From Streptomyces sp. A2-16 (GTDB lineage Bacteria > Actinomycetota > Actinomycetes > Streptomycetales > Streptomycetaceae), in the NCBI RefSeq assembly GCF_018128905.1, contig NZ_CP063808.1, positions 7,626,001 through 7,690,000 of the forward strand: a DNA stretch of 64,000 bases, in the 5' to 3' direction. The notes beneath the pieces are model-generated. The model ran no database searches, was not told the origin of the DNA, and worked only from the letters and a program-made list of their open reading frames with translations. How positions within the stretch are numbered: position 1 is the stretch's first letter; every line of letters starts with the position of its first letter. Made by a program: the position numbers and the translations under genes. Shown here one piece after another: positions 1 through 64,000 of the stretch.

Positions 1-1
1 C

Positions 2-877
2 CTCCTGGCCCGTCCCGAACTGCCCGCCGGGCAGGCGCTGGCGGCCCGGGGACTGCCCGCGCGCACGATCGACGGGTTCCTGCGCCCGCTGCTGGCCGCG
101 CTGTTGTGCGACCCCGCGCTGACGACGTCCAGCCGGTGCGCCGACCTCGCGCTGCGGGCCTTCGCGGGCGGGCGGCTGTGCGTGCCGGAGGGCGGTGCGG
201 AGACGCTGCCGGAGCTGCTCGCGCAGACGCTGCCGGCGGGGACCGTGCACACGGGGGTGCGGGTCACGTCCGTCGCGACGACGTCGGTGACCACGGCCGA
301 GCACGGCGAGATCCGGTGCCGGGCGGTGCTGCTGGCGACGGACGCGCGGGCCGCGGCGGAGTTGCTGCCGGGGTTGCGGGTGCCGGACTTCCATCCGGTG
401 ACGGTCGTCCACCACACGACGGACGATCCGCCCCGCACGGGTTCCGCGCTGCTCCTCGACGCCGACCGGGGCGGCCCGGTGACCCACACGGCGGTGCTCA
501 GCGAGGTCGACCCGAGCCGGGCCCCTTCGGGCCGGGCCCTGATCTCCTCGACGGTCCTGGGCACCCCTCCCCCGGACCTGGAGACGGCCGTACGCACCCA
601 TCTGGCCCGCCTGTACGGCACGTCGACGCACCGCTGGGAGACCCTCGCGGTCCACCACACCCGGGAGGCGGTCCCGGCCATGCCCGCCCCCCACGACCTG
701 CGCCGCCCGGTACGCCTCCTGGCCGGCCTGTACGTCTGCGGCGACCACCGGGACACCAGCACGGTGCAGGGCGCCCTGCACTCGGCACACCGGGCGGCCA
801 CGGCGATCCTCACGGACCTGGGAGCGGCGGGCTCGATGCACAGGGCGGACCCGACTCCGACGGCTCAGGCGGCGTAG
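2..877 (+). CDS. FAD-dependent amine oxidase/phytoene desaturase-like oxidoreductase, 5' end missing
   Basis: The reading frame is open from base 2, so the gene enters from the left and only its C-terminal ~291 residues are visible. The C-terminal stretch GLYVCGDHRDTSTVQGALHS followed by AHRAA is the FAD-contacting signature of NAD(P)/FAD-dependent amine oxidases and desaturases, in which a GD pair is followed by an alanine-rich helix. The N-terminal Rossmann dinucleotide motif must lie outside the window. The substrate cannot be told from this part; protoporphyrinogen-oxidase-like and carotenoid-desaturase-like relatives are alternatives. The next gene converges on it after about 33 bases. 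Confidence 0.75.
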   Translation, partial: LLARPELPAGQALAARGLPARTIDGFLRPLLAALLCDPALTTSSRCADLALRAFAGGRLCVPEGGAETLPELLAQTLPAGTVHTGVRVTSVATTSVTTAEHGEIRCRAVLLATDARAAAELLPGLRVPDFHPVTVVHHTTDDPPRTGSALLLDADRGGPVTHTAVLSEVDPSRAPSGRALISSTVLGTPPPDLETAVRTHLARLYGTSTHRWETLAVHHTREAVPAMPAPHDLRRPVRLLAGLYVCGDHRDTSTVQGALHSAHRAATAILTDLGAAGSMHRADPTPTAQAA

Positions 878-910
878 GGATCATCCGCGCCCCGTCAGGG
901 GCGCGGGTTC

Positions 911-2347
911 CTACCCCAGTGCGGCGACCTTGTCGCGATAACTCCGCACCGGTGCCGCGTCCTTGTACGGCTCCAACCGCCGCTCGAAGTCCCGCACGTA
1001 CTCCACCGCCCGCACCGACCGCATCTCCGCGGCCTGCCCGGCGGCCTCCGCGGCCAACGAGCAGGCCTGGTCCAACTCCCCCAGCCCCAGCCGCGCGGAG
1101 GCCAGCACCACCCGGCAGAACAGCCGGCTGCGGGCGTATGCCGGAGCGCGCAACTGCAGCGAGCGCTCGGCGTGTTGCGCGGCCGCCCGGAACTGCTGCA
1201 GGTCCCGGTGGCAGTGGCCGAACTCGTCCGCCAGCTGCGCCTCGTCGAAGAACCGCGCCCAGTGCGGGACTTCGTCACCGGGGCGTGCCGTCTCCAGGGC
1301 CCGCTCCGCGCGGACCAGTGACGCGGTGCACGCCCGCACCTCGCCCAGCACCCCGTGCCCCCGCGCCTCGGCCGAGTGCAGCAGCGCCTGCACGACCGGC
1401 GGAGCCGTCGTACCGACGCCCTGCTGGGCCACCCGCGCGAGCTGGATCGCCTCCCGTCCGTGCCCCAGGTACACCGCCTGCCGGCTCATGGTGACCAGGA
1501 CGTACGCCCCGTACGCCCGGTCCCCCGCCGCCTGCGCGAGCCGCAGCGCCTGCACGAAGTACCGCTGTGCGAGGCCGTGCGCCGCGATGTCGTAGGAGGT
1601 CCAGCCCGCGAGCCGGGTCAGGTCGGCGGCCGCGGCGAACAGTCTGCGCCCGGTGGTCTCCCCGTAGGTGCCGCGCAGCATCGGCTCGCACTCGTGCTCC
1701 AGGTAGCGGACCAGGGCCTGCCGGGCGTGGCCGCCGCCGTACTGGTCGTCGAGGGTGCGAAAGAGGTCGCCGACCGAGCCGAGCGCGGCGATGTCCCCGC
1801 TGGTGACCTTCTGGCCGGGCCCGCGCTCGGCCTGGCCGCGCTGCCGGGGCAGCATCGGTCGCCCCTGGGGAGGGACCCGGACGGGAGGCTCGCCCCGGGC
1901 GACCCGGTCGTCGGGGCGGCCGATCAGCCAGTCGCGGCTCGGGACGACCAGACCGGCCGGGGTGAAGGCGATCTTGCGCAGCTCGGCGTGGCTGCCGGAG
2001 TCCTTGCGCCACAGCCCGCTGACGATGTCGACGGCCTCCTCGGGCCCGGCGGCGAACTCCAGTCCCGCGTACACGGGTGCGCAGGCGTCGAGACCCAGGT
2101 CCTGCGCGGAGAGCCGGCGGCCAAGCCGGCGGGTGAAGACCTCGGCGATGAGGGCGGGCGTGGTGCCCCGGGGCTGCTGCCCGCGCAGCCACCGGGTCAC
2201 GGATGTCTTGTCGTATCTGAGATCCAGCCCGTGTTCGAGTCCGAGCTGGTCCACGCGTCGGGCGAGACCCGCGTTGGAGAACCCCGCTTCTGCGATGAGC
2301 GCGGCGAGCTGTCGGTTGGGCGTGCGCTGCGCGGGTCGTTCCGTCAT
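911..2347 (-). CDS. HTH transcriptional regulator with TPR-like C-terminal region
   Basis: A 478-residue protein. Residues ~8-75 form a helix-turn-helix-like N-terminus containing YDKTSVTRWLRGQQPRGTTP, and the remainder is alanine- and leucine-rich helical repeats that resemble tetratricopeptide units (for example LARVAQQGVGTTAPPVVQAL). This architecture is that of the large Streptomyces family of TPR regulators that includes NsdA-type developmental repressors. The target genes are not evident. An AGGAG about 11 bases upstream of ATG supports the start. It is divergent from lipB with ~245 bases between them. The family assignment is reasonable; the specific role is unknown. Confidence 0.75.
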   Translation of the reverse strand: MTERPAQRTPNRQLAALIAEAGFSNAGLARRVDQLGLEHGLDLRYDKTSVTRWLRGQQPRGTTPALIAEVFTRRLGRRLSAQDLGLDACAPVYAGLEFAAGPEEAVDIVSGLWRKDSGSHAELRKIAFTPAGLVVPSRDWLIGRPDDRVARGEPPVRVPPQGRPMLPRQRGQAERGPGQKVTSGDIAALGSVGDLFRTLDDQYGGGHARQALVRYLEHECEPMLRGTYGETTGRRLFAAAADLTRLAGWTSYDIAAHGLAQRYFVQALRLAQAAGDRAYGAYVLVTMSRQAVYLGHGREAIQLARVAQQGVGTTAPPVVQALLHSAEARGHGVLGEVRACTASLVRAERALETARPGDEVPHWARFFDEAQLADEFGHCHRDLQQFRAAAQHAERSLQLRAPAYARSRLFCRVVLASARLGLGELDQACSLAAEAAGQAAEMRSVRAVEYVRDFERRLEPYKDAAPVRSYRDKVAALG

Positions 2348-2591
2348 CTGCGGTGCGGTCTCCTGCCTTTCGGGCCGTCACGTCGAACGTGGTGCCCGGA
2401 TTGCCTGTGAGCTGCCCTTATGGCCTCTGCGAACGGCGCGAATGTAGCGGAGAGTGAGCAGGCGATCGCACACTTCGACGTTCGTTCATCCGATCGTGTG
2501 AGGATTGCCACCGGGGCTGACGCCCGCGGGCCGGACGTACAGTGGCACAGGCACCTTTCGTGCCTTACGACCTTCTAGGGAGGCGCTTGCC

Positions 2592-3392
2592 GTGAGTGGG
2601 TTGCGGTTCGTCCGCATGGGGTTCGGTGCGGACGCGGTCGAGTACCAGGTGGCCTGGGACGAGCAGCGCCGGGTGCATGCGGCGCGGTTCGAGGACGAGG
2701 TCCCCGACACGGTCCTGCTGCTCGAACACCCCCCTGTCTATACGGCGGGCCGGCGCACCGCGGACAACGAGCGCCCCCTCGACGGCACTCCGGTCATCGA
2801 CGTCGACCGCGGCGGCAAGATCACCTGGCACGGACCGGGCCAGCTGGTGGGCTACCCGATCCAGAAGCTCCCGCGCCCGGTGGACGTGGTGGCGCACGTA
2901 CGGCGCCTGGAGGAGGCCCTGATCCGCACCTGCGCGGAGTTCGGCCTCGAGACCACCCGGGTCGAGGGCCGCAGCGGCGTATGGGTCCTCGGCGACCCGG
3001 TCGAGCAGCGTCCGGCCCTCGGCGGGCTCTCCCTGGACTTCGACCCCCGGCTCACGGACGAGGAGTTCGACCCGCGTCTGAACGGCCCGGAGTACGCCCC
3101 GTCCAACGCGGGCCAGCGCCGCGAGGACCGCAAGATCGCGGCGATCGGCATCCGCGTCGCCAAGGGCGTGACGATGCACGGCTTCGCGCTGAACGTGAAC
3201 CCGGACAACAAGTGGTTCGACCGGATCATCCCGTGCGGCATCCGCGACGCGGGGGTCGCCTCCCTCGCGAACGAACTCGGCCGGGACGTGACCATCGCCG
3301 AGGTCCTGCCGGTCGTCGAGCGGCACCTGAAGGACGTACTGGAGAACGCGGACCTCAGGCCGAGGGTGATCGAGAAGACACCTGCGGCCTGA
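2592..3392 (+). CDS. lipB: Octanoyl-[acyl-carrier-protein]-protein N-octanoyltransferase LipB
   Basis: LipB moves octanoyl from acyl carrier protein to lipoyl domains of 2-oxoacid dehydrogenases and GcvH, the first step of de novo lipoylation. The 266-residue product has the family signature [17 protein letters not shown], the lysine-bearing [10 protein letters not shown] and the catalytic cysteine in [14 protein letters not shown]. An acidic, arginine-rich insert of about 45 residues (around [15 protein letters not shown]) precedes the catalytic lysine. The frame is open further upstream, but GTG at 2592 has an AGGGAGG ribosome site about nine bases before it and gives the normal family N-terminus. 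lipA follows on the same strand 74 bases downstream. Confidence 0.97.
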
Positions 3393-3466
3393 GACAGGCG
3401 GTGGGCTTTCAAATCCACGGGCGTACCCTTGACCACGCCGAAGAATCAATCGCTAGGGAGCCGGTC

Positions 3467-4432
3467 GTGTCCGCAGTCGCACCCGACGGACGCAAGATGC
3501 TGCGCCTGGAGGTCCGCAACGCTCAGACCCCCATCGAGCGCAAGCCCGAGTGGATCAAGACCCGGGCGAAAATGGGTCCCGAGTACACCGCCATGCAGAA
3601 GCTCGTGAAGAGCGAGGGTCTGCACACGGTCTGCCAGGAAGCCGGCTGTCCCAACATCTACGAGTGCTGGGAGGACCGCGAGGCGACCTTCCTCATCGGC
3701 GGCGACCAGTGCACCCGGCGCTGCGACTTCTGCCAGATCGACACCGGCAAGCCCGAGGCCCTCGACCGGGACGAGCCGCGCCGCGTGGGCGAGTCCGTGG
3801 TCACCATGGACCTCAACTACGCCACCATCACCGGCGTCGCCCGCGACGACCTGGAGGACGGCGGCGCCTGGCTGTACGCCGAGACGGTCCGCCAGATCCA
3901 CGAGCAGACGTCCGCTCGTGAGGCCGGCCGCACCAAGGTCGAGCTTCTCGCCCCCGACTTCAACGCCGTGCCGGAGCTGCTCCAGCAGGTCTTCGAGTCC
4001 CGCCCCGAGGTCTTCGCGCACAACGTCGAGACGGTCCCGCGGATCTTCAAGCGGATCCGCCCCGGCTTCCGCTACGAGCGCTCCCTGAAGGTCATCACCG
4101 AGGCCCGCGACTTCGGCCTGGTGACCAAGTCCAACCTGATCCTCGGCATGGGCGAGACCCGCGAGGAGGTCAGCGAGGCGCTCCAGCAGCTGCACGACGC
4201 CGGCTGCGAGCTCGTCACCATCACGCAGTACCTGCGCCCGTCGGTGCGCCACCACCCCGTGGAGCGCTGGGTCAAGCCGCAGGAGTTCGTGGAGCTGAAG
4301 GAGGAGGCCGAGCAGATCGGCTTCTCCGGTGTGATGTCCGGACCGCTCGTCCGGTCCTCCTACCGGGCGGGCCGGCTCTACCAGATGGCCGTCGAAAAGC
4401 GTGGCGCGTACGTCGCCTCGCAGGCCGTCTGA
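3467..4432 (+). CDS. lipA: Lipoyl synthase LipA
   Basis: A radical SAM enzyme that inserts two sulphurs into protein-bound octanoyl groups. The 321-residue protein carries both iron-sulphur cluster motifs: the auxiliary cluster [12 protein letters not shown] (CX4CX5C) and the radical SAM cluster CTRRCDFC (CX3CX2C). The C-terminal RSSY serine motif, expected to ligate the auxiliary cluster, is present in [13 protein letters not shown] at 3467 follows a GGGAG site with about six bases of spacing; a longer open frame upstream overlaps lipB and is not credible. It works directly after LipB, and the two probably share a transcript. Confidence 0.97.
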
Positions 4433-4698
4433 GCGACACCCGAATGGCACGGAGTGCCACTCCAAACGTGTGAATCCGAGCACAAGCAACTACCGCTCGG
4501 TAGTGGCCGATTGACGCGGTCCCGGACATCCCCGCAGATAGGGGGGTCATCGGGGCCGCGTCGTCGTTTTCGGACCGCAACTCCAGGCTTCATTGGCGTT
4601 TGACCGGCTGGTCACGCCCTGGTAACACCATTCAGTGACCCTGGTTGTACAGCCCGTGCACCACTCACCAGAGCCGCCGCTCCGAGGGGACCCCCATC

Positions 4699-4899
4699 AT
4701 GCAGGCCGCGCCCGTTCGCGCCACCGCGATTCCGTCGTTCACCGATGCACTCCGTGCCGTCGAGTCCGTGCTCCTCAGCAGCGGCCAGCGCACCGCCCGC
4801 CGCAACGCCTGGACCTCCGTCCTGGAGGACCGCCGCCGCGCCAAGGACCGGGTCGAGGCGCAGCGCGTGCTGGACCAGACCTTCACCGTCAGCTCCTGA
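4699..4899 (+). CDS. Small conserved hypothetical protein (66 aa)
   Basis: A 66-residue, mostly helical and arginine-rich protein (for example VLEDRRRAKDRVEAQRVLDQ). It begins at ATG 4699, preceded by GAGGGGA about five bases away. Codon third positions are nearly all G or C, which supports real coding. It sits between lipA and the DUF4191 membrane protein on the same strand. I do not recognise a domain. Its size and helicity suggest a small cytoplasmic binding protein, but nothing in the sequence gives a function. Confidence 0.7.
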   Translation: MQAAPVRATAIPSFTDALRAVESVLLSSGQRTARRNAWTSVLEDRRRAKDRVEAQRVLDQTFTVSS

Positions 4900-4980
4900 C
4901 CCCTCCGCTCCTCGCGAGGATGCGCGAAGGGGCGGACACTGCCGTCGTCGACGCCTGCGGGGCCACGTAGACTTCGGGGC

Positions 4981-5682
4981 ATGGCGAGAAGTGACAGTGC
5001 GGCGGATGCCGCGAACCCCGGGCGACTGAAGCAGATCGCCCTGACGTACAAGATGACCCGCAAGGCCGACAAGACGATCGGCCTGGTGCTCGCGGGTGTC
5101 TTCATCCTCATCCTCGGTGTCTTTCTCGCGATCGGTTTCCTGATCGGTCACCCGGTCTACCTCGGCATCCTGGGCTTCCTGCTCGCCTTCCTCGGGACGG
5201 CGATCGTGTTCGGGCGCCGCGCCGAGCGGGCCGCGTTCGGGCAGATGGAAGGCCAGCCGGGTGCCGCCGCGGCCGTACTGGACAACATCGGCCGAGGCTG
5301 GACGACCACCCCCGCGGTGGCGATGAACCGCAGCCAGGACGTGGTGCACCGGGCCGTCGGCAAGGCCGGCATCGTCCTGGTCGCCGAGGGCAACCCGAAC
5401 CGGGTCAAGGGCCTGCTGGCCGCCGAGAAGCGGAAGATGAACCGGATCGTCGCGGACGTGCCGGTGCACGACATCGTCGTGGGCACGGGCGAGGGCCAGG
5501 TCCCCCTGAAGAAGGTGCGGACCACGATGCTGAAGCTGCCGCGCGTGCTGACCGGCCCCCAGGTGACCGCCACCAACGACCGTCTGCGGGCGATGGGCGA
5601 CCTGATGAGCAACATGCCGCTGCCGAAGGGCCCGATGCCCAAGGGCATGAAGCTGCCGAAGGGCGGCGGCAAGGCACGCTGA
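4981..5682 (+). CDS. DUF4191 family integral membrane protein
   Basis: A 233-residue protein with a short basic N-terminus, two adjacent hydrophobic segments at about residues 35-57 and 58-77 (GVFILILGVFLAIGFLIG and YLGILGFLLAFLGTAIVFG), and a soluble C-terminal half ending in a glycine/lysine/proline-rich tail. DUF4191 proteins next to lipA are a known actinobacterial arrangement, including in mycobacteria; their biochemical role is undefined. The gene ends just before a perfect stem-loop shared with the convergent lipase gene. Confidence 0.85.
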   Translation: MARSDSAADAANPGRLKQIALTYKMTRKADKTIGLVLAGVFILILGVFLAIGFLIGHPVYLGILGFLLAFLGTAIVFGRRAERAAFGQMEGQPGAAAAVLDNIGRGWTTTPAVAMNRSQDVVHRAVGKAGIVLVAEGNPNRVKGLLAAEKRKMNRIVADVPVHDIVVGTGEGQVPLKKVRTTMLKLPRVLTGPQVTATNDRLRAMGDLMSNMPLPKGPMPKGMKLPKGGGKAR

Positions 5683-5690
5683 CTTTCCCG

Positions 5691-5740
5691 TTACGACGAC
5701 GAGGGCGCCCGGATCACTCCGGGCGCCCTCGTCGTCGTAA
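5691..5740. terminator. Bidirectional terminator, perfect 23-bp stem
   Basis: Arms 5691-5713 and 5718-5740 are perfect reverse complements separated by a 4-base loop (TCAC). It lies between the convergent DUF4191 and lipase genes, so it can end transcription from both sides. There is no clear U-tract, as is usual for Streptomyces terminators. Confidence 0.85.
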
Positions 5741-5753
5741 GGGACACGGGGCG

Positions 5754-7013
5754 TCAGCAGTCGCTCCGGGCCGCCTTTCCCGCGAACCGGTCGCCGAGCC
5801 AGGAGACGACGTCGCCGACGGCCTGGTTGTCGGCGAGGAGATGGTCGCCGGGGTAGATCTTCCAGCCGGTGCTCACGCCCGCGGCGCAGTAGGCGGCGCG
5901 GACGGCGTCCTCGGTGGCGGTGGGGATGACCTCGTCGAGGGCTCCGCGGTACTGCAGGACCGGGAAGGTGATCTTGTACGTTCCGAGGTCCACCCCGAGT
6001 TTCTGGGCGTCCAGGACCTCGCCCCAGGTGCGGCCGTCGCTGCCGCGCTGCCGGTAGAGCTGGTCGAGGGTGAGTCCGGCGGTGGTGAGGTCCTTGATGC
6101 TCCTGCCCGCGAGGGCGGTGACGGTGCCGACGAGACACACGGACTTGGCGGTCCGCACGGCCTGGCGGCCCTGGTCGTTGAGGAGCGAGTCGAGGGGCAG
6201 GGCGGGGTAGGCGGCCTGGATGCCGACGGCCGCGTCGGCGAGGAAGCCGGAGAAGGCGCCGCCGTCGAGCGCGGCCGCCACCTGCCTGAGGTCGCCCGGG
6301 ATGCCGCCGGAGGCGTCCCCGACCACCTTGAGCTCGGGCGCGTAGCCCGCCGCCAGCTGGGCCGCCCACAGGCTGGCCGCACCGCCCTCGGAGTAGCCCC
6401 ACAGCCCGACGCGGGCCTGCCGGGACAGTCCGCTGCCCGGTACGGCGGGGGCGGCGCGGGCGATGTCGAGCAGGGCGTGCCCCGAGTCGGTGCCGGCGAC
6501 ATAGCGGTGCGTCCGGCCGTCGAGGTAGCCGGGGCCGTCGGTCGCGGCGACGGCGTACCCGGCCTTGAGCAGGGCGGCGACGTTGTCGCCCTCGTACTCG
6601 TCCTGGAAGGCTCCGGCGAGTTGCTTGGAGAAGGCGCACTGGGGGCCGAGGCCGAGAGTGCCGGGGTGGAAGGCGACGACGGGACGGGGGCCCGCGCCGG
6701 TCCAGGGCGCCGAGGGGACGGCGAGGGTGCCGGATACGGCGGCGGGCCGGCCCTGGTTGTCGGTGGAGCTGTAGAGGACTTTCCAGGCGGACATCGCGAT
6801 ACTTCCCGGCACCTGGCTCAGCGTGACGGAACGGCAGGCCAGCACGGTGCCCGGGGTGGCAGGCACGGTGGCGGGAGGCGTGTAGACGTCCGGGTCGGCG
6901 GCCGTGCAGGCGGCCGCGGCGGAGGCCCGGGGCGCTTCGGAGACGAGGCCGCCACTGCCCAGCAGAGCGGCGGTGAGGGCGGCGAGGGCGGTGACGAGGG
7001 CGGATTTCTTCAT
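5754..7013 (-). CDS. Secreted lipase (secretory lipase/LIP family alpha/beta hydrolase)
   Basis: A 419-residue exported hydrolase. The N-terminus MKKSALVTALAALTAALLGS followed by a run ending near ASAAA is a Sec signal peptide with cleavage at about residue 33. The nucleophile elbow GYSEGG lies near residue 205, the family has an oxyanion region in VVAFHPGTLGLGPQC, and acid and histidine candidates lie near the end (ALDEVIPT and YPGDHLLADNQ). Paired cysteines fit an extracellular protein. Members of the secretory lipase family (PF03583) hydrolyse esters or triacylglycerols; the substrate here is not determined. Confidence 0.85.
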   Translation of the reverse strand: MKKSALVTALAALTAALLGSGGLVSEAPRASAAAACTAADPDVYTPPATVPATPGTVLACRSVTLSQVPGSIAMSAWKVLYSSTDNQGRPAAVSGTLAVPSAPWTGAGPRPVVAFHPGTLGLGPQCAFSKQLAGAFQDEYEGDNVAALLKAGYAVAATDGPGYLDGRTHRYVAGTDSGHALLDIARAAPAVPGSGLSRQARVGLWGYSEGGAASLWAAQLAAGYAPELKVVGDASGGIPGDLRQVAAALDGGAFSGFLADAAVGIQAAYPALPLDSLLNDQGRQAVRTAKSVCLVGTVTALAGRSIKDLTTAGLTLDQLYRQRGSDGRTWGEVLDAQKLGVDLGTYKITFPVLQYRGALDEVIPTATEDAVRAAYCAAGVSTGWKIYPGDHLLADNQAVGDVVSWLGDRFAGKAARSDC

Positions 7014-7152
7014 CGGTCCGGAGGGTCCCTTCGCAACGGGGGAGGTTGCTCGGGTGCCAGACGCTAGGAGCTCAGACCCACTGACTTATAGTCAGCCGCC
7101 GCGCGTGTTCCGCGCCGGGACTGTCAGGATGCGACAAAGACGCGGGGCGCCG

Positions 7153-7623
7153 TCAGATCCGTACCTCCACGGTCCTCGCCAGCCGGTCGTGCAGGCCCCG
7201 GCCGTCGCGGTCCCAGATCAGGGCCGGGACGGCGAGGCAGAGCAGGACCGTGCGGAGCAGGGCGCGGGCCGGATTCACACGGCCGGTGTCGAGGGCGACC
7301 ACCCGCAGGCCGAAGAGGCGCTTGCCCGGGGTGAAGCCGATGGTGCCGACCGTGAGGACGCCCATCAGGAAGAACACCAGCAGCGCCCAGTTCGAGGTCG
7401 CCGGGTCGCCGTAGCGCTGCGTGATGAGCTGGGATGCAATCAGGACGCTCATCGCCCAGTCCACGGCTAGTGCGCCGAGCCGCCGCCCGGGGCGGGCGAT
7501 CGACCCCGGCCCCTCCTCCGGCAGGCCGAGCTGCTGTCCGCGGTATCCGAAGTCGACACCGGCGTTCTCGGCGGCCGCGCGGGGGCCGGAGAGCCATGAT
7601 CCGATTGCATCCCTCTTGTCCAC
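7153..7623 (-). CDS. RDD family membrane protein
   Basis: A 156-residue protein that starts at GTG (7621-7623). It has hydrophobic segments around [40 protein letters not shown] and [16 protein letters not shown], and carries the arginine and aspartates that name the RDD family (R and D in the first helix, D in RDGRGLHDR). [13 protein letters not shown] is the typical loop. RDD proteins are membrane proteins, some linked to ion transport; the role here is not known. It is divergent from glnA, and the 200-base gap holds the glnA regulatory region. Confidence 0.9.
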
Positions 7624-7686
7624 ACGCCCACGGTACTGCCCGCGTTTCGGGATACGGACAGGTGGGGCCGGGCCGACGATGTCCGG

Positions 7687-7724
7687 TTAACTTGTGCGAA
7701 ACAAATGGGTCACGCCCGAGAAAC
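7687..7724 (+). promoter_or_regulatory. GlnR box upstream of glnA, with -10 element
   Basis: Four half-sites with exact 6-base spacing match the GlnR a-b-a-b pattern (GTnAC-n6-GAAAC-n6-GTnAC-n6-GAAAC): TTAAC 7687-7691, GAAAC 7698-7702, GTCAC 7709-7713, GAAAC 7720-7724. A -10-like TAGGGT follows at 7735-7740. GlnR is the global nitrogen regulator in Streptomyces and is known to activate glnA under nitrogen limitation. The gene for GlnR is not in this window. Confidence 0.85.
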
Positions 7725-7823
7725 CACCCGTCCCTAGGGTCGAGGACAGCGTGTGCCACCGCACTGGCCGCACGAACGAACTACCACCCCGGTCCAGGAA
7801 CGGTCGGGAGTAGGAGGAGCTGG

Positions 7824-9233
7824 ATGTTCCAGAACGCCGACGAGGCCAAGAAGTTCATCGCGGACGAGGACGTCAAGTTCGTCGACGTCCGATTCTGCGA
7901 CCTGCCGGGCGTCATGCAGCACTTCACGCTGCCCGTCGAGGCGTTCGACCCGGACGAGGAGCTCGCGTTCGACGGTTCGTCGATCCGTGGTTTCCAGGCC
8001 ATCCACGAGTCCGACATGGCGCTGCGCGCGGACCTGTCGACCGCCCGGGTCGACTCCTTCCGCCGCGACAAGACGCTGAACATCAACTTCTTCATCCACG
8101 ACCCGATCACCGGCGAGCAGTACAGCCGTGACCCGCGGAACGTGGCGAAGAAGGCCGAGGCCTACCTCGCCTCCACCGGGATCGCCGACACCGCGTACTT
8201 CGGCCCCGAGGCCGAGTTCTACGTGTTCGACAGCGTGCGTTTCGCCACCTCGTCGAACGAGTCCTTCTACCACATCGACTCCGAGGCGGGCGCCTGGAAC
8301 ACCGGTGCGCTGGAGGACAACCGCGGTTACAAGGTCCGCTACAAGGGCGGCTACTTCCCGGTCCCGCCAGTCGACCACTTCGCCGACCTGCGTGCCGAGA
8401 TCTCCCTGGAGCTGGCCAAGTCCGGCCTCCAGGTCGAGCGCCAGCACCACGAGGTCGGCACCGCCGGCCAGGCCGAGATCAACTACAAGTTCAACACGCT
8501 GCTCGCCGCGGCCGATGACCTCCAGCTCTTCAAGTACATCGTGAAGAACGTGGCCTGGCGCAACGGCAAGACCGCGACCTTCATGCCGAAGCCGATCTTC
8601 GGCGACAACGGCTCGGGCATGCACGTCCACCAGTCCCTGTGGGCCGGCGGCTCCCCGCTCTTCTACGACGAGGCCGGTTACGCGGGCCTGTCGGACACCG
8701 CCCGCTACTACATCGGCGGCATCCTCAAGCACGCCCCGTCGCTGCTGGCCTTCACCAACCCGACGGTGAACTCGTACCACCGTCTGGTGCCGGGCTTCGA
8801 GGCGCCGATCAACCTGGTGTACTCGCAGCGCAACCGCTCCGCGGCCATGCGCATCCCGATCACGGGCTCCAACCCGAAGGCCAAGCGCGTCGAGTTCCGT
8901 GCGCCCGACTCCTCCGGCAACCCGTACCTCGCCTTCTCGGCCCTGCTGCTCGCGGGCCTCGACGGCATCAAGAACAAGATCGAGCCGGCCGAGCCGATCG
9001 ACAAGGACCTGTACGAGCTGGCTCCCGAGGAGCACGCGAACGTCGCCCAGGTCCCGACCTCCCTCCCGGCGGTCCTCAACTCCCTCGAGGCCGACCACGA
9101 GTTCCTCCTCCAGGGCGACGTCTTCACGCCGGACCTGATCGAGACGTGGATCGACTTCAAGCGGACGAACGAGATCGCCCCGCTGCAGCTGCGTCCGCAC
9201 CCGCACGAGTTCGAGCTGTACTTCGACGTGTGA
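7824..9233 (+). CDS. glnA: Type I glutamine synthetase GlnA
   Basis: Catalyses ATP-dependent synthesis of glutamine from glutamate and ammonia; a cytoplasmic dodecamer. The 469-residue length is normal. Signatures include [34 protein letters not shown] and NRSAAMRIP. The adenylylation site [11 protein letters not shown] places the tyrosine at residue 397, matching the regulated residue in enteric enzymes, so the product should be controlled by GlnE (49213-52200). A GGAGGAG site about six bases before ATG 7824 sets the start. Upstream lies a complete GlnR box, so expression should rise in nitrogen limitation. Confidence 0.98.
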
Positions 9234-9248
9234 TCGACGCCCAAGCCG

Positions 9249-9297
9249 TACGGCGGCGCCCCCATTCCTGTTGTTCAGGGGTGGGGGCGTCGCCGTA
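9249..9297 (+). terminator. glnA terminator stem-loop
   Basis: A 22-base arm (9249-9270) pairs with 9276-9297 across a 5-base loop with only three non-Watson-Crick positions. It starts 15 bases after the glnA stop codon. Confidence 0.75.
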
Positions 9298-9338
9298 TCG
9301 TTTGTTTGTACGAGTTTTTGGGAGACGGGGGGCAGGGG

Positions 9339-9593
9339 ATGGCGGAACCGGAGGACGAGGAGCGGGAGTTCGACATCCGCTGGGCCGACGGAGCGGAGCA
9401 CAAGGAGCCCTCGGCCCGGGCTCGTATGCTCGCCGCCCGCTGGAAGGAGAACCCGCCGAAGGCTCAGCCGTTCCGGGCCGATCCTGAGCTGCGTGCTCCG
9501 CGCCGGTCGTCGTGGGGGGCCACGGCGACCGTTTTCGGGATCGTGGCGCTGATCATCCTGGTGCTGGGCTACACGGACTTCCGTCCGTACTGA
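9339..9593 (+). CDS. Small single-pass membrane protein (84 aa)
   Basis: An acidic N-terminus (MAEPEDEEREFDIRWADG) leads to a single C-terminal hydrophobic helix, ATVFGIVALIILVLGYTD, so it should be a tail-anchored membrane protein with most of its mass in the cytoplasm. ATG 9339 is preferred over the GTG 33 bases upstream because a G-rich ribosome site precedes it. It is followed 12 bases later by the HEAT-repeat gene. I do not recognise a named family. Confidence 0.75.
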   Translation: MAEPEDEEREFDIRWADGAEHKEPSARARMLAARWKENPPKAQPFRADPELRAPRRSSWGATATVFGIVALIILVLGYTDFRPY

Positions 9594-9605
9594 GGGGCGG
9601 GGCAC

Positions 9606-11054
9606 GTGCGCGGCAGTATCTGGAACGGGACACAGGCAGCGGTGCGCCTCGCGGAAGGGGCCGTCCTGCGGGACGCCCTGTTCGGTGCGGGCGATCCGGC
9701 TGTCTGGATCGCGCTGGACGAAGCGGTGCGGCACAGCGACCGCTCCTCGGCCGACGGCACCTGGATGCCGGCCTGGCAGCGGACCGAGCGGGGACGCACG
9801 CTGACCGACGCCCTCCGACGCGGCGAACCGCTCGCCGACGGACCGCTCGCGCTCGCCCTGTGCCACCGGGACGGGCGGATCCGCGAACGGGCGCTGGGCA
9901 TGGTCGCGGGGCGGCCGGAGTTGTTGCCGTTGGTCGTGGTGCGCTGTGCGGACTGGGCCGAACCGGTGCGGGAGTCGGCCCGGACTCGGTGGGCGGAGGC
10001 GGTCACCGTGGAGTCCGCGGTCGCGCTGGCCCCGCTCGCTCTCAGGATCGCCGTCCGGCACCGGGGCGACTTCGCCGTGGGCCTGGTCGACAAGGTGCTG
10101 CGCTCGGCGGACCGCGAGGCGCTGCTGCCGCTCCTCACCCACGCCGACCGCGCCGTGCGCCGCTTCGTCCACCGGCTCGCCGTCGAGGAGGGCCTCCTCT
10201 CCCCCGCCGAGCTGGCCCGCACCGCCGCCCGGGACGAGGACACGGTCGTCCAGGGTCTCTGCTCGGAGGCCGCCCTGGCCGCCGTGGCGGAGGGTGACGC
10301 GGACGACGACGTGCTCGAACCGCTGCTCACCGCCCGCAATCCGCGGGCGCGGTCGGCCGGTGTGACCGCGTTGCGGCGGGCCGGGCTCGGGGAGCGGGCG
10401 GCCGGGTTCCTCGGAGACCGGGCCGGGCTGGTGCGGGCCTGTGCGCGCTATGTCGTACGGCAGTCCGGGGGCGACCCGGTGGAGTGGTACCGGCGACGTT
10501 GTGCCACCGGTGACCTCGCCACGCTGTCGGCGGGGGTGGTGAGCGGGCTCGCGGAGTGCGGGGACCGTCGTGACGCGGAGTCCCTGTGGAGGCTCACCTC
10601 GCATCCGGATCCGGTGGTCAGAACGCGTGCCGTCGGCGGGCTGCGGGCACTGGACGTGCTGGACGTACCGCGGCTGCGGGCGCTGCTCGACGATCCCGCG
10701 CCCGGTGTGGTGCGGGAGGCGACCTGGGCGCTGGTGCCGTCCGCGCGGATGCTGGACGCCGGTTGGCTGCTGGAGCGGCTGGCGGTGACGCGGTCCCGGG
10801 AGACGCGGGTCTCCGCGTTCCGGCTGCTCAACGCGCACGACGGGGTCGTACGGCTGCGGGCCGCCGCCGCGCTGGTCGACGACCCCGACGACAAGCTGCG
10901 GCACTGGGCCCGGCAGTCCGTGCTGCGCTGGCGTCCGACGGACAAGGTGCCGCCCGGGTCGGCCGAGCTGGGTGAGCTGCTGGGGCGGGTGCGGCACCTG
11001 CTCGGTGACCACGCGCTGAAGCAGCGCATGTGGGAGGCCGGCCTCAGGGTCTGA
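9606..11054 (+). CDS. HEAT-repeat protein
   Basis: A 482-residue protein made almost entirely of short alanine/leucine/arginine-rich helical pairs, such as DRAVRRFVHRLAVEEGLL and PDPVVRTRAVGGLRALDVL, the pattern of HEAT or PBS-lyase-type repeats. Such solenoids bind other proteins; no catalytic motif is seen. The GTG start at 9606 is 13 bases after the preceding small membrane protein, which suggests cotranscription. Partner and process are unknown. Confidence 0.75.
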   Translation: MRGSIWNGTQAAVRLAEGAVLRDALFGAGDPAVWIALDEAVRHSDRSSADGTWMPAWQRTERGRTLTDALRRGEPLADGPLALALCHRDGRIRERALGMVAGRPELLPLVVVRCADWAEPVRESARTRWAEAVTVESAVALAPLALRIAVRHRGDFAVGLVDKVLRSADREALLPLLTHADRAVRRFVHRLAVEEGLLSPAELARTAARDEDTVVQGLCSEAALAAVAEGDADDDVLEPLLTARNPRARSAGVTALRRAGLGERAAGFLGDRAGLVRACARYVVRQSGGDPVEWYRRRCATGDLATLSAGVVSGLAECGDRRDAESLWRLTSHPDPVVRTRAVGGLRALDVLDVPRLRALLDDPAPGVVREATWALVPSARMLDAGWLLERLAVTRSRETRVSAFRLLNAHDGVVRLRAAAALVDDPDDKLRHWARQSVLRWRPTDKVPPGSAELGELLGRVRHLLGDHALKQRMWEAGLRV

Positions 11055-11150
11055 GCCTTTGCTGGCCCTAGGGCCGATCGGGACCGCTTCATGGGCAGCG
11101 GCGGGTGCACACTGAAGGTGGGACGAGTGCCTGACTGCGGGGTGGTACAG

Positions 11151-12068
11151 ATGCGGAGTCGTTTCCGGAGCGACCGGCGACTGACCGTGCGGATGACGGT
11201 CACTATGTTCCTGCTCGGGTTGCTGTACGTGGCCTTCTTCGCCGCGTTGATCGTGTTGCTGAAGTCCTGGTTGCTGGTCGTGGGCCTGATCGCCGTGATG
11301 TTCGTGGCGCAGTTCTGGTTCTCCGACAAGATCGCGATGTTCGCCATGCGCGGGCGGGTCGTGGGGCCGGTGGAGTATCCCGAACTGCACGCCGTGGTCG
11401 ACCGGCTGTGCGCCATCGCGGACATGCCCAAGCCCGTCGTCGCGGTGTCCACGATGGACATGCCGAACGCGTTCGCCACCGGGCGGAACCCGGACAACGC
11501 CGTGGTGTGCGTGACCACCGGGCTGCTCGACCGGCTGGACCCCGCCGAACTGGAGGGCGTCCTCGCGCACGAGCTGTCGCACGTGGCGCACAAGGACGTC
11601 GCCGTGATCACCATCGCCTCGTTCCTGGGCGTGATCGCCGGCCTGATCGTGCGGTTCGCCTTCTACAGCCAGCTGTTCGGCGGCCGGAAGGACCAGAACA
11701 CCGCTGTGCTCTTCGCCGCCGTGATGGGCGTCTCGGCGGCCGTGTACGCGCTCAGCTTCCTGCTGATCAGGGCACTGTCCCGGTACCGCGAACTGGCGGC
11801 GGACCGGGCGGCGGCCCATCTCACCGGCCGGCCCTCCGCCCTGGCCTCCGCGCTCACCAAGGTCTCCGGGGACATCGCCCGCATCCCCACCAAGGACCTG
11901 CGGACCGCCCAGGCCTTCAACGCCTTCTACTTCACCCCGGCCACCGGCAAGGAGCCCGGCATCGAGCGGATCTTCTCGACCCACCCCTCGCTGGAACAGC
12001 GGCTGGATCAACTGGGGCGGATCTCCACGGAGCTGGGTGAGCCGGTGGAGCCCGGGAAGGCGGGCTGA
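11151..12068 (+). CDS. htpX: M48 family membrane metalloprotease HtpX
   Basis: A zinc-dependent membrane endopeptidase for quality control of damaged membrane proteins. Of 305 residues, two transmembrane helices lie near residues 17-57 (MFLLGLLYVAFFAALIVLLK; WLLVVGLIAVMFVAQFW). The zinc motif HELSH is near residue 141 in GVLAHELSHVAHKD, two further hydrophobic segments follow, and the third ligand glutamate is in RYRELAADRAAAHLTG. ATG 11151 is chosen because GGGGTGG precedes it; an upstream ATG at 11091 gives an unusual extension. pspAB starts 2 bases after the stop, so the pair is an operon for envelope stress. Confidence 0.92.
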   Translation: MRSRFRSDRRLTVRMTVTMFLLGLLYVAFFAALIVLLKSWLLVVGLIAVMFVAQFWFSDKIAMFAMRGRVVGPVEYPELHAVVDRLCAIADMPKPVVAVSTMDMPNAFATGRNPDNAVVCVTTGLLDRLDPAELEGVLAHELSHVAHKDVAVITIASFLGVIAGLIVRFAFYSQLFGGRKDQNTAVLFAAVMGVSAAVYALSFLLIRALSRYRELAADRAAAHLTGRPSALASALTKVSGDIARIPTKDLRTAQAFNAFYFTPATGKEPGIERIFSTHPSLEQRLDQLGRISTELGEPVEPGKAG

Positions 12069-12070
12069 GG

Positions 12071-12655
12071 ATGGGGCTGCTGGACATCCTGCTCGGGCGC
12101 ACCAAGCCCGTCGCGCCCGATCTCGACCAGCTCTTCGCGCTGCCGTCGGCGGCCGTGACGCTGGAGGCGGCCGCCTCCTTCAGGCCGACCGGGCGCGGCG
12201 CGGTGTGCTTCGCCACGGTCGAGGGCGCGGCCTTCGAGCAGACGCACCGGGAGGTCCAGGCCCTGCTGGACGCGGACGCCGACCGGGACGGCCCCCCGGT
12301 GCAGCTCACCAGGGACGACTTCGGCTACTCCTGGCTGGTCTCCGAGCGGGTCCCGGAGCAGCTGCCGCAGCTGGTCAACGACCTGCACGCGGTGAACAGT
12401 TCAATGGAGGTCAACGGCTTCGGGCCGCAACTGCTGTGCTCGCTGGCCGGGTTCCAGGACACCGAGGGCCGTTCCCTCGCGCTGGTCTACCTCTACAAGC
12501 GCGGCAGCTTCTACCCCTTCGCGCCGCTGCCCGGTGCGGGACAGCGGCGCGACAACCCGCTGGAACTTCGGGTGAAGGCCGCGCTCGCGAACGATCTGCG
12601 CATCGAGCAGGACCTGAACCGCTGGTTCCCGCTGTGGGGCGCCCCCGGCCTCTGA
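12071..12655 (+). CDS. pspAB: PspA-associated protein PspAB
   Basis: A 194-residue soluble protein that begins MGLLDILLGRTKPVAPDLDQ, the hallmark N-terminus of actinobacterial PspAB proteins, which are encoded beside htpX and linked to the phage-shock/envelope-stress response. It starts two bases after htpX, so the two should be translated from one message. No enzyme motif is seen; the exact molecular role is not established. Confidence 0.85.
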   Translation: MGLLDILLGRTKPVAPDLDQLFALPSAAVTLEAAASFRPTGRGAVCFATVEGAAFEQTHREVQALLDADADRDGPPVQLTRDDFGYSWLVSERVPEQLPQLVNDLHAVNSSMEVNGFGPQLLCSLAGFQDTEGRSLALVYLYKRGSFYPFAPLPGAGQRRDNPLELRVKAALANDLRIEQDLNRWFPLWGAPGL

Positions 12656-12659
12656 GCCC

Positions 12660-12947
12660 CTAGCCCTTTCTCTCGCGCGCCTGGCGGCGGGACTCCAGGG
12701 GGCGCTCGCGGCGGTACCGGCGGTCCCACCTGGCCTGCTTGTCCCGGCGGTCGCGGTAGGCCCGGTAGCTGCCGGGCGCGGTCCCCGAGTTGCCGCCGGA
12801 CGGGCCGCCCGACGAGGACGCCGAGGCACCGCCCCGGCCGTACTGCATGTACACGAAGAGCAGGGCGACGGCGACGAGCCACCAGGTGTGGTTCCCGAAG
12901 CCCAGGATGACCAGGACGACGGTCCCGGAAAGGACGATGGTGCCCAT
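12660..12947 (-). CDS. Small membrane protein with basic tail (95 aa)
   Basis: Starts at ATG 12945-12947 with GGAGG just upstream. The N-terminal third is hydrophobic (VLSGTVVLVILGFGNHTWWL, then VAVALLFVYMQ) and probably spans the membrane once or as a hairpin. A serine/glycine linker follows, then a strongly basic tail of arginine-rich repeats (RDRRDKQARWDRRYRRERPL). The basic tail could touch membrane lipid or nucleic acid. It converges on pspAB with 4 bases between stops. Confidence 0.75.
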   Translation of the reverse strand: MGTIVLSGTVVLVILGFGNHTWWLVAVALLFVYMQYGRGGASASSSGGPSGGNSGTAPGSYRAYRDRRDKQARWDRRYRRERPLESRRQARERKG

Positions 12948-13005
12948 GACGGGCCTCCGTGTGCGTGGGTGTGGTGTAGAAGAGTAGCCCCGGAGGGGCG
13001 GGCTG

Positions 13006-14700
13006 ATGCCTGCCCTGCGCGAGGCTGTTTCCCCACACTCCGGAGTCGACGGCATGCTCGAGCCCTTCACCCAGGAACACGCCGGTGAGCGCCTTCGTGG
13101 CGGGTACGGCGGCCGCCCGGCGACGGCCGTGTCGGCGACCGCGGTGTCCCCGACCGCCGTCCTGCTGCACGGAGCAGGCAGCGGCAGCAAGGAGCGACTC
13201 CTGCCGCTGCTCGACGAGTTCGTGGCCCACGGCTGTCGTGCGCTCGCCTTCGACTTCTCGGGGCACGGTGAAAGCTCCGGGAAACTCGCCGAGTTGAGCC
13301 TGCGCCGCCGGTTCGAGCAGGCGGTCGCCGTGATCGACGCGCGGGTTCCGGCGGACGGGCCGCTGGTGCTGGTCGGGTTCAGCATGAGCGGGCAGACGGT
13401 GGCGGACCTCGCCCGCCACTACGGCGAGCGGGTTATGGCGCTGGGGCTGTGCGCGCCCGCCGTGTACGGGGAAGAGGCCTGGGACCTGCCGTTCGGCCGG
13501 GGGGACGGGCGCTTCAGCGAGGTCATCCGGCGGCCGGACAGCTGGCGGAGCTCCCCCGCCCTGGAGGTGCTGCGGGCGTACGAGGGGCGGGCGGTGCTCG
13601 TCGTACCCGGCACGGATGCGGTGATCCCGCCGGCGGTCACCGAGGCCGTGCAGGAGGCACTGGCCTTCCGGTCCCAGTTCACGCGCCTCGAACTGCCCGA
13701 GGCCGAGCACCGGTTGGGGCAGTGGCTGCACGATCATCCCGCCGACCGGCGGGAGTTGGTGTCCGCGCTGCTGACCGGGCTCGGCGACCGGGGGTGGACG
13801 GCGACCGAGGGCTGGGTGGCCAAGCGGCTCCCGGCGGGCCGTTCGGTCGTCGACTCGGGCTTTCTGTCCGGGGGGTGGAGCTCCCAGATGCGCGGGCTCG
13901 CCCTCGACGACGGCACCGAGCTGGTCCTGCGGTCGTTCGTGAAGCCCTTCTTCCGGCACCACGCCCCCGGTCTGCTGGGCCGCGAGGCGTCGGTCCTGGC
14001 GCTGCTCGCCGCCGTCGACGGCGTCCCGGCCCCCCGGCTCGTCGCCGTGGACCCCACCGCCGAGCACTGCGACCATCCCTCGCTGTTGATGTCCCGGCTG
14101 CCGGGACGGGTGCGGGTCGACGAGGAGGACATGGAGGAGCGGCTGGATCTCCTGGCGGCCCAACTCGTACGGATCCACCGGGTCGTTCCCGAGGAGCGGC
14201 CGCGCACCTACCAGGCGTGGACGGGGCCGGAGAGGGTCCGAGGGGTCCACGGCCCGCTGTGGGAGCGGGCCGTGGACGTGCTCCGCCGGGACCCGCCGCC
14301 GTACGAGGGATGCTTTCTGCACCGGGACTTCCATCCCGGGAACGTGCTGTTCACCGGGGCGGGCGCCGGGCTGCGGGTCAGCGGGGTGGTCGACTGGGTG
14401 GAGACCTCCTGGGGTCCCGCCGACCTGGATGTCGCGCACTGCTCGACGGCCCTCGCCCTGCTGCACGGACCCGAACACGGGCTCGCCTTCCGGCAGCGGT
14501 ACGAGGCGCACGGCGGGCGTCGGCTCGCGGACGGGCCGGACCACCTGTACTGGCGGCTCCTCGACGCGCTCGCCTACTGCCCCGACGCGGCGAAGCTCGC
14601 CGGGCCGTGGCGCGAACTCGGCCGCACCGAGCTGACGTCGGAGGTGTTGAGCGGGCGGCTGGAGGTCTATGTGCGGGAGTTGGTGGAGCGGTACGGGTGA
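13006..14700 (+). CDS. Alpha/beta hydrolase fused to aminoglycoside phosphotransferase-like kinase
   Basis: A single 564-residue frame with two complete domains. Residues ~40-265 are an alpha/beta hydrolase (HGAGSGSKE, DFSGHGESSG, nucleophile elbow GFSMSG, and an EAEHRLGQ histidine region). Residues ~270-560 are an APH/phosphotransferase-type kinase: the catalytic loop HRDFHPGNVLF, the DWVETSWGPADLDVAH metal-binding motif, and MSRLPGRVRVDE in the lobe hinge. GGAGGGG lies seven bases before ATG 13006. Normally these are separate proteins. The pairing hints at a two-step modification of a small molecule, but the substrate is unknown and no resistance role is implied. Confidence 0.85.
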   Translation: MPALREAVSPHSGVDGMLEPFTQEHAGERLRGGYGGRPATAVSATAVSPTAVLLHGAGSGSKERLLPLLDEFVAHGCRALAFDFSGHGESSGKLAELSLRRRFEQAVAVIDARVPADGPLVLVGFSMSGQTVADLARHYGERVMALGLCAPAVYGEEAWDLPFGRGDGRFSEVIRRPDSWRSSPALEVLRAYEGRAVLVVPGTDAVIPPAVTEAVQEALAFRSQFTRLELPEAEHRLGQWLHDHPADRRELVSALLTGLGDRGWTATEGWVAKRLPAGRSVVDSGFLSGGWSSQMRGLALDDGTELVLRSFVKPFFRHHAPGLLGREASVLALLAAVDGVPAPRLVAVDPTAEHCDHPSLLMSRLPGRVRVDEEDMEERLDLLAAQLVRIHRVVPEERPRTYQAWTGPERVRGVHGPLWERAVDVLRRDPPPYEGCFLHRDFHPGNVLFTGAGAGLRVSGVVDWVETSWGPADLDVAHCSTALALLHGPEHGLAFRQRYEAHGGRRLADGPDHLYWRLLDALAYCPDAAKLAGPWRELGRTELTSEVLSGRLEVYVRELVERYG

Positions 14701-14719
14701 GGCGGCGGGAGGTTCCCGG

Positions 14720-14846
14720 CTGACCGGGCCGCCGTCGCCGTACGACCGACCGGGCCGCCGTCGCCGTACGCCGACCGGACCGCCCTCGCCGTACGCCGAC
14801 CGGACCGCCGTCGCCGTACGCCGACCGGACCGCCCTCGCCGTACGG
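14720..14846. repeat. 25-bp tandem repeat, about five copies
   Basis: A GACCGG(A/G)CCGCC(G/C)TCGCCGTACG-type unit recurs with TACG spaced 26, 25, 25 and 25 bases apart. It fills the gap between two convergent genes and is not coding by any convincing frame. Confidence 0.85.
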
Positions 14847-14865
14847 CTGCCCCCGCCGCCTTCGG

Positions 14866-16206
14866 TCATTCGCCCGGGGCCGCCCGGACCACGCCCGCCG
14901 CGATGGCGGCGCACAGGGTCGCGTGGTCGCTCGTGGTGCGGGCGGCGTAGGCGAGTGCGAAGTCGGCGACCGCCTGGTCGAAGGTGTCGGCGCCGCCCAG
15001 GTACGCGGCGATGGCGGCGCGGTCGCCGGAGCGGGCGTGGGCGCGCGCCAGAGTGGTGCCGCAGAGGCGGGCGTAGGCCCTGAGGTCGGCCGGGGGCATG
15101 CCGGCCACGTCCGCGGAGCCCTTCATGTCGCGCAGTTGGCGCCAGTAGTAGGCCCGTCCCTGCGGTCCGCTCATCCAGCCCAGGAAGATGTCGCTCGCCG
15201 ACTGGAGCAGACGCTGACCGACCACCACACGGCGGCCGGGGTGGACGTACGGGCCCTGCGGGAGATGTTGTTCGAGTACGGACGTCCGGGCCTCCTTGAT
15301 CTGCAGGAACAGGGGGTCGTCGGCGTCCCGTCCGGCCAGCAGCACGATGAAGCAGCGCATGCCGACGCTTCCGACGCCGACGACCTTGCGGGCCGCGTCG
15401 ACGAAGCGGTAGCGGTCCAGGAGCAGTCGGCGTTCCTCGGAGAGCGTGGAGCGGTAGTCGCTGAAGATCTTGCGCAGGCCGGCCATGTCGGGGGCGCCGG
15501 CCGGTTCGAGGAGCGGCGGGTCGGTGATGATGCGGCGGCGGCCGTCGACGACCTCCGTCAGCTTGCCGAGGGCCTGGAGGCTGGTGCGGCGGCGGGCGCG
15601 GGTGAGGCTGGACTCCACGCGCCGGCGGTGCCGGTCGGAGCGGACGAGGGGCAGCAGGCTGTCGGCGTCGACCTTCGCGTACCAGACCTCCAGCTCGCCC
15701 AGGGGGGCCAGCCGTCGCATGGCCGTGCGGTACGCGGTGACCGTCTCCGCGGCCGCCCGGTGGGCCTTGGCCTCGCTGTGCCCGTTCTCGCGGGAAGCGA
15801 CCGCGACGCTCGCGGCGAGCCGTTTCACGTCCCACTCGAACGGGCCGGGGAAGGTCTCGTCGAAGTCGTTGAGGTCGAAGAGGAGGGAGCGTTCCGGGGA
15901 GGCGTACAGACCGAAGTTGAGCAGGTGGGCGTCGCCGCAGAGCTGCACGGTGAGGCCGGTGTGGGGCTGGGCGGCGAGATCGGCGGCCATCACGGCGGCC
16001 GCGCCGCGCAGGAAGGCGAAGGGGGAGGCCGACATCCTGCCGTACCGGATCGGCAGCAGCTCCGGAAGGCGGTCGCGGCCCTGGCGCTCCAGTACGGCGA
16101 CGGGGTCGGGGCGGTCGACGGAGGGGATCCAGACGGCGTGGGCGGAGCGGGAGACACGTTTGCGGGCGGCGCGGGCGCGGTCCTGCGGTGTGCCGGGGGT
16201 GATCAT
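14866..16206 (-). CDS. DUF2252 family protein
   Basis: A 446-residue protein with the DUF2252 hallmarks: RYGRMSASPFAFLRGAA near residue 55, then LCGDAHLLNFGLYASPE and LFDLNDFDETFPGPFEWDVK. The GDAHLxNFG and DFDET motifs resemble the catalytic loop and metal-binding site of kinase-fold proteins, so a phosphotransferase activity is conceivable but unproven. The ATG start at 16206 has only a weak GAGG upstream. It is divergent from the winged-helix gene across 264 bases, in which I saw no clear regulatory element. Confidence 0.88.
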   Translation of the reverse strand: MITPGTPQDRARAARKRVSRSAHAVWIPSVDRPDPVAVLERQGRDRLPELLPIRYGRMSASPFAFLRGAAAVMAADLAAQPHTGLTVQLCGDAHLLNFGLYASPERSLLFDLNDFDETFPGPFEWDVKRLAASVAVASRENGHSEAKAHRAAAETVTAYRTAMRRLAPLGELEVWYAKVDADSLLPLVRSDRHRRRVESSLTRARRRTSLQALGKLTEVVDGRRRIITDPPLLEPAGAPDMAGLRKIFSDYRSTLSEERRLLLDRYRFVDAARKVVGVGSVGMRCFIVLLAGRDADDPLFLQIKEARTSVLEQHLPQGPYVHPGRRVVVGQRLLQSASDIFLGWMSGPQGRAYYWRQLRDMKGSADVAGMPPADLRAYARLCGTTLARAHARSGDRAAIAAYLGGADTFDQAVADFALAYAARTTSDHATLCAAIAAGVVRAAPGE

Positions 16207-16470
16207 GAGCCGTGCCTCTGCGTCACGCCCGCCTCCTGGTCGCCGGTGTGTGGGTCACCTCCTCATCGCAGTGAAGGGCCGGAGGGGGATGGTGCGCATG
16301 CCGGGTACGGCGATCGGGTGACCTGCGCTCCGTGGAAGTGCGGCGATGTGCCGTCGTTCGTCCGCGGCGCCGTCGTGGCTGGTCGCGCCCGCGCGGCGGT
16401 AGCCGCACATCCGGTACAGCCCGGCGTCTCTGCGGGGCGCGTTGTCAGTGGCCTGCGCCAAGATGGGCTC

Positions 16471-17664
16471 ATGGGTGACGGGGAGCGGTACATCGGGGTG
16501 GACGAGCGGCGGGCTCGGCTGGCAGTGCGGCATCAGCTGGCCGCGGGAGCTCGTGCGGGCAGCCCCGAGGAGGTGGCCGGCGCCCTGGTCGCGTTGCACG
16601 GGTCCGATCCCGCGACCGTGTATCTGGCGGTCGGCGCGCGGCTCGTGGACCCGGCCCGGACCGTCGCCGAGACGGAGCGGGCGCTGTACGAGGACCGTTC
16701 GCTGGTGCGGATGCACGGGATGCGGCACACCGTGTTCGCGTTCCCGACCGAGCTCACCGCGGTCGTGCACGCCTCGACCGGTGTCACCGTCGCCGCCCGT
16801 GAACGGGACAAGCTCATCAAGGACATGGCGAAGGCCGGTGCCCCGGACGCGACCTGGCTGAAGGAGGTCGAGGAGTCGGCGCTGGTCGCGCTCGCCCGGC
16901 GCGGTCAGGCGACGGCATCGGAGCTCGCCGAGGACGAACCGCGGCTGCGGGAGCAGTTCGCGTACGCGGCCGGGAAGAGCTACGAGGGCGTCCACACCGT
17001 CGGGAGCCGCCTGCTGAGGGTCCTCGGTGTGGAGGGCAAGGTGGTCCGCGGGCGGCCGCTCGGCTCCTGGATCTCCACGCAGTTCCGCTGGGCGGTGGCA
17101 CCCCCGCATCCGGAGCTGGACGTGGCCGTGGCCCAGGCGGGGTTGTTGCGGCACTGGCTGACCGTGTGCGGTCCCGCCACCGAGGCCGACCTGAAGTGGT
17201 GGACGGGCTGGAAGGTGACCGACGTCCGCCGCGCGCTCACGGCGATCCGTGCGGAGCGGGTGAGCGTGGACGAGGGTCCGGCCTACGTCGTCGAGGGCGA
17301 CGCCGGCCCGCTCGCGGGGCCCGTGGAGCCCTGGGCCGCCCTGCTGCCGGGCCTCGACCCGACGGCGATGGGCTGGCAGCAGCGGGACTGGTATCTGGCG
17401 CCGTCGCTGCGGCCCGCGCTGTTCGACCGGAGCGGCAACGTGGGACCGACGGTGTGGTGGAACGGCCGGGTGGTGGGCGGCTGGGGCCAGCGGCCGGACG
17501 GGGAGATCGTCTGGCGGCTGCTGGACACGGAGGGCGTGGGGCGCGAGGCCGAGGCGGCCATCGCCGTGGAGGCGGAGCGCCTCGGGAGTTGGGTGGGGAC
17601 CACCCGGGTGACACCGCGGTTCCGGGTCCCGCTGGAGAAGGAGCTGGCCGGACCCGCGGACTGA
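16471..17664 (+). CDS. Winged helix DNA-binding domain protein (HTH_42/YcaQ-related)
   Basis: A 397-residue protein of the winged-helix family PF06224, related to the YcaQ/AlkX DNA glycosylases. Visible features are VALHGSDPATVYLAVGARL near the start, VRMHGMRHTVFAFP, the arginine-rich DNA-facing helix and the late GNVGPTVWWNGRVVGGWGQR. YcaQ-type relatives remove alkylated or crosslinked bases, so a DNA repair role is possible; many family members are uncharacterised. ATG 16471 gives a natural N-terminus; the frame is open far upstream but is antisense to DUF2252 there. Confidence 0.8.
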   Translation: MGDGERYIGVDERRARLAVRHQLAAGARAGSPEEVAGALVALHGSDPATVYLAVGARLVDPARTVAETERALYEDRSLVRMHGMRHTVFAFPTELTAVVHASTGVTVAARERDKLIKDMAKAGAPDATWLKEVEESALVALARRGQATASELAEDEPRLREQFAYAAGKSYEGVHTVGSRLLRVLGVEGKVVRGRPLGSWISTQFRWAVAPPHPELDVAVAQAGLLRHWLTVCGPATEADLKWWTGWKVTDVRRALTAIRAERVSVDEGPAYVVEGDAGPLAGPVEPWAALLPGLDPTAMGWQQRDWYLAPSLRPALFDRSGNVGPTVWWNGRVVGGWGQRPDGEIVWRLLDTEGVGREAEAAIAVEAERLGSWVGTTRVTPRFRVPLEKELAGPAD

Positions 17665-17710
17665 GCGGTACGGCGGACCCGCCGGCTGAGCGGTACGGCG
17701 GACCCGCCGG
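17661..17710. repeat. Two perfect 25-bp tandem copies at a gene end
   Basis: The unit CTGAGCGGTACGGCGGACCCG plus CCGG occurs at 17661-17685 and 17686-17710; the first copy includes the stop codon of the winged-helix gene. Degenerate copies continue to about 17770. Confidence 0.8.
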
Positions 17711-17767
17711 CTGACCGGGACGCCGAGCCCGGCCGCCGAGCGGGACGCGGAGCCCGCCCCGGACCGG

Positions 17768-17805
17768 GACGCCGGGCACCCCCGAAGAGCGGGGCACCCG
17801 GCGTC
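17768..17805. terminator. Stem-loop between convergent genes
   Basis: GACGCCGGG at 17768-17776 pairs with 17797-17805, and an inner CCCC/GGGG extends the stem with a two-base mismatch. It lies just before the stop of the convergent 106-residue gene. Confidence 0.6.
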
Positions 17806-17810
17806 ACGGC

Positions 17811-18131
17811 CTAGCGCGAGTACCGCATCAGCGCCCGCACCATGTGGCACGTCGTGTCCGACGGCGGATGTACGCCGATCGTCTCGGCGGCGTCCCGGAT
17901 CGTGTCGTTGCGGGCCTGGTTCGGCACGTAGACGCCGGAGTCGAGCAGGGCGATCGCGAGCCGCATCGCCTTGAGTCGGCGGTTGTGGGTGACATACCAC
18001 TCGCGGGGGCGGCCCGGCGGCAACGGGCGCTTCTCCACGGGGGTGTACGGCAGGTCGAGCAGCACGGGGTGCTTCGCGGTGGACTGGGTCGGCAACGGCT
18101 TCGGCTTCAGTGCGGCAGCGGGCACAGGCAT
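17811..18131 (-). CDS. Conserved hypothetical protein (106 aa)
   Basis: I do not recognise a domain. The N-terminal third is proline-rich (KPKPLPTQS, LPPGRPREWY), followed by helical segments NRRLKAMRLAIALLDSGVYV and ARNDTIRDAAETIGVHPPSD. G/C dominates third positions, an AGGA(T) ribosome site precedes the start and the gene is flanked by its own terminator, all supporting a real gene. The helix pair could be a small DNA- or protein-binding fold. Confidence 0.65.
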   Translation of the reverse strand: MPVPAAALKPKPLPTQSTAKHPVLLDLPYTPVEKRPLPPGRPREWYVTHNRRLKAMRLAIALLDSGVYVPNQARNDTIRDAAETIGVHPPSDTTCHMVRALMRYSR

Positions 18132-18291
18132 CCTCCTGTCGCGGTCAGGACGACCGCCGGCTACCCCCGGCGACGCCCTCGAACACTGGTTTCATTCTAC
18201 CGCCCGGCACTGACAAAAGCCCCTGGCCACAAGGGCTTTCGGGGGTGCTGTGACGCAGGTGGAGAACGGGTTTTCACGTACCGTGGGTGCC

Positions 18292-18654
18292 ATGGAGATC
18301 TGGATCAATCCGGCCTGTTCGAAGTGCCGCAGCGCGATCAGCCTGCTCGACGCGGAGGGTGCCGAGTACACCGTCCGCCGCTATCTGGAGGACGTCCCGA
18401 GCGAGGACGAGATCCGCGAGGTGCTCGATCGGCTCGGCCTCGAACCGTGGGACATCACCCGCACCCAGGAGGCCGATGCCAAGGAGCTCGGCCTCAAGGA
18501 GTGGTCCCGTGACGACAGTTCGCGCGACCGGTGGATCACTGCCCTCGCCGAGCACCCCAAGCTGATCCAGCGGCCCCTCATCACGGCGGACGACGGCTCG
18601 GCGGTGGTCGGCCGGACCGAGGACGCCGTACGGGACGCCATGGCCAGGAAGTAG
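18292..18654 (+). CDS. ArsC/Spx-family thioredoxin-fold protein
   Basis: A 120-residue thioredoxin-fold protein of the ArsC/Spx/YffB family. It opens MEIWINPACSKCRSAISLLD, giving a CxxC at Cys9 and Cys12, then has the family helix EDVPSEDEIREVLDRLGLEP and ends with LIQRPLITADDGSAVVGR, which carries the conserved RP after the last strand. Arsenate reductase activity is possible but no ars gene lies nearby; many such actinobacterial proteins have no proven substrate. Confidence 0.85.
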   Translation: MEIWINPACSKCRSAISLLDAEGAEYTVRRYLEDVPSEDEIREVLDRLGLEPWDITRTQEADAKELGLKEWSRDDSSRDRWITALAEHPKLIQRPLITADDGSAVVGRTEDAVRDAMARK

Positions 18655-18761
18655 CGGGGTGTGACGCAGGTTACGTCAACGGACTCCCGTGACCACTGAG
18701 TAACCTCGTTCGGTATCTCGTACATAGCGGCGTACGCTCCCCTAGCTCTCAGGAGGCGCGG

Positions 18762-19433
18762 ATGTCGCGCAGGAGAACACTCGGTACGAAGAAGAAAGTC
18801 GCGCTGCTGGTGAGCGCGGCGGCGGTGGCGGGTGGTGGGGCCTTCGCGATGGCCTCCACCTCGAACGCCGCGAGTCCGCAGACGGCGGCCCAGTCCACGG
18901 TCTGCCAGGGGCTCGCCACCGCGCTCGGCAACAACCAGCGGTTCATCGAGGGGCAGCGAGCCACTCCCGACGCACAGTCGGCGGCCCGGATCGCCAACCG
19001 GGAAGCGGTGATCGCGCAGATCAAGGTGCAGCAGGAGGCGTCCGGTTGCGTGGTCGGGGAGTCGGCTCAGGGCTCCCAGGCCGCCGCGGGACAGCAGCCC
19101 TCCCAGGCCGCGTCGGCATCCGCGCCCGCCGCACCCCAGGCTCCGCCCGCCTCCCAGGCTCCCCCGGCGGGCAACGCCGCCTCCGGGCAGCAGGTGTGCA
19201 ACGGCTCGACCGTCACGCTCTCCGGTGAGGCCGGTGCGCCCGCCGCGTCCAGCAACCAGTTCCCGGCCGGCACGAAGTTGAAGGTCACCAACCTGGACAA
19301 CAACAAGTCCACGACGGTGGAGGTCACTTCGGTCTCCGGCAGCTGTGTCCTGCTCAACAACGCGGCCTTCGAACAGGTACGGGAGCCCGGCAAGTTCCTC
19401 ATCCGCCGGGCCGCGATCGAGAAGGTGGGGTGA
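18762..19433 (+). CDS. Secreted protein with possible RlpA-like double-psi barrel domain
   Basis: A 223-residue exported protein: basic start MSRRRTLGTKKK, hydrophobic stretch VALLVSAAAVAGGGAFAMAS and an Ala-rich cleavage region near NAASPQ. Residues ~45-100 are helical and bounded by two cysteines; an alanine/proline/glutamine linker follows (~105-145). The C-terminal ~75 residues (QFPAGTKLKVTNLDNNKSTT then VEVTSVSGSCVLLNNAAFEQ) resemble a double-psi beta-barrel of the RlpA type. A peptidoglycan- or surface-associated role is inferred only. GGAGG sits seven bases before ATG. Confidence 0.7.
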   Translation: MSRRRTLGTKKKVALLVSAAAVAGGGAFAMASTSNAASPQTAAQSTVCQGLATALGNNQRFIEGQRATPDAQSAARIANREAVIAQIKVQQEASGCVVGESAQGSQAAAGQQPSQAASASAPAAPQAPPASQAPPAGNAASGQQVCNGSTVTLSGEAGAPAASSNQFPAGTKLKVTNLDNNKSTTVEVTSVSGSCVLLNNAAFEQVREPGKFLIRRAAIEKVG

Positions 19434-19435
19434 GG

Positions 19436-20290
19436 CTATTCGCCCAGGAACTCGGTGAGGCGGCGGGCCAGTTCGGGTGGTGCGGACTGCGGCAACGCAT
19501 GGTGGGAGACGCCGGGGACCACGTCGGCTTCCACCCGTGGCAGCAGTTCGGCCGCCCGGGCTGTCACGTCATACGTGTCACAGGTCCTGCTGTTCGCGGC
19601 CACGAGCAGCAGGACCGGCGCGTTCAGGGCGCGCAGCGCCTCGGGGGCGGGGCGGGGCCCGGTGACCGGCCTGGTGGCGGGGAAGCCCGCGGCGGCCTCC
19701 TGGAGGCGAAGCCAGTCGGGATCCAGTGCGACCTTCCCGGTCTCCCATTCCAGGAAGGCGCGGACCCGGGCCGGCGTGGGGCGCAGCAGCATCGGCAGGG
19801 CGTGCAGCAGATACGCCGCCTTGAACCCGGCGAAGCACTGGGTCGGGTCCAGGAGGAACAGGCGGCGCATCCGGTCGGGGGCACGCAGGGCGTGGTGCAG
19901 GGCGATCCAGGCGCCGTAGGAGTGCCCGCCGACGTCGGCCCGCTCGATGCCCAGTCCGTCGAGGAGGGCGTCCAGCCAGGCGACCAGGTCGGCGACCGTG
20001 CGGGGGTGACGGTCGGCGGCCGGTTCACTGCGGCCCGGGGCGCCGATCAGGTCGACGGCGAGGACCCGGCGGGTGCGGGCGAGGTGGGCGGCCTGGGCGT
20101 ACCAGGACGTGGAGGTCGCTCCCCCGCCGCCCGGCAGCAGGACGAGCGGGGGCGCGTCGGCCGGGCCGCACACGTTGACATGGGTCGTGCCGAACGGGGT
20201 GGGCACCCGCAGTGCCTCCCGGTCGGCGGGCCACTTGGCCAGCACCTTGTCGTAGGCGGCCTCGAACGCGTCGCCGTCGTACCTGCCCAT
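19436..20290 (-). CDS. Alpha/beta hydrolase
   Basis: A 284-residue alpha/beta fold hydrolase. Motifs are VLLPGGGGATSTSW (oxyanion loop), AVDLIGAPGRSEP, the nucleophile elbow GGHSYGAWIALH, a strand VLLLVAANSRTCDTYD in the acid region and VPGVSHHALPQ for the catalytic histidine. ATG 20288-20290 is used because it sits right beside the shared operator; the open frame continues upstream into the divergent marR gene but is not needed. It ends 2 bases from the convergent secreted-protein gene. It is divergent from, and probably repressed by, the MarR protein at 20351. Confidence 0.88.
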   Translation of the reverse strand: MGRYDGDAFEAAYDKVLAKWPADREALRVPTPFGTTHVNVCGPADAPPLVLLPGGGGATSTSWYAQAAHLARTRRVLAVDLIGAPGRSEPAADRHPRTVADLVAWLDALLDGLGIERADVGGHSYGAWIALHHALRAPDRMRRLFLLDPTQCFAGFKAAYLLHALPMLLRPTPARVRAFLEWETGKVALDPDWLRLQEAAAGFPATRPVTGPRPAPEALRALNAPVLLLVAANSRTCDTYDVTARAAELLPRVEADVVPGVSHHALPQSAPPELARRLTEFLGE

Positions 20291-20298
20291 CGACCCCT

Positions 20299-20347
20299 CC
20301 CCTATTATCTCGCTCAGCAAGACACTTGTTGAGCGAGATGATAGGGG
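20299..20347. promoter_or_regulatory. 49-bp palindromic operator between hydrolase and marR
   Basis: Arms 20299-20321 and 20325-20347 match at 21 of 23 positions around a 3-base centre. The core TCTCGCTCA...TTGAGCGAGA is perfect apart from one base. It fills the 60-base divergent gap and covers both promoters, the usual layout for MarR autoregulation with control of the divergent target. Confidence 0.85.
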
Positions 20348-20350
20348 AGA

Positions 20351-20806
20351 ATGCGCATGCCGTCCCAGGGACCCGAGATGGAGATCGTCCATCTCCTGCG
20401 CGCGGTGACCGTCGAACTCGGCCTGCACAGCGCCCGGTTCGCCCAGCGCAACGCCATGCATCCGACGGACGTGCGCGCACTGATCGCCCTGATGGACGCC
20501 TCCCGCGCGGGAGAGGAGCTGACGGCGGGACGGCTCGGCGCGGAGCTCGGGCTCAACTCGGCGGGGACGACCGCGCTGCTCGACCGGCTGGAGCGGGCCG
20601 GTCATGTGCGGCGGGCACGGGGGCGCGAGGACCGGCGCAAGGTGGTCGTCGAAGTGGACGAGCGGGCGGTGGAGCTGGGGCAGGCCTTCTTCGGACCGCT
20701 GATCGGGCGGACGGTGGAGCTGCTCCAGGGGTACGACGAGGGGGAACGGGCGGCGATCCGGGGGTTCTTGGCCGGGGTGCGGGACGCGGTGGCCGAGGAG
20801 GACTGA
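20351..20806 (+). CDS. MarR family transcriptional regulator
   Basis: A 151-residue winged-helix regulator with a helical dimerisation N-terminus (EIVHLLRAVTVELGLHSARF), the DNA-recognition helix LGLNSAGTTALLDRLERAGH and the wing RARGREDRRKVVVE, all as in MarR proteins. It is divergent from an alpha/beta hydrolase across a 49-bp palindrome that overlaps both start regions. It most likely represses both genes and is released by a ligand related to the hydrolase substrate; the ligand is unknown. Alternative in-frame ATGs at 20357 and 20378 are possible starts. Confidence 0.9.
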   Translation: MRMPSQGPEMEIVHLLRAVTVELGLHSARFAQRNAMHPTDVRALIALMDASRAGEELTAGRLGAELGLNSAGTTALLDRLERAGHVRRARGREDRRKVVVEVDERAVELGQAFFGPLIGRTVELLQGYDEGERAAIRGFLAGVRDAVAEED

Positions 20807-20836
20807 CCTCACCGGCCGTACGCGACCGGCGACGGC

Positions 20837-21835
20837 CTACCTGCCGGCCAGCACCTTCGCCTCCGTCTCCGGGTCCAGGCCCACCACCGGCCGGTCCGGG
20901 CGCTGCGGGGCGACGCCGCCGATCCCGCACAGCCAGCTCCAGGTGTCGGCGACCGTCTCGGCGACCGGACGGCAGCGCAGGCCGGCCGCGGCGGCCCGGG
21001 AGGTGTCCGCGCCATGGAGGGTGGTGTGCAGGTCGGAGCCCGGCGGGACCCACACCGGGAGGTCGGTCCAGGGGGCGATGCCCGCCGCGAGGACCGCGTC
21101 CGGGTCCGTCCAGCGCAGGGAGGCGTCCGAGCCCGTCGCCGTCGCACAGGCTTCGAGGAACTCCCCCGTCGTCGTGTGGCCCGGCGGGCTGACCAGGTTG
21201 TACGGGCCGGACCGGCCGTCCGCGGCGGCGCCCAGTACCCACTCCGCCAGATCGCGGACGTCGACGTACTGGAGGGGCAGGTCCCGTGGCCCGGGCGCGA
21301 GGACCTGACCGCCGCGGGCGACTCGGCCCAGCCACCACGGGAGCCGGCCGATGTTCTCGTACGGGCCGAGGATCAGGCCGGCCCGTACGAGCAGCGAGCG
21401 GTCCGAGCCGAAGGCGTCCAGCACGGCCAGTTCGCCGCCGCGTTTGTCATGGGCGTAGTCGGTCGTGTCCGCGTCGGCCGAGGCGCCCTCGACCACGGGG
21501 GCCTCCTCGGTGTACCCGGCCGGCTGGGGCCAGGTGTACACCGAGCAGCTCGACACGTACGCGTACCGGTCGGCGCGGCCCCGCAGCAGCCGCGCCGCGT
21601 CCCGGACCGCGCGGGGCGCCCCCGACCAGGTGTCGACGACGAGGTCCCACTCGCCGCCCTCGGCGAGGGCGGCGAGCCCGTCGGGCGCGGTGCGGTCACC
21701 GTGCAGCGACCGCACCCCGGCCACGGGCGCGTGCCGCCCCCGGTGGAAGACGGTCACCTCCCAGCCGCGCCTGAGGGCCGCCTCGGCGACGGCCCTGCCG
21801 ACGAACTCCGTACCACCCAGCAGAAGAAGTCTCAT
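20837..21835 (-). CDS. NAD-dependent epimerase/dehydratase (extended SDR)
   Basis: A 332-residue Rossmann-fold protein. The N-terminal LLLGGTEFVGRAV is the NAD-binding glycine motif; YVSSCSVY supplies the serine and YAHDKRGGE the YxxxK catalytic pair; RAGLILGPYENIGRLP and LPLQYVDVRDLAEW match the extended SDR substrate region. Nucleotide-sugar epimerases and isoflavone-reductase-like proteins are both compatible. Substrate unknown. It lies downstream of the winged-helix gene on the same strand, 75 bases away. Confidence 0.85.
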   Translation of the reverse strand: MRLLLLGGTEFVGRAVAEAALRRGWEVTVFHRGRHAPVAGVRSLHGDRTAPDGLAALAEGGEWDLVVDTWSGAPRAVRDAARLLRGRADRYAYVSSCSVYTWPQPAGYTEEAPVVEGASADADTTDYAHDKRGGELAVLDAFGSDRSLLVRAGLILGPYENIGRLPWWLGRVARGGQVLAPGPRDLPLQYVDVRDLAEWVLGAAADGRSGPYNLVSPPGHTTTGEFLEACATATGSDASLRWTDPDAVLAAGIAPWTDLPVWVPPGSDLHTTLHGADTSRAAAAGLRCRPVAETVADTWSWLCGIGGVAPQRPDRPVVGLDPETEAKVLAGR

Positions 21836-21910
21836 GCCGGTGACTGTGCCCGCCGGGACGGCACGAGGGAACCCGGATCTGCCCTGGGCAGACGGGGCGG
21901 AGGGGGCGGG

Positions 21911-22465
21911 TCAGTCGCCGGTCGGCGGGGTGTACTTGTAGCCGACCCGCCTTACGGTCTGGATCGCGCCCCGGAAGTCCGCGCCCAGCTTGCGGCGCAG
22001 CCGGGCGATGTGGACGTCGACGGTACGGCCGTCGCCGACATGGCCGTAGCCCCAGACCGTGGTGACCAGCTGGTCACGGGTGTGCACCCGGTTGGGGTTC
22101 TGGACGAGGTGGGCGAGGAGCTCGAACTCCAGGTAGGTGAGGTCGAGTTCGCGGCCGTTCACCTCGGCGGTGCGCTGCCCGGTGTCGATCCGCACGAGGT
22201 GCGCGTCGTCGTCCGTGACCGTCGGTTCCGGCCGGAAGGGCTGGTGCTGGTCGGCCGGGACGAGCACCAGGTAGCCGATCATCGGGGGCTGGCCCGGCAG
22301 GGTGGGCAGGGTGTGCTGGGGAGCGGGCAGCCAGGTGGCGCCCGGGGGGAGGAACTCCGCCACGTGCGGGACCTCGTCCGGGCCGACGGCTCGGAGCCGG
22401 TGCCGTGCGCCGTTCTCGGACGGGGCGGGGAGGGTGACGGTGGAGAGGGAACGAGTGGTCGCCAT
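21911..22465 (-). CDS. OmpR-type winged-helix transcriptional regulator without receiver domain
   Basis: A 184-residue protein. The C-terminal ~95 residues are an OmpR/PhoB winged helix (ELDLTYLEFELLAHLVQNPN, RDQLVTTVWGYGHVGDGRTV, IQTVRRVGYKYTPP). The N-terminal half lacks the aspartate set of a response-regulator receiver and is proline-rich, so control by classical phosphorylation is unlikely. It shares strand and neighbourhood with glnII. A nitrogen role like that of the OmpR-type regulators GlnR/GlnRII is conceivable, but gene identity with GlnRII is not shown here. ATG 22463-22465 is chosen; the frame is open a further 38 codons upstream. Confidence 0.8.
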   Translation of the reverse strand: MATTRSLSTVTLPAPSENGARHRLRAVGPDEVPHVAEFLPPGATWLPAPQHTLPTLPGQPPMIGYLVLVPADQHQPFRPEPTVTDDDAHLVRIDTGQRTAEVNGRELDLTYLEFELLAHLVQNPNRVHTRDQLVTTVWGYGHVGDGRTVDVHIARLRRKLGADFRGAIQTVRRVGYKYTPPTGD

Positions 22466-22545
22466 GAGGTCAGCTCTTTCGCGCGAGAAGGTCGTCTGGA
22501 GACGTACGTCGACTGCGCGCTGGCCGAAGGCCGGGGTGTACGGCT

Positions 22546-22698
22546 TTAGAGGGCCGGCGCGTTCATCGCGCGGCAACACACCCGGTCGAAGTCGTGGTGC
22601 TGACGGGAGGGCCAGAAGGGCTCGAGGTCATGGCGACCTGTCGCGATGCACTTCCGGTAGCTGGCCATGAGCTCATTGAAGCAGACGTCGGCCGACAA
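22546..22698 (-). CDS. Putative 50-residue protein with TTG start, between glnII and the winged-helix regulator
   Basis: A short frame reading LSADVCFNELMASYRKCIAT at the N-terminus and ending CCRAMNAPAL. About 43 of 50 codons end in G or C, the amino-acid mix is not the Arg/Pro/Ala bias of antisense frames, and GGAG lies seven bases before the TTG (CTG immediately upstream is an alternative). It contains four cysteines and several His/Trp, which could bind metal. It lies on the same strand as glnII, downstream of the glnII stem-loop. No family recognised. Confidence 0.55.
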   Translation of the reverse strand: MSADVCFNELMASYRKCIATGRHDLEPFWPSRQHHDFDRVCCRAMNAPAL

Positions 22699-22780
22699 CA
22701 GGAGACTCCTCTCACTGCTCGGACACTTCGTTGGCGTGAAAATGACGTGACGCACCCGCACGGCCGCCGACAGCACGCCG

Positions 22781-22812
22781 AGGGGCGCCCACCGTGGCCG
22801 GTGGACGCCCCT
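22781..22812 (-). terminator. glnII terminator stem-loop
   Basis: AGGGGCGCCCACC (22781-22793) pairs with 22800-22812 at 12 of 13 positions across a 6-base loop, 16 bases beyond the glnII stop. Confidence 0.75.
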
Positions 22813-22828
22813 GGGAAAGCGGTGGGGA

Positions 22829-23857
22829 TCAGACCTGGCCGGCCTTCTCCAGGGCGGAGCAGCACGTGTCGACGAGCAGACGCGTGACGACGTACGGGTC
22901 GACGTTGGCGTTGGGGCGGCGGTCCTCGATGTAGCCCTTGCCGTCCTTCTCGACCTGCCACGGGATACGGACCGAGGCACCGCGGTTGGAGACGCCGTAG
23001 GAGTACTCGTTCCACGGGGCGGTCTCGTGCAGGCCGGTCAGGCGGTCGTCGATGCCGGCGCCGTAGTTCTTGACGTGGTCGAGCGGCTTGGAGCCCTCGC
23101 CCAGCGACTCGGCGGCGGTGATGATCGCGTCGTAGCCCTCGCGCATCGCCTTGGTGGAGAAGTTGGTGTGCGCGCCCGCGCCGTTCCAGTCGCCCTTGAC
23201 CGGCTTCGGGTCCAGGGTGGCGGAGATGCCGAAGTCCTCGGCGGTGCGGTAGAGCAGCCAGCGGGCCACCCACAGGTGGTCGGAGACCTCCAGCGGGGAG
23301 ACCGGGCCGACCTGGAACTCCCACTGGCCGGGCATGACCTCGGCGTTGATGCCGGAGATCGCCAGGCCGGCCGCGAGGCAGTTCTCCAGGTGCGCCTCGA
23401 CGACGTCACGGCCGAAGATCTCGTCCGCGCCGACACCGCAGTAGTAGCCGCCCTGCGGGGCCGGGAAGCCGCCCTTGGGGAAGCCGAGCGGGTAGCCGTC
23501 CTTGAAGAACGTGTACTCCTGCTCGATGCCGAAGATGGGCTCCTGCGCGGCGAACTTCTCCGCGACCTCGGTCAGCGCGGCACGGGTGTTGGACTCGTGC
23601 GGCGTCATGTCGATGTTGAGGACCTCGCACAGGACGAGGACGTCGTCGCCGCCGCGGATCGGGTCGGGGCAGGAGAAGACCGGCTTGAGGACACGGTCCG
23701 AGGAGTGCCCCTCGGCCTGGTTCGTGGAGGACCCGTCGAAGCCCCAGATCGGCAGCTCCGCGCCCTTGGCGTCGTCCGCCAGGATCTTCGTCTTGGAACG
23801 GAGCTTGGCCGTCGGCTGGGTGCCGTCGATCCAGATGTACTCAGCCTTGAAGGTCAC
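22829..23857 (-). CDS. glnII: Type II (eukaryotic-type) glutamine synthetase GlnII
   Basis: A 342-residue glutamine synthetase of the GSII class found in eukaryotes, rhizobia and Streptomyces. Signatures: LPIWGFDGSSTNQAEGHSSD, GIEQEYTFFK, VMPGQWEFQVGP, GAGAHTNFSTKAMR and SNRGASVRIP. It has no adenylylation tyrosine loop, so unlike GlnA it should not be controlled by GlnE. The GTG start (23855-23857) is preceded by GGAAG. A GlnR box about 100 bases upstream indicates activation during nitrogen limitation. It gives the cell a second route to glutamine beside glnA. Confidence 0.97.
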   Translation of the reverse strand: MTFKAEYIWIDGTQPTAKLRSKTKILADDAKGAELPIWGFDGSSTNQAEGHSSDRVLKPVFSCPDPIRGGDDVLVLCEVLNIDMTPHESNTRAALTEVAEKFAAQEPIFGIEQEYTFFKDGYPLGFPKGGFPAPQGGYYCGVGADEIFGRDVVEAHLENCLAAGLAISGINAEVMPGQWEFQVGPVSPLEVSDHLWVARWLLYRTAEDFGISATLDPKPVKGDWNGAGAHTNFSTKAMREGYDAIITAAESLGEGSKPLDHVKNYGAGIDDRLTGLHETAPWNEYSYGVSNRGASVRIPWQVEKDGKGYIEDRRPNANVDPYVVTRLLVDTCCSALEKAGQV

Positions 23858-23956
23858 GGGCCACTTCCTTCGGGGATGTGTCTACGCACTGCGGGTGCTG
23901 CGGCGCTGCGGCACTGAAACGCCGCCACTTGACGCCCGCGAGCCTGTCAACAGGCG

Positions 23957-23994
23957 ATTTCCCGATCATTGCTCGAATGTGAACCCCGTGTTAC
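23957..23994 (-). promoter_or_regulatory. GlnR box upstream of glnII
   Basis: On the minus strand the half-sites read GTAAC (23990-23994), TTCAC (23979-23983), GCAAT (23968-23972) and GAAAT (23957-23961), each separated by exactly six bases. The spacing equals that at glnA, but the sites are less perfect, which suggests weaker GlnR binding. Confidence 0.8.
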
Positions 23995-24113
23995 CTGGTG
24001 GTGCTGTGGCGCGATTCACGGTGTGAGCACGGCACAGGGTGTATCCGGCACCACCCCCGACCGGGCGGCCAGACCCAGTGCCCCGCGCCGTCCCGCTGGA
24101 CGAGACTGACTGT

Positions 24114-25385
24114 ATGACCATGCAGACGGGGAACGGCAGCTGGAGTACGAGGGTGCGGGCCATGGGGCTCGCGGCCGCACGGGGGCTCGCGCTGGCGCTG
24201 GTGACGCTGCCGGGGGCGGTGCTCGGTTTCACGCTCGCCCTGGTGTCGATCGCCCTCGTGCCGATCGGCGTCGGTCTGATCACGACCCCCTGGGTGCTCA
24301 CGGGGGTGCGGGCGCTCGCGGACTGGCGGCGGGTCCTGGCGGCCGAGTGGGGCGGGGTGCGGATCCCGTCGGCCTACCGGCCGGAGCCGAAGGACCCCAA
24401 CCCCTGGACGCGCACCTTCGGGATGCTGCGGGACCCGGCGACCTGGCGGGATCTGCGGTGGCTGCCGGTGGACATGACGGCGGGCTTCGTGACCGCGCTG
24501 CTGCCCGCGGTGCTCGTGTTCTACCCGCTGGAGGGGATCGCGGTCGCGGCCGGGCTGTGGCGGCCGCTCGCCGCGTCGGGCGGCTACTGGTACGGCTTCG
24601 TGCGCGTCGCCGACCAGACCTCCGCGCTCGCCGCCGGCGCCCTCGGCGTCGCCCTGCTGGCCCTCGCCCCGCTCGCACCGCGTCTGCTGACCGTGCACTT
24701 CCGGCTCACCCGGACCGTGCTCGGCGCCGGACAGGGCGAGCTGGCCGAACGCGTCCGGGTCCTCACCGAGACCCGGCGGGACGCCGTGGACACCTCCGCG
24801 GCCGAACTGCGGCGCATCGAGCGGGATCTGCACGACGGGGCGCAGGCCCGTCTGGTCGCCATGGGCATGGATCTCGGCACCATCGAGATGCTCCTCGACA
24901 AGGACCCCGAACAGGCGAGGCGGCTGCTCGCGCAGGCCCGCCAGTCCTCCGCGGACGCGCTCACCGAACTGCGCGACCTGGTGCGCGGCATCCATCCGCC
25001 GGTGCTGGCCGAGCGCGGACTGGGCGACGCGGTAAGGGCGCTGGCGCTCAGGATGCCGGTCCCGACGGAGGTGAGCGTGGAACTGCCGGGCCGCCCGGAG
25101 GCCCCCGTGGAGTCAGCCGCCTACTTCGCCGTCAGCGAGGCGCTCACCAACGCGGTCAAGCACTCGGGCGCCGACCGGATCTGGATCGACCTGCATCACG
25201 TGAAGGAGGGGGCGGGGATGCTGCGGATCACCGTCACCGACAACGGCCGGGGCGGCGCGGTGATCGGGGCCGGTTCGGGCCTGGCCGGAGTCGAGCGGCG
25301 CCTCGGTACATTCGACGGCGTCCTGGCCGTCAGCTCACCCGCGGGCGGTCCCACCATGGTGACCATGGAGATCCCTTGCGCGTAG
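24114..25385 (+). CDS. Two-component sensor histidine kinase (HisKA_3 type)
   Basis: A 423-residue membrane kinase. Hydrophobic segments in the first ~200 residues (LALALVTLPGAVLGFTLALV; LLPAVLVFYPLEGIAVAAGL; LGVALLALAPLAPRLL) form a putative sensor membrane domain. The dimerisation helix ELRRIERDLHDGAQARL places the phosphoacceptor at His240, and the ATPase domain has EALTNAVKHSG (N box), VTDNGRGGA and GSGLAGVERRL (G boxes). ATG 24114 or 24120 are both possible. The response regulator overlaps its stop codon, so they form a cognate pair. The signal is unknown. Confidence 0.92.
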   Translation: MTMQTGNGSWSTRVRAMGLAAARGLALALVTLPGAVLGFTLALVSIALVPIGVGLITTPWVLTGVRALADWRRVLAAEWGGVRIPSAYRPEPKDPNPWTRTFGMLRDPATWRDLRWLPVDMTAGFVTALLPAVLVFYPLEGIAVAAGLWRPLAASGGYWYGFVRVADQTSALAAGALGVALLALAPLAPRLLTVHFRLTRTVLGAGQGELAERVRVLTETRRDAVDTSAAELRRIERDLHDGAQARLVAMGMDLGTIEMLLDKDPEQARRLLAQARQSSADALTELRDLVRGIHPPVLAERGLGDAVRALALRMPVPTEVSVELPGRPEAPVESAAYFAVSEALTNAVKHSGADRIWIDLHHVKEGAGMLRITVTDNGRGGAVIGAGSGLAGVERRLGTFDGVLAVSSPAGGPTMVTMEIPCA

Positions 25386-26029
25386 TCCTCGCCGAAGACC
25401 TCTTCCTGCTGCGCGACGGTCTCGTACGGCTGTTGGAGGCCCACGGCTTCGAGATCGCCGCGGCCGTCGAGAGCGGGCCCGAACTGGCCCGCGCGCTGGC
25501 CGAGCTGGAACCGGACGTCGCCGTGGTCGACGTACGGCTGCCGCCGACGCACACCGACGAGGGGCTGCAGTGCGCGCTGAACGCCCGGCGGGACAGACCG
25601 GGGCTGCCGGTGCTGGTGCTCTCCCAGCACGTGGAGCAGCTGTACGCGCGCGAGCTGCTCGCCGACGGCAGCGGCGGGGTGGGCTATCTGCTCAAGGACC
25701 GGGTGTTCGACGCGGAGCAGTTCGTGGACGCCGTACGACGGGTCGCGGCGGGCGGTACGGCGATGGACCCGCAGGTGATCCAGCAGCTGCTGGCCCGGCG
25801 GGCCGCCGATGACCAGCCGCTCGCGCGGATCACGCCCCGGGAGCGGGAAGTGCTCGAACTGATGGCGCAGGGGCGGTCGAACGCGGCGATCGCCGCCAAG
25901 CTCGTCGTCACGGAACGGGCGATCGCCAAACACACCGCCAACATCTTCGCCAAACTGGGCCTTGAGGTGTCGGACGACGACAATCGCCGCGTTCTGGCGG
26001 TGCTCGCGTTCCTGGACCGGGGCCGGTGA
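25376..26029 (+). CDS. LuxR/NarL-family response regulator
   Basis: A 217-residue regulator. The receiver domain opens RVVLAEDLFLLRDGLVRLLE, with the phosphoacceptor Asp52 in DVAVVDVRLPP, a threonine/serine switch in VLVLSQHV and lysine in GYLLKDRV. The C-terminal LuxR helix-turn-helix is PREREVLELMAQGRSNAAIA plus TERAIAKHTANIF. The TTG at 25376-25378 has GGAG five bases upstream and overlaps the kinase stop by ten bases, so translation is coupled. Confidence 0.93.
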   Translation: MRVVLAEDLFLLRDGLVRLLEAHGFEIAAAVESGPELARALAELEPDVAVVDVRLPPTHTDEGLQCALNARRDRPGLPVLVLSQHVEQLYARELLADGSGGVGYLLKDRVFDAEQFVDAVRRVAAGGTAMDPQVIQQLLARRAADDQPLARITPREREVLELMAQGRSNAAIAAKLVVTERAIAKHTANIFAKLGLEVSDDDNRRVLAVLAFLDRGR

Positions 26030-26212
26030 GCAGAGCATCATTTTCTGTAACTCCTGCTGCTCAGGGGGCTGTTGGTACCCCAAGGCCCGGCAAACCTCTG
26101 ATTTGTTTGTGGGGTGGCTGAACACCCATGGGACGCCATGCGTATGGGATGGCGCCGCTTCACTCCTGTCGGGCGCCTCGATAGCCCCGAAAAAGGAAGT
26201 CAGAGGAGTTCC

Positions 26213-27808
26213 ATGGGACGCAATACACGTAAACGCCGCTCGTCGATGGCCACCAAGGCCATAGCCGCGTCGGCGGCCCTAGCGCTCGGCGGGGGCGGGC
26301 TGATCTGGGCGAACTTCTACGCTTCGGCGCACGAGTCCAACAACAACGGCTGGTCCCAGAACCAGACCAAGGCCGCCGCCGCGCAGGTCGCGACCATCTC
26401 GTGCCCCGACGTCGGTCAGAAGCTGACGAACGTGCCTCAGAACGCGCGTCAGGGGGTGGCCACCGAGCTGGCCAACCTGGACAAGCAGATCACCGAGGCC
26501 TACGCCAGGCTCGCCTCGACCCGACAGGCCCAGGCGGGTGACCCGGGCTTCGTCCAGAACGCCATCGTCGGTCCCCTGAAGGAGAAGCGGGCGGCCACGA
26601 TCGACCGGATCCGCATCGACATCCAGCGGGTCGGCGGCCAGTTCAACAGCTCGCTCAGCCAGTTGGCCGCGTGCACCACGCAGAACGCGCAGACGAACGC
26701 GGGCCAGGCCGGTGGCCAGCAGCAGAACGGTGGCCAGCAGCAGGGCGGTCAGCAGCAGAACGGCGGCCAGCAGCAGGGCGGCGGTCAGCAGCAGGGCGGT
26801 CAGCAGAACGGTGGCCAACAGAACGGCGGCCAGCAGAACGGCGGCCAGCAGCAGGGCAACGGCGGACAGGGCGGCAACGGCCCGGTCGCGGCCGACTTCG
26901 TGGACATCACCAAGGTCCAGGGCAGCGCCCAGCTCGGAGTGGGCCAGAACGGCCTCCCGGCCAACGGCAACTCGGGTTCGCGCGGCACCTTCACCACGAA
27001 GTGCGGCACCAACGGGAACGACAACCACAACACGGACAACGTGATCGTCGCCCCGGGTGTCGCCAACGGCGCGCACCACCTGCACGACTACGTCGGCAAC
27101 CAGAGCAACGACGCCTTCGCGAGCGACCAGGAACTGGCGGCGGCCCAGACCACCTGCCAGAACCAGGGCGACAAGTCCTCGTACTTCTGGCCGGTGCTGC
27201 GTCTGCAGAACGGTCAGCAGGACTTCGACCAGAACAACGACGGCGGCGGCAAGGAGGGCAACGTCGGCAAGATCCTCCAGCCGGCCCAGGCCCAGCTGAA
27301 GTTCGTCGGCAACAAGAAGGGCAACGTCGTCGCGATGCCGACCGCCCTGCGCATCATCACCGGTGACGCGAAGGCCTTCGTCAACGGCAACGCCAACGCC
27401 AACGTGAACTGGTCCTGCACCGGCTTCGAGAACAAGGTGCAGCTGCACGACAAGTACCCGATCTGCCCGCAGGGCAGCCAGGTGGTGCGCACGACCAACT
27501 TCCAGAGCTGCTGGGACGGTCAGAACATCGACAGCGCCAACCACCGCACCCACGTGGCGTTCGCCCAGGCCGACGGCAGCTGCGCCAACGGCTTCAAGGC
27601 GATCCCGCAGCTCCAGGTCCGGCTCGTCTACAACGTCCCGGCCCCGAAGCTCCAGAACGGCACGGTCGTCAACCCCTACGCGGTCGACACCTTCCCGGAG
27701 AACCTGCACAAGCCGATCACCGACCACAACGACTTCATCAACTTCTTCTCCCAGAACACGATGAACAAGATGGTCAACTGCATCAACACCGGCAAGAAGT
27801 GCCAGTGA
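26213..27808 (+). CDS. Secreted DUF1996 protein with Gln/Gly/Asn-rich linker
   Basis: A 531-residue exported protein. After a basic N-terminus it has a hydrophobic signal segment ([20 protein letters not shown]). Residues ~55-165 are helical; ~165-225 are repeats of [10 protein letters not shown]; the rest is a DUF1996 domain with [32 protein letters not shown] and several cysteines. DUF1996 domains occur in secreted fungal and actinobacterial proteins of unknown function, often beside carbohydrate-binding domains. AGAGGAG precedes ATG 26213, which is preferred over a longer open frame. Confidence 0.85.
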
Positions 27809-27815
27809 CGCACTG

Positions 27816-27854
27816 AGAAAGCCGGCGGTGAGAATCTCTCACCGCCGGCTTTCT
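27816..27854. terminator. Perfect 18-bp stem terminator
   Basis: Arms 27816-27833 and 27837-27854 are perfect complements around a 3-base loop, between the convergent DUF1996 and lipoprotein genes. A short TTTCT forms the 3' side on the plus strand. Confidence 0.88.
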
Positions 27855-27867
27855 TGTGTCCGCGTCC

Positions 27868-28305
27868 TCAGTGGGCCGAATGCGTGGCGCCCATCTTCGA
27901 GTGGTCGGTGCCCTCCTCGATGTCCCCGCCGAGCGTCTTGCGCAGCGCCGTCACCGTCTGGGTGGTGTCACCGACGGCGACCCACTTGCGGCCGACCAGG
28001 AAGTGACCGCCGTAGTCCTTGGCGCCGTTGATCCACTCGCGCTGGCCGCGGTCGGTGGCGAAGGTGGCGAGGATGAACTTGCCGGCGGCGTCCTTGGACT
28101 TCTTGCACACGGCCTGGCGCAGCTCGTCGGCGTCGATCTGGATGTTGGGCGTGCACTTCACCTCGGCGGCCAGGTGCTCGAGACTCCCGGTGGCCGCGGA
28201 CGGGACCGCGGCGACGGCCTTCGCGTCACCGCCGGATCCGCAGCCCGCCAGCGCCAGCGCCGCGGCCGCGCCGGTCAGCGCGAGCATCGGTCGGGTCAAC
28301 CTCAT
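27868..28305 (-). CDS. Putative lipoprotein (145 aa)
   Basis: The N-terminus MRLTRPMLALTGAAAALALA followed by GC is a lipoprotein signal peptide with the lipidated cysteine at residue 22. The mature part has two cysteines, EVKCTPNIQIDADELRQAVC, and FILATFATDRGQREWINGAK; no domain recognised. GGAGGAA lies before ATG. It is divergent from the TPR gene at 28436. Confidence 0.8.
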   Translation of the reverse strand: MRLTRPMLALTGAAAALALAGCGSGGDAKAVAAVPSAATGSLEHLAAEVKCTPNIQIDADELRQAVCKKSKDAAGKFILATFATDRGQREWINGAKDYGGHFLVGRKWVAVGDTTQTVTALRKTLGGDIEEGTDHSKMGATHSAH

Positions 28306-28435
28306 CTGTTCCTCCGGTCACGGGGTCACGTCGGACGGGCCCCGGCGGGGGTCCGTCTCCCCCCATACGGCTGTGGAGCGCGGGACACTCAAATCCTGGT
28401 GTCATCACGGGTACGGCTGTGCGAAAGTGTGCCGG

Positions 28436-28945
28436 GTGAACGAGGACTGGGAAAAGCGGGTCGACGCCGCCTGGGCGACCTTCGACGAGTATCCGGAAGA
28501 GCGCGCGGCCGATTTCCGGGCCGTGATCGACGCGCTGGTCGCCGAGCTGCCGGAGGACAGTGCGCTCGCCCCCTTCGAGCGGGCCTGTGCCTGGGACTCG
28601 ACGGGGCACTCCGACAAGGCGGCCCCGCTGTACCGGGAGGCGCTCGCGAAGGGGCTCGGCCAGGAGAGCGGCTACAAGGGGCGACGGGCCAAGATCCAGC
28701 TGTCCAGTTCGCTCAGGAACATCGGGCAGGCGGAGGAGGGCGTCAAGCTGCTCACCCCCGAACTGGACGGCCCGTCGGACGAGTTGGACGACGCGGTACG
28801 CGCCACGCTCGCGCTGTGCCTGTCCAGCCTCGGCCGGGACCGCGAGGGCCTGTCGCTGGTCCTGGGCGCGCTCGCGCCCCATCTCCCGCGCTACCAGCGG
28901 TCGATGGCGAACTACGCACGCGCCCTGGTCGACCCCGAGGACTGA
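28436..28945 (+). CDS. Tetratricopeptide repeat protein
   Basis: A 169-residue helical protein with TPR-like units: ERACAWDSTGHSDKAAPLYR, KIQLSSSLRNIGQAEEGVKL and ATLALCLSSLGRDREGLSLV. This spacing fits the PF12688-type TPR family. GTG 28436 is the start. Such proteins are protein-binding scaffolds; no partner is evident. It is followed by the large membrane protein gene after 49 bases. Confidence 0.8.
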   Translation: MNEDWEKRVDAAWATFDEYPEERAADFRAVIDALVAELPEDSALAPFERACAWDSTGHSDKAAPLYREALAKGLGQESGYKGRRAKIQLSSSLRNIGQAEEGVKLLTPELDGPSDELDDAVRATLALCLSSLGRDREGLSLVLGALAPHLPRYQRSMANYARALVDPED

Positions 28946-28994
28946 TTCCTCCGGTCGGCGGTGACCAACGAACGATTCGCTCGTTCTGCTGAAC

Positions 28995-30935
28995 GTGCAG
29001 TCACAGGATGTCGCCCCGCGCCCCGCACCCGCGTCCGGCTCCGCCGCCGACCCCGTCGTCGACGTCGAACAGGCCGAGGCCGCGCTCGTCGAGCACTACC
29101 CCCGGCTGGTCAGGATCGCCTATCTGGTGCTTCCGCCGGGCCTCGGCCGGGGCCGACGGGTCCTGACCGCGCACGCCCTCACCCAGCGCGCCCTGCCCAG
29201 GGGCCGCAAGGCGACGCCCGTGATCCCGGCCCAGTCGGCCGGCCGCGAGGGCGATCCCGGCTACGCCTTCGTCCGCCTCCAGGTGGTGCGGACGGCGCTG
29301 GAGGCGGGCCTGCCGCTGCGGCGCCTGGCGTGGCCCAAGCGCTCCCAGCTCCCGCCGCTGCTCCCCCAGGTGTGGGGCCTCAGGCTCTTCCCGCGCTCCG
29401 GCGGCGCCGACGAACTCGCCCTGGACCAGCGCCTGTCGGCGATGTCCGGTCCGGGCCGCGCCGCCCATGTCCTGCGCGGCCTGGAGAAGCTCCCCGACGG
29501 CGACGTGCGCGAGGTGCTGGCGGCGGCGGGCGTGACCGACGTGGACGCGGCGCTCGACGAGGCCGCCGGTGTCGACACCGCCTCCGCCGAGGACCGGTAC
29601 GCCCTCCTCGAATCCCCCGAGTTCGATCCCTGCTCGCTCCAGGCCCGCCCCACCGACCTGATGCGGCGCAGACAGCACATGAAGGCCGCGCTCGCCGCCG
29701 CCGCGGCCGTCGCCGTGTGCGGGGCGCTGCTCGGCATGCCCGGCGACGGCTGGGGACCCGACGGCGCCGCCGCGCCCGCCTACGCGCAGAACCCCGCCGC
29801 CCAGGCCGCCCTGGACCCGGCCCTGCTGCTCAAGGTCCCGGCCGCCGCGTGGGAGTCCTCAGCGCGCACCGACTTCTCCGTGTGGCCCGCGCGCGGTGAC
29901 CTGACCGGCGACAGCGCCCTGCTGCGCCGCGCCCTCGCCGTGTGGGCCCGCCCCGGCGAGACGGTCCAGGTCTCCGCGACCCCCGGCACCCCGTCGGGCG
30001 GCCCCGCCGGCCCGCCACAGCTCCTGTACGCAGGCACCGTCGACAACGCGCGCGTGGTGATCCTCTACGACGGTCTGCGCATCGTCCGCTACGCCGAGCC
30101 GCTGGGCAGCACCAAGGGCGCCGCGCTGGACTTCGCCCGGGTCGACGGCGCGGACCGGGCGGAGGCGAGCGCGGTCGTCCTGGGCCGGGCCGACGGCAAC
30201 ATCCGCTATCTGACGGCCCCTTGGGTGACGAAGGCCGCCGAGCGGGACCTGCTGAAGCCGGGCTCGGGAGCGATGGACCTCACGCTGTCCGACGGCACCA
30301 CCGCACCGATGGCCGGCCCCGCGCAGAGCGGCGCCTGCACCTCCTGGAACGTCCTGCAGCTGACGGACGCCTCCGGCACCCGGCTGCTGACCGACCTCGG
30401 CGAACTGGTCCCGGCCCGCCTCACCACCGGCCGCCCCGGGTCCGTGAAGGACGCGTCCGGAGCGGGGGCGCTGCGCGCCTGGGCGCCGTACGCCTGCTCG
30501 CTCGGTGCGATGCGCTCCTCGGGGGTGCGCGCGGTGAACGCCTGGGGCTACGCGTCGCAGCCGCTGCCCGACGCGAGCGGCTCGGCCGACTGGGTGTGCA
30601 CCCGGGGCGAGACCTGGCAGGGCGGCGGGGAGCGGGTGCTGGCCCAGTTCCACACGCCGGGCTCGACGTACGGGGCGGTCGCGGCGAAGGCCGAGAACGT
30701 GCCGGCGTGCGGGGCGAAGGATCCGCAGGTGCTGGCCGGGGTGCTGTGGAAGTCGGGGACCGGCTCCTGGTACCTGCTGGCGGCGGGGAGCCGGGGGACG
30801 TCGTCGATCGGCGCGACGGGCGGGGTGAAGGGTTCCGCCCGGGGCAACCTGCTGGCCGTGAAGGCGAGCCAGGGGGCTCAGGCCGAGCTCAAGGGGACCC
30901 TGGAGGACGGCCGGGCGGTCAGCGGGCTCCGGTAG
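28995..30935 (+). CDS. Membrane protein with degenerate sigma-factor-like N-terminus and large extracytoplasmic domain
   Basis: A 646-residue protein. Residues ~25-70 (EAALVEHYPRLVRIAYLVLP) resemble region 2 of ECF sigma factors, but the following -10 recognition helix is lost. Residues ~100-215 are helical and end RPTDLMRRRQHMKAALAAAA; a single transmembrane helix follows (~235-250). The C-terminal ~390 residues lie outside and contain GARG-type beta-rich sequence and several cysteines (SGACTSWNVLQL, YACSLGAMRSS, DWVCTRGETW). GTG 28995 is the start, without a strong ribosome site. A membrane-linked regulator is one guess; function unknown. Confidence 0.7.
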   Translation: MQSQDVAPRPAPASGSAADPVVDVEQAEAALVEHYPRLVRIAYLVLPPGLGRGRRVLTAHALTQRALPRGRKATPVIPAQSAGREGDPGYAFVRLQVVRTALEAGLPLRRLAWPKRSQLPPLLPQVWGLRLFPRSGGADELALDQRLSAMSGPGRAAHVLRGLEKLPDGDVREVLAAAGVTDVDAALDEAAGVDTASAEDRYALLESPEFDPCSLQARPTDLMRRRQHMKAALAAAAAVAVCGALLGMPGDGWGPDGAAAPAYAQNPAAQAALDPALLLKVPAAAWESSARTDFSVWPARGDLTGDSALLRRALAVWARPGETVQVSATPGTPSGGPAGPPQLLYAGTVDNARVVILYDGLRIVRYAEPLGSTKGAALDFARVDGADRAEASAVVLGRADGNIRYLTAPWVTKAAERDLLKPGSGAMDLTLSDGTTAPMAGPAQSGACTSWNVLQLTDASGTRLLTDLGELVPARLTTGRPGSVKDASGAGALRAWAPYACSLGAMRSSGVRAVNAWGYASQPLPDASGSADWVCTRGETWQGGGERVLAQFHTPGSTYGAVAAKAENVPACGAKDPQVLAGVLWKSGTGSWYLLAAGSRGTSSIGATGGVKGSARGNLLAVKASQGAQAELKGTLEDGRAVSGLR

Positions 30936-30999
30936 CGGAATGAACACCCCCGACCGGACCGGCCCGTTCGGGGCCGGATTCGATCGGTAAGGTGTTCGT

Positions 31000-31689
31000 A
31001 TGACTACCGGGGTCCGTCGAAGAATGGGAGTCGAGGAACGGCGTCAGCAGTTGATCGGCGTCGCCCTCGAACTGTTCGCCCGTCGCTCGCCCGACGAGGT
31101 CTCCATCGACGAGATAGCGTCGGCGGCCGGTATCTCGCGGCCACTGGTCTACCACTACTTCCCCGGCAAACTCAGCCTGTACGAGGCCGCGTTGAAGCGG
31201 GCCGCGCAGGATCTGGCGAGCCGGTTCGAGGAGCCGCACGAGGGGTCGCTGGGCGGCCGGCTGCTGCGGGTGATGCGCCGGTTCTTCGACTTCGTGGACG
31301 AACACGGGCCCGGTTTCTCGGCGTTGATGCGCGGCGGGCCGGCCGTCGGCTCCTCCGCGACGAACGCGCTCATCGACTCCGTACGACAGGTCGCCTACGA
31401 GCAGATCCTGTCGCATCTGCGGGTGACGGACCCGCCCGCGCGTCTGGAACTGCTCATCCGCTCCTGGATCTCGCTCGTCGAGTCGACGGCCCTGATCTGG
31501 CTGGACGGCCGCAGGGTCCCGCGGGCCGAACTGGAGACGCAGCTCGTCCACGACTTCGCCGCGCTGGCCGCGGTGAGCGCGGCCTACGACCAGGAGATGA
31601 CCGACCTGCTGCGCCACATGCTCAAGGACGAGCCGCACGACGGCCCGTTCACCGACCTCGCCGCCCGGCTGATCACCCTCGCCTCCTAG
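31000..31689 (+). CDS. TetR family transcriptional regulator
   Basis: A 229-residue regulator. The N-terminal helix-turn-helix is ELFARRSPDEVSIDEIASAA then GISRPLVYHYFPGKLSLY, the canonical TetR signature ending in YYFxxK; the rest is a helical ligand-binding/dimer domain (LIRSWISLVESTALIWLDGR). No adjacent divergent operon identifies the regulon. Its 3' end overlaps the convergent tautomerase gene by four bases. Confidence 0.93.
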   Translation: MTTGVRRRMGVEERRQQLIGVALELFARRSPDEVSIDEIASAAGISRPLVYHYFPGKLSLYEAALKRAAQDLASRFEEPHEGSLGGRLLRVMRRFFDFVDEHGPGFSALMRGGPAVGSSATNALIDSVRQVAYEQILSHLRVTDPPARLELLIRSWISLVESTALIWLDGRRVPRAELETQLVHDFAALAAVSAAYDQEMTDLLRHMLKDEPHDGPFTDLAARLITLAS

Positions 31690-32039
31690 AGCACGGCCTT
31701 GGTGTAGGAGGCGTCGAGGTCGCGCACCTCGGCGGAGAGGTGCACGGTGAGGCCGTCCTCGGGTCCGACGTGCTCGCGCAGCAGTTCCACGACGGCCTCG
31801 GTGAGCTTCGCCTTGGTCTCCTCGGACCGTCCGGCAAGCAGGGCGAGCGTGACGTGCACGATCGCGTGGTTCTTGCTCTCGCCGCCGACCGCCTCGTCCT
31901 CGGTGCGCAGGACCCGGGTCTTGCACGCCTCGAGCTTCGCGTCCGCCGTCTCGACGACGACCGGGTGCAGCGCCAGGGCGAACTCCTCCCAGTGGACACG
32001 GTCGAGATACGGGGAGTGTTCGACAGTGATCTGCGGCAT
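31686..32039 (-). CDS. 5-carboxymethyl-2-hydroxymuconate isomerase-like tautomerase
   Basis: A 117-residue tautomerase-superfamily protein. It begins MPQITVEHSPYLD, and after methionine removal Pro1 would be the catalytic base, as in CHMI. ESKNHAIVHVTLALLAGRSE contains the conserved His and Arg-containing loop, and LTVHLSAEVRDLD the C-terminal strand. The homoprotocatechuate pathway genes it would serve are not nearby, so the physiological substrate is uncertain. Confidence 0.82.
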   Translation of the reverse strand: MPQITVEHSPYLDRVHWEEFALALHPVVVETADAKLEACKTRVLRTEDEAVGGESKNHAIVHVTLALLAGRSEETKAKLTEAVVELLREHVGPEDGLTVHLSAEVRDLDASYTKAVL

Positions 32040-32067
32040 GGGTACTCCTGTTCTACGGCGACACGGA

Positions 32068-33687
32068 TCACCCTAGCCGCAGCGCCAGCATGGCGATGTC
32101 GTCCTCCCGGTCGGGGCCGAAGGTGTCCAGGAGGGTGTCGCACAGCGCGTCCAGTCCGGGCAGGGCGCCCGCGGAGGCCGCGCGCAGCTGTTCCAGGGAG
32201 GCCGTGAGGTCGGTGCCGCGGGTCTCGATGAGGCCGTCGGTGACCATGAGGAGCCGGTCGGTGGGCTCGAGGAACAGCTCCGTGGCCGGCGGGTGGGGCA
32301 GGCCGATGCCGAGCAGCGGGCCGGACGCCTTGGCGTAGTCCGCGGTGCCGCTGTCACGGACGACCAGCGGCGGGATGTGACCGGCGTTGGCGATCCGGGT
32401 GCGCCCGGTGTCCGGGTCGATCAGCGCCAGGCAGACCGTGGCCGTGGTGTCGGGGTGGTAGCGCCGGAGCGTCCGGTCGAGGCGCTCGGCGAGGACGGCG
32501 GGGTCGCTCTCGTCGACGGCGTAGGCGCGCAGCGCGTGGCGGAGCTCGACCATGACGGTCGCCGCGTCCAGCGAGTGCCCGACGACATCGCCGACCGCGG
32601 TGAGCACGCCCTCGTCGACGCGCAGCGCGGCGTAGAAGTCTCCGCCGATCTCGGTCTGCCGGGAGGCGGGCACGTAGCGGACCACGACGTCGATGCCCGG
32701 CAGGTCGGGCAGCCGGTGCGGCTGGGGCAGGAAGCTGTGCTGGAGGGTCAGGGCGACATGCCGCTCGACCTTGTACATGAGCAGCGGCTGGGCGGCGAGC
32801 GCGGTGGCCTGCGCGAGCTGGGCCAGCAGGGTCTCGCCCTCCAGGCCGACCCTGCGCATCCCGCGCGCGGGCGCGGCCAGGCACACCGGGGCCCGGCCGT
32901 CCTGGGTGACGACGACGGCGAGGCGGGCGTCGTGCTGGACGCCCGGCCGGAAGAAACCGGCGGGCCACAGCGGCGCCGGCACGGTGGTGAGCTGCACTCC
33001 GGACTGCCCCCGGGCGAGCCGGCGCAGCAGGCCGGCGACGGTCCGGTCGGCGCCCTCGTCGGGCAGCGCCACGGGGATCCGGTCGCGGGACAGACCACGG
33101 TAGAGCTGGTCGTCCTGGTCGAGGACGAAGACGGCGGCGGGGGTTCCGGTGAGCCGCGAGACGCCCTCGGCGGCCGCGTCGGACAGTTCCTGGAGGGTGC
33201 GCGCCGCCTGGATGGTGACGATCGTCTCGGACAGGAGGGTGAGCCGTCGTACGAGCGCCCGGTCTCCGGCCCGCAGTTGCGCGTTGCGTACGGCGCCCCG
33301 GACCACGGCCTCGATCTCCAGGGGCTCGGCGGGCACCTTGAGGTAGGCCTCGACGCCGGTGTCCATGCCCGCGCAGTGCACGGCGGGGGGCACCGCGGAG
33401 GCCGAGAAGTGCACGACGGGCATCCCGGCGGTGTGCGGGCGTTCCTTGAACAGCCGACACAGTTCGAAGCCGCTCATGTCGGGCAGGCCCACGTCGACGA
33501 GGGCCACGTCCGGAAGGGTGCCCTTGCGCAGCCGGGTGTCGAGTTCGGCGAGGGCCTCGCCGCCGGTGGCGACCGGGACCACCCGGTGTCCTGCGCGGCT
33601 CAGCACGGTGCCCATGGCGTACCGGCTGGCCTCCATGTCGTCCACGACCATCACGGTCGTGCCGGTCAGCTTGCCTTGTGCGTCCAT
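32068..33687 (-). CDS. REC-GAF-PP2C (SpoIIE-type) serine phosphatase
   Basis: A 539-residue signalling protein with three domains: a receiver (residues ~8-130, phosphoacceptor Asp65 in VALVDVGLPDMSG, lysine in AYLKVPAEP), a GAF-like middle (~150-310, TGTPAAVFVLDQDDQLYRGL) and a PP2C/SpoIIE phosphatase (~330-539, metal aspartates in GGDFYAAL, GDVVGHSLDAA, DGLIETRG and DDIAML). Such proteins usually dephosphorylate anti-sigma-factor antagonists in response to a histidine kinase; no partner kinase, anti-sigma factor or antagonist lies next to it. Confidence 0.9.
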   Translation of the reverse strand: MDAQGKLTGTTVMVVDDMEASRYAMGTVLSRAGHRVVPVATGGEALAELDTRLRKGTLPDVALVDVGLPDMSGFELCRLFKERPHTAGMPVVHFSASAVPPAVHCAGMDTGVEAYLKVPAEPLEIEAVVRGAVRNAQLRAGDRALVRRLTLLSETIVTIQAARTLQELSDAAAEGVSRLTGTPAAVFVLDQDDQLYRGLSRDRIPVALPDEGADRTVAGLLRRLARGQSGVQLTTVPAPLWPAGFFRPGVQHDARLAVVVTQDGRAPVCLAAPARGMRRVGLEGETLLAQLAQATALAAQPLLMYKVERHVALTLQHSFLPQPHRLPDLPGIDVVVRYVPASRQTEIGGDFYAALRVDEGVLTAVGDVVGHSLDAATVMVELRHALRAYAVDESDPAVLAERLDRTLRRYHPDTTATVCLALIDPDTGRTRIANAGHIPPLVVRDSGTADYAKASGPLLGIGLPHPPATELFLEPTDRLLMVTDGLIETRGTDLTASLEQLRAASAGALPGLDALCDTLLDTFGPDREDDIAMLALRLG

Positions 33688-33760
33688 CTGTCACCCCTCG
33701 GGCAACACCGGTGGAGCGGACCGGGGTTCAGGGTCCGCTCCACCAAGGTAATGCGTTGGG

Positions 33761-39160
<5,400 letters not shown>

Positions 39161-39494
39161 GGATGGACTCCTTGCATTACGGCGGCTCTACGTGGGTCCG
39201 ACCCCGCGCGACCGTATCGCCGCCGTAATACTTACAGCAAGAGTCTTGAAAGCAACGGAAAGAACTTTCAGCAGATCTGTCAGTGAATACGTCGATCACG
39301 CGCGCACGGCGGTGCTTCCGCCGGGACAGCCGTTCGGTCCGGGCCATCGGTGCGTGCCGCCGCTGCCCGCGCGGGGCGATCCGATCCTCGACGTGGTCGA
39401 CGGCCGGATCGTGTGGATCGAGATACTGGATCGGCCACCCGTGCGACGGCGTGGGGCCGTGGCAGGGGTGGCCGATCGGTGAGCGCGCGCCGGT
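39161..39494. other. Gap between pullulanase and alpha-amylase genes: promoter plus possible gene relic
   Basis: The first ~110 bases hold the pullulanase promoter and operator. On the plus strand 39291-39482 shows a frame with high G/C third positions, ending ILDVVDGRIVWIEILDRP and a stop at 39480-39482. That tail resembles the end of SnoaL-like domains such as those on ECF sigma factors, but no start or N-terminal part is present. I treat it as a possible relic, not a gene. Confidence 0.5.
39211..39270 (-). promoter_or_regulatory. Pullulanase promoter and putative MalR operator
   Basis: On the minus strand TTGCTG (39235-39240) is an 18-base spacer from TACGGT (39211-39216), a plausible -35/-10 pair. 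A 39-base element at 39232-39270 overlapping the -35 is identical at 38 of 39 positions to the alpha-amylase promoter. CTTGC/GCAAG words resemble the repeats bound by the maltose repressor Reg1/MalR at Streptomyces amylase promoters. Confidence 0.75.
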
Positions 39495-40886
39495 TCAGCA
39501 GCCGGACTTGCCGGCGTAGATCGCCAGCGCGGTGTTCGCGCCCAGGGTGGCGGTGAACTGACCGCTGGAGTTCACGGTCACCGTGGTGTTGTTCTGGACG
39601 TTGCAGTACGTCCCGGCACTCAGCGAGGTCTGGTACGTACGGCTCAGCGAGCCCGACTCGTGGTTGATCGCCACATAGCCCTTGCTGCCCCGCCCGAAGG
39701 CGATGGCGTCGCCGCCGTTGTCCCACCAGTCGGTGACCGACTGACCGCGCACGGCGTTGCGGAAGGCGACCATGCGGACGATCTCCGGCCAGGCGTGCTG
39801 GCACTTCCAGCCGTCCTGCCAACAGGCTTTCACCGAGCCGTTGTTGGGCGGTCCGGCGTCCTTGTCGGACCATTCGTAGCCGGAGTTGATGTCCGGGGCG
39901 CCGTAGGGATACGCAAGCATGAAGACGTTGGCCAGCGTGTAGTTCGCGCCGTCCTTGTAGCTGAGCGTGGAGCCGTTGCGCTCGGTGTCGTGGTTGTCGA
40001 CGAAGACGCCCGCGACCGAGCTGTTCATGTAGCCCCAGCCCTCGCCGTAGTTCTTCAGGTAGGCGAGGTTCTCGTTGTTGAAGACCCGCTTGAGGTCGTA
40101 GGCGTAACGGAACTCCTGCACATCGCCGTTGCCCGTGTACTCGGTGGGCTGGACGGCCTCCCCGCTGCCGTAGATGACCTCCTGCTTCCAGTACACCGAC
40201 GGATTGCTCAGGCGGGACTTGATGTTGGCGAGGTCGCCGGCCGGGATGTGCTTGGCCGCGTCGATGCGGAAGCCGTCGACGCCGTAGCCGAGCAGGGAGT
40301 TCATGTATCCGGCGATGGTGGCGCGGACGTACTCCTCACCGGTGTCCAGGTCGGCGAGGCCGACGAGTTCGCAGTTCTGGACGTTGGCCCGGTTGGTGTA
40401 GTCGGTGATCGTGGACGTGCAGTCGTCCATGTCCCAGGAGGAGTACAGGCCCGGGTAGTTGTACTTCGTGTACGACGAGCCGCCGGTGCCGGTGCCGCTG
40501 CCCGCGGCCATGTGGTTGACGACGGTGTCGACGACGACCTTCACACCCGCGTTGTGGCACGTGGTGACCATGTTCCGGAAGGCGGTGGCGTCACCGAGCC
40601 GCCCCGCGATCCTGTAGCTGACCGGCTGGTACGAGGTCCACCACTGCGAGGCCTGGATGTGCTCGGCGGGCGGGGAGACCTGGACGTAGCCGTATCCGGC
40701 GGGGCCGAGGGTGTTGGTGCACTCCTTGGCGACCGAGGCGAAGTTCCACTCGAAGAGGACTGCGGTGACGTCCTTGGTGCCCGGTGGGGAGGCCTCGGCG
40801 GTGGTGGGGGTCAGGACGGCGACCGCGGCCGCGAGCACGGTGGCAGCGGCGGTGGCGGTGGTTCTTGCGGACCATCTCGATATCAC
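39495..40886 (-). CDS. Secreted alpha-amylase (GH13)
   Basis: A 463-residue extracellular amylase, the usual length for Streptomyces enzymes without a starch-binding domain. Sec signal: [20 protein letters not shown] to a cleavage near AEASPP. GH13 motifs in order: [19 protein letters not shown] (nucleophile Asp ~205), EVIYGSGEA (acid/base Glu ~236) and [11 protein letters not shown] (~297). The C-terminal beta domain ends [16 protein letters not shown] 40884-40886 with AGGAG eight bases upstream is the start; the frame is open further upstream but crosses the promoter. Confidence 0.96.
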
Positions 40887-40938
40887 GTGGGGGTTCTCCT
40901 TGCCGGACGGCCAGGCGTCTTTGCCTGGCGCCGGCGAG

Positions 40939-40998
40939 AACGTACCGCTGCCGAAATGTTTACAGCAAGAGTCTTGAAAGCAACAGAAAGAACTTTCA
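40939..40998 (-). promoter_or_regulatory. Alpha-amylase promoter and putative MalR operator
   Basis: TTGCTG (40963-40968) is 18 bases from TACGTT (40939-40944), the same spacing as at the pullulanase gene. The 39-base element 40960-40998 is the second copy of the shared operator; each lies about 70 bases from its start codon. Confidence 0.75.
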
Positions 40999-41008
40999 CC
41001 TACTCTGC

Positions 41009-41575
41009 TCAGCGCTGACTGGCGGGCTTGCCCGGCAGGTCGTCCCGACTGCCCCGGCAGGAGTAGACGATCTCCACCGACCCTCCGGGCAGGGCCCGTT
41101 GGCTCCGGAAGGTCAGTCCGGTCTCGGGGCCGAGCGCCGGGGTCAGCTGCATGCCGCCGCCGAACAGCATGGGCAGGACGACCAGTTCGAGGCGGTCGAG
41201 CGCGCCGAGGGCGTGGAATGTGCCGATCGTGCGGGGGCCGCCGACGAGGTGGACGTCGCCGCCCCGGTTGGCCGCGCGGATCTTCTCCAGCAGGCGTACC
41301 GGGTCGCTGTCGGTGGTGACGTGGTCCGGGGTGCCCTCGGGGCGGTGCGAACCGAGGACGAACACATCGAGGTCGGGCCAGGGCCAGCGGCTGTTGGTGA
41401 GGGCGGGCTCGAAGGTCGTACGGCCCATGAGCGCGGCCTCGCAGTCGGCCAGGAACTCCCGGATGCCGTGGCTCCGGCCGGAGACGAACCCGGGGTCGGC
41501 GGTCAGCGCGGGCCAGCCGTCGGGGGTCGTCACATAGCCGTCGGCGCTCATGCTCAGGCGGGCGCGGATCTGCAT
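41009..41575 (-). CDS. Dihydrofolate reductase/RibD C-terminal family protein
   Basis: A 188-residue protein of the DHFR/RibD_C family: [60 protein letters not shown] and [11 protein letters not shown] match the NADPH-binding fold. Such proteins are usually reductases of unknown substrate rather than true dihydrofolate reductases. GAGGAGAG before ATG 41573-41575 sets the start. Its stop is 11 bases from the amylase operator. Confidence 0.88.
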
Positions 41576-41664
41576 GGTCTCTCCTCGGATCGCGGGGCGC
41601 TGTCCTCGCCCTTTCACCCAAGCGTCGAACGCGCCTCCCGCCGATCGACACGCCCGACGAAAAA

Positions 41665-41692
41665 ATCACCGGGCCCCGAGGGACCCGGTGAT
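41665..41692 (-). terminator. Intrinsic terminator of aglA with T-run
   Basis: A 9-bp perfect stem (41665-41673 with 41684-41692) on the minus strand is followed directly by six T residues (41660-41665 on the plus strand are A). Such a clear T-run is rare in this window. Confidence 0.8.
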
Positions 41693-41704
41693 GCACACAG
41701 ATGA

Positions 41705-43366
41705 TCAGGCCGTCGTCCACCACACGGTCGTGTCGGCCGGCACCTTCGCGTCCCCGTCGACCTCGGCGACCTCACCACTGGCGAGGAGCAGACGGCCGTA
41801 CGCCGGAGTCGTCACCGACTCACCGCCGGTGTTCGCGACACAGACGAACTCCCCGCGCCGGAAGGCGAGGACGCCCTCGGGCGCCCGCAGCCACTCCACC
41901 GCGTCGCCCGCTCCCAGGTCGGGCTGCGCGCGGCGGACGGCGAGGGCCGAGCGGTACAGCTCCAGGGTGGAGTCCGGGTCGCCGGTCTGCGCCTCCACGC
42001 TCAGCTCCGCCCACTCCGACGGCTGGGGCAGCCAGCTGCCGCCCGCCCCGAAGCCGTACGACGATCCCTCGCGCGTCCACGGGATCGGCACCCGGCAGCC
42101 GTCGCGGAAGCCGTCCTGGCCCGCGCCGCGGAAGTACGCCGGGTCCTGGCGGACCTCGTCGGCGAGGTCGACGACGTCCGGGAGGCCGAGCTCCTCGCCC
42201 TGGTAGATGTACGCCGATCCCGGCAGCGCCAGCATGAGCAGTGTGGCGGCGCGGGCGCGGCGCAGCCCCAGCTCCCGGTCCCCCGCCGTGCGGATCTGGG
42301 TGCCGAGGCCGGGCGGGTTGGCGAAGCGGGTGGCGTGCCGGGTGACGTCGTGGTTGGAGAGCACCCAGGTGGCCGGGGCGCCGACCGGGCGCATCGCCTC
42401 CAGCGTGCGGTCGATGACCCCGCGCAGCTCCTCGGCGTCCCAGGCGGTGCTCAGGTACTGGAAGTTGAAGGCCTGGTGGAGCTCGTCGGGCCGGACGTAG
42501 TTCGCGGTGCGCTCGACGGTCGGGGTCCAGGCCTCGGCGACGAAGATGCGCTCACCGGAGTACTCGTCGAGGATCAGCCGCCACTGGCGGTAGATCTCGT
42601 GGACACCGTCCTGGTCGAAGAAGGGCATGACATCGTTGCCCAGCAGCTTGACTTGGTCGTGGGATCCAAGGTCGGGAAGGCCGTCCGCCTTCACCAGGCC
42701 GTGGGCCACGTCGATGCGGAAGCCGTCCACGCCCATGTCCAGCCAGAAGCGCAGGATCGAGCGGAACTCGTCGCCGACGGCGGGGTGGTCCCAGTTGAAG
42801 TCGGGCTGCTCGGGGGCGAAGAGGTGGAGGTACCACTCGCCGTCCTCGACGCGGGTCCACGCGGGTCCGCCGAAGATGGACTCCCAGTCGTTGGGCGGGA
42901 GTTCGCCGTCCTCGCCCTTGCCGGGGCGGAAGTGGTAGCGGTCCCGCAGCGGCGATCCGGGGCCCTCCGCGACCGCACGCTTGAACCATTCGTGCTGGTC
43001 GGAGGAGTGGTTGGGCACCAGGTCGACGATGGTCCGCAGGCCCAGCCCGCGGGCGTCGCGGATCAGCGCGTCGGCGTCCAGGAGGTTGCCGAACATGGGG
43101 TCCACGGCCCGGTAGTCGGCGACGTCGTAGCCGGCGTCGGCCTGCGGGGAGGCGTAGAAGGGGCTGAGCCACACCGCGTCCACGCCGAGGTCGCGCAGGT
43201 ACGGCAGTCGGGTGCGGATGCCTTCCAGATCGCCCATGCCGTCGCCGTTGCTGTCGGCGAAGCTGCGCGGATAGACCTGGTAGATCACCGCGTCGCGCCA
43301 CCAGTCGCTGCGCTTGGCTTCGGCGGGGTGGGGGGCCGGGGCGATGGCGGAGTGCTGCTGGCTCAT
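41705..43366 (-). CDS. aglA: Alpha-glucosidase AglA (GH13, oligo-1,6-glucosidase-like)
   Basis: A 553-residue cytoplasmic glucosidase with no signal peptide. Motifs: [43 protein letters not shown] (nucleophile), IFVAEAW (acid/base) and [10 protein letters not shown]. It would release glucose from maltose and maltodextrins imported by MalEFG, which is encoded directly upstream on the same strand. ATG 43364-43366 ([10 protein letters not shown]) follows AAGGA; an in-frame ATG nine codons upstream at 43393 is a possible alternative. Confidence 0.9.
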
Positions 43367-43473
43367 GGCGTCCTTGATGTGTAACGGGTTCATCAGGTCA
43401 AAGGTATGAGGGTGACGAGGCGGCCGCGGTGACAGCGGGGTCGGATGGACACTGCGGCCGCCCCGGGTATGAC

Positions 43474-43496
43474 CGGCCACGGCGGCGCCGTGGCCG
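43474..43496 (-). terminator. Hairpin downstream of malG
   Basis: An 11-bp perfect stem with a single central base lies 14 bases past the malG stop, between malG and aglA. It may reduce read-through into aglA. Confidence 0.6.
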
Positions 43497-43509
43497 AACG
43501 ACGGTCGGA

Positions 43510-44415
43510 CTACCCCTTCGTGCCGCCCGCGGTCAGTCCGGTCACCAGGTTCTTCTGCACCAGGTAGAAGAACGCCGACACCGGTATCGCGATCAGCACC
43601 GCGGTCGCGGCCATCAGGTTCCGCTGGGCGTCGTGCTCGCTGACGAAGCTCTGCAGGCCCACCGCGAACGTGTACTTCGTGTCGGACAGCATGAACGTCG
43701 AGGCGAACGCGACCTCACCGAAGGCGGTGAGGAAGCTGTAGAACGCGGCGACCGCGAGTCCCGGCTTGGCGAGCGGCAGGATCAGCCGCGCGAACGTGCC
43801 GAAGGGGGTCAGCCCGTCGACGCGTCCGGCCTCGTCGATCTCGAAGGGGATGGTGTCGAAGTATCCCTTGAGCAGCCAGGCGCAGTACGGCACCGCTGTC
43901 GTGCAGTACACGAGGATGAGCCCAAGGTAGCTGTCGATGAGCTGGAGGTCCGAGAGCATCTGGTACATCGGCACCATGAGTACGGCCACCGGGAACATCT
44001 GGGTGACCAGCAGCACCCACATGAACTTCCGGTAGCCCGGAAAGCGCATGCGGGACACGGCGTACCCGGTGGTCGCGGCGATCAGCACACCGATCACCGT
44101 GGTGCCGAGCGAGACGATCAGCGAGCTCTTGAGCCAGCTGAAGAACTCGGTGTGCTGGAGGACGAACGAGTAGTTGTCGAACGTCATCTTCTTCCAGATG
44201 CCGCCCGGGTGGAGGTAGTCGTCCTTGTCCGGGCCGAGGGACAGGAAGACCAGCCAGGTGATCGGGAAGAGCGCGATGAGGCTCGCGACGATCAGGATGC
44301 CGTGCGAGACGAAGGAGCCGGCGAGGCTCTGCTCACCGCGGCGGCGGATCCGGCGGGGCGCCTCGGCGGGCCGTTCGCTCACCGTGGCCGGGTTCTCGAC
44401 TGTGGACGTGCTCAT
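43510..44415 (-). CDS. malG: Maltose/maltodextrin ABC transporter permease MalG
   Basis: A 301-residue inner-membrane permease with six predicted transmembrane helices (for example GILIVASLIALFPITWLVFL; LIVSLGTTVIGVLIAATTGY). The cytoplasmic EAA loop, which docks the ATPase, reads IDEAGRVDGLTPFGTFARLI then LPLAKPG. It pairs with MalF encoded 13 bases upstream and receives substrate from MalE. No ATPase gene is present; Streptomyces MalEFG uses the shared MsiK. ATG 44413-44415 is chosen over an upstream in-frame ATG. Confidence 0.95.
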   Translation of the reverse strand: MSTSTVENPATVSERPAEAPRRIRRRGEQSLAGSFVSHGILIVASLIALFPITWLVFLSLGPDKDDYLHPGGIWKKMTFDNYSFVLQHTEFFSWLKSSLIVSLGTTVIGVLIAATTGYAVSRMRFPGYRKFMWVLLVTQMFPVAVLMVPMYQMLSDLQLIDSYLGLILVYCTTAVPYCAWLLKGYFDTIPFEIDEAGRVDGLTPFGTFARLILPLAKPGLAVAAFYSFLTAFGEVAFASTFMLSDTKYTFAVGLQSFVSEHDAQRNLMAATAVLIAIPVSAFFYLVQKNLVTGLTAGGTKG

Positions 44416-44428
44416 GGGGGCTCCTGCC

Positions 44429-45433
44429 TCAGATCGCGAGCTGCTGGTCATTGCGGTTCAGCCAGCGGCGGTAGAAGGAGGTGAAGACGATCAGGATGGC
44501 CAGCAGCAGGATGCCGTACGCGGCCGACTGCGCGAAGTCGCGCGGCTGCTGTCCGAAGCCCAGGTAGTAGGCCCAGGTGACGAGGATCTGCGCGTCCGGC
44601 GCGGTGTTGCCGAACAGCAGGAAGATCACGGCGAACTGGTTGAACGTCCAGATGATGCCGAGCAGTACGACGGTGGAGCTGACGCTCCTGAGGCCCGGGA
44701 GGGTGACGTACCGGAAGCGCTGCCAGGCGGTCGCGCCGTCCATCTCGGCGGCCTCGTACAGGGAGGCGTCGATGGACTGGAGTCCGCCGAGCAGCGAGAC
44801 CATCATGAACGGCACTCCGCACCAGGTGTTGACCATGATCGCGGCGAAGCGCTGCCAGAAGGTGTCCTCCAGCCAGGACGGGCTCGGCAGGTGCAGTGCG
44901 TCCAGGGCGCTGTTGATGATGCCGCCGTCGGCGAGCATGAACCGCCAGCCGAAGACGGTGACGAAGGTCGGCACGGCCCAGGGCAGCACCAGGATCAGCC
45001 GGTACAGGGTGCGTCCGCGCAGCTTCTGGTTGAGCAGCAGCGCGAGGCCGAGCCCTATGCAGTAGTGCAGCGCGACGCACAGGGCCGTCCAGACGATCGT
45101 CCAGATGAAGTGCGACCAGAAGCGGTCGTAGGCGGTGTCGCCCCACAGGATGTCGGCGTAGTTGTCCAGGCCGATGAACTTGTAGGTGGCGTCGATGTGG
45201 TTGACGCCGATCGTGCGGGCCGTGTTGAGGCTGGTGGCGTCGGTGAGCGTGAGGTAGACGCCGTAGACCAGGGGGTACAGCACGAGGACGCCGAGGACGA
45301 CCGCCACCGGGGCGATCATCGCGTAGGCGTACCAGTGTTTGTGGTAGCTGTGCTTCAGGCGTTGGCCCAGCCCGGGCCGTGGCGCGCGGTCACCGTGGCG
45401 TTTGCCGGTGGCGCGGTCGATGGCGACTGTCAT
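44429..45433 (-). CDS. malF: Maltose/maltodextrin ABC transporter permease MalF
   Basis: A 334-residue permease. Transmembrane segments include YAMIAPVAVVLGVLVLYPLV and YRLILVLPWAVPTFVTVFGW; the EAA loop is YEAAEMDGATAWQRFRYVTL then PGL. malG follows closely. A stem-loop precedes it, in the gap after malE. ATG at 45431-45433 is used; the frame is open 35 codons further, across that stem-loop, which argues against the longer form. Confidence 0.95.
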   Translation of the reverse strand: MTVAIDRATGKRHGDRAPRPGLGQRLKHSYHKHWYAYAMIAPVAVVLGVLVLYPLVYGVYLTLTDATSLNTARTIGVNHIDATYKFIGLDNYADILWGDTAYDRFWSHFIWTIVWTALCVALHYCIGLGLALLLNQKLRGRTLYRLILVLPWAVPTFVTVFGWRFMLADGGIINSALDALHLPSPSWLEDTFWQRFAAIMVNTWCGVPFMMVSLLGGLQSIDASLYEAAEMDGATAWQRFRYVTLPGLRSVSSTVVLLGIIWTFNQFAVIFLLFGNTAPDAQILVTWAYYLGFGQQPRDFAQSAAYGILLLAILIVFTSFYRRWLNRNDQQLAI

Positions 45434-45513
45434 GTTCGACACCTTCTGGAAGTTCTGCGGCTCTGAGAAGTGGCTGGGCGACGCGGCCCCGCGGGCGGGG
45501 CCGACACAGACCG

Positions 45514-45560
45514 GTGGCCGCCGGATCTCTCCCCCCATGACCGGGAGATCCGGCGGCCAC
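45514..45560 (-). terminator. Intercistronic stem-loop between malE and malF
   Basis: A 16-bp perfect stem (45514-45529 with 45545-45560) lies 7-53 bases past the malE stop and well before malF. It probably acts as a partial terminator or RNA stabiliser that keeps the binding protein in excess of the permeases, a common arrangement in sugar ABC operons. Confidence 0.75.
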
Positions 45561-45566
45561 GCGGAC

Positions 45567-46835
45567 TCACTTGCTGAAGTCCGGCACCAGCTTGGCGATG
45601 GCGGTCTCCGCGTTGCTCAGACCCTTGTCCAGGGACTCCTTGCCGCCGGCGACCTTGGGCAGCTCGGTGTCCAGCGGGCCCCACAGGGAGCTGTACTCGG
45701 GCAGGGCCGGGCGCGGCTGGGCGGCTGCGAGGACCGTGCCGTAGCCGGCGATGCCCGGGTCGGCCTTGACCTGGTCGGTGTAGGCGTCGTCGCGGGTGGG
45801 CAGCGTGGAGTTCTTCAGCGCGATGGTCGACTGGGACTTCGCGGAGGTCATGAAGTTGACGAACTTCAGCGCGGCCTTCTGGTGGGCGGCGTCCGAGCCG
45901 GCGTAGACCGAGAGGTTGTGGCCGCCGGTCGGGGCGCCCGCCTTGCCGGTGGAGCCGGCCGGGACGGTGGCGATGCCGAGGTTGGCCTTGTCCGCGAACG
46001 CGGAGCCCTTGTAGAAGTTGGTGATCTCCCACGGGCCCTGGATGATCGCGGCGACCTTGCCGTTGACGAACGCGTCCTGGATGTGGGCGTAGGCGTCGGC
46101 GGTGGTGTCGGCCTTGTGCAGGCCCTTGCCGGAGAAGAGGCTCAGCCAGGTGCCGTAGCCCTTCTTGGCGGCGGCCGAGTTCACGGTGATCTTCTTGGCG
46201 GAGGCGTCGACGGTGTCGGTGCCCTCGCCGTAGAGGAAGGTCTGCGCGTAGTAGGCCTGGGTGGAGCCCCAGTAGCCGTCGACGCCGGTCTTCGACTTGA
46301 TCGTGGCGGCGGCGGCCTTCAGGTCGTCCCAGGTCTTGGGGGCCTCGACGCCGGCCTTCGCGAAGAGCTGCTTGTTGTAGACCAGGGCGAGGGTGTCGGT
46401 GACCAGCGGCACGCCGTAGGTCTTGCCGTCGTACTTGGCCTGCTCGATCAGGTTGGACTTGAACTTGGCCTGGTCGGCGAGGGCCTCGGTGCCGTCCAGC
46501 GGCAGGAAGTAGCCCTTCTTGGCGAAGGCCGGGGTCCAGCCGACCTCGGAGCGCAGCACGTCGGGGGCACCGCTCGCGCCGGCGGCGGTGTCGAACTTGT
46601 TCTGCGCCTGGTCGAAGGGGACGTTGACGTACTTGACCTTGATGTTCTTGTTGGCGGCCTCGAAGTCCTTGATCAGGGCCTTGTACGTCGGCGCCTCATT
46701 GGTGGCGTTGGAGGTGTCCCACCAGGTGATGGTGACCGGACCGTCGGCCTTGTCGCCGCTGTCGCTTCCGCCGCAGGCCGTCGCCGCGAGGGCGAACGAC
46801 GCCACCAGCGCGGTGGCCGCTATGCCACGCCGCAT
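45567..46835 (-). CDS. malE: Maltose/maltodextrin-binding lipoprotein MalE
   Basis: A 422-residue solute-binding lipoprotein: MRRGIAATALVASFALAATA then CGG places the lipidated cysteine at residue 21. The mature part has the cluster-1 sugar-binding pattern VTITWWDTSNATNEAPTYKA, ADAYAHIQDAFVNGKVAAII then QGPWEI, and many aromatic residues. AAGGAG lies six bases before ATG. It hands malto-oligosaccharides to MalF-MalG. Divergent from malR across a 333-base region holding repressor-type repeats. Confidence 0.95.
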   Translation of the reverse strand: MRRGIAATALVASFALAATACGGSDSGDKADGPVTITWWDTSNATNEAPTYKALIKDFEAANKNIKVKYVNVPFDQAQNKFDTAAGASGAPDVLRSEVGWTPAFAKKGYFLPLDGTEALADQAKFKSNLIEQAKYDGKTYGVPLVTDTLALVYNKQLFAKAGVEAPKTWDDLKAAAATIKSKTGVDGYWGSTQAYYAQTFLYGEGTDTVDASAKKITVNSAAAKKGYGTWLSLFSGKGLHKADTTADAYAHIQDAFVNGKVAAIIQGPWEITNFYKGSAFADKANLGIATVPAGSTGKAGAPTGGHNLSVYAGSDAAHQKAALKFVNFMTSAKSQSTIALKNSTLPTRDDAYTDQVKADPGIAGYGTVLAAAQPRPALPEYSSLWGPLDTELPKVAGGKESLDKGLSNAETAIAKLVPDFSK

Positions 46836-47168
46836 GAGTTCTCCTTGAGGGTGAAAGCCCGTGTGGTGCGGGGAGAGAGGTCCCGTCTGCCCTCCCCGTC
46901 TGCCGACTGCGCCTTTGCGGCCGCCGGGCGAGTGGGAACGTAACAGCGATGCAAGGCTTGCGAAAGACCTTGCAGAAAAAAAGTGCAAGAGACCGCGGAA
47001 GTTACCCCGTCGTGACCCCTCGTCGACCGTCGCGAGACCCTTGTTTTACGGGCCTGAGCGGGACGACTACAGGTTGTGCAAGACTCTGCAAGCTCTTGCC
47101 ATCCCCCTCCCTTGCGGGAATCATCCCCTTGCGGGACAAGGGGCGCCGACCAGAACAGAGGGACCGCG
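46836..47168. promoter_or_regulatory. malE-malR divergent control region with CTTGC/GCAAG repeats
   Basis: Two clusters of GCAAG/CTTGC words are visible: 46950-46989 (ATGCAAGGCTTGCGAAAGAC, CTTGCAG and GTGCAAGAG) and 47075-47100 (TTGTGCAAGACTCTGCAAGC then TCTTGCC). These match the kind of sequence bound by the Streptomyces maltose repressor MalR/Reg1. The first lies close to malE, the second nearer malR, so both divergent promoters could be controlled. A purine-rich run GAAAAAAAG (46975-46983) separates half-sites. Confidence 0.75.
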
Positions 47169-48233
47169 ATGACGATACGGCCGGTACAGTCCGGTGCCGT
47201 GACCACACGGCTAGCCGACATCGCTGCTCAGGCGGGGGTGAGCGAAGCGACCGTCAGCCGCGTCCTCAACGGGAAGCCGGGTGTCGCCGCCACCACTCGA
47301 CAGTCCGTGCTGGCCGCGCTCGACGTACTGGGCTACGAACGCCCGGTACGACTGCGGCAGCGCAGCGAGGGCCTGGTGGGCCTGATCACCCCGGAGCTGG
47401 AGAACCCGATATTCCCGGCGCTGGCCCAGGTCATCGGCCAGGCGCTGACCCGGCAGGGGTACACGCCCGTCCTCGCCACCCAGACCCCGGGCGGCTCCAC
47501 GGAGGACGAGCTCACCGAGATGCTCGTCGACCGGGGCGTGGCGGGCATCATCTTCGTCTCCGGGCTGCACGCGGACACCTCCGCGGACATGCAGCGCTAC
47601 GAGCAGCTGCGGGCGCAGGGCGTGCCCTTCGTGCTCGTGGACGGCTTCTCGCCGAAGGTGCAGGCGCCGTTCATCTCCCCCGACGACCGCGCGGCGATGT
47701 CGCTGGCGGTGACCCATCTGGTGTCGCTGGGGCACACCCGGATCGGCCTCGCGCTCGGCCCCAAGCGCTTCGTGCCGGTCCAGCGCAAGATCGAGGGCTT
47801 CGTCCGCACCATGCAGGACCAGCTCGGCCTGGCCGCGGCGACCGTCGAGGCGGACCTCGTCCAGCACTCCCTGTACACCCTGGAGGGTGGCCAGGCGGCC
47901 GCCACCGCCCTCATCGACCGTGACTGCACCGCGGTGGTGTGCGCGAGCGACATGATGGCGCTGGGCGCGATACGGGCGGCCCGGCAGCGGGGTCTGGAGG
48001 TGCCGCGGGACGTGTCGGTCGTGGGCTTCGACGACTCCCCGCTGATCGCCTTCACCGACCCGCCGCTGACGACGATCCGCAAGCCGGTGCCGGCCATGGG
48101 GCAGGCGGCGGTGCGCACGTTGCTGGAGGAGATCGGCGGAACGCCCGCGCCGCACAGTGAGTTCGTGTTCATGCCGGAGCTGGTGGTGCGGGGTTCGACG
48201 GCTTCGGCCCCTGGGGACCGCAGTCGTCCGTAA
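47169..48233 (+). CDS. malR: LacI-family maltose regulon repressor MalR
   Basis: A 354-residue LacI/GalR regulator. The N-terminal DNA-binding motif is TRLADIAAQAGVSEATVSRV followed by LNGKPGV, then the periplasmic-binding-protein-like sensor domain (VGLITPELENPIFPALAQVI, AVVCASDMMALGAIRAARQR, VGFDDSPLIAFTDPPLTTIR). Orthologous MalR/Reg1 represses malEFG and amylase genes until maltose-derived inducers appear. ATG 47169 is preferred; the frame extends upstream through the operator region. Confidence 0.95.
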   Translation: MTIRPVQSGAVTTRLADIAAQAGVSEATVSRVLNGKPGVAATTRQSVLAALDVLGYERPVRLRQRSEGLVGLITPELENPIFPALAQVIGQALTRQGYTPVLATQTPGGSTEDELTEMLVDRGVAGIIFVSGLHADTSADMQRYEQLRAQGVPFVLVDGFSPKVQAPFISPDDRAAMSLAVTHLVSLGHTRIGLALGPKRFVPVQRKIEGFVRTMQDQLGLAAATVEADLVQHSLYTLEGGQAAATALIDRDCTAVVCASDMMALGAIRAARQRGLEVPRDVSVVGFDDSPLIAFTDPPLTTIRKPVPAMGQAAVRTLLEEIGGTPAPHSEFVFMPELVVRGSTASAPGDRSRP

Positions 48234-48364
48234 GGCGGAGAAACCGGGCTGTCGACAGTGCCCCGGTAGGAGAAAGTGACAGTCTTCCCGTTGTAGGACA
48301 TGCGACCCGAACCCGACCGGAGGATGATCGGTGGGGTAAGGCGTCTCTGGCAGACTTTGTGTCT

Positions 48365-49225
48365 ATGGGTGACTCGACCGTGACCAGTCTGGAAGACCGC
48401 GAGAATGCGGCCGCTCCTGACTCCCTCACGGCCGCGGACCGGCCGAATCTCCTTCGCCGGCTGCGCACCCCGCGCCGGCCTCGCCTGTGGTTCGAGATCC
48501 TGCTGATCGCGGTGAGTTACTGGACGTACTCGCTGATCCGCAACGCGGTGCCGGAGCAGAAGGCCGAGGCGCTGCGCAACGCCGACTGGATCTGGCGGAT
48601 GGAGCACCATCTGGGCATCGCGGTCGAGGAGTCCGTGAACCACGCGGTGAACTCCGTGACTTGGCTCATCGTCGGGATGAACTACTACTACGCGACCCTG
48701 CACTTCATCGTGACCCTGAGTGTCCTGGTCTGGCTCTACCGCAGCCATCCCGGCCGCTACGCGGCGACCCGTCTGGTGCTCTTCGCGACCACCGGTGTGG
48801 CACTGGTCGGTTACTACCTGTACCCGCTGGCGCCCCCGCGGCTGATGACCGGCGGGAACTTCGTCGACACGGTCATGGTCCACCAGACCTGGGGCTCGAT
48901 GGCCTCCGGCGATCTGAAGCACATGTCCAACCAGTACGCGGCGATGCCGTCCATGCACATCGGCTGGTCCCTGTGGTGCGGCCTGACGATCTTCGCGCTG
49001 GCGTCGGTGCCGTGGGTACGCGTTCTCGGCCTGCTCTACCCGGCGGCGACGCTCCTGGTCATCGTGGCCACCGCCAACCACTTCTGGCTCGACGCGGTGG
49101 GCGGCATCCTGTGCCTGCTGTTCGGCTTCGCGGTGGCACGGATCTGGTACGGGGCGCTGCCGTACGCCTTGCCGAAGGTCGTGCCGGACAAGAAGGGCAC
49201 CCTGCGCGTTCCCTACGCCCCGTAG
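48365..49225 (+). CDS. PAP2-family membrane phosphatase/transferase (Aur1-like)
   Basis: A 286-residue integral membrane protein with about six hydrophobic segments (LWFEILLIAVSYWTYSLI, ATRLVLFATTGVALVGYYLY, LLYPAATLLVIVATANHFWL). The PAP2/Aur1 catalytic set is AAMPSMHIGWS and ANHFWLDAVGG. Relatives hydrolyse or transfer phospholipid headgroups or act in phosphatidylinositol or decaprenyl-phosphate metabolism; the substrate is open. No clear ribosome site; ATG 48365 or GTG 48359. Its stop overlaps the convergent glnE by 13 bases. Confidence 0.85.
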   Translation: MGDSTVTSLEDRENAAAPDSLTAADRPNLLRRLRTPRRPRLWFEILLIAVSYWTYSLIRNAVPEQKAEALRNADWIWRMEHHLGIAVEESVNHAVNSVTWLIVGMNYYYATLHFIVTLSVLVWLYRSHPGRYAATRLVLFATTGVALVGYYLYPLAPPRLMTGGNFVDTVMVHQTWGSMASGDLKHMSNQYAAMPSMHIGWSLWCGLTIFALASVPWVRVLGLLYPAATLLVIVATANHFWLDAVGGILCLLFGFAVARIWYGALPYALPKVVPDKKGTLRVPYAP

Positions 49226-52200
49226 AACAGCTCCTCCACCACGCCCCGCGCCCGCCGGGCCGTGCGCCGGTAGTCGTCCAGCATGTCTCCGGCGTGCCCC
49301 GGCCCGTACCCCAGGTAGCGCCCCACCGCGGCGAGCTCACGGGCCTCCGTCGGAAACGTGTCCCCGGCCCGTCCCCGTACCAGCATCACCGCGTTGCGCA
49401 CCCGGGTCGCCAGCACCCACGCCTCGTCGAGGACCTGGGCCTCGTCCGCGGAGACGAACCCGGCGTCCCGCGCCGCGGAGAGGGCCGCGCGGGTACGGGT
49501 CGTGCGCAGCTCCGCGACCCGCGCCCCGTGCCGCATCTGGAGCAGCTGGACCGTCCACTCGACGTCCGAGAGACCGCCGGGCCCCAGCTTGGTGTGCAGC
49601 TTCGGGTCGGCGCCGCGCGGCATCCGCTCGGACTCCATGCGCGCTTTCAGCCGCCGGATCTCACGTACGGCGTCGTCGCCGAGGCCCGCCGTCGGATAGC
49701 GCAGGGGGTCGATCAGTTCGACGAACCGGCGGCCCAACTCCTCGTCCCCGGCGACCGGTTCGGCCCGCAGCAACGCCTGTGACTCCCAGACCAGCGACCA
49801 GCGGCGGTAGTAGGCCGCGTACGAGGTCAGCGTGCGCACCAGCGGCCCGGACTTGCCCTCGGGGCGCAGGTCGGCGTCGATGAGCAGCGGTGGGTCGGCG
49901 CTCGAGATCTGGAGCAGGCGGCGCATCTCGGAGACGACCTTGTTGGCGGCCTCGGAGGCCTCCCGCTCCTCGACGCCCTCGCGCGGCTCGTGGACGAACA
50001 GGACGTCCGCGTCGGAGCCGTAGCCGAGTTCGTGACCGCCGAAGCGGCCCATGCCGATCACGGCGAACCGGGTCGGCAGGGTGTCGCCCCAGCCCTCCCG
50101 GACGACCGCGCGCAGGGTGCCGGCGAGGGTCGCCGCGGTCAGGTCGGACACGGCGGCGCCGACGCGCTCCACCAGGGCGCCCTGGTCCGGCTCGGCCGGC
50201 TGGGTCTCGGTGCCGTAGGAGCCGACGATGTCCGCGGCAGCCGTACGGAAGAGTTCGCGGCGGCGGACGCCACGGGCCGCCGTGACGCCCTGGACGGCGC
50301 CCTCCGCGCGGCCGACCGCGGCGAGGATCTCCTGTTCGAGACCGGCCCGCCCGCGCGGATCCAGTCCGCCGCCGTCGCCGTCCCCCAGGAGGGCCACGGC
50401 TTCCGGTGCGCGCATCAGCAGATCGGGGGCGAGGCGTCCGGCGGACAGGACGCGTGCGAGGTTCTCGGCGGCGGCGCCCTCGTCCCTCAGCAGCCGCAGA
50501 TACCAGGGCGTCTTGCCCAACGCGTCCGACACCTTGCGGAAGTTGAGCAGCCCGGCGTCGGGGTCGGCGGAGTCGGCGAACCAACCCAGCAGGACCGGAA
50601 GGAGAGTTCGCTGGATGGCGGCCTTGCGGGTGACACCGGAGGCGAGGGCCTCCAGGTGCCTGAGTGCGGAGGCCGGGTCGGCGTACCCGAGCGCGACCAG
50701 CCGCTCCCGGGCCGCCCCGGCGCTCAACCTGATCTCCCCGGCCCCGAGTTGGGCCACGGCGTCCAGCAGCGGCCGGTAGAACAGCTTCTCGTGCAGTCGT
50801 CGTACGACGGAGGAGTGCCGCTTCCACTCGCGGTTCAGCTCGGTCACCGGGTCGGCGCGCAGGCCGAGGGAGCGGCCGAGGCGGCGCAGGTCGGTGTCGT
50901 CCTCGGGGACGAGGTGGGTGCGGCGCAGCCGGTAGAGCTGGATGCGGTGCTCCATGGAGCGCAGGAAACGGTAGGCCTCGTCGAGCTGGGCGGCGTCGGC
51001 GCGGCCGACGTAGCCGCCCGCGGCGAGGGCCTGCAGGGCCTTCAGCGTGGTGCCGCTGCGCAGCGAACCGTCCTCGCGGCCGTGCACCAACTGCAGGAGC
51101 TGCACGGCGAACTCGACGTCCCTGAGACCGCCGGGGCCGAGCTTGAGCTGCCGGTCGAGCTCGGCGACGGGGATGTTCTCGACGACCCGGCGCCGCATCT
51201 TCTGCACGTCGGCGACGAAGTTCTCGCGCTCGGCGGCCTTCCAGACGAGGGGTTCGAGCGCCTCGACGTAGCTCTCGCCCAGCTCGATGTCACCGGCGAC
51301 CGGGCGGGCCTTGAGCAGGGCCTGGAACTCCCAGGTCTTGGCCCAGCGCTGGTAGTAGGCGAGGTGGGAGGAGAGGGTGCGCACGAGCGGGCCGTTGCGG
51401 CCCTCGGGCCGCAGGTTGGCGTCGACGGGCCAGATGGAACCCTCGACGGTGGTCTCGGAGCAGACACGCATCATGTGCGAGGCGAGCTTGGTCGCGGCGC
51501 GCAGCGCCTTGCCCTCGTCGGCCCCGTCGACGGCCTCGCCCACGAAGATCACGTCGACGTCGGAGACGTAGTTCAGCTCGTGGCCACCGCACTTGCCCAT
51601 CGCGATCACCGCGAGCCGGCACAGCGCCGCGTCCTCGGGGGCGGCCGTCCGCGCTATGGCGAGGGCCGCGCGCAGGGTCGCGGTGGCGAGGTCGGCGAGC
51701 TCGGCGGCGGTCTCGGCGAGGTCGGTGGTGCCGCACACGTCACGGGCGGCGATGGACAGCAGACAGCGGCGGTAGGCGACGCGCAAGGAGACGGGGTCGG
51801 TGGCCTCGGCGAGCCCGCGCTCGAACTCCTCCACACCGGGATGGAGGTCGCGCGGCTCGTAGGTGACGAGGGCCTGCCAGTCGCCGGGGTGCCGGGCGAG
51901 ATGCTCGGCGAGCGCGGCGGACGCGCCGAGCACCCCGAGCAGCCGGTCGCGGAACGGCTTCGCCGCTATCACCGTGTCGAGCAGCTCCCGGTCGGGCTGC
52001 GCCTCCAGCAGCCGTACGAGACCGTGCAGCGCGAGATCGGGGTCGGCGGTCGCGCCGAGCGCCTCCAGCAGCACCGGGTCATTGCGTACGGCGCTCAGCT
52101 CCGCGCTCTCCAGCAGCCGCTCGGCGGCCGACGGATCGGTGAAGCCGTGCCGCAACAGCCGCGAGAAGGTACTGCTCCTGCGCCCCGGCGCCGCGGTCAT
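49213..52200 (-). CDS. glnE: Bifunctional glutamine synthetase adenylyltransferase/deadenylase GlnE
   Basis: Adds and removes AMP on the tyrosine of type I glutamine synthetase. The 995-residue protein has two nucleotidyltransferase halves: the N-terminal deadenylase with AMGKCGGHELNYVSDVDVIF (~residue 200) and the C-terminal adenylyltransferase with GMGRFGGHELGYGSDADVLF (~residue 715), each followed by a second motif (DANLRPEGRNGPLVRT; DADLRPEGKSGPLVRT) and a helical GlnD-like domain (GPGGLRDVEFAVQLLQL; GPGGLSDVEWTVQLLQM). Target in this window: Tyr397 of GlnA. Confidence 0.97.
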   Translation of the reverse strand: MTAAPGRRSSTFSRLLRHGFTDPSAAERLLESAELSAVRNDPVLLEALGATADPDLALHGLVRLLEAQPDRELLDTVIAAKPFRDRLLGVLGASAALAEHLARHPGDWQALVTYEPRDLHPGVEEFERGLAEATDPVSLRVAYRRCLLSIAARDVCGTTDLAETAAELADLATATLRAALAIARTAAPEDAALCRLAVIAMGKCGGHELNYVSDVDVIFVGEAVDGADEGKALRAATKLASHMMRVCSETTVEGSIWPVDANLRPEGRNGPLVRTLSSHLAYYQRWAKTWEFQALLKARPVAGDIELGESYVEALEPLVWKAAERENFVADVQKMRRRVVENIPVAELDRQLKLGPGGLRDVEFAVQLLQLVHGREDGSLRSGTTLKALQALAAGGYVGRADAAQLDEAYRFLRSMEHRIQLYRLRRTHLVPEDDTDLRRLGRSLGLRADPVTELNREWKRHSSVVRRLHEKLFYRPLLDAVAQLGAGEIRLSAGAARERLVALGYADPASALRHLEALASGVTRKAAIQRTLLPVLLGWFADSADPDAGLLNFRKVSDALGKTPWYLRLLRDEGAAAENLARVLSAGRLAPDLLMRAPEAVALLGDGDGGGLDPRGRAGLEQEILAAVGRAEGAVQGVTAARGVRRRELFRTAAADIVGSYGTETQPAEPDQGALVERVGAAVSDLTAATLAGTLRAVVREGWGDTLPTRFAVIGMGRFGGHELGYGSDADVLFVHEPREGVEEREASEAANKVVSEMRRLLQISSADPPLLIDADLRPEGKSGPLVRTLTSYAAYYRRWSLVWESQALLRAEPVAGDEELGRRFVELIDPLRYPTAGLGDDAVREIRRLKARMESERMPRGADPKLHTKLGPGGLSDVEWTVQLLQMRHGARVAELRTTRTRAALSAARDAGFVSADEAQVLDEAWVLATRVRNAVMLVRGRAGDTFPTEARELAAVGRYLGYGPGHAGDMLDDYRRTARRARGVVEELFYGA

Positions 52201-52777
52201 CCCCGGCCTCCTGTCCGATCTAGGTCGTGTCGATCGAGCGTAACCGGAGAGCGGGGGATGAGCGCCGGGGAGCGGGTGGGGGGATTTCGGGGTGGGGGCG
52301 GGTGGGGATTTTCGGGTGGGGGCTCGGGGGGCGGCCGGGGATTGTTGGGTGGGGCTCGGGGGGGCGGCCGGGTGTGGATGGGTCCCGCGGCTGGGTGCGA
52401 GGCGTGGACGGGGATCTGCGGCTGGGGTCCGGGGCGTGGGTGAGGCGTTCCAGGCCGAGGGAGCAAGCGGGGTGTGGACGGTGAAATCCCGGCCGGGGCC
52501 CAGCGGGGGCGTGGAGGGTGGGTTCCCGGCCGGGGCCCAGCGGGGGCGTGGAGGGTGGGTTCCCGGGCAGGGCCCAGCGGGGCCGCGGACAGTGGGCTCC
52601 CGGCCAGGGCCCGGGGGCCGCGGACAGTGGGCTCCCGGCCAGGGGTCCCCCTGGGGAGCGGGCGGGGGAATCCCAGCCGGGGCTGTGGTGAGGCGCGGAC
52701 GGGTGCTGGCCGGCTGGAGCAGCGGGTCGGGTCGGCGCGGGCAGGGGAAACCGGGCCCGGTGTCGCGTCAGGGGGTG
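52201..52777. other. Non-coding GC-rich stretch with G-runs
   Basis: I see no gene here. The plus strand is strongly G-rich with many runs of four or more G (52265-52440), followed by the 37-bp repeats described separately. Frames on both strands are low-complexity (Gly/Arg/Trp or Pro/Arg/Ala) and I reject them. G-runs could form quadruplexes in glnE upstream DNA. Confidence 0.7.
52488..52633. repeat. 37-bp tandem repeat, about four copies
   Basis: Units start at 52488, 52525, 52562 and 52599 with the consensus CCCGGCCGGGGCCCAGCGGG plus GGCGTGGAGGGTGGGTT; the first two are identical and the last two diverge. Confidence 0.85.
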
Positions 52778-53656
52778 TCAGTGGACCACCACCACCGTTG
52801 TCGGGCGGGACGGGTCCGTGAGGATGTTGTCGCCCGGGACGGGGGTGTGGGTGGGGGTGCCGTCGGTGGGGGGCGGTAGCTCGGCCACCGGGGCCGCGGG
52901 GCCGGCGACCGGTATCTCGACCCACCACACGGTGCCCCGGTTCACCCCGCCGGGCATGGAGACGTACTGGACGTCGAGGCACCGCTCCCGCAACCGCGCG
53001 AGGACCTCCGCGACGTCCGTGCCCGACTCGACCTCCGGGAGGACGACGTACCGGTTCACGCCCGGTTCGACGTCCTCGCACGCGCGCTCGTCCGGCGGGG
53101 GCGTGACCTGCCCCGGCCGGCTCCCGCGCGGTCCGGACAGGGTGAGGTGGACGCGTTCCACGGCCCCCGCCTTCGTCGCGTCCACACGGATCGTCCCGCC
53201 GCGCAGCCACTGCACCGGGTGACCGTCGAGCTCGGCCAGCGCCCAGTCACCGGTGTCGACGAGGTAGGCGCTCTCGATCGCCACGTCGTCCGGCGGCGGC
53301 AGCAGACGCATCGCGTCCCGCGCGGCCCGCTGACCCTGTGGCCAGTGCCGGAGCACCACGAGCAGCTTGCCCGGGGTCCGGTCGAAGGGGTACGCGCGGC
53401 CGCCGGTCACGGCGCGGTCCCCGGCCCGGGTGACCGCCGTACGGGACACGCCGGCGACCTCGATGTCACCCCGGGCACCCAGCGTGAACCGTACGGACGA
53501 GAACGCGGCGTCGGCCCGCGCGCCGGCCGCGCCGGAGGTGGTCGACGCGTCGCAGCCGGTGGCCGGCAGGGCGAGGACCAGGGGGACGGCGGCCGCGACG
53601 AGCACCGCGTGCCGGTGCGCGCGGCCGTCAGGACGATGGTGCGGATGTGAGCGCAT
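52778..53656 (-). CDS. Putative lipoprotein (292 aa)
   Basis: The N-terminus HAVLVAAAVPLVLALPATGC is a lipoprotein signal, with the candidate lipidated cysteine at residue 35 (preceding residues A-T-G are an acceptable but not ideal lipobox). The mature part is beta-rich, with paired cysteines (DERACEDVEPGVN, RERCLDVQYV) and VWWVEIPVAGPAAPVAELPP near the C-terminus. No domain recognised. ATG 53654-53656 is used; the open frame continues 131 codons upstream in reverse of the LuxR gene and is rejected. Confidence 0.75.
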   Translation of the reverse strand: MRSHPHHRPDGRAHRHAVLVAAAVPLVLALPATGCDASTTSGAAGARADAAFSSVRFTLGARGDIEVAGVSRTAVTRAGDRAVTGGRAYPFDRTPGKLLVVLRHWPQGQRAARDAMRLLPPPDDVAIESAYLVDTGDWALAELDGHPVQWLRGGTIRVDATKAGAVERVHLTLSGPRGSRPGQVTPPPDERACEDVEPGVNRYVVLPEVESGTDVAEVLARLRERCLDVQYVSMPGGVNRGTVWWVEIPVAGPAAPVAELPPPTDGTPTHTPVPGDNILTDPSRPTTVVVVH

Positions 53657-53819
53657 GGGCTGCCTCCGTGACTCCGGGCGGCCGAGCCGGTCGCCCGATG
53701 ACGAGCGTGCGCGCTGCCACGCCGCCCGCCCATTCGCCATTTGGCGAATCCCGGGGCGGCGCGAACGGGCCCGGCGTAGCGTCGAGTCAGCGCCCGTACT
53801 TCGGCCCGGGGAGGCCGAC

Positions 53820-54566
53820 ATGACCCCACCCCGCACCACCGCCGAGGCCCATCTGCGCCGCATGGCGGACCTGTTGGAGGAGGCCCGGCAGGATCTCGAC
53901 GGGGGCGGGGTGCCCCCGAAGTGCCTGCTGCCGGGACTGATGCGGCTGATTCCGTGCGACGCGGCGAGCTTCTGCGAGCTGGACATCCCGACCAGGAGGG
54001 AGCTCAACGCCCAGGCGATCGGCGACGAGGACGAGGCCGAGGACGACATGGACGGGTACTGGACCTGGCGCCATCAGCACACCCAGTGCCTCCAGGTCTG
54101 CAGGCCGCACGACGTTCCCGAGACGACACAGATGGCGGACTTCCGCTCGGTGCGCGAGCTGCGGAGCCTGCCGATCTACACGGAGTTCCTCGCCCCGCAC
54201 CCGACCATCGCGTCCGTCGCGCTGTCGACCGCGCCGAACCGCACCCGGGTCTTCCAGTTCTTCCGCGAGGACAGGAATGCCTTCACCGACCACGAGATGA
54301 CCACCCTGCGCATGCTGGCCCCCCACCTGTACGACCTCTACAAGGTCGCGGCCCGCCGACGCCGGCAGCCCGTCCGCCTCACCCACCGCGAACTGGACGT
54401 GCTGCGCTGCGTGGCGGTCGGCATGAGCACCGCGCAGATCGCCGAACAGCTCGTGGTCTCCCCCAGCACCGTTCGCAAGCATCTGGAGAACGCCTTCGGC
54501 AGACTGGGGGTGTCGAGCCGGACCGCCGCGGTGGCCCGGGTGTTCCCCGAGCCGGAGGCTCTGTGA
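53820..54566 (+). CDS. LuxR-family transcriptional regulator
   Basis: A 248-residue regulator with an N-terminal sensor-like domain (~1-170, SFCELDIPTRRELNAQAIGD) and a C-terminal LuxR helix-turn-helix (LTHRELDVLRCVAVGMSTAQ, then IAEQLVVSPSTVRKHLENAF). No receiver aspartate pattern is seen, so it is not a response regulator. GGGGAGG lies upstream of ATG 53820. The following oxidase-family gene starts at the last base of its stop codon (TGATG), so they are cotranscribed and may be functionally linked. Confidence 0.9.
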   Translation: MTPPRTTAEAHLRRMADLLEEARQDLDGGGVPPKCLLPGLMRLIPCDAASFCELDIPTRRELNAQAIGDEDEAEDDMDGYWTWRHQHTQCLQVCRPHDVPETTQMADFRSVRELRSLPIYTEFLAPHPTIASVALSTAPNRTRVFQFFREDRNAFTDHEMTTLRMLAPHLYDLYKVAARRRRQPVRLTHRELDVLRCVAVGMSTAQIAEQLVVSPSTVRKHLENAFGRLGVSSRTAAVARVFPEPEAL

Positions 54567-55075
54567 TGACCGAGAAGGAACCCGAGACCCACCTCGACCC
54601 GCGCTACAGCGACCCCGACGCGACAGCGCACTCCTGGGCCGACGCGGAGTCGCTGCTGGCCTCCGCCGAGCTGTTCTGGATCTCGACGGTACGGCCGGAC
54701 GGGCGCCCGCACGTCACACCGCTGCCTGCCGTGTGGGCGCACGGCGCACTGCACTTCTGCACCGGCCCGGAGGAGCGCAAGGCGAAGAACCTCGCGCACA
54801 ACGTGCACGTGACGCTGACGACCGGCACCAACATCTGGGACAAGGGCTACGACCTGGTGGTGGAGGGCGAGGCGGTGCGGGTCTCCGACGACACGAGGCT
54901 GCGTGAACTGGCCGCCGCGTGGGAGGCGAAGTACGGCGACTTCTGGCGCTTCGAGGTGCGGGACGGCTACTTCCATCACGGACCGGGACACGCTGTCGTC
55001 TATGCGGTGGCGCCGCGCACCGTTTTCGGCTTCGGTAAGGGACAGCCGTTCAGCCAGACGCGGTGGCGCTTCTGA
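54566..55075 (+). CDS. Pyridoxamine 5'-phosphate oxidase-like flavin/F420-binding protein
   Basis: A 169-residue split-barrel protein: ELFWISTVRPDGRPHVTPLP, then ALHFCTGPEERKAKNLAHNV and VVEGEAVRVSD fit the PNPOx-like family, which binds FMN or, in actinobacteria, coenzyme F420. Activity (oxidase or quinone/F420 reductase) cannot be told from sequence. The start codon overlaps the LuxR stop by one base. Confidence 0.85.
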   Translation: MTEKEPETHLDPRYSDPDATAHSWADAESLLASAELFWISTVRPDGRPHVTPLPAVWAHGALHFCTGPEERKAKNLAHNVHVTLTTGTNIWDKGYDLVVEGEAVRVSDDTRLRELAAAWEAKYGDFWRFEVRDGYFHHGPGHAVVYAVAPRTVFGFGKGQPFSQTRWRF

Positions 55076-55115
55076 GAACGGCCCGATGCACCGACGTCGA
55101 CAAGGGAGTCACGCC

Positions 55116-55556
55116 ATGGACATGAGCCTCGAAGTCATCCTGCTGCCGGTCACGGACGTGGACCGCGCGAAGGAGTTCTACCGCGACAAGGTCGGCTTCC
55201 ACGTGGATCTGGACGGCGAGGTGATGGAGGGCGTCCGCATCTGCCAGCTGACCCCGCCCGGATCCGGCTGTTCCATCGCCCTGGTGGACGGCCTCCAAGT
55301 CCCGACGGGAACCCCACAGCCCGGGACGTACCACGGCATGCAGCTGTGCGTGACGGACGCGAAGGCGGCGTACGAGGAGCTCACCTCCCGCGGCCTGGAC
55401 GTGAGCGAGCCGGTCCAGTTCGCCCCGCAGGACGGCGCCACCTTCATGTACTTCAAGGACCCGGACGGCAACGGCTGGGCGATCCAGGAGTACAAGCGCC
55501 GGGAGACCGAGCCCCTGCACCAGGTGCTCGCGCAGCTGGCCCGGCAGCAGGGGTAG
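55116..55556 (+). CDS. VOC-superfamily (glyoxalase/dioxygenase-fold) protein
   Basis: A 146-residue vicinal oxygen chelate protein: VILLPVTDVDRAKEFYRDKV opens the first beta-alpha-beta unit and DGATFMYFKDPDGNGWAIQE closes the second with the characteristic DPDGN. Metal ligands are not fully clear. GGGAG precedes ATG 55116. It follows the PNPOx-like gene after 40 bases and may share its operon. Confidence 0.85.
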   Translation: MDMSLEVILLPVTDVDRAKEFYRDKVGFHVDLDGEVMEGVRICQLTPPGSGCSIALVDGLQVPTGTPQPGTYHGMQLCVTDAKAAYEELTSRGLDVSEPVQFAPQDGATFMYFKDPDGNGWAIQEYKRRETEPLHQVLAQLARQQG

Positions 55557-55651
55557 CGGGGACAGCGGGACGGCACGGGAAAGCCGCGGCTCCTCGGTGC
55601 CGCGGCGGTCGTGTCCTGTCCTGCTGTCCACGCCCGTGGAGTGCGGGCTGC

Positions 55652-55894
55652 TCAGTTCTGTCCGGGCGGTGCGTGGCCCGAGGGGTTCTGGTTCTCGGTT
55701 TCCTGGGTGAGTCCGTTGCCGCCGCAGCTCGGCTGCTGTCCTCCGGGCTGGTGGCCTCCGTTGTTGGTGCACTGCGTGTCGACCGGCTGGATCTTGGCAT
55801 CGGCCAAGCCCGCGCCGCCGAGGCTCAGTGCGCAGACGGCGGCACCGGCGCCCAGCGCCATGGCGATCCGCCTCACCGGGGCTCTGCTTGTCAT
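55652..55894 (-). CDS. Small secreted Gly/Gln/Asn-rich protein (80 aa)
   Basis: Signal peptide: RRIAMALGAGAAVCALSLGG with cleavage near LADAKI. The mature ~47 residues are polar (QCTNNGGHQPGGQQPSCGGN), with two cysteines that could form one disulphide. Before the island inserted it lay directly downstream of glnA2 on the same strand. No function recognised. Confidence 0.65.
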   Translation of the reverse strand: MTSRAPVRRIAMALGAGAAVCALSLGGAGLADAKIQPVDTQCTNNGGHQPGGQQPSCGGNGLTQETENQNPSGHAPPGQN

Positions 55895-56036
55895 TCCGCT
55901 CAGCCTCCTGTGTCGATCGGGCCGTGCGGCAGTGCGGTGTCGAACTGTCGCGTCTCGACCTCACGCTTCTCGCCGAAATGGTGCAAGTCAACACAAAAAG
56001 CACATCTTTTTCCGGCAACAGGGACCACACACGACT

Positions 56037-56067
56037 CCGGGCCGACGGCACCATGCCGCCGGCCCGG
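56037..56067 (-). terminator. Stranded native glnA2 terminator
   Basis: CCGGGCCGACGGCA (56037-56050) pairs with 56054-56067 at 13 of 14 positions. It sits 38 bases past the stop codon of the displaced glnA2 end, where a terminator would lie before the island inserted. Confidence 0.7.
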
Positions 56068-56104
56068 ACGCCGTTCCTACCGAGGAGAAACCCAGCGCTC
56101 CCGC

Positions 56105-56193
56105 CCTACAGCACCGGCAGGTTCTTCCGCAGCTCGAAGGCCGTGACCTCGCTGCGGTACTCCTCCCACTCCTGCCGCTTGTTGCGCAGGAAG
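56105..56193. repeat. Left attachment-site copy: 89-bp duplicate of the glnA2 3' end
   Basis: Read on the minus strand it encodes the last ~28 residues of GlnA2 (LRNKRQEWEEYRSEVTAFEL...) and its stop. It matches 60863-60951 at 87 of 89 positions; both differences are synonymous. It marks the left edge of the integrated element. Confidence 0.9.
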
Positions 56194-56290
56194 TGACGGC
56201 GGCCCGGGGCGACCTCAGGCGATCGACGTCTGCGCAGCACTGACCTGAGATCGAACGGCCGTCATTGGTCGTTGTTGGTCGCTGTGGGCC

Positions 56291-56316
56291 ACCCTTCGAC
56301 GGCCCACAGACGGCCC
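56291..56316. repeat. Inner direct repeat B, left copy
   Basis: ACCCTTCGACGGCCCACAGA plus CGGCCC matches 60751-60777 apart from one base insertion and one substitution. The two lie inside the att copies on either side, possibly as recombinase arm-binding sites. Confidence 0.6.
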
Positions 56317-56348
56317 GGCGCCGAGGCCAGCAGATGACCATCCGGGCC

Positions 56349-58163
56349 TCACTCCGAAGAGACGTTGAGCGGGGATAGGCAACGCCTGATGTGCTCCCGT
56401 GCCCGGTCTCCCCTGTGCGCCCCTGCCGCCAGCGCAGCGGTCAGCCAAGCTGGCCCTTTAGCAACACCCAAAGTCGGAGCGAACTTCTCAAGTACACCCA
56501 CCCTCACAAGCACAATTCCGAGTTCATCCAGACGCTTCATTAGCTGCTCCGCCGCGACAGCAGACTGCCCCTCAAACGCCGCTTCGCCGAATTTCTTGAG
56601 TAGGCTCCATGGGCTTTCTTGCGCTCGAATTTGAGCCAGAACCTCGCGTTTTGCATCGTCACTATATTTCTCATCCTCTCTCCCTGCGAAAACAGACTGC
56701 ACCGCCGCGATCACATCACGCAGAGTAGCCGGATTTCGAGACCCCCGAAAAGACTGGGTCGCGACTCTATAGTCACGCTTCAGCAGATTCCAGTCGACGC
56801 CATACGCTTCGACCAATCGAGAAATGGTCACCTCGTCGTTCAAAATGTCAATATCAGGAACCGCAACAACTGGGACATGGATGGCTCGCAGCGCCTTAAC
56901 CAGCTTATAGATTGCCGCCTTACCGTACGACGGAACGAATAGAACATCGCTGGCCGGAATCGGCACATTCGCCCGAGGTTCATATTCATTGAGCGCAGCT
57001 GCATAGAACCGGCAATCCTGATCGGCCTCGGCAACAACAGTAAGCCGATGAAAGAGAGAATCCAGCGTATTCGTGTACCTCAACAACGGGTCACCCCAAA
57101 GCTCCCGAACATCCTCAACGGCAAGCTGATGAGCCCGCGAGGTACCCTCCAGGGTTCTATCGAGACGGACAATGGAAACCTCCGAGTCGGAGGCCAGGAG
57201 CCCGGTCAGGAGATTTTTATCATGCGTCGCTAGAATCACTTGAATCCCCTTCCTCTTTGCAAGGCTACCCAGGATTCTCCCGAGGGCGGTGGCCTGTGGC
57301 GGATGAAGGAAAGCTTCCGGTTCGTCAATCAGGACAATGGGATGTTCGGCAGTCACAATGGGGAGGATGAGCGCGATCAAACTTTTGATCCCATCCCCCT
57401 GTTCCATTAGCGGCGGAAGGCTCGCAACCTCCTTTCGATATTCTGACGAGATAGCATCGGCAGGGGGTGCAGAAATCGCCACCCTTCCTACACGCAACTG
57501 AATCATTCGAGCCAACGTGTCTAGCGTCAAGTCAAGACGAAATACTTCACGACAGATTTCTCGCACTTCAGTCAACATCTGCACCGAGTCCTCTAGGTGG
57601 TGCATCACATTTTTCGGAGGCGTTTCTACAGACTCCCTCATCTCCTGGGGCTGAATAGCTCCTACCCGCTCCCACGGGTCCGCAAATAGCATGAATGAAC
57701 TCACCAAGGGCAAGAGCCTATCTACTCGCCCTTGATCCATTTCACCGAATTGCCGAACATGATGTTCATGCGCACCTCCATGCCCCTGCGTACCAAACCA
57801 AAGCAATCCGTTTTGCATGTACACATTCCCATGCGCAAGGAGCCACGCGCAAAGATCTCTGGAAGTACCCGAGACATTAAAACGAATGTCTGTTACAAGC
57901 CGCCAGCGAGCCGGCCCTACCGCCTCACCGGCATTTCGCGAAGAGAGGGCTGAAATCTGCTTGAGCAACGTCGACTTGCCAACATTATTGCCACCTACTA
58001 CTACTGTCACGCCACGCGATGGCGGATTCAAAGTGAGACCATTTTCGAGCGTGACGGATGCGATAGAAAGTGCGAACTTGTCAGCCTCTCCACCACTCAG
58101 GTTTGCGGGAATAACCACGTTCTCCATCGGCAGCCTGCCCTTCTTCTGCAGTGAGGTGAACAT
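56349..58163 (-). CDS. OLD-like ABC-type ATPase with C-terminal TOPRIM domain; candidate phage-defence nuclease
   Basis: A 604-residue protein. The ATPase domain has Walker A VVVGGNNVGKSTLL (~residues 51-64), Walker B HPIVLIDEPEAFLHPPQ (~280) and switch histidine VILATHDKN (~315). After ~375 comes a TOPRIM-like domain: LTVVAEADQDCRFYAAAL (glutamate) and VPVVAVPDIDILNDE (DxD). This order is that of OLD-family nucleases, several of which defend against phage. Codons ending in A or T are much more frequent than in neighbours, a sign of transfer. ATG 58163 or the in-frame ATG at 58127 may start it; neither has a strong ribosome site. No GajB-type helicase partner is beside it. Confidence 0.82.
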   Translation of the reverse strand: MFTSLQKKGRLPMENVVIPANLSGGEADKFALSIASVTLENGLTLNPPSRGVTVVVGGNNVGKSTLLKQISALSSRNAGEAVGPARWRLVTDIRFNVSGTSRDLCAWLLAHGNVYMQNGLLWFGTQGHGGAHEHHVRQFGEMDQGRVDRLLPLVSSFMLFADPWERVGAIQPQEMRESVETPPKNVMHHLEDSVQMLTEVREICREVFRLDLTLDTLARMIQLRVGRVAISAPPADAISSEYRKEVASLPPLMEQGDGIKSLIALILPIVTAEHPIVLIDEPEAFLHPPQATALGRILGSLAKRKGIQVILATHDKNLLTGLLASDSEVSIVRLDRTLEGTSRAHQLAVEDVRELWGDPLLRYTNTLDSLFHRLTVVAEADQDCRFYAAALNEYEPRANVPIPASDVLFVPSYGKAAIYKLVKALRAIHVPVVAVPDIDILNDEVTISRLVEAYGVDWNLLKRDYRVATQSFRGSRNPATLRDVIAAVQSVFAGREDEKYSDDAKREVLAQIRAQESPWSLLKKFGEAAFEGQSAVAAEQLMKRLDELGIVLVRVGVLEKFAPTLGVAKGPAWLTAALAAGAHRGDRAREHIRRCLSPLNVSSE

Positions 58164-58255
58164 CTTACTGAGCCGCGTAGGAGTGGGGCGCGGAAATATA
58201 ATTCTAGTGATCGAATATCGAACGAAGGACCTGCGTACTGCCTAGCCACTGCTGC

Positions 58256-58320
58256 ATGTCGGTTCCTGGCGGCGGTGACCCGGACACTGTGTCCGGGTCA
58301 CCGCCGCCAGGAACCGACAT
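58256..58320. repeat. 65-bp perfect palindrome with single-base centre
   Basis: Arms 58256-58287 and 58289-58320 are perfect 32-base reverse complements around T58288. It lies between the divergent ATPase and XRE genes and is much more GC-rich than the ATPase gene. Possible roles are a cruciform operator, a strong terminator left from a lost gene, or a replication/transfer hairpin. Confidence 0.92.
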
Positions 58321-58418
58321 TCTTGTTCAGCCAAGCAACAAGCGAGGCCAACTACCTGCCCCGTCAACAGCTCTGTACCGTGAGACAGGCCCCTACAACC
58401 CGCAGGAGGCAGCACGTA

Positions 58419-59099
58419 ATGCGTGGTCTTGGAGATCACCTCAGCATCGGCGAGCGCATCGCGTTCTACCGGAAGCGTCGCGGCTACACGCAAGAGGTGC
58501 TCGCCGGTCTGGTCGGGCGTAGCACGGACTGGTTGGCGAAGATCGAGACGGGGCGCCGGAAGCCTCCCCGGATCGACATGCTCGCGGAGCTGTCGCGCAT
58601 CCTGCGCGTGCCCCTGGGAGATTTGCTCGGTCAGACCGTGCTCATGGAAGACGAGAAACAGCAGGACGACGTCCCAGCCGTGCGTGACGCGCTCATGAGC
58701 CCGCGCCGGCTGTCTCGTCTGCTCTTCGGTCCCGAGGCTGAGGTGCAACTCCCTACGCCGGCGCCCGTGGCCGTGCGTGTGGAGCAGGCCTGGAACGACT
58801 ACCAGGGCGGGCAGCTCGGCAGCGTCATCGCCGCACTTCCCGCGCTCCTCCAGACCGCGCAAGAGCTGGAGGAGCGAGCGGCACGGCGCGGCGCGGACCG
58901 TAGCGACTGCTGGGCAGTGTCGGCCCGCACCCACCACCTTGCAGCAACGACGCTCGCAAAGATCAACTACCTCGGACACAACGATCCGGGGTTCACGCTC
59001 CGCGTCTACACGCACCTCATGCCGAGTAGCGACGCACGGGCCCGGAAGGCCGTGGACGGCCTGTACGAAGGTAATGCTTCAACGCCCTGCGTCCCCTGA
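58419..59099 (+). CDS. Chimeric gene: XRE regulator fused to tyrosine-recombinase C-terminal remnant
   Basis: A 226-residue frame. Residues 1-~182 are an XRE/Cro helix-turn-helix regulator (RRGYTQEVLAGLVGRSTDWL, AKIETGRRKPPRIDM) with the TPR-like start AVSARTHHLAATTLAKI. From ~183 the sequence switches to NYLGHNDPGFTLRVYTHLMP and ends RARKAVDGLYEG, the extreme C-terminus of an integrase, with the catalytic tyrosine in RVYTHL. The rest of the integrase (Arg, His boxes) is missing. The join is near base 58,965 and looks like a deletion between two genes. AGGAGG nine bases before ATG supports the start. DNA binding may survive; recombinase activity should not. Confidence 0.85.
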   Translation: MRGLGDHLSIGERIAFYRKRRGYTQEVLAGLVGRSTDWLAKIETGRRKPPRIDMLAELSRILRVPLGDLLGQTVLMEDEKQQDDVPAVRDALMSPRRLSRLLFGPEAEVQLPTPAPVAVRVEQAWNDYQGGQLGSVIAALPALLQTAQELEERAARRGADRSDCWAVSARTHHLAATTLAKINYLGHNDPGFTLRVYTHLMPSSDARARKAVDGLYEGNASTPCVP

Positions 59100-59114
59100 C
59101 TGGCTCCCCGCGGG

Positions 59115-59152
59115 TAGGAGCCTCCGCCAGTCGAACTCGACGGAGGCTCCTA
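59115..59152 (+). terminator. Terminator after the integrase remnant
   Basis: TAGGAGCCTCCG (59115-59126) pairs perfectly with 59141-59152 across a 14-base loop, 15 bases past the stop codon. Confidence 0.8.
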
Positions 59153-59367
59153 GGCATCGGCCGCGGCGATCGCCATTGGTGGCATGGTGCGAGCACCGCA
59201 TTAGGAGTTCGATCACGCCCCCTCCCGGCTACTGCCGTTGCTCTGTGGGGCGTCAACGTAGAGGTGCTGGTGCGCATCCCCGTCCGGCGTGGTTGATGTC
59301 AGACGTGGATGCCAGAACTCTTCGATCCGTAGGATCTGCGTACGCTCGGGCGCTGGACGACGCGGGG

Positions 59368-60111
59368 TCAAAGCAGGGGGTACCAAAGCGAGCTGGGGAC
59401 CGCTGTAACAGTACCCTGATCGTGCGTCACGTCCCTGGCGGCGAAAAGAGGGCTCCTAGTCTGAGGGTCCGGTGGCGGTAGGTACCAGGCCCGATAGAAG
59501 TACCGAAAGACGCCAATGTTTGGGTTGGTAGCACTTGGGTGAGCGGTCACATTCCCAAGCGAAGTGGTCTCAACAGATTTCCCCGGTTCTTTAATGATAC
59601 CGATCGCGACTTGCCCTCCCGGGGAATATCCACTCCCTATTAGAGTGAAGTCCGTGCTCAGCTGAGTGCGCACCTTCTCGTAGGAGAGGGAAAGGTTTAG
59701 CGGCTTCTTCCTGGCTTCGCGTAGCTCGGGATGCATGCCGCCGTATCCGTTGTGGGTGTCCCATGCCACTTCGAACTCGCGCCCAGCATCGTCTAGGAAG
59801 ATGCCGCGAAACTTGGTCCCCTGATTTGTGGGGGCGCTGGTCACTGTCTGGATCTCGGAGGGTAGCTCGACGCCCCTCTCTTCAAAGAACGAGCGGCCAC
59901 CTTTGCGTGCTTCCCGCATCAGGCCCTCATCGTCGCGCAGCCGATCAAGCAAAGCCAGGAGTTTCTCGTTACGACCAAGCGATAGCAGGATGTTGTGAAT
60001 CCTCAACTCATTGTTGAGATTCCGGAGCTCATCCTGGATGCACTCAACGCGATGCGTGTGCTGACGGAGGTCATTTTCGAGCCTGTGGCGCTTTTCGTCC
60101 TGAGACGGCAT
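59368..60111 (-). CDS. Unrecognised island protein with coiled coil and nitrile-hydratase-leader-like segment
   Basis: I do not recognise the protein. From ATG 60109-60111 (AGGAAGG eleven bases upstream) it is 247 residues: a coiled-coil N-terminus (RHRLENDLRQHTHRVECIQD, ELRNLNNELRIHN), then a stretch RSFFEERGVELPSEIQTVTS that resembles the GxELP-V segment of nitrile-hydratase-like leader peptides, and a beta-rich C-terminal ~140 residues (FRGIFLDDAGREFEVAWDTH, GVFRYFYRAWYLPPP). The frame is open further upstream (ATG at 60192 and 60279 possible). Lower G+C than the host supports acquisition with the island. Confidence 0.6.
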   Translation of the reverse strand: MPSQDEKRHRLENDLRQHTHRVECIQDELRNLNNELRIHNILLSLGRNEKLLALLDRLRDDEGLMREARKGGRSFFEERGVELPSEIQTVTSAPTNQGTKFRGIFLDDAGREFEVAWDTHNGYGGMHPELREARKKPLNLSLSYEKVRTQLSTDFTLIGSGYSPGGQVAIGIIKEPGKSVETTSLGNVTAHPSATNPNIGVFRYFYRAWYLPPPDPQTRSPLFAARDVTHDQGTVTAVPSSLWYPLL

Positions 60112-60750
60112 CTGACTCACAGCCTTCCTGATGTCATTGACGTCTGGCGCGTCCCACCTGTGGTTGAGCGCGAAACGGGTCGCGTTGCGCATCTTTCTGC
60201 GGCGCGTGCGGAGGCTAACCCGCCGAAATCGGCGCTGTGCCGGGTTTCGTGACACCCGTGATCGAAACTTGCACACCATGCGACCGTTAACGGACCCAAT
60301 CCCTCGAACTCCTCTCCCAATAGTGACTCCAATTGGGTTCTTCTGCCACTCCGCTGCGCTCCCCTTGCTTTCGGCAAGGCACTGGCGGGTCAAATGAGGT
60401 CTGCGGAGCGGCATTGGGCTGGAGCTGTTTTGGGGCGAGTGATCACGGCCCCGTAAGCTTCCGGCGAGTTGGGCAGTCTGTGAACCTGCCCGGGAAAGCA
60501 CGACGTTGGGACCATGACCTTAGAGGCTCGCGCCAAAGTGGCTGCCCCCAGCGGTGGAGCCGACCGCCCCAGCCACAGAGGGTGCCTCCCCCTTCATTCC
60601 AGCGGTCGCCGGGCGCGGTGGCCGGGGCGGAGGCAGGAGGCAGGCCGCGCCGCAGAGGCGGCGCGCGCCTGCGCCGTGTGCGGGCCTTGATCGATGCAGC
60701 GAAAGTTCACCGCTGCAGGCGTGCGCAGTGAGTCGCACAGCCCATTGAGG

Positions 60751-60777
60751 ACCCTTCCGACGGCCCACAGGCGGCCC
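60751..60777. repeat. Inner direct repeat B, right copy
   Basis: ACCCTTCCGACGGCCCACAG plus GCGGCCC, the partner of 56291-56316, 86 bases inside the right att copy. Confidence 0.6.
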
Positions 60778-60794
60778 AAAGCCCTGAAAGCGCA

Positions 60795-60827
60795 GTGGGG
60801 CTGACGGTCAGTCACCGTCAACCCCAC
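60795..60827 (-). terminator. Island-supplied terminator for glnA2
   Basis: GTGGGGCTGACGGT (60795-60808) pairs with 60814-60827 at 13 of 14 positions over a 5-base loop, 37 bases past the glnA2 stop. It takes the place of the displaced native terminator. Confidence 0.75.
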
Positions 60828-60862
60828 TCGTTATGTCGAAAGAAAACTAGCCCTGACCAGGG

Positions 60863-60951
60863 CCTACAGAACCGGCAGGTTCTTCCGCAGCTCGAAGGCC
60901 GTGACCTCGCTGCGGTACTCCTCCCACTCCTGGCGCTTGTTGCGCAGGAAG
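60863..60951. repeat. Right attachment-site copy within the glnA2 3' end
   Basis: Forms the functional end of glnA2 and matches 56105-56193 at 87 of 89 positions. Since it is joined to the gene body, this copy probably came with the element and restored the frame. Confidence 0.9.
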
Positions 60952-62225
60952 AAGTCGAAGACGTGCTCGCCCAGGGTCTCGGCGACCAGGTCGCTGCGTT
61001 CCATCAGGGTGAGGGCCTCGCCCAGGTTCTGGGGCAGGGGCTCGATGCCCATGGCGCGGCGCTCGGAGTTGGACAGGGCCCAGACGTCGTCCTCGGCGCC
61101 CGGAGGGAGCTCGTAGCCCTCCTCGATGCCCTTGAGGCCGGCGGCCAGGAGGAGGGCGTAGGCGAGGTACGGGTTGGCGCCGGAGTCGAGGGAGCGGACC
61201 TCGATGCGGGCCGAGCCGGTCTTGCCGGGCTTGTACATCGGGACGCGGACCAGGGCGGAGCGGTTGTTGTGGCCCCAGCAGATGTAGGAGGGGGCCTCGC
61301 CGCCGGCGCCGGCGGTGCGCTCGGAGCCGCCCCAGATGCGCTTGTAGGAGTTGACCCACTGGTTCGTCACGGCGGCGATCTCCGCCGCGTGCTTCAGCAG
61401 GCCCGCGATGAAGGAACGGCCGACCTTGGAGAGCTGGTACTCGGCGCCCGACTCGTAGAACGCGTTCCGGTCGCCCTCGAAGAGGGACAGGTGGGTGTGC
61501 ATGCCAGAGCCCGGGTGCTCCGAGAACGGCTTCGGCATGAACGTCGCCTGGACACCCTGCTCGAGCGCCACCTGCTTCATGACCAGGCGGAACGTCATGA
61601 TGTTGTCGGCCGTGGAGAGCGCGTCGGCGTAGCGCAGGTCGATCTCCTGCTGGCCGGGGGCGCCCTCGTGGTGGGAGAACTCGACCGAGATGCCCATCGA
61701 CTCCAGCATGGTGATCGCCTGGCGGCGGAAGTCCATGCCGATGTTCTGCGGGGTGTGGTCGAAGTATCCGGAGTTGTCGGCCGGGGTCGGGCGCGAGCCG
61801 TCCAGCGGGCGGTCCTTCAGGAGGAAGAACTCGATCTCCGGGTGGGTGTAGAAGGTGAAGCCCAGGTCGGAGGTGCGGGCCAGGGCGCGCTTGAGGACGT
61901 AGCGCGGGTCCGCGAAGGACGGGCTGCCGTCCGGCATGAGGATGTCGCAGAACATCCGGGCCGTGCCGGGGGCCTCGGCGCGCCAGGGCAGGACCTGGAA
62001 GGTCGAGGGGTCCGGCTTGGCGATCATGTCGGATTCGTATACGCGGGCGAAGCCCTCGATCGCGGAGCCGTCGAAACCGATGCCCTCGTCGAAGGCCTGC
62101 TCCAGCTCCGCCGGGGCCACGGCCACGGACTTGAGGAAGCCCAGTACGTCCGTGAACCACAGACGTACGAACCGGATGTCGCGTTCCTCCAAGGTCCGGA
62201 GCACGAACTCCTGCTGCTTGTCCAT
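60864..62225 (-). CDS. glnA2: Glutamine synthetase-like GlnA2 (gamma-glutamylpolyamine synthetase in S. coelicolor)
   Basis: A 453-residue GSI-fold ligase. Signatures: LWFTDVLGFLKSVAV, GFDGSAIEGFARVYESDM, PEIEFFLLKD, PGSGMHTHLSLFEG and NNRSALVRVPMY. The loop that carries Tyr397 in GlnA reads EDDVWALSNSE here, so the adenylylation tyrosine is absent and GlnE should not act on it. The closest Streptomyces protein, GlnA2, glutamylates polyamines rather than making glutamine; this is family knowledge. ATG 62225 has GGGGAAG upstream; an ATG five codons earlier is possible. The island is inserted at its 3' end without altering the protein. Confidence 0.88.
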   Translation of the reverse strand: MDKQQEFVLRTLEERDIRFVRLWFTDVLGFLKSVAVAPAELEQAFDEGIGFDGSAIEGFARVYESDMIAKPDPSTFQVLPWRAEAPGTARMFCDILMPDGSPSFADPRYVLKRALARTSDLGFTFYTHPEIEFFLLKDRPLDGSRPTPADNSGYFDHTPQNIGMDFRRQAITMLESMGISVEFSHHEGAPGQQEIDLRYADALSTADNIMTFRLVMKQVALEQGVQATFMPKPFSEHPGSGMHTHLSLFEGDRNAFYESGAEYQLSKVGRSFIAGLLKHAAEIAAVTNQWVNSYKRIWGGSERTAGAGGEAPSYICWGHNNRSALVRVPMYKPGKTGSARIEVRSLDSGANPYLAYALLLAAGLKGIEEGYELPPGAEDDVWALSNSERRAMGIEPLPQNLGEALTLMERSDLVAETLGEHVFDFFLRNKRQEWEEYRSEVTAFELRKNLPVL

Positions 62226-62564
62226 CTTCGACTTCCCCATCCTTGCTGGTCAGGCCGCCTGTCTCCGTGTCCCGCAGGAGGCGGTCGGGCACCTGAGCAT
62301 CACACCACAACAGCGTTTCGTGCGCGTTGCCGACCTTGATCGTCCCGGCGGCCCGGGAGTGAACGCCTCACGTCCGGCGGATGTACTGCTCCGACGCCCA
62401 TCTTGCCTGCTCGGACTGACATACGTAATGCCCGGCCCTCCCCGTCTCACCACAGGGCCCCGGTTTCCCCAGGGGTCCCTACGAGAAGTCACCCTGCCCC
62501 ACTACGATCAGCGGACCGATCGTCACCGTCCGAGCCGCCCCTTTCCCCCAGAAGGACACACCCC
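62226..62564. other. Divergent promoter region between glnA2 and the DUF3105 gene
   Basis: About 340 bases without a gene. I looked for the GlnR four-part pattern on both strands and did not find it. No palindrome or repeat stands out; both promoters must lie here. Confidence 0.6.
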
Positions 62565-63224
62565 ATGGGTTCCGCCAAGAAGAGCAATGTCGCCGCACGC
62601 AAGGCGCGCATAGAGGAGATGCGGCGCGCCGAGCAGGCCAGAGAGCGCCGCAACCGGATCCTCACCATCGCCGCCAGTGTGGTCGTCGTGGCCGGACTGG
62701 TCGCAGGCTCCATCGCGCTGGTGAAGTCGCAGTCCGACGACAGCACGGCGGCCGACGGCAAGGGCAAGGGGCACTTCGTCACGGGCTCGGACGGCGTGAA
62801 GACCTGGAAGGGCACGCTGGGCCGCACCCATGTCGCCAAGACCGTGAACTACCCGATGGAGCCCCCGGTCGGCGGCGACCACAACCAGGTGTGGATGAAC
62901 TGCAACGGCGACGTCTACACCAAGGCGCTGAACAACATGAACGCCGTGCACTCGCTGGAGCACGGCGCGGTCTGGGTGACGTACACGAGCAAGGCCGAGA
63001 AGGCCGACGTGGACGCGCTCGCGGCGAAGGTGAAGAAGACGCCGTACACGCTGATGAGCCCGGACGACAAGCAGAAGGATCCGATCATGCTGTCGGCGTG
63101 GGGCCACCAGCGGACGGTGACGGGCGCCGACGACCCGAACGTCGACAAGTTCTTCGAGAAGTTCGTGCAGGGCGAGCAGACGCCCGAGCCGGGCGCGGCG
63201 TGCACGGGTGGTCTGTCGCAGTGA
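62565..63224 (+). CDS. DUF3105 membrane-anchored protein
   Basis: A 219-residue protein. A basic coiled N-terminus (ARKARIEEMRRAEQARERRN) precedes one transmembrane helix (ILTIAASVVVVAGLVAGSIA), so the C-terminal DUF3105 domain lies outside the membrane. That domain has VNYPMEPPVGGDHNQVWMNC, VHSLEHGAVWVTYT and LSAWGHQRTV, with conserved histidines and two cysteines compatible with metal binding. GTGA overlap with the next gene indicates a two-gene operon. Function unknown. Confidence 0.9.
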   Translation: MGSAKKSNVAARKARIEEMRRAEQARERRNRILTIAASVVVVAGLVAGSIALVKSQSDDSTAADGKGKGHFVTGSDGVKTWKGTLGRTHVAKTVNYPMEPPVGGDHNQVWMNCNGDVYTKALNNMNAVHSLEHGAVWVTYTSKAEKADVDALAAKVKKTPYTLMSPDDKQKDPIMLSAWGHQRTVTGADDPNVDKFFEKFVQGEQTPEPGAACTGGLSQ

Positions 63225-63835
63225 GGTTCGCGGGAGTGGCCGTGGCCGTGGCGGGTGTGCTCGTCGCGGCCGGCGCGATCACCTACGCCGTGGCCGAGGA
63301 CGGCGGTGCGGGCGACACCCCGTCCGCGCAGTCCGCGGACGCCGGGTTCGCGCGCGACATGGCCGTGCACCACCAGCAGGCCGTCGAGATGTCGTACATC
63401 GTGCGCGACCGGACCAAGGACGTCGAGGTGCGGCGGCTCGCCTACGACATCGCGCAGACGCAGGCCAACCAGCGCGGCATGCTGCTGGGGTGGCTGGATC
63501 TGTGGGGGCTGCCGAAGGTGTCGGCGGATCCGCCGATGACGTGGATGGACATGGGTGACATGCCCTCGGCGGGCGAGGGTTCGCTGATGCCGGGCATGGC
63601 GACCAACAGCGAGATGAAGAAGCTGGGCACGCTCAACGGCAAGCAGGCCGAGATCTTCTATCTCCAGTTGATGACGGACCATCACCAGGGCGGAATCCAC
63701 ATGGCGAAGGGTTGTGTGGAGAAGTGCGAGGTGGGGGTGGAGAAGCGGCTCGCGCAGGGAATGGTGGACGCGCAGCAGTCGGAGATCGACCTGATGGCGG
63801 GGATGTTGAAGGAGCGGGGCGCAAAGGCGCGATGA
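63221..63835 (+). CDS. DUF305 secreted/membrane protein
   Basis: A 204-residue protein with an N-terminal hydrophobic anchor or signal (VAVAVAGVLVAAGAITYAVA) and a four-helix DUF305 domain. The paired histidine motifs FARDMAVHHQQAVEMSYIV and MTDHHQGGIHMAKG, plus many methionines (TWMDMGDMPS, SLMPGMATNSEM), suggest metal (copper) binding outside the cell. GTG 63221 overlaps the DUF3105 stop by four bases. DUF3105 and DUF305 genes commonly travel together in actinobacteria. Confidence 0.9.
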   Translation: MRFAGVAVAVAGVLVAAGAITYAVAEDGGAGDTPSAQSADAGFARDMAVHHQQAVEMSYIVRDRTKDVEVRRLAYDIAQTQANQRGMLLGWLDLWGLPKVSADPPMTWMDMGDMPSAGEGSLMPGMATNSEMKKLGTLNGKQAEIFYLQLMTDHHQGGIHMAKGCVEKCEVGVEKRLAQGMVDAQQSEIDLMAGMLKERGAKAR

Positions 63836-63888
63836 TAGAGGGTTAACCCTCTAACCAGCCTTTTTCATTAGGTTAATTGGGCTCTTCT

Positions 63889-63956
63889 TGGCATGCGCAT
63901 TCCCCTGGCATGAACCGTTCGTCGCAAGAGTGGCCACACCGTCGAGTGATCACTCG
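63889..63956 (+). promoter_or_regulatory. Candidate control region: TGGCATG repeats and a 14-bp palindrome
   Basis: TGGCATG occurs at 63889-63895 and 63906-63912, 17 bases apart, and CGAGTGATCACTCG (63943-63956) is a perfect palindrome. They precede the gene starting at 63982. Upstream, AGAGGGTTAACCCTCT (63836-63851) followed by CTTTTTC could end the DUF305 transcript. Confidence 0.45.
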
Positions 63957-63981
63957 CGACGAACCGCATCCAGGGGGTTCC

Positions 63982-64000
63982 ATGAGATCCAACCGCGCCA
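63982..64000 (+). CDS. Start of an unidentified gene cut by the window end
   Basis: ATG 63982 follows an AGGGGG ribosome site and opens MRSNRA, a basic beginning typical of an exported protein. Only six codons are visible, so the product cannot be named. Confidence 0.4.

Follow-up and report, generated by a model that had tools for sequence, protein, structure and literature searches.

At the 3′ end of glnA in Streptomyces sp. A2-16 lies a small island flanked by direct repeats, in which one open frame of 226 amino acids (58419-59099, plus strand; ATG at 58419, stop ending at 59099) joins the first part of an XRE regulator to a piece of a tyrosine integrase (Int). Positions are those of the window, the whole stretch of 64,000 nucleotides that was analysed; G and L numbers are our handles for genomes and loci, G000 being the genome of the window. 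Ahead of the start codon there is a ribosome-binding site (AGGAGG, 58404-58409). In the encoded protein 182 residues come from the regulator, 36 from the integrase and 8 from inserted DNA (Table 1).

Table 1. Features of the island at the glnA 3′ end, in order along the window.
Feature	Position	Strand	Description
attL	56105-56193	+	displaced 89-bp copy of the glnA 3′ end
19-nt repeat GACGGCCCACAGACGGCCC	56298-56316	+	inside the left end
604-aa AAA ATPase	56349-58163	-	weak OLD-like TOPRIM match
Inverted repeat	58256-58320		perfect 32-bp arms, 1-nt loop; upstream of the regulator
Regulator part	58419-58964	+	codons 1-182 of a 411-aa XRE (HTH_31) NsdA-like regulator; native start and ribosome-binding site
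Junction (very probable deletion point)	58964/58965	+	1-nt overlap (C), codon phase kept
Integrase part	58965-59072	+	codons 373-408 of a 422-aa glnA-type tyrosine integrase
Insertion	59073-60758		1.69 kb inside the int 3′ end; supplies the last 8 residues and the stop of the fused frame
377-aa ORF	59368-60501	-	lies in the insertion; no recognised domain
Last int codons and stop	60759-60787	+	separated int end; contains the second 19-nt repeat (60759-60777)
attR	60863-60951	+	3′ terminus of glnA in its present form
glnA, glutamine synthetase	60864-62240	-	target gene, open over 458 aa; Pfam Gln-synt_C 5.6e-124

The att copies are 89-bp direct repeats of 98% identity (2 differences), spaced 4758 bp apart, and bound an island of 4.76 kb. 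From the glnA ends of L051, L052, L053 and L054, four genomes with a single match to the 89-bp sequence, the left copy differs at 0, 0, 1 and 1 positions and the right copy at 2, 2, 3 and 1. Since the left copy is closer to these genomes, it is probably the original chromosomal glnA end, the right copy having arrived with the element. The empty arrangement is seen at L077 and L076, where the homologue of the gene to the left of the island (ending at 55556, putative glyoxalase-like) ends 52 bp and 687 bp, respectively, left of the single glnA end. One copy of the 19-nt repeat lies inside each end (56298-56316 and 60759-60777), likewise in G335 and G363, and at the G280 locus the pattern gave one copy only; the repeat is possibly an arm site of the integrase. 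Homology of the left end stops at 56316 for L036, L038, L040 and L070 and extends up to 56335 for others. The G+C content is 0.57-0.62 between 56 and 60 kb and 0.66-0.76 elsewhere in the window, and 18 of the 20 plasmid records matching 56000-61000 were from Streptomyces.

The 604-aa ATPase matched AAA_21 (1.3e-17) and AAA_15 (3.6e-14) in Pfam, with OLD-like_TOPRIM (0.029) below cut-off, and AriA (1.7e-19) and Old (2.2e-19) in PADLOC. Its two longest matches in plasmids reach about 30% identity. The OLD/AriA-like features make the ATPase gene a probable anti-phage cargo gene.

The initial annotation had described the frame at 58419-59099 as an XRE regulator fused in frame to an integrase piece, and this is borne out by separate relatives for each half. 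When the frame was aligned to full-length XRE regulators and to integrases, the former matched up to 58964 and the latter from about 58965. At the DNA level identity to XRE relatives (74-91%) ends at 58964 in all 15 loci shown that have this block, and identity to int (78-95%) starts at 58961-58968 in 15 loci. Both parent genes and both breakpoints are thus directly visible: XRE relatives read AAGATC|GG, int genes (e.g. that of G130) CTGAGC|AAC and the window AAGATC|AAC, with at most one shared base. On these alignments, the meeting of the two homologies at one base is not a matter of chance. The integrase contribution is smaller than the approximately 44 residues first proposed; only 36 (NYLGHNDPGF..DGLYEG, codons 373-408 of 422) are of integrase origin, the terminal NASTPCVP being encoded by inserted DNA. 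The nucleophilic tyrosine assigned to this piece is present, but the recombinase extends beyond the piece and resumes at 60759-60787.

Residues 1-182 are 73-98% identical to XRE regulators encoded at at least 27 places in at least 26 other genomes (392 searched, own included), and all 27 of the matches listed stop at query residue 183; the integrase matches are separate rows beginning at about residue 179-183. Among 21 relatives of measured length, 20 have 411 amino acids and one has 303. The NCBIfam model NsdA_fam_reg matches residues 120-385 of a full-length sister regulator with 51.3 bits, the cut-off being 75, which makes the regulator a likely relative of NsdA below the curated cut-off and not a called member of the family. 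Large XRE regulators of AICEs that are related to NsdA are described in part of the text of PMC3218068; to these the regulator of the window is alike in its XRE N-terminus, its original length of about 411 amino acids and its AICE-like carrier elements, and it differs in being cut after residue 182. The helix-turn-helix domain is intact in the fused frame (Pfam), so that the protein, if translated, would consist of the DNA-binding half of the regulator without most of the TPR-like half. Part of the inverted repeat upstream (23-26 nt of 58256-58320) is also found in the sisters G242 and G280.

Changes private to one genome were scored in the regulator half at sites uniform in G280, G335 and G338, where 0.69 of random changes are nonsynonymous. 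Of the private changes in the window, 1 is nonsynonymous and 12 are synonymous; the sisters G280, G335 and G338 have 3/16, 1/9 and 2/15. By a hand estimate, up to about 4 of the 13 changes in the window could be post-deletion and neutral. Because of the ratio of 1 to 12, either the truncation is young on the branch of the window or the DNA-binding half is still used or constrained. The regulator gene of G324, considered as a second truncation at the same base, was rejected: it has a 48-nt internal deletion, after which the XRE sequence continues for 82 nt.

The integrase tail is 97% identical to that of G122, 95.5% to that of G130 (over 111 bp) and 92.5% to that of G335 (over 106 bp); alone it has no Pfam match above cut-off. 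It contains the tyrosine of VYTH, which we take to be the nucleophile, and the histidine of LGH. As judged from its sequence the piece cannot be a working recombinase, since the catalytic residues upstream are missing.

Homology to int breaks off near 59072 and begins again at 60759; therefore 1.69 kb sits in the last int codons. The 377-aa ORF of this insertion had no match in Pfam or PADLOC and no tblastn match in 72,556 plasmid records, and a 324-aa part of it had none in 198 other genomes of the genus. The segment 60397-60576, without a named gene, shares 77-92% identity with parts of Streptomyces plasmids and 85-88% with the G091 and G017 loci. In G026 and G338 (loci L069 and L097) the same place in the int 3′ end carries shorter insertions (about 0.92 and 0.55 kb), each of which ends just before the 19-nt repeat, and the distance from this repeat to att is 104-106 bp, as in the intact G335, G363 and G130. 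In G059 int homology stops at the same place, att is 1.9 kb away and the 19-nt repeat was not found. The insertion point near int position 1220 is thus a place that recurs in the window's genome, G026 and G338.

Sister islands with both genes in order, which the initial annotation had proposed to look for, exist and can be inspected directly. G335, G363 and G356 have the XRE gene and a complete int in the same order and on the same strand; G280 has the same order, its int match lacking the last codons, and in G180, also in this order, a run of N interrupts int. The distance from the equivalent of 58964 in the XRE gene to the equivalent of 58965 in int is about 11.5 kb in G335, 13.4 kb in G363, 13.1 kb in G280, 17.4 kb in G356 and 12.7 kb in G180. 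Both att copies lie in the fetched loci of G335, G363 and G180, the left one only in that of G280 and the right one only in that of G356. Proteins of G280 match HTH_31, Flavoprotein and GntR, proteins of G335 match FtsK_SpoIIIE, Phage_integrase is found in G335 and G363, and in G363 an HTH_17 gene lies just before int. A 192-aa frame that starts like the G280 flavoprotein follows the XRE gene also in G335 and G363. Such genes are to be expected in an AICE; two candidate frames for a replication gene were tested in the sisters and gave no match.

The same fusion in many strains, which had been named beforehand as the mark of a real domain fusion, was sought and not found. In a protein search of 392 genomes of the genus, the window's own row alone, among the matches listed, spans both halves, and weaker relatives of the regulator (27-44% identity) reach residue 194 at most; in 119 other genomes there was no match crossing the junction. 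A degenerate 27-nt pattern for the junction (LAKINYLGH), which admits only these nine residues and as a control gave 1 match in the window, had 0 matches in a collection of genome contigs from which the window's genome may be absent. A conserved XRE-integrase domain fusion was therefore rejected, the same architecture not having been found in the other strains searched. A close relative with the same island minus the deletion was not found either.

We consider it highly probable that the fused frame is the scar of a deletion in an AICE at glnA that has decayed to a CIME while keeping its flanking att copies. An AICE of the family integrating at the glnA 3′ end would have entered the chromosome, and one end-joining deletion, estimated from the sisters at about 11.5-17.4 kb, would have removed the second half of the XRE gene, its flavoprotein partner, the genes between flavoprotein and int, and int codons 1-372. 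Regulator codon 182 would thus have come to lie next to int codon 373, the two sharing no more than 1 nt at the join and the phase being kept by luck (1 in 3). In a separate event 1.69 kb would have been inserted into the last int codons; that the deletion was a single event and not two steps, and its order relative to the insertion, we infer. The remainder would be a CIME of 4.76 kb, intact attL and attR enclosing the gene of the OLD-like ATPase, one orphan gene and the scar frame. The deletion first envisaged, of the regulator end and most of int, stands in these two parts; it missed the 11.5-17.4 kb between them, including transfer-type genes, and the 1.69-kb insertion. Since 0-1 bases are shared at the join, end joining is suggested and not homologous recombination. 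Streptomyces repairs breaks by Ku-dependent joining with deletions, and the window's genome has two Ku genes above the Pfam cut-off.

Accretion, in which the junction would have formed between two different elements stacked at glnA, strikes us as improbable. Stacking of elements at one Streptomyces site is documented in part of the text of PMC9513070; moreover, the closest int tail (G122) and the closest XRE genes (G280 and G335, among the matches listed) come from different genomes, the tails of G122 (97%) and G130 (95.5%) are closer than that of G335, and extra DNA follows the fusion. Yet G335 alone holds both halves, at 91.1% for XRE and 92.5% for the int tail, a near-equal divergence on both sides such as one parental element predicts, and no third att copy turned up when 55000-62500 was searched for repeats. 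We regard it as quite unlikely that the frame represents a genuine novel gene in which the truncated regulator, together with its 44-residue tail, is expressed and retained, e.g. as a DNA-binding protein that lacks its sensor and acts on the flanking cargo. The native start and ribosome-binding site are kept, the frame is open, the helix-turn-helix domain is intact and the regulator half shows no visible decay (N = 1 and S = 12, where neutral change would give an N share of 0.69); however, so low an N/S is equally expected from a recent deletion, no second occurrence was found in the genomes searched, the last residues come from unrelated inserted DNA and the tail has no Pfam match of its own above cut-off. 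An assembly artefact joining two places is hardly credible, since the window occupies positions 7,626,001-7,690,000 of a single 9.77-Mb contig, the genome is rated 100% complete, and no other high-identity copy of either half was found in it (next best 37% for the XRE part and 56% for the int part, query residues 179-212).

For the preferred reading, a deletion scar in a former AICE, it is of importance what the island has kept. Parts of a functional AICE are missing: there is no complete recombinase, and the three main ORFs contain no FtsK-like TraB translocase, no replication initiator and, by Pfam, no transfer or replication domain. With attL and attR kept, the integration gene lost and transfer genes absent from the three main ORFs scanned, the island corresponds to a CIME, defined in part of the text of PMC5704250 by loss of integration and transfer genes and retention of attL and attR. 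With the island's integrase inactive and no other glnA-type integrase found in the window's genome, where the best one found is 28% identical to that type, the island probably does not move by itself. The statement that the deletion froze the island is nevertheless too strong, since both att repeats are intact and CIMEs are a class treated in the literature as mobilizable by an incoming element. The island resembles the TR1 CIME of Streptomyces scabiei (parts of PMC8369830 and PMC5704250) in having lost integration and transfer genes and kept attL and attR; it differs in the att gene (glnA here, aviX1 in TR1) and in its cargo, and its mobilization is predicted from its class. For another Streptomyces site, part of the text of PMC9513070 describes decayed AICEs that have a truncated integrase and direct repeats, and suggests later mobilization in cis for such remnants. 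Their illustrated example lies in a glycosyltransferase gene, whereas the island of the window lies at glnA and its scar fuses int to a regulator, with the breakpoint resolved to the base.

Five of 18 decayed ints at glnA in the fetched loci (G370, G341, G057, G017 and G000) break within int positions 1108-1117. The five remnants (L075, L098, L101, L165 and window 58965) are joined to different DNA, without mutual upstream similarity. For this cluster, which was noticed first and tested afterwards on hand-picked loci, scan p values were 0.00005 with uniform breaks and 0.012-0.023 with the smoothed observed, 3′-biased distribution (n = 18); with n = 19 they were 0.00025 and 0.011-0.026. The count went from 19 to 18 when G180 was dropped as a 5′-truncated int, its break being a run of N; G278 was kept although the 300 nt upstream of its break include 23 N. 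The break of G000 was entered as 1117, the real junction, BLAST giving 1113; junctions were displayed for 16 of 19 (G298, G091 and G236 left out); and, because G144 and G233 have upstream DNA in common, the breaks are not all independent. That the last approximately 150 bp of glnA-type int are a preferred breakpoint, decay cutting before codon 373 and the tail staying with the glnA-side att, is doubtful, and we treat the recurrent breakpoint as a lead. Because only G000 and G341 among the five show two att matches, continued mobility is not implied for all of them.

The 89-bp att query has matches in 388 of 392 genomes and two matches in 65 (own included; counted by hand), with at most two candidates scored per genome and the closeness of the copies checked in the fetched loci only. 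Near att copies in the fetched loci there are 21 ints with an intact 5′ end and 18 with a lost one; these loci were chosen by hand from lists, and the two numbers are not a frequency. Within the genus, the 3′ end of glnA would seem to be a common place for AICEs to integrate. The words glnA and glutamine are absent from the main texts, supplements aside, of the AICE surveys PMC3218068 and PMC9513070, and a full-text literature search gave no title or abstract opening describing a glnA site. The scar represents ordinary decay of a kind already known, here at glnA. What could easily be annotated as a fusion of regulator and integrase, an odd chimeric ORF, can be read as a base-resolved scar of AICE decay, and its locus draws attention to the glnA 3′ end as a site in frequent use.

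Relatives of the XRE regulator are found, too, at loci that showed no glnA att copy. The conserved pair of XRE regulator and flavoprotein gene (L044:3230-4465, L042:15702-17626 and L034:6044-7839) is carried by glnA elements and, adjoining TIGR02677, TIGR02678 and TIGR02680 genes, by a plasmid.
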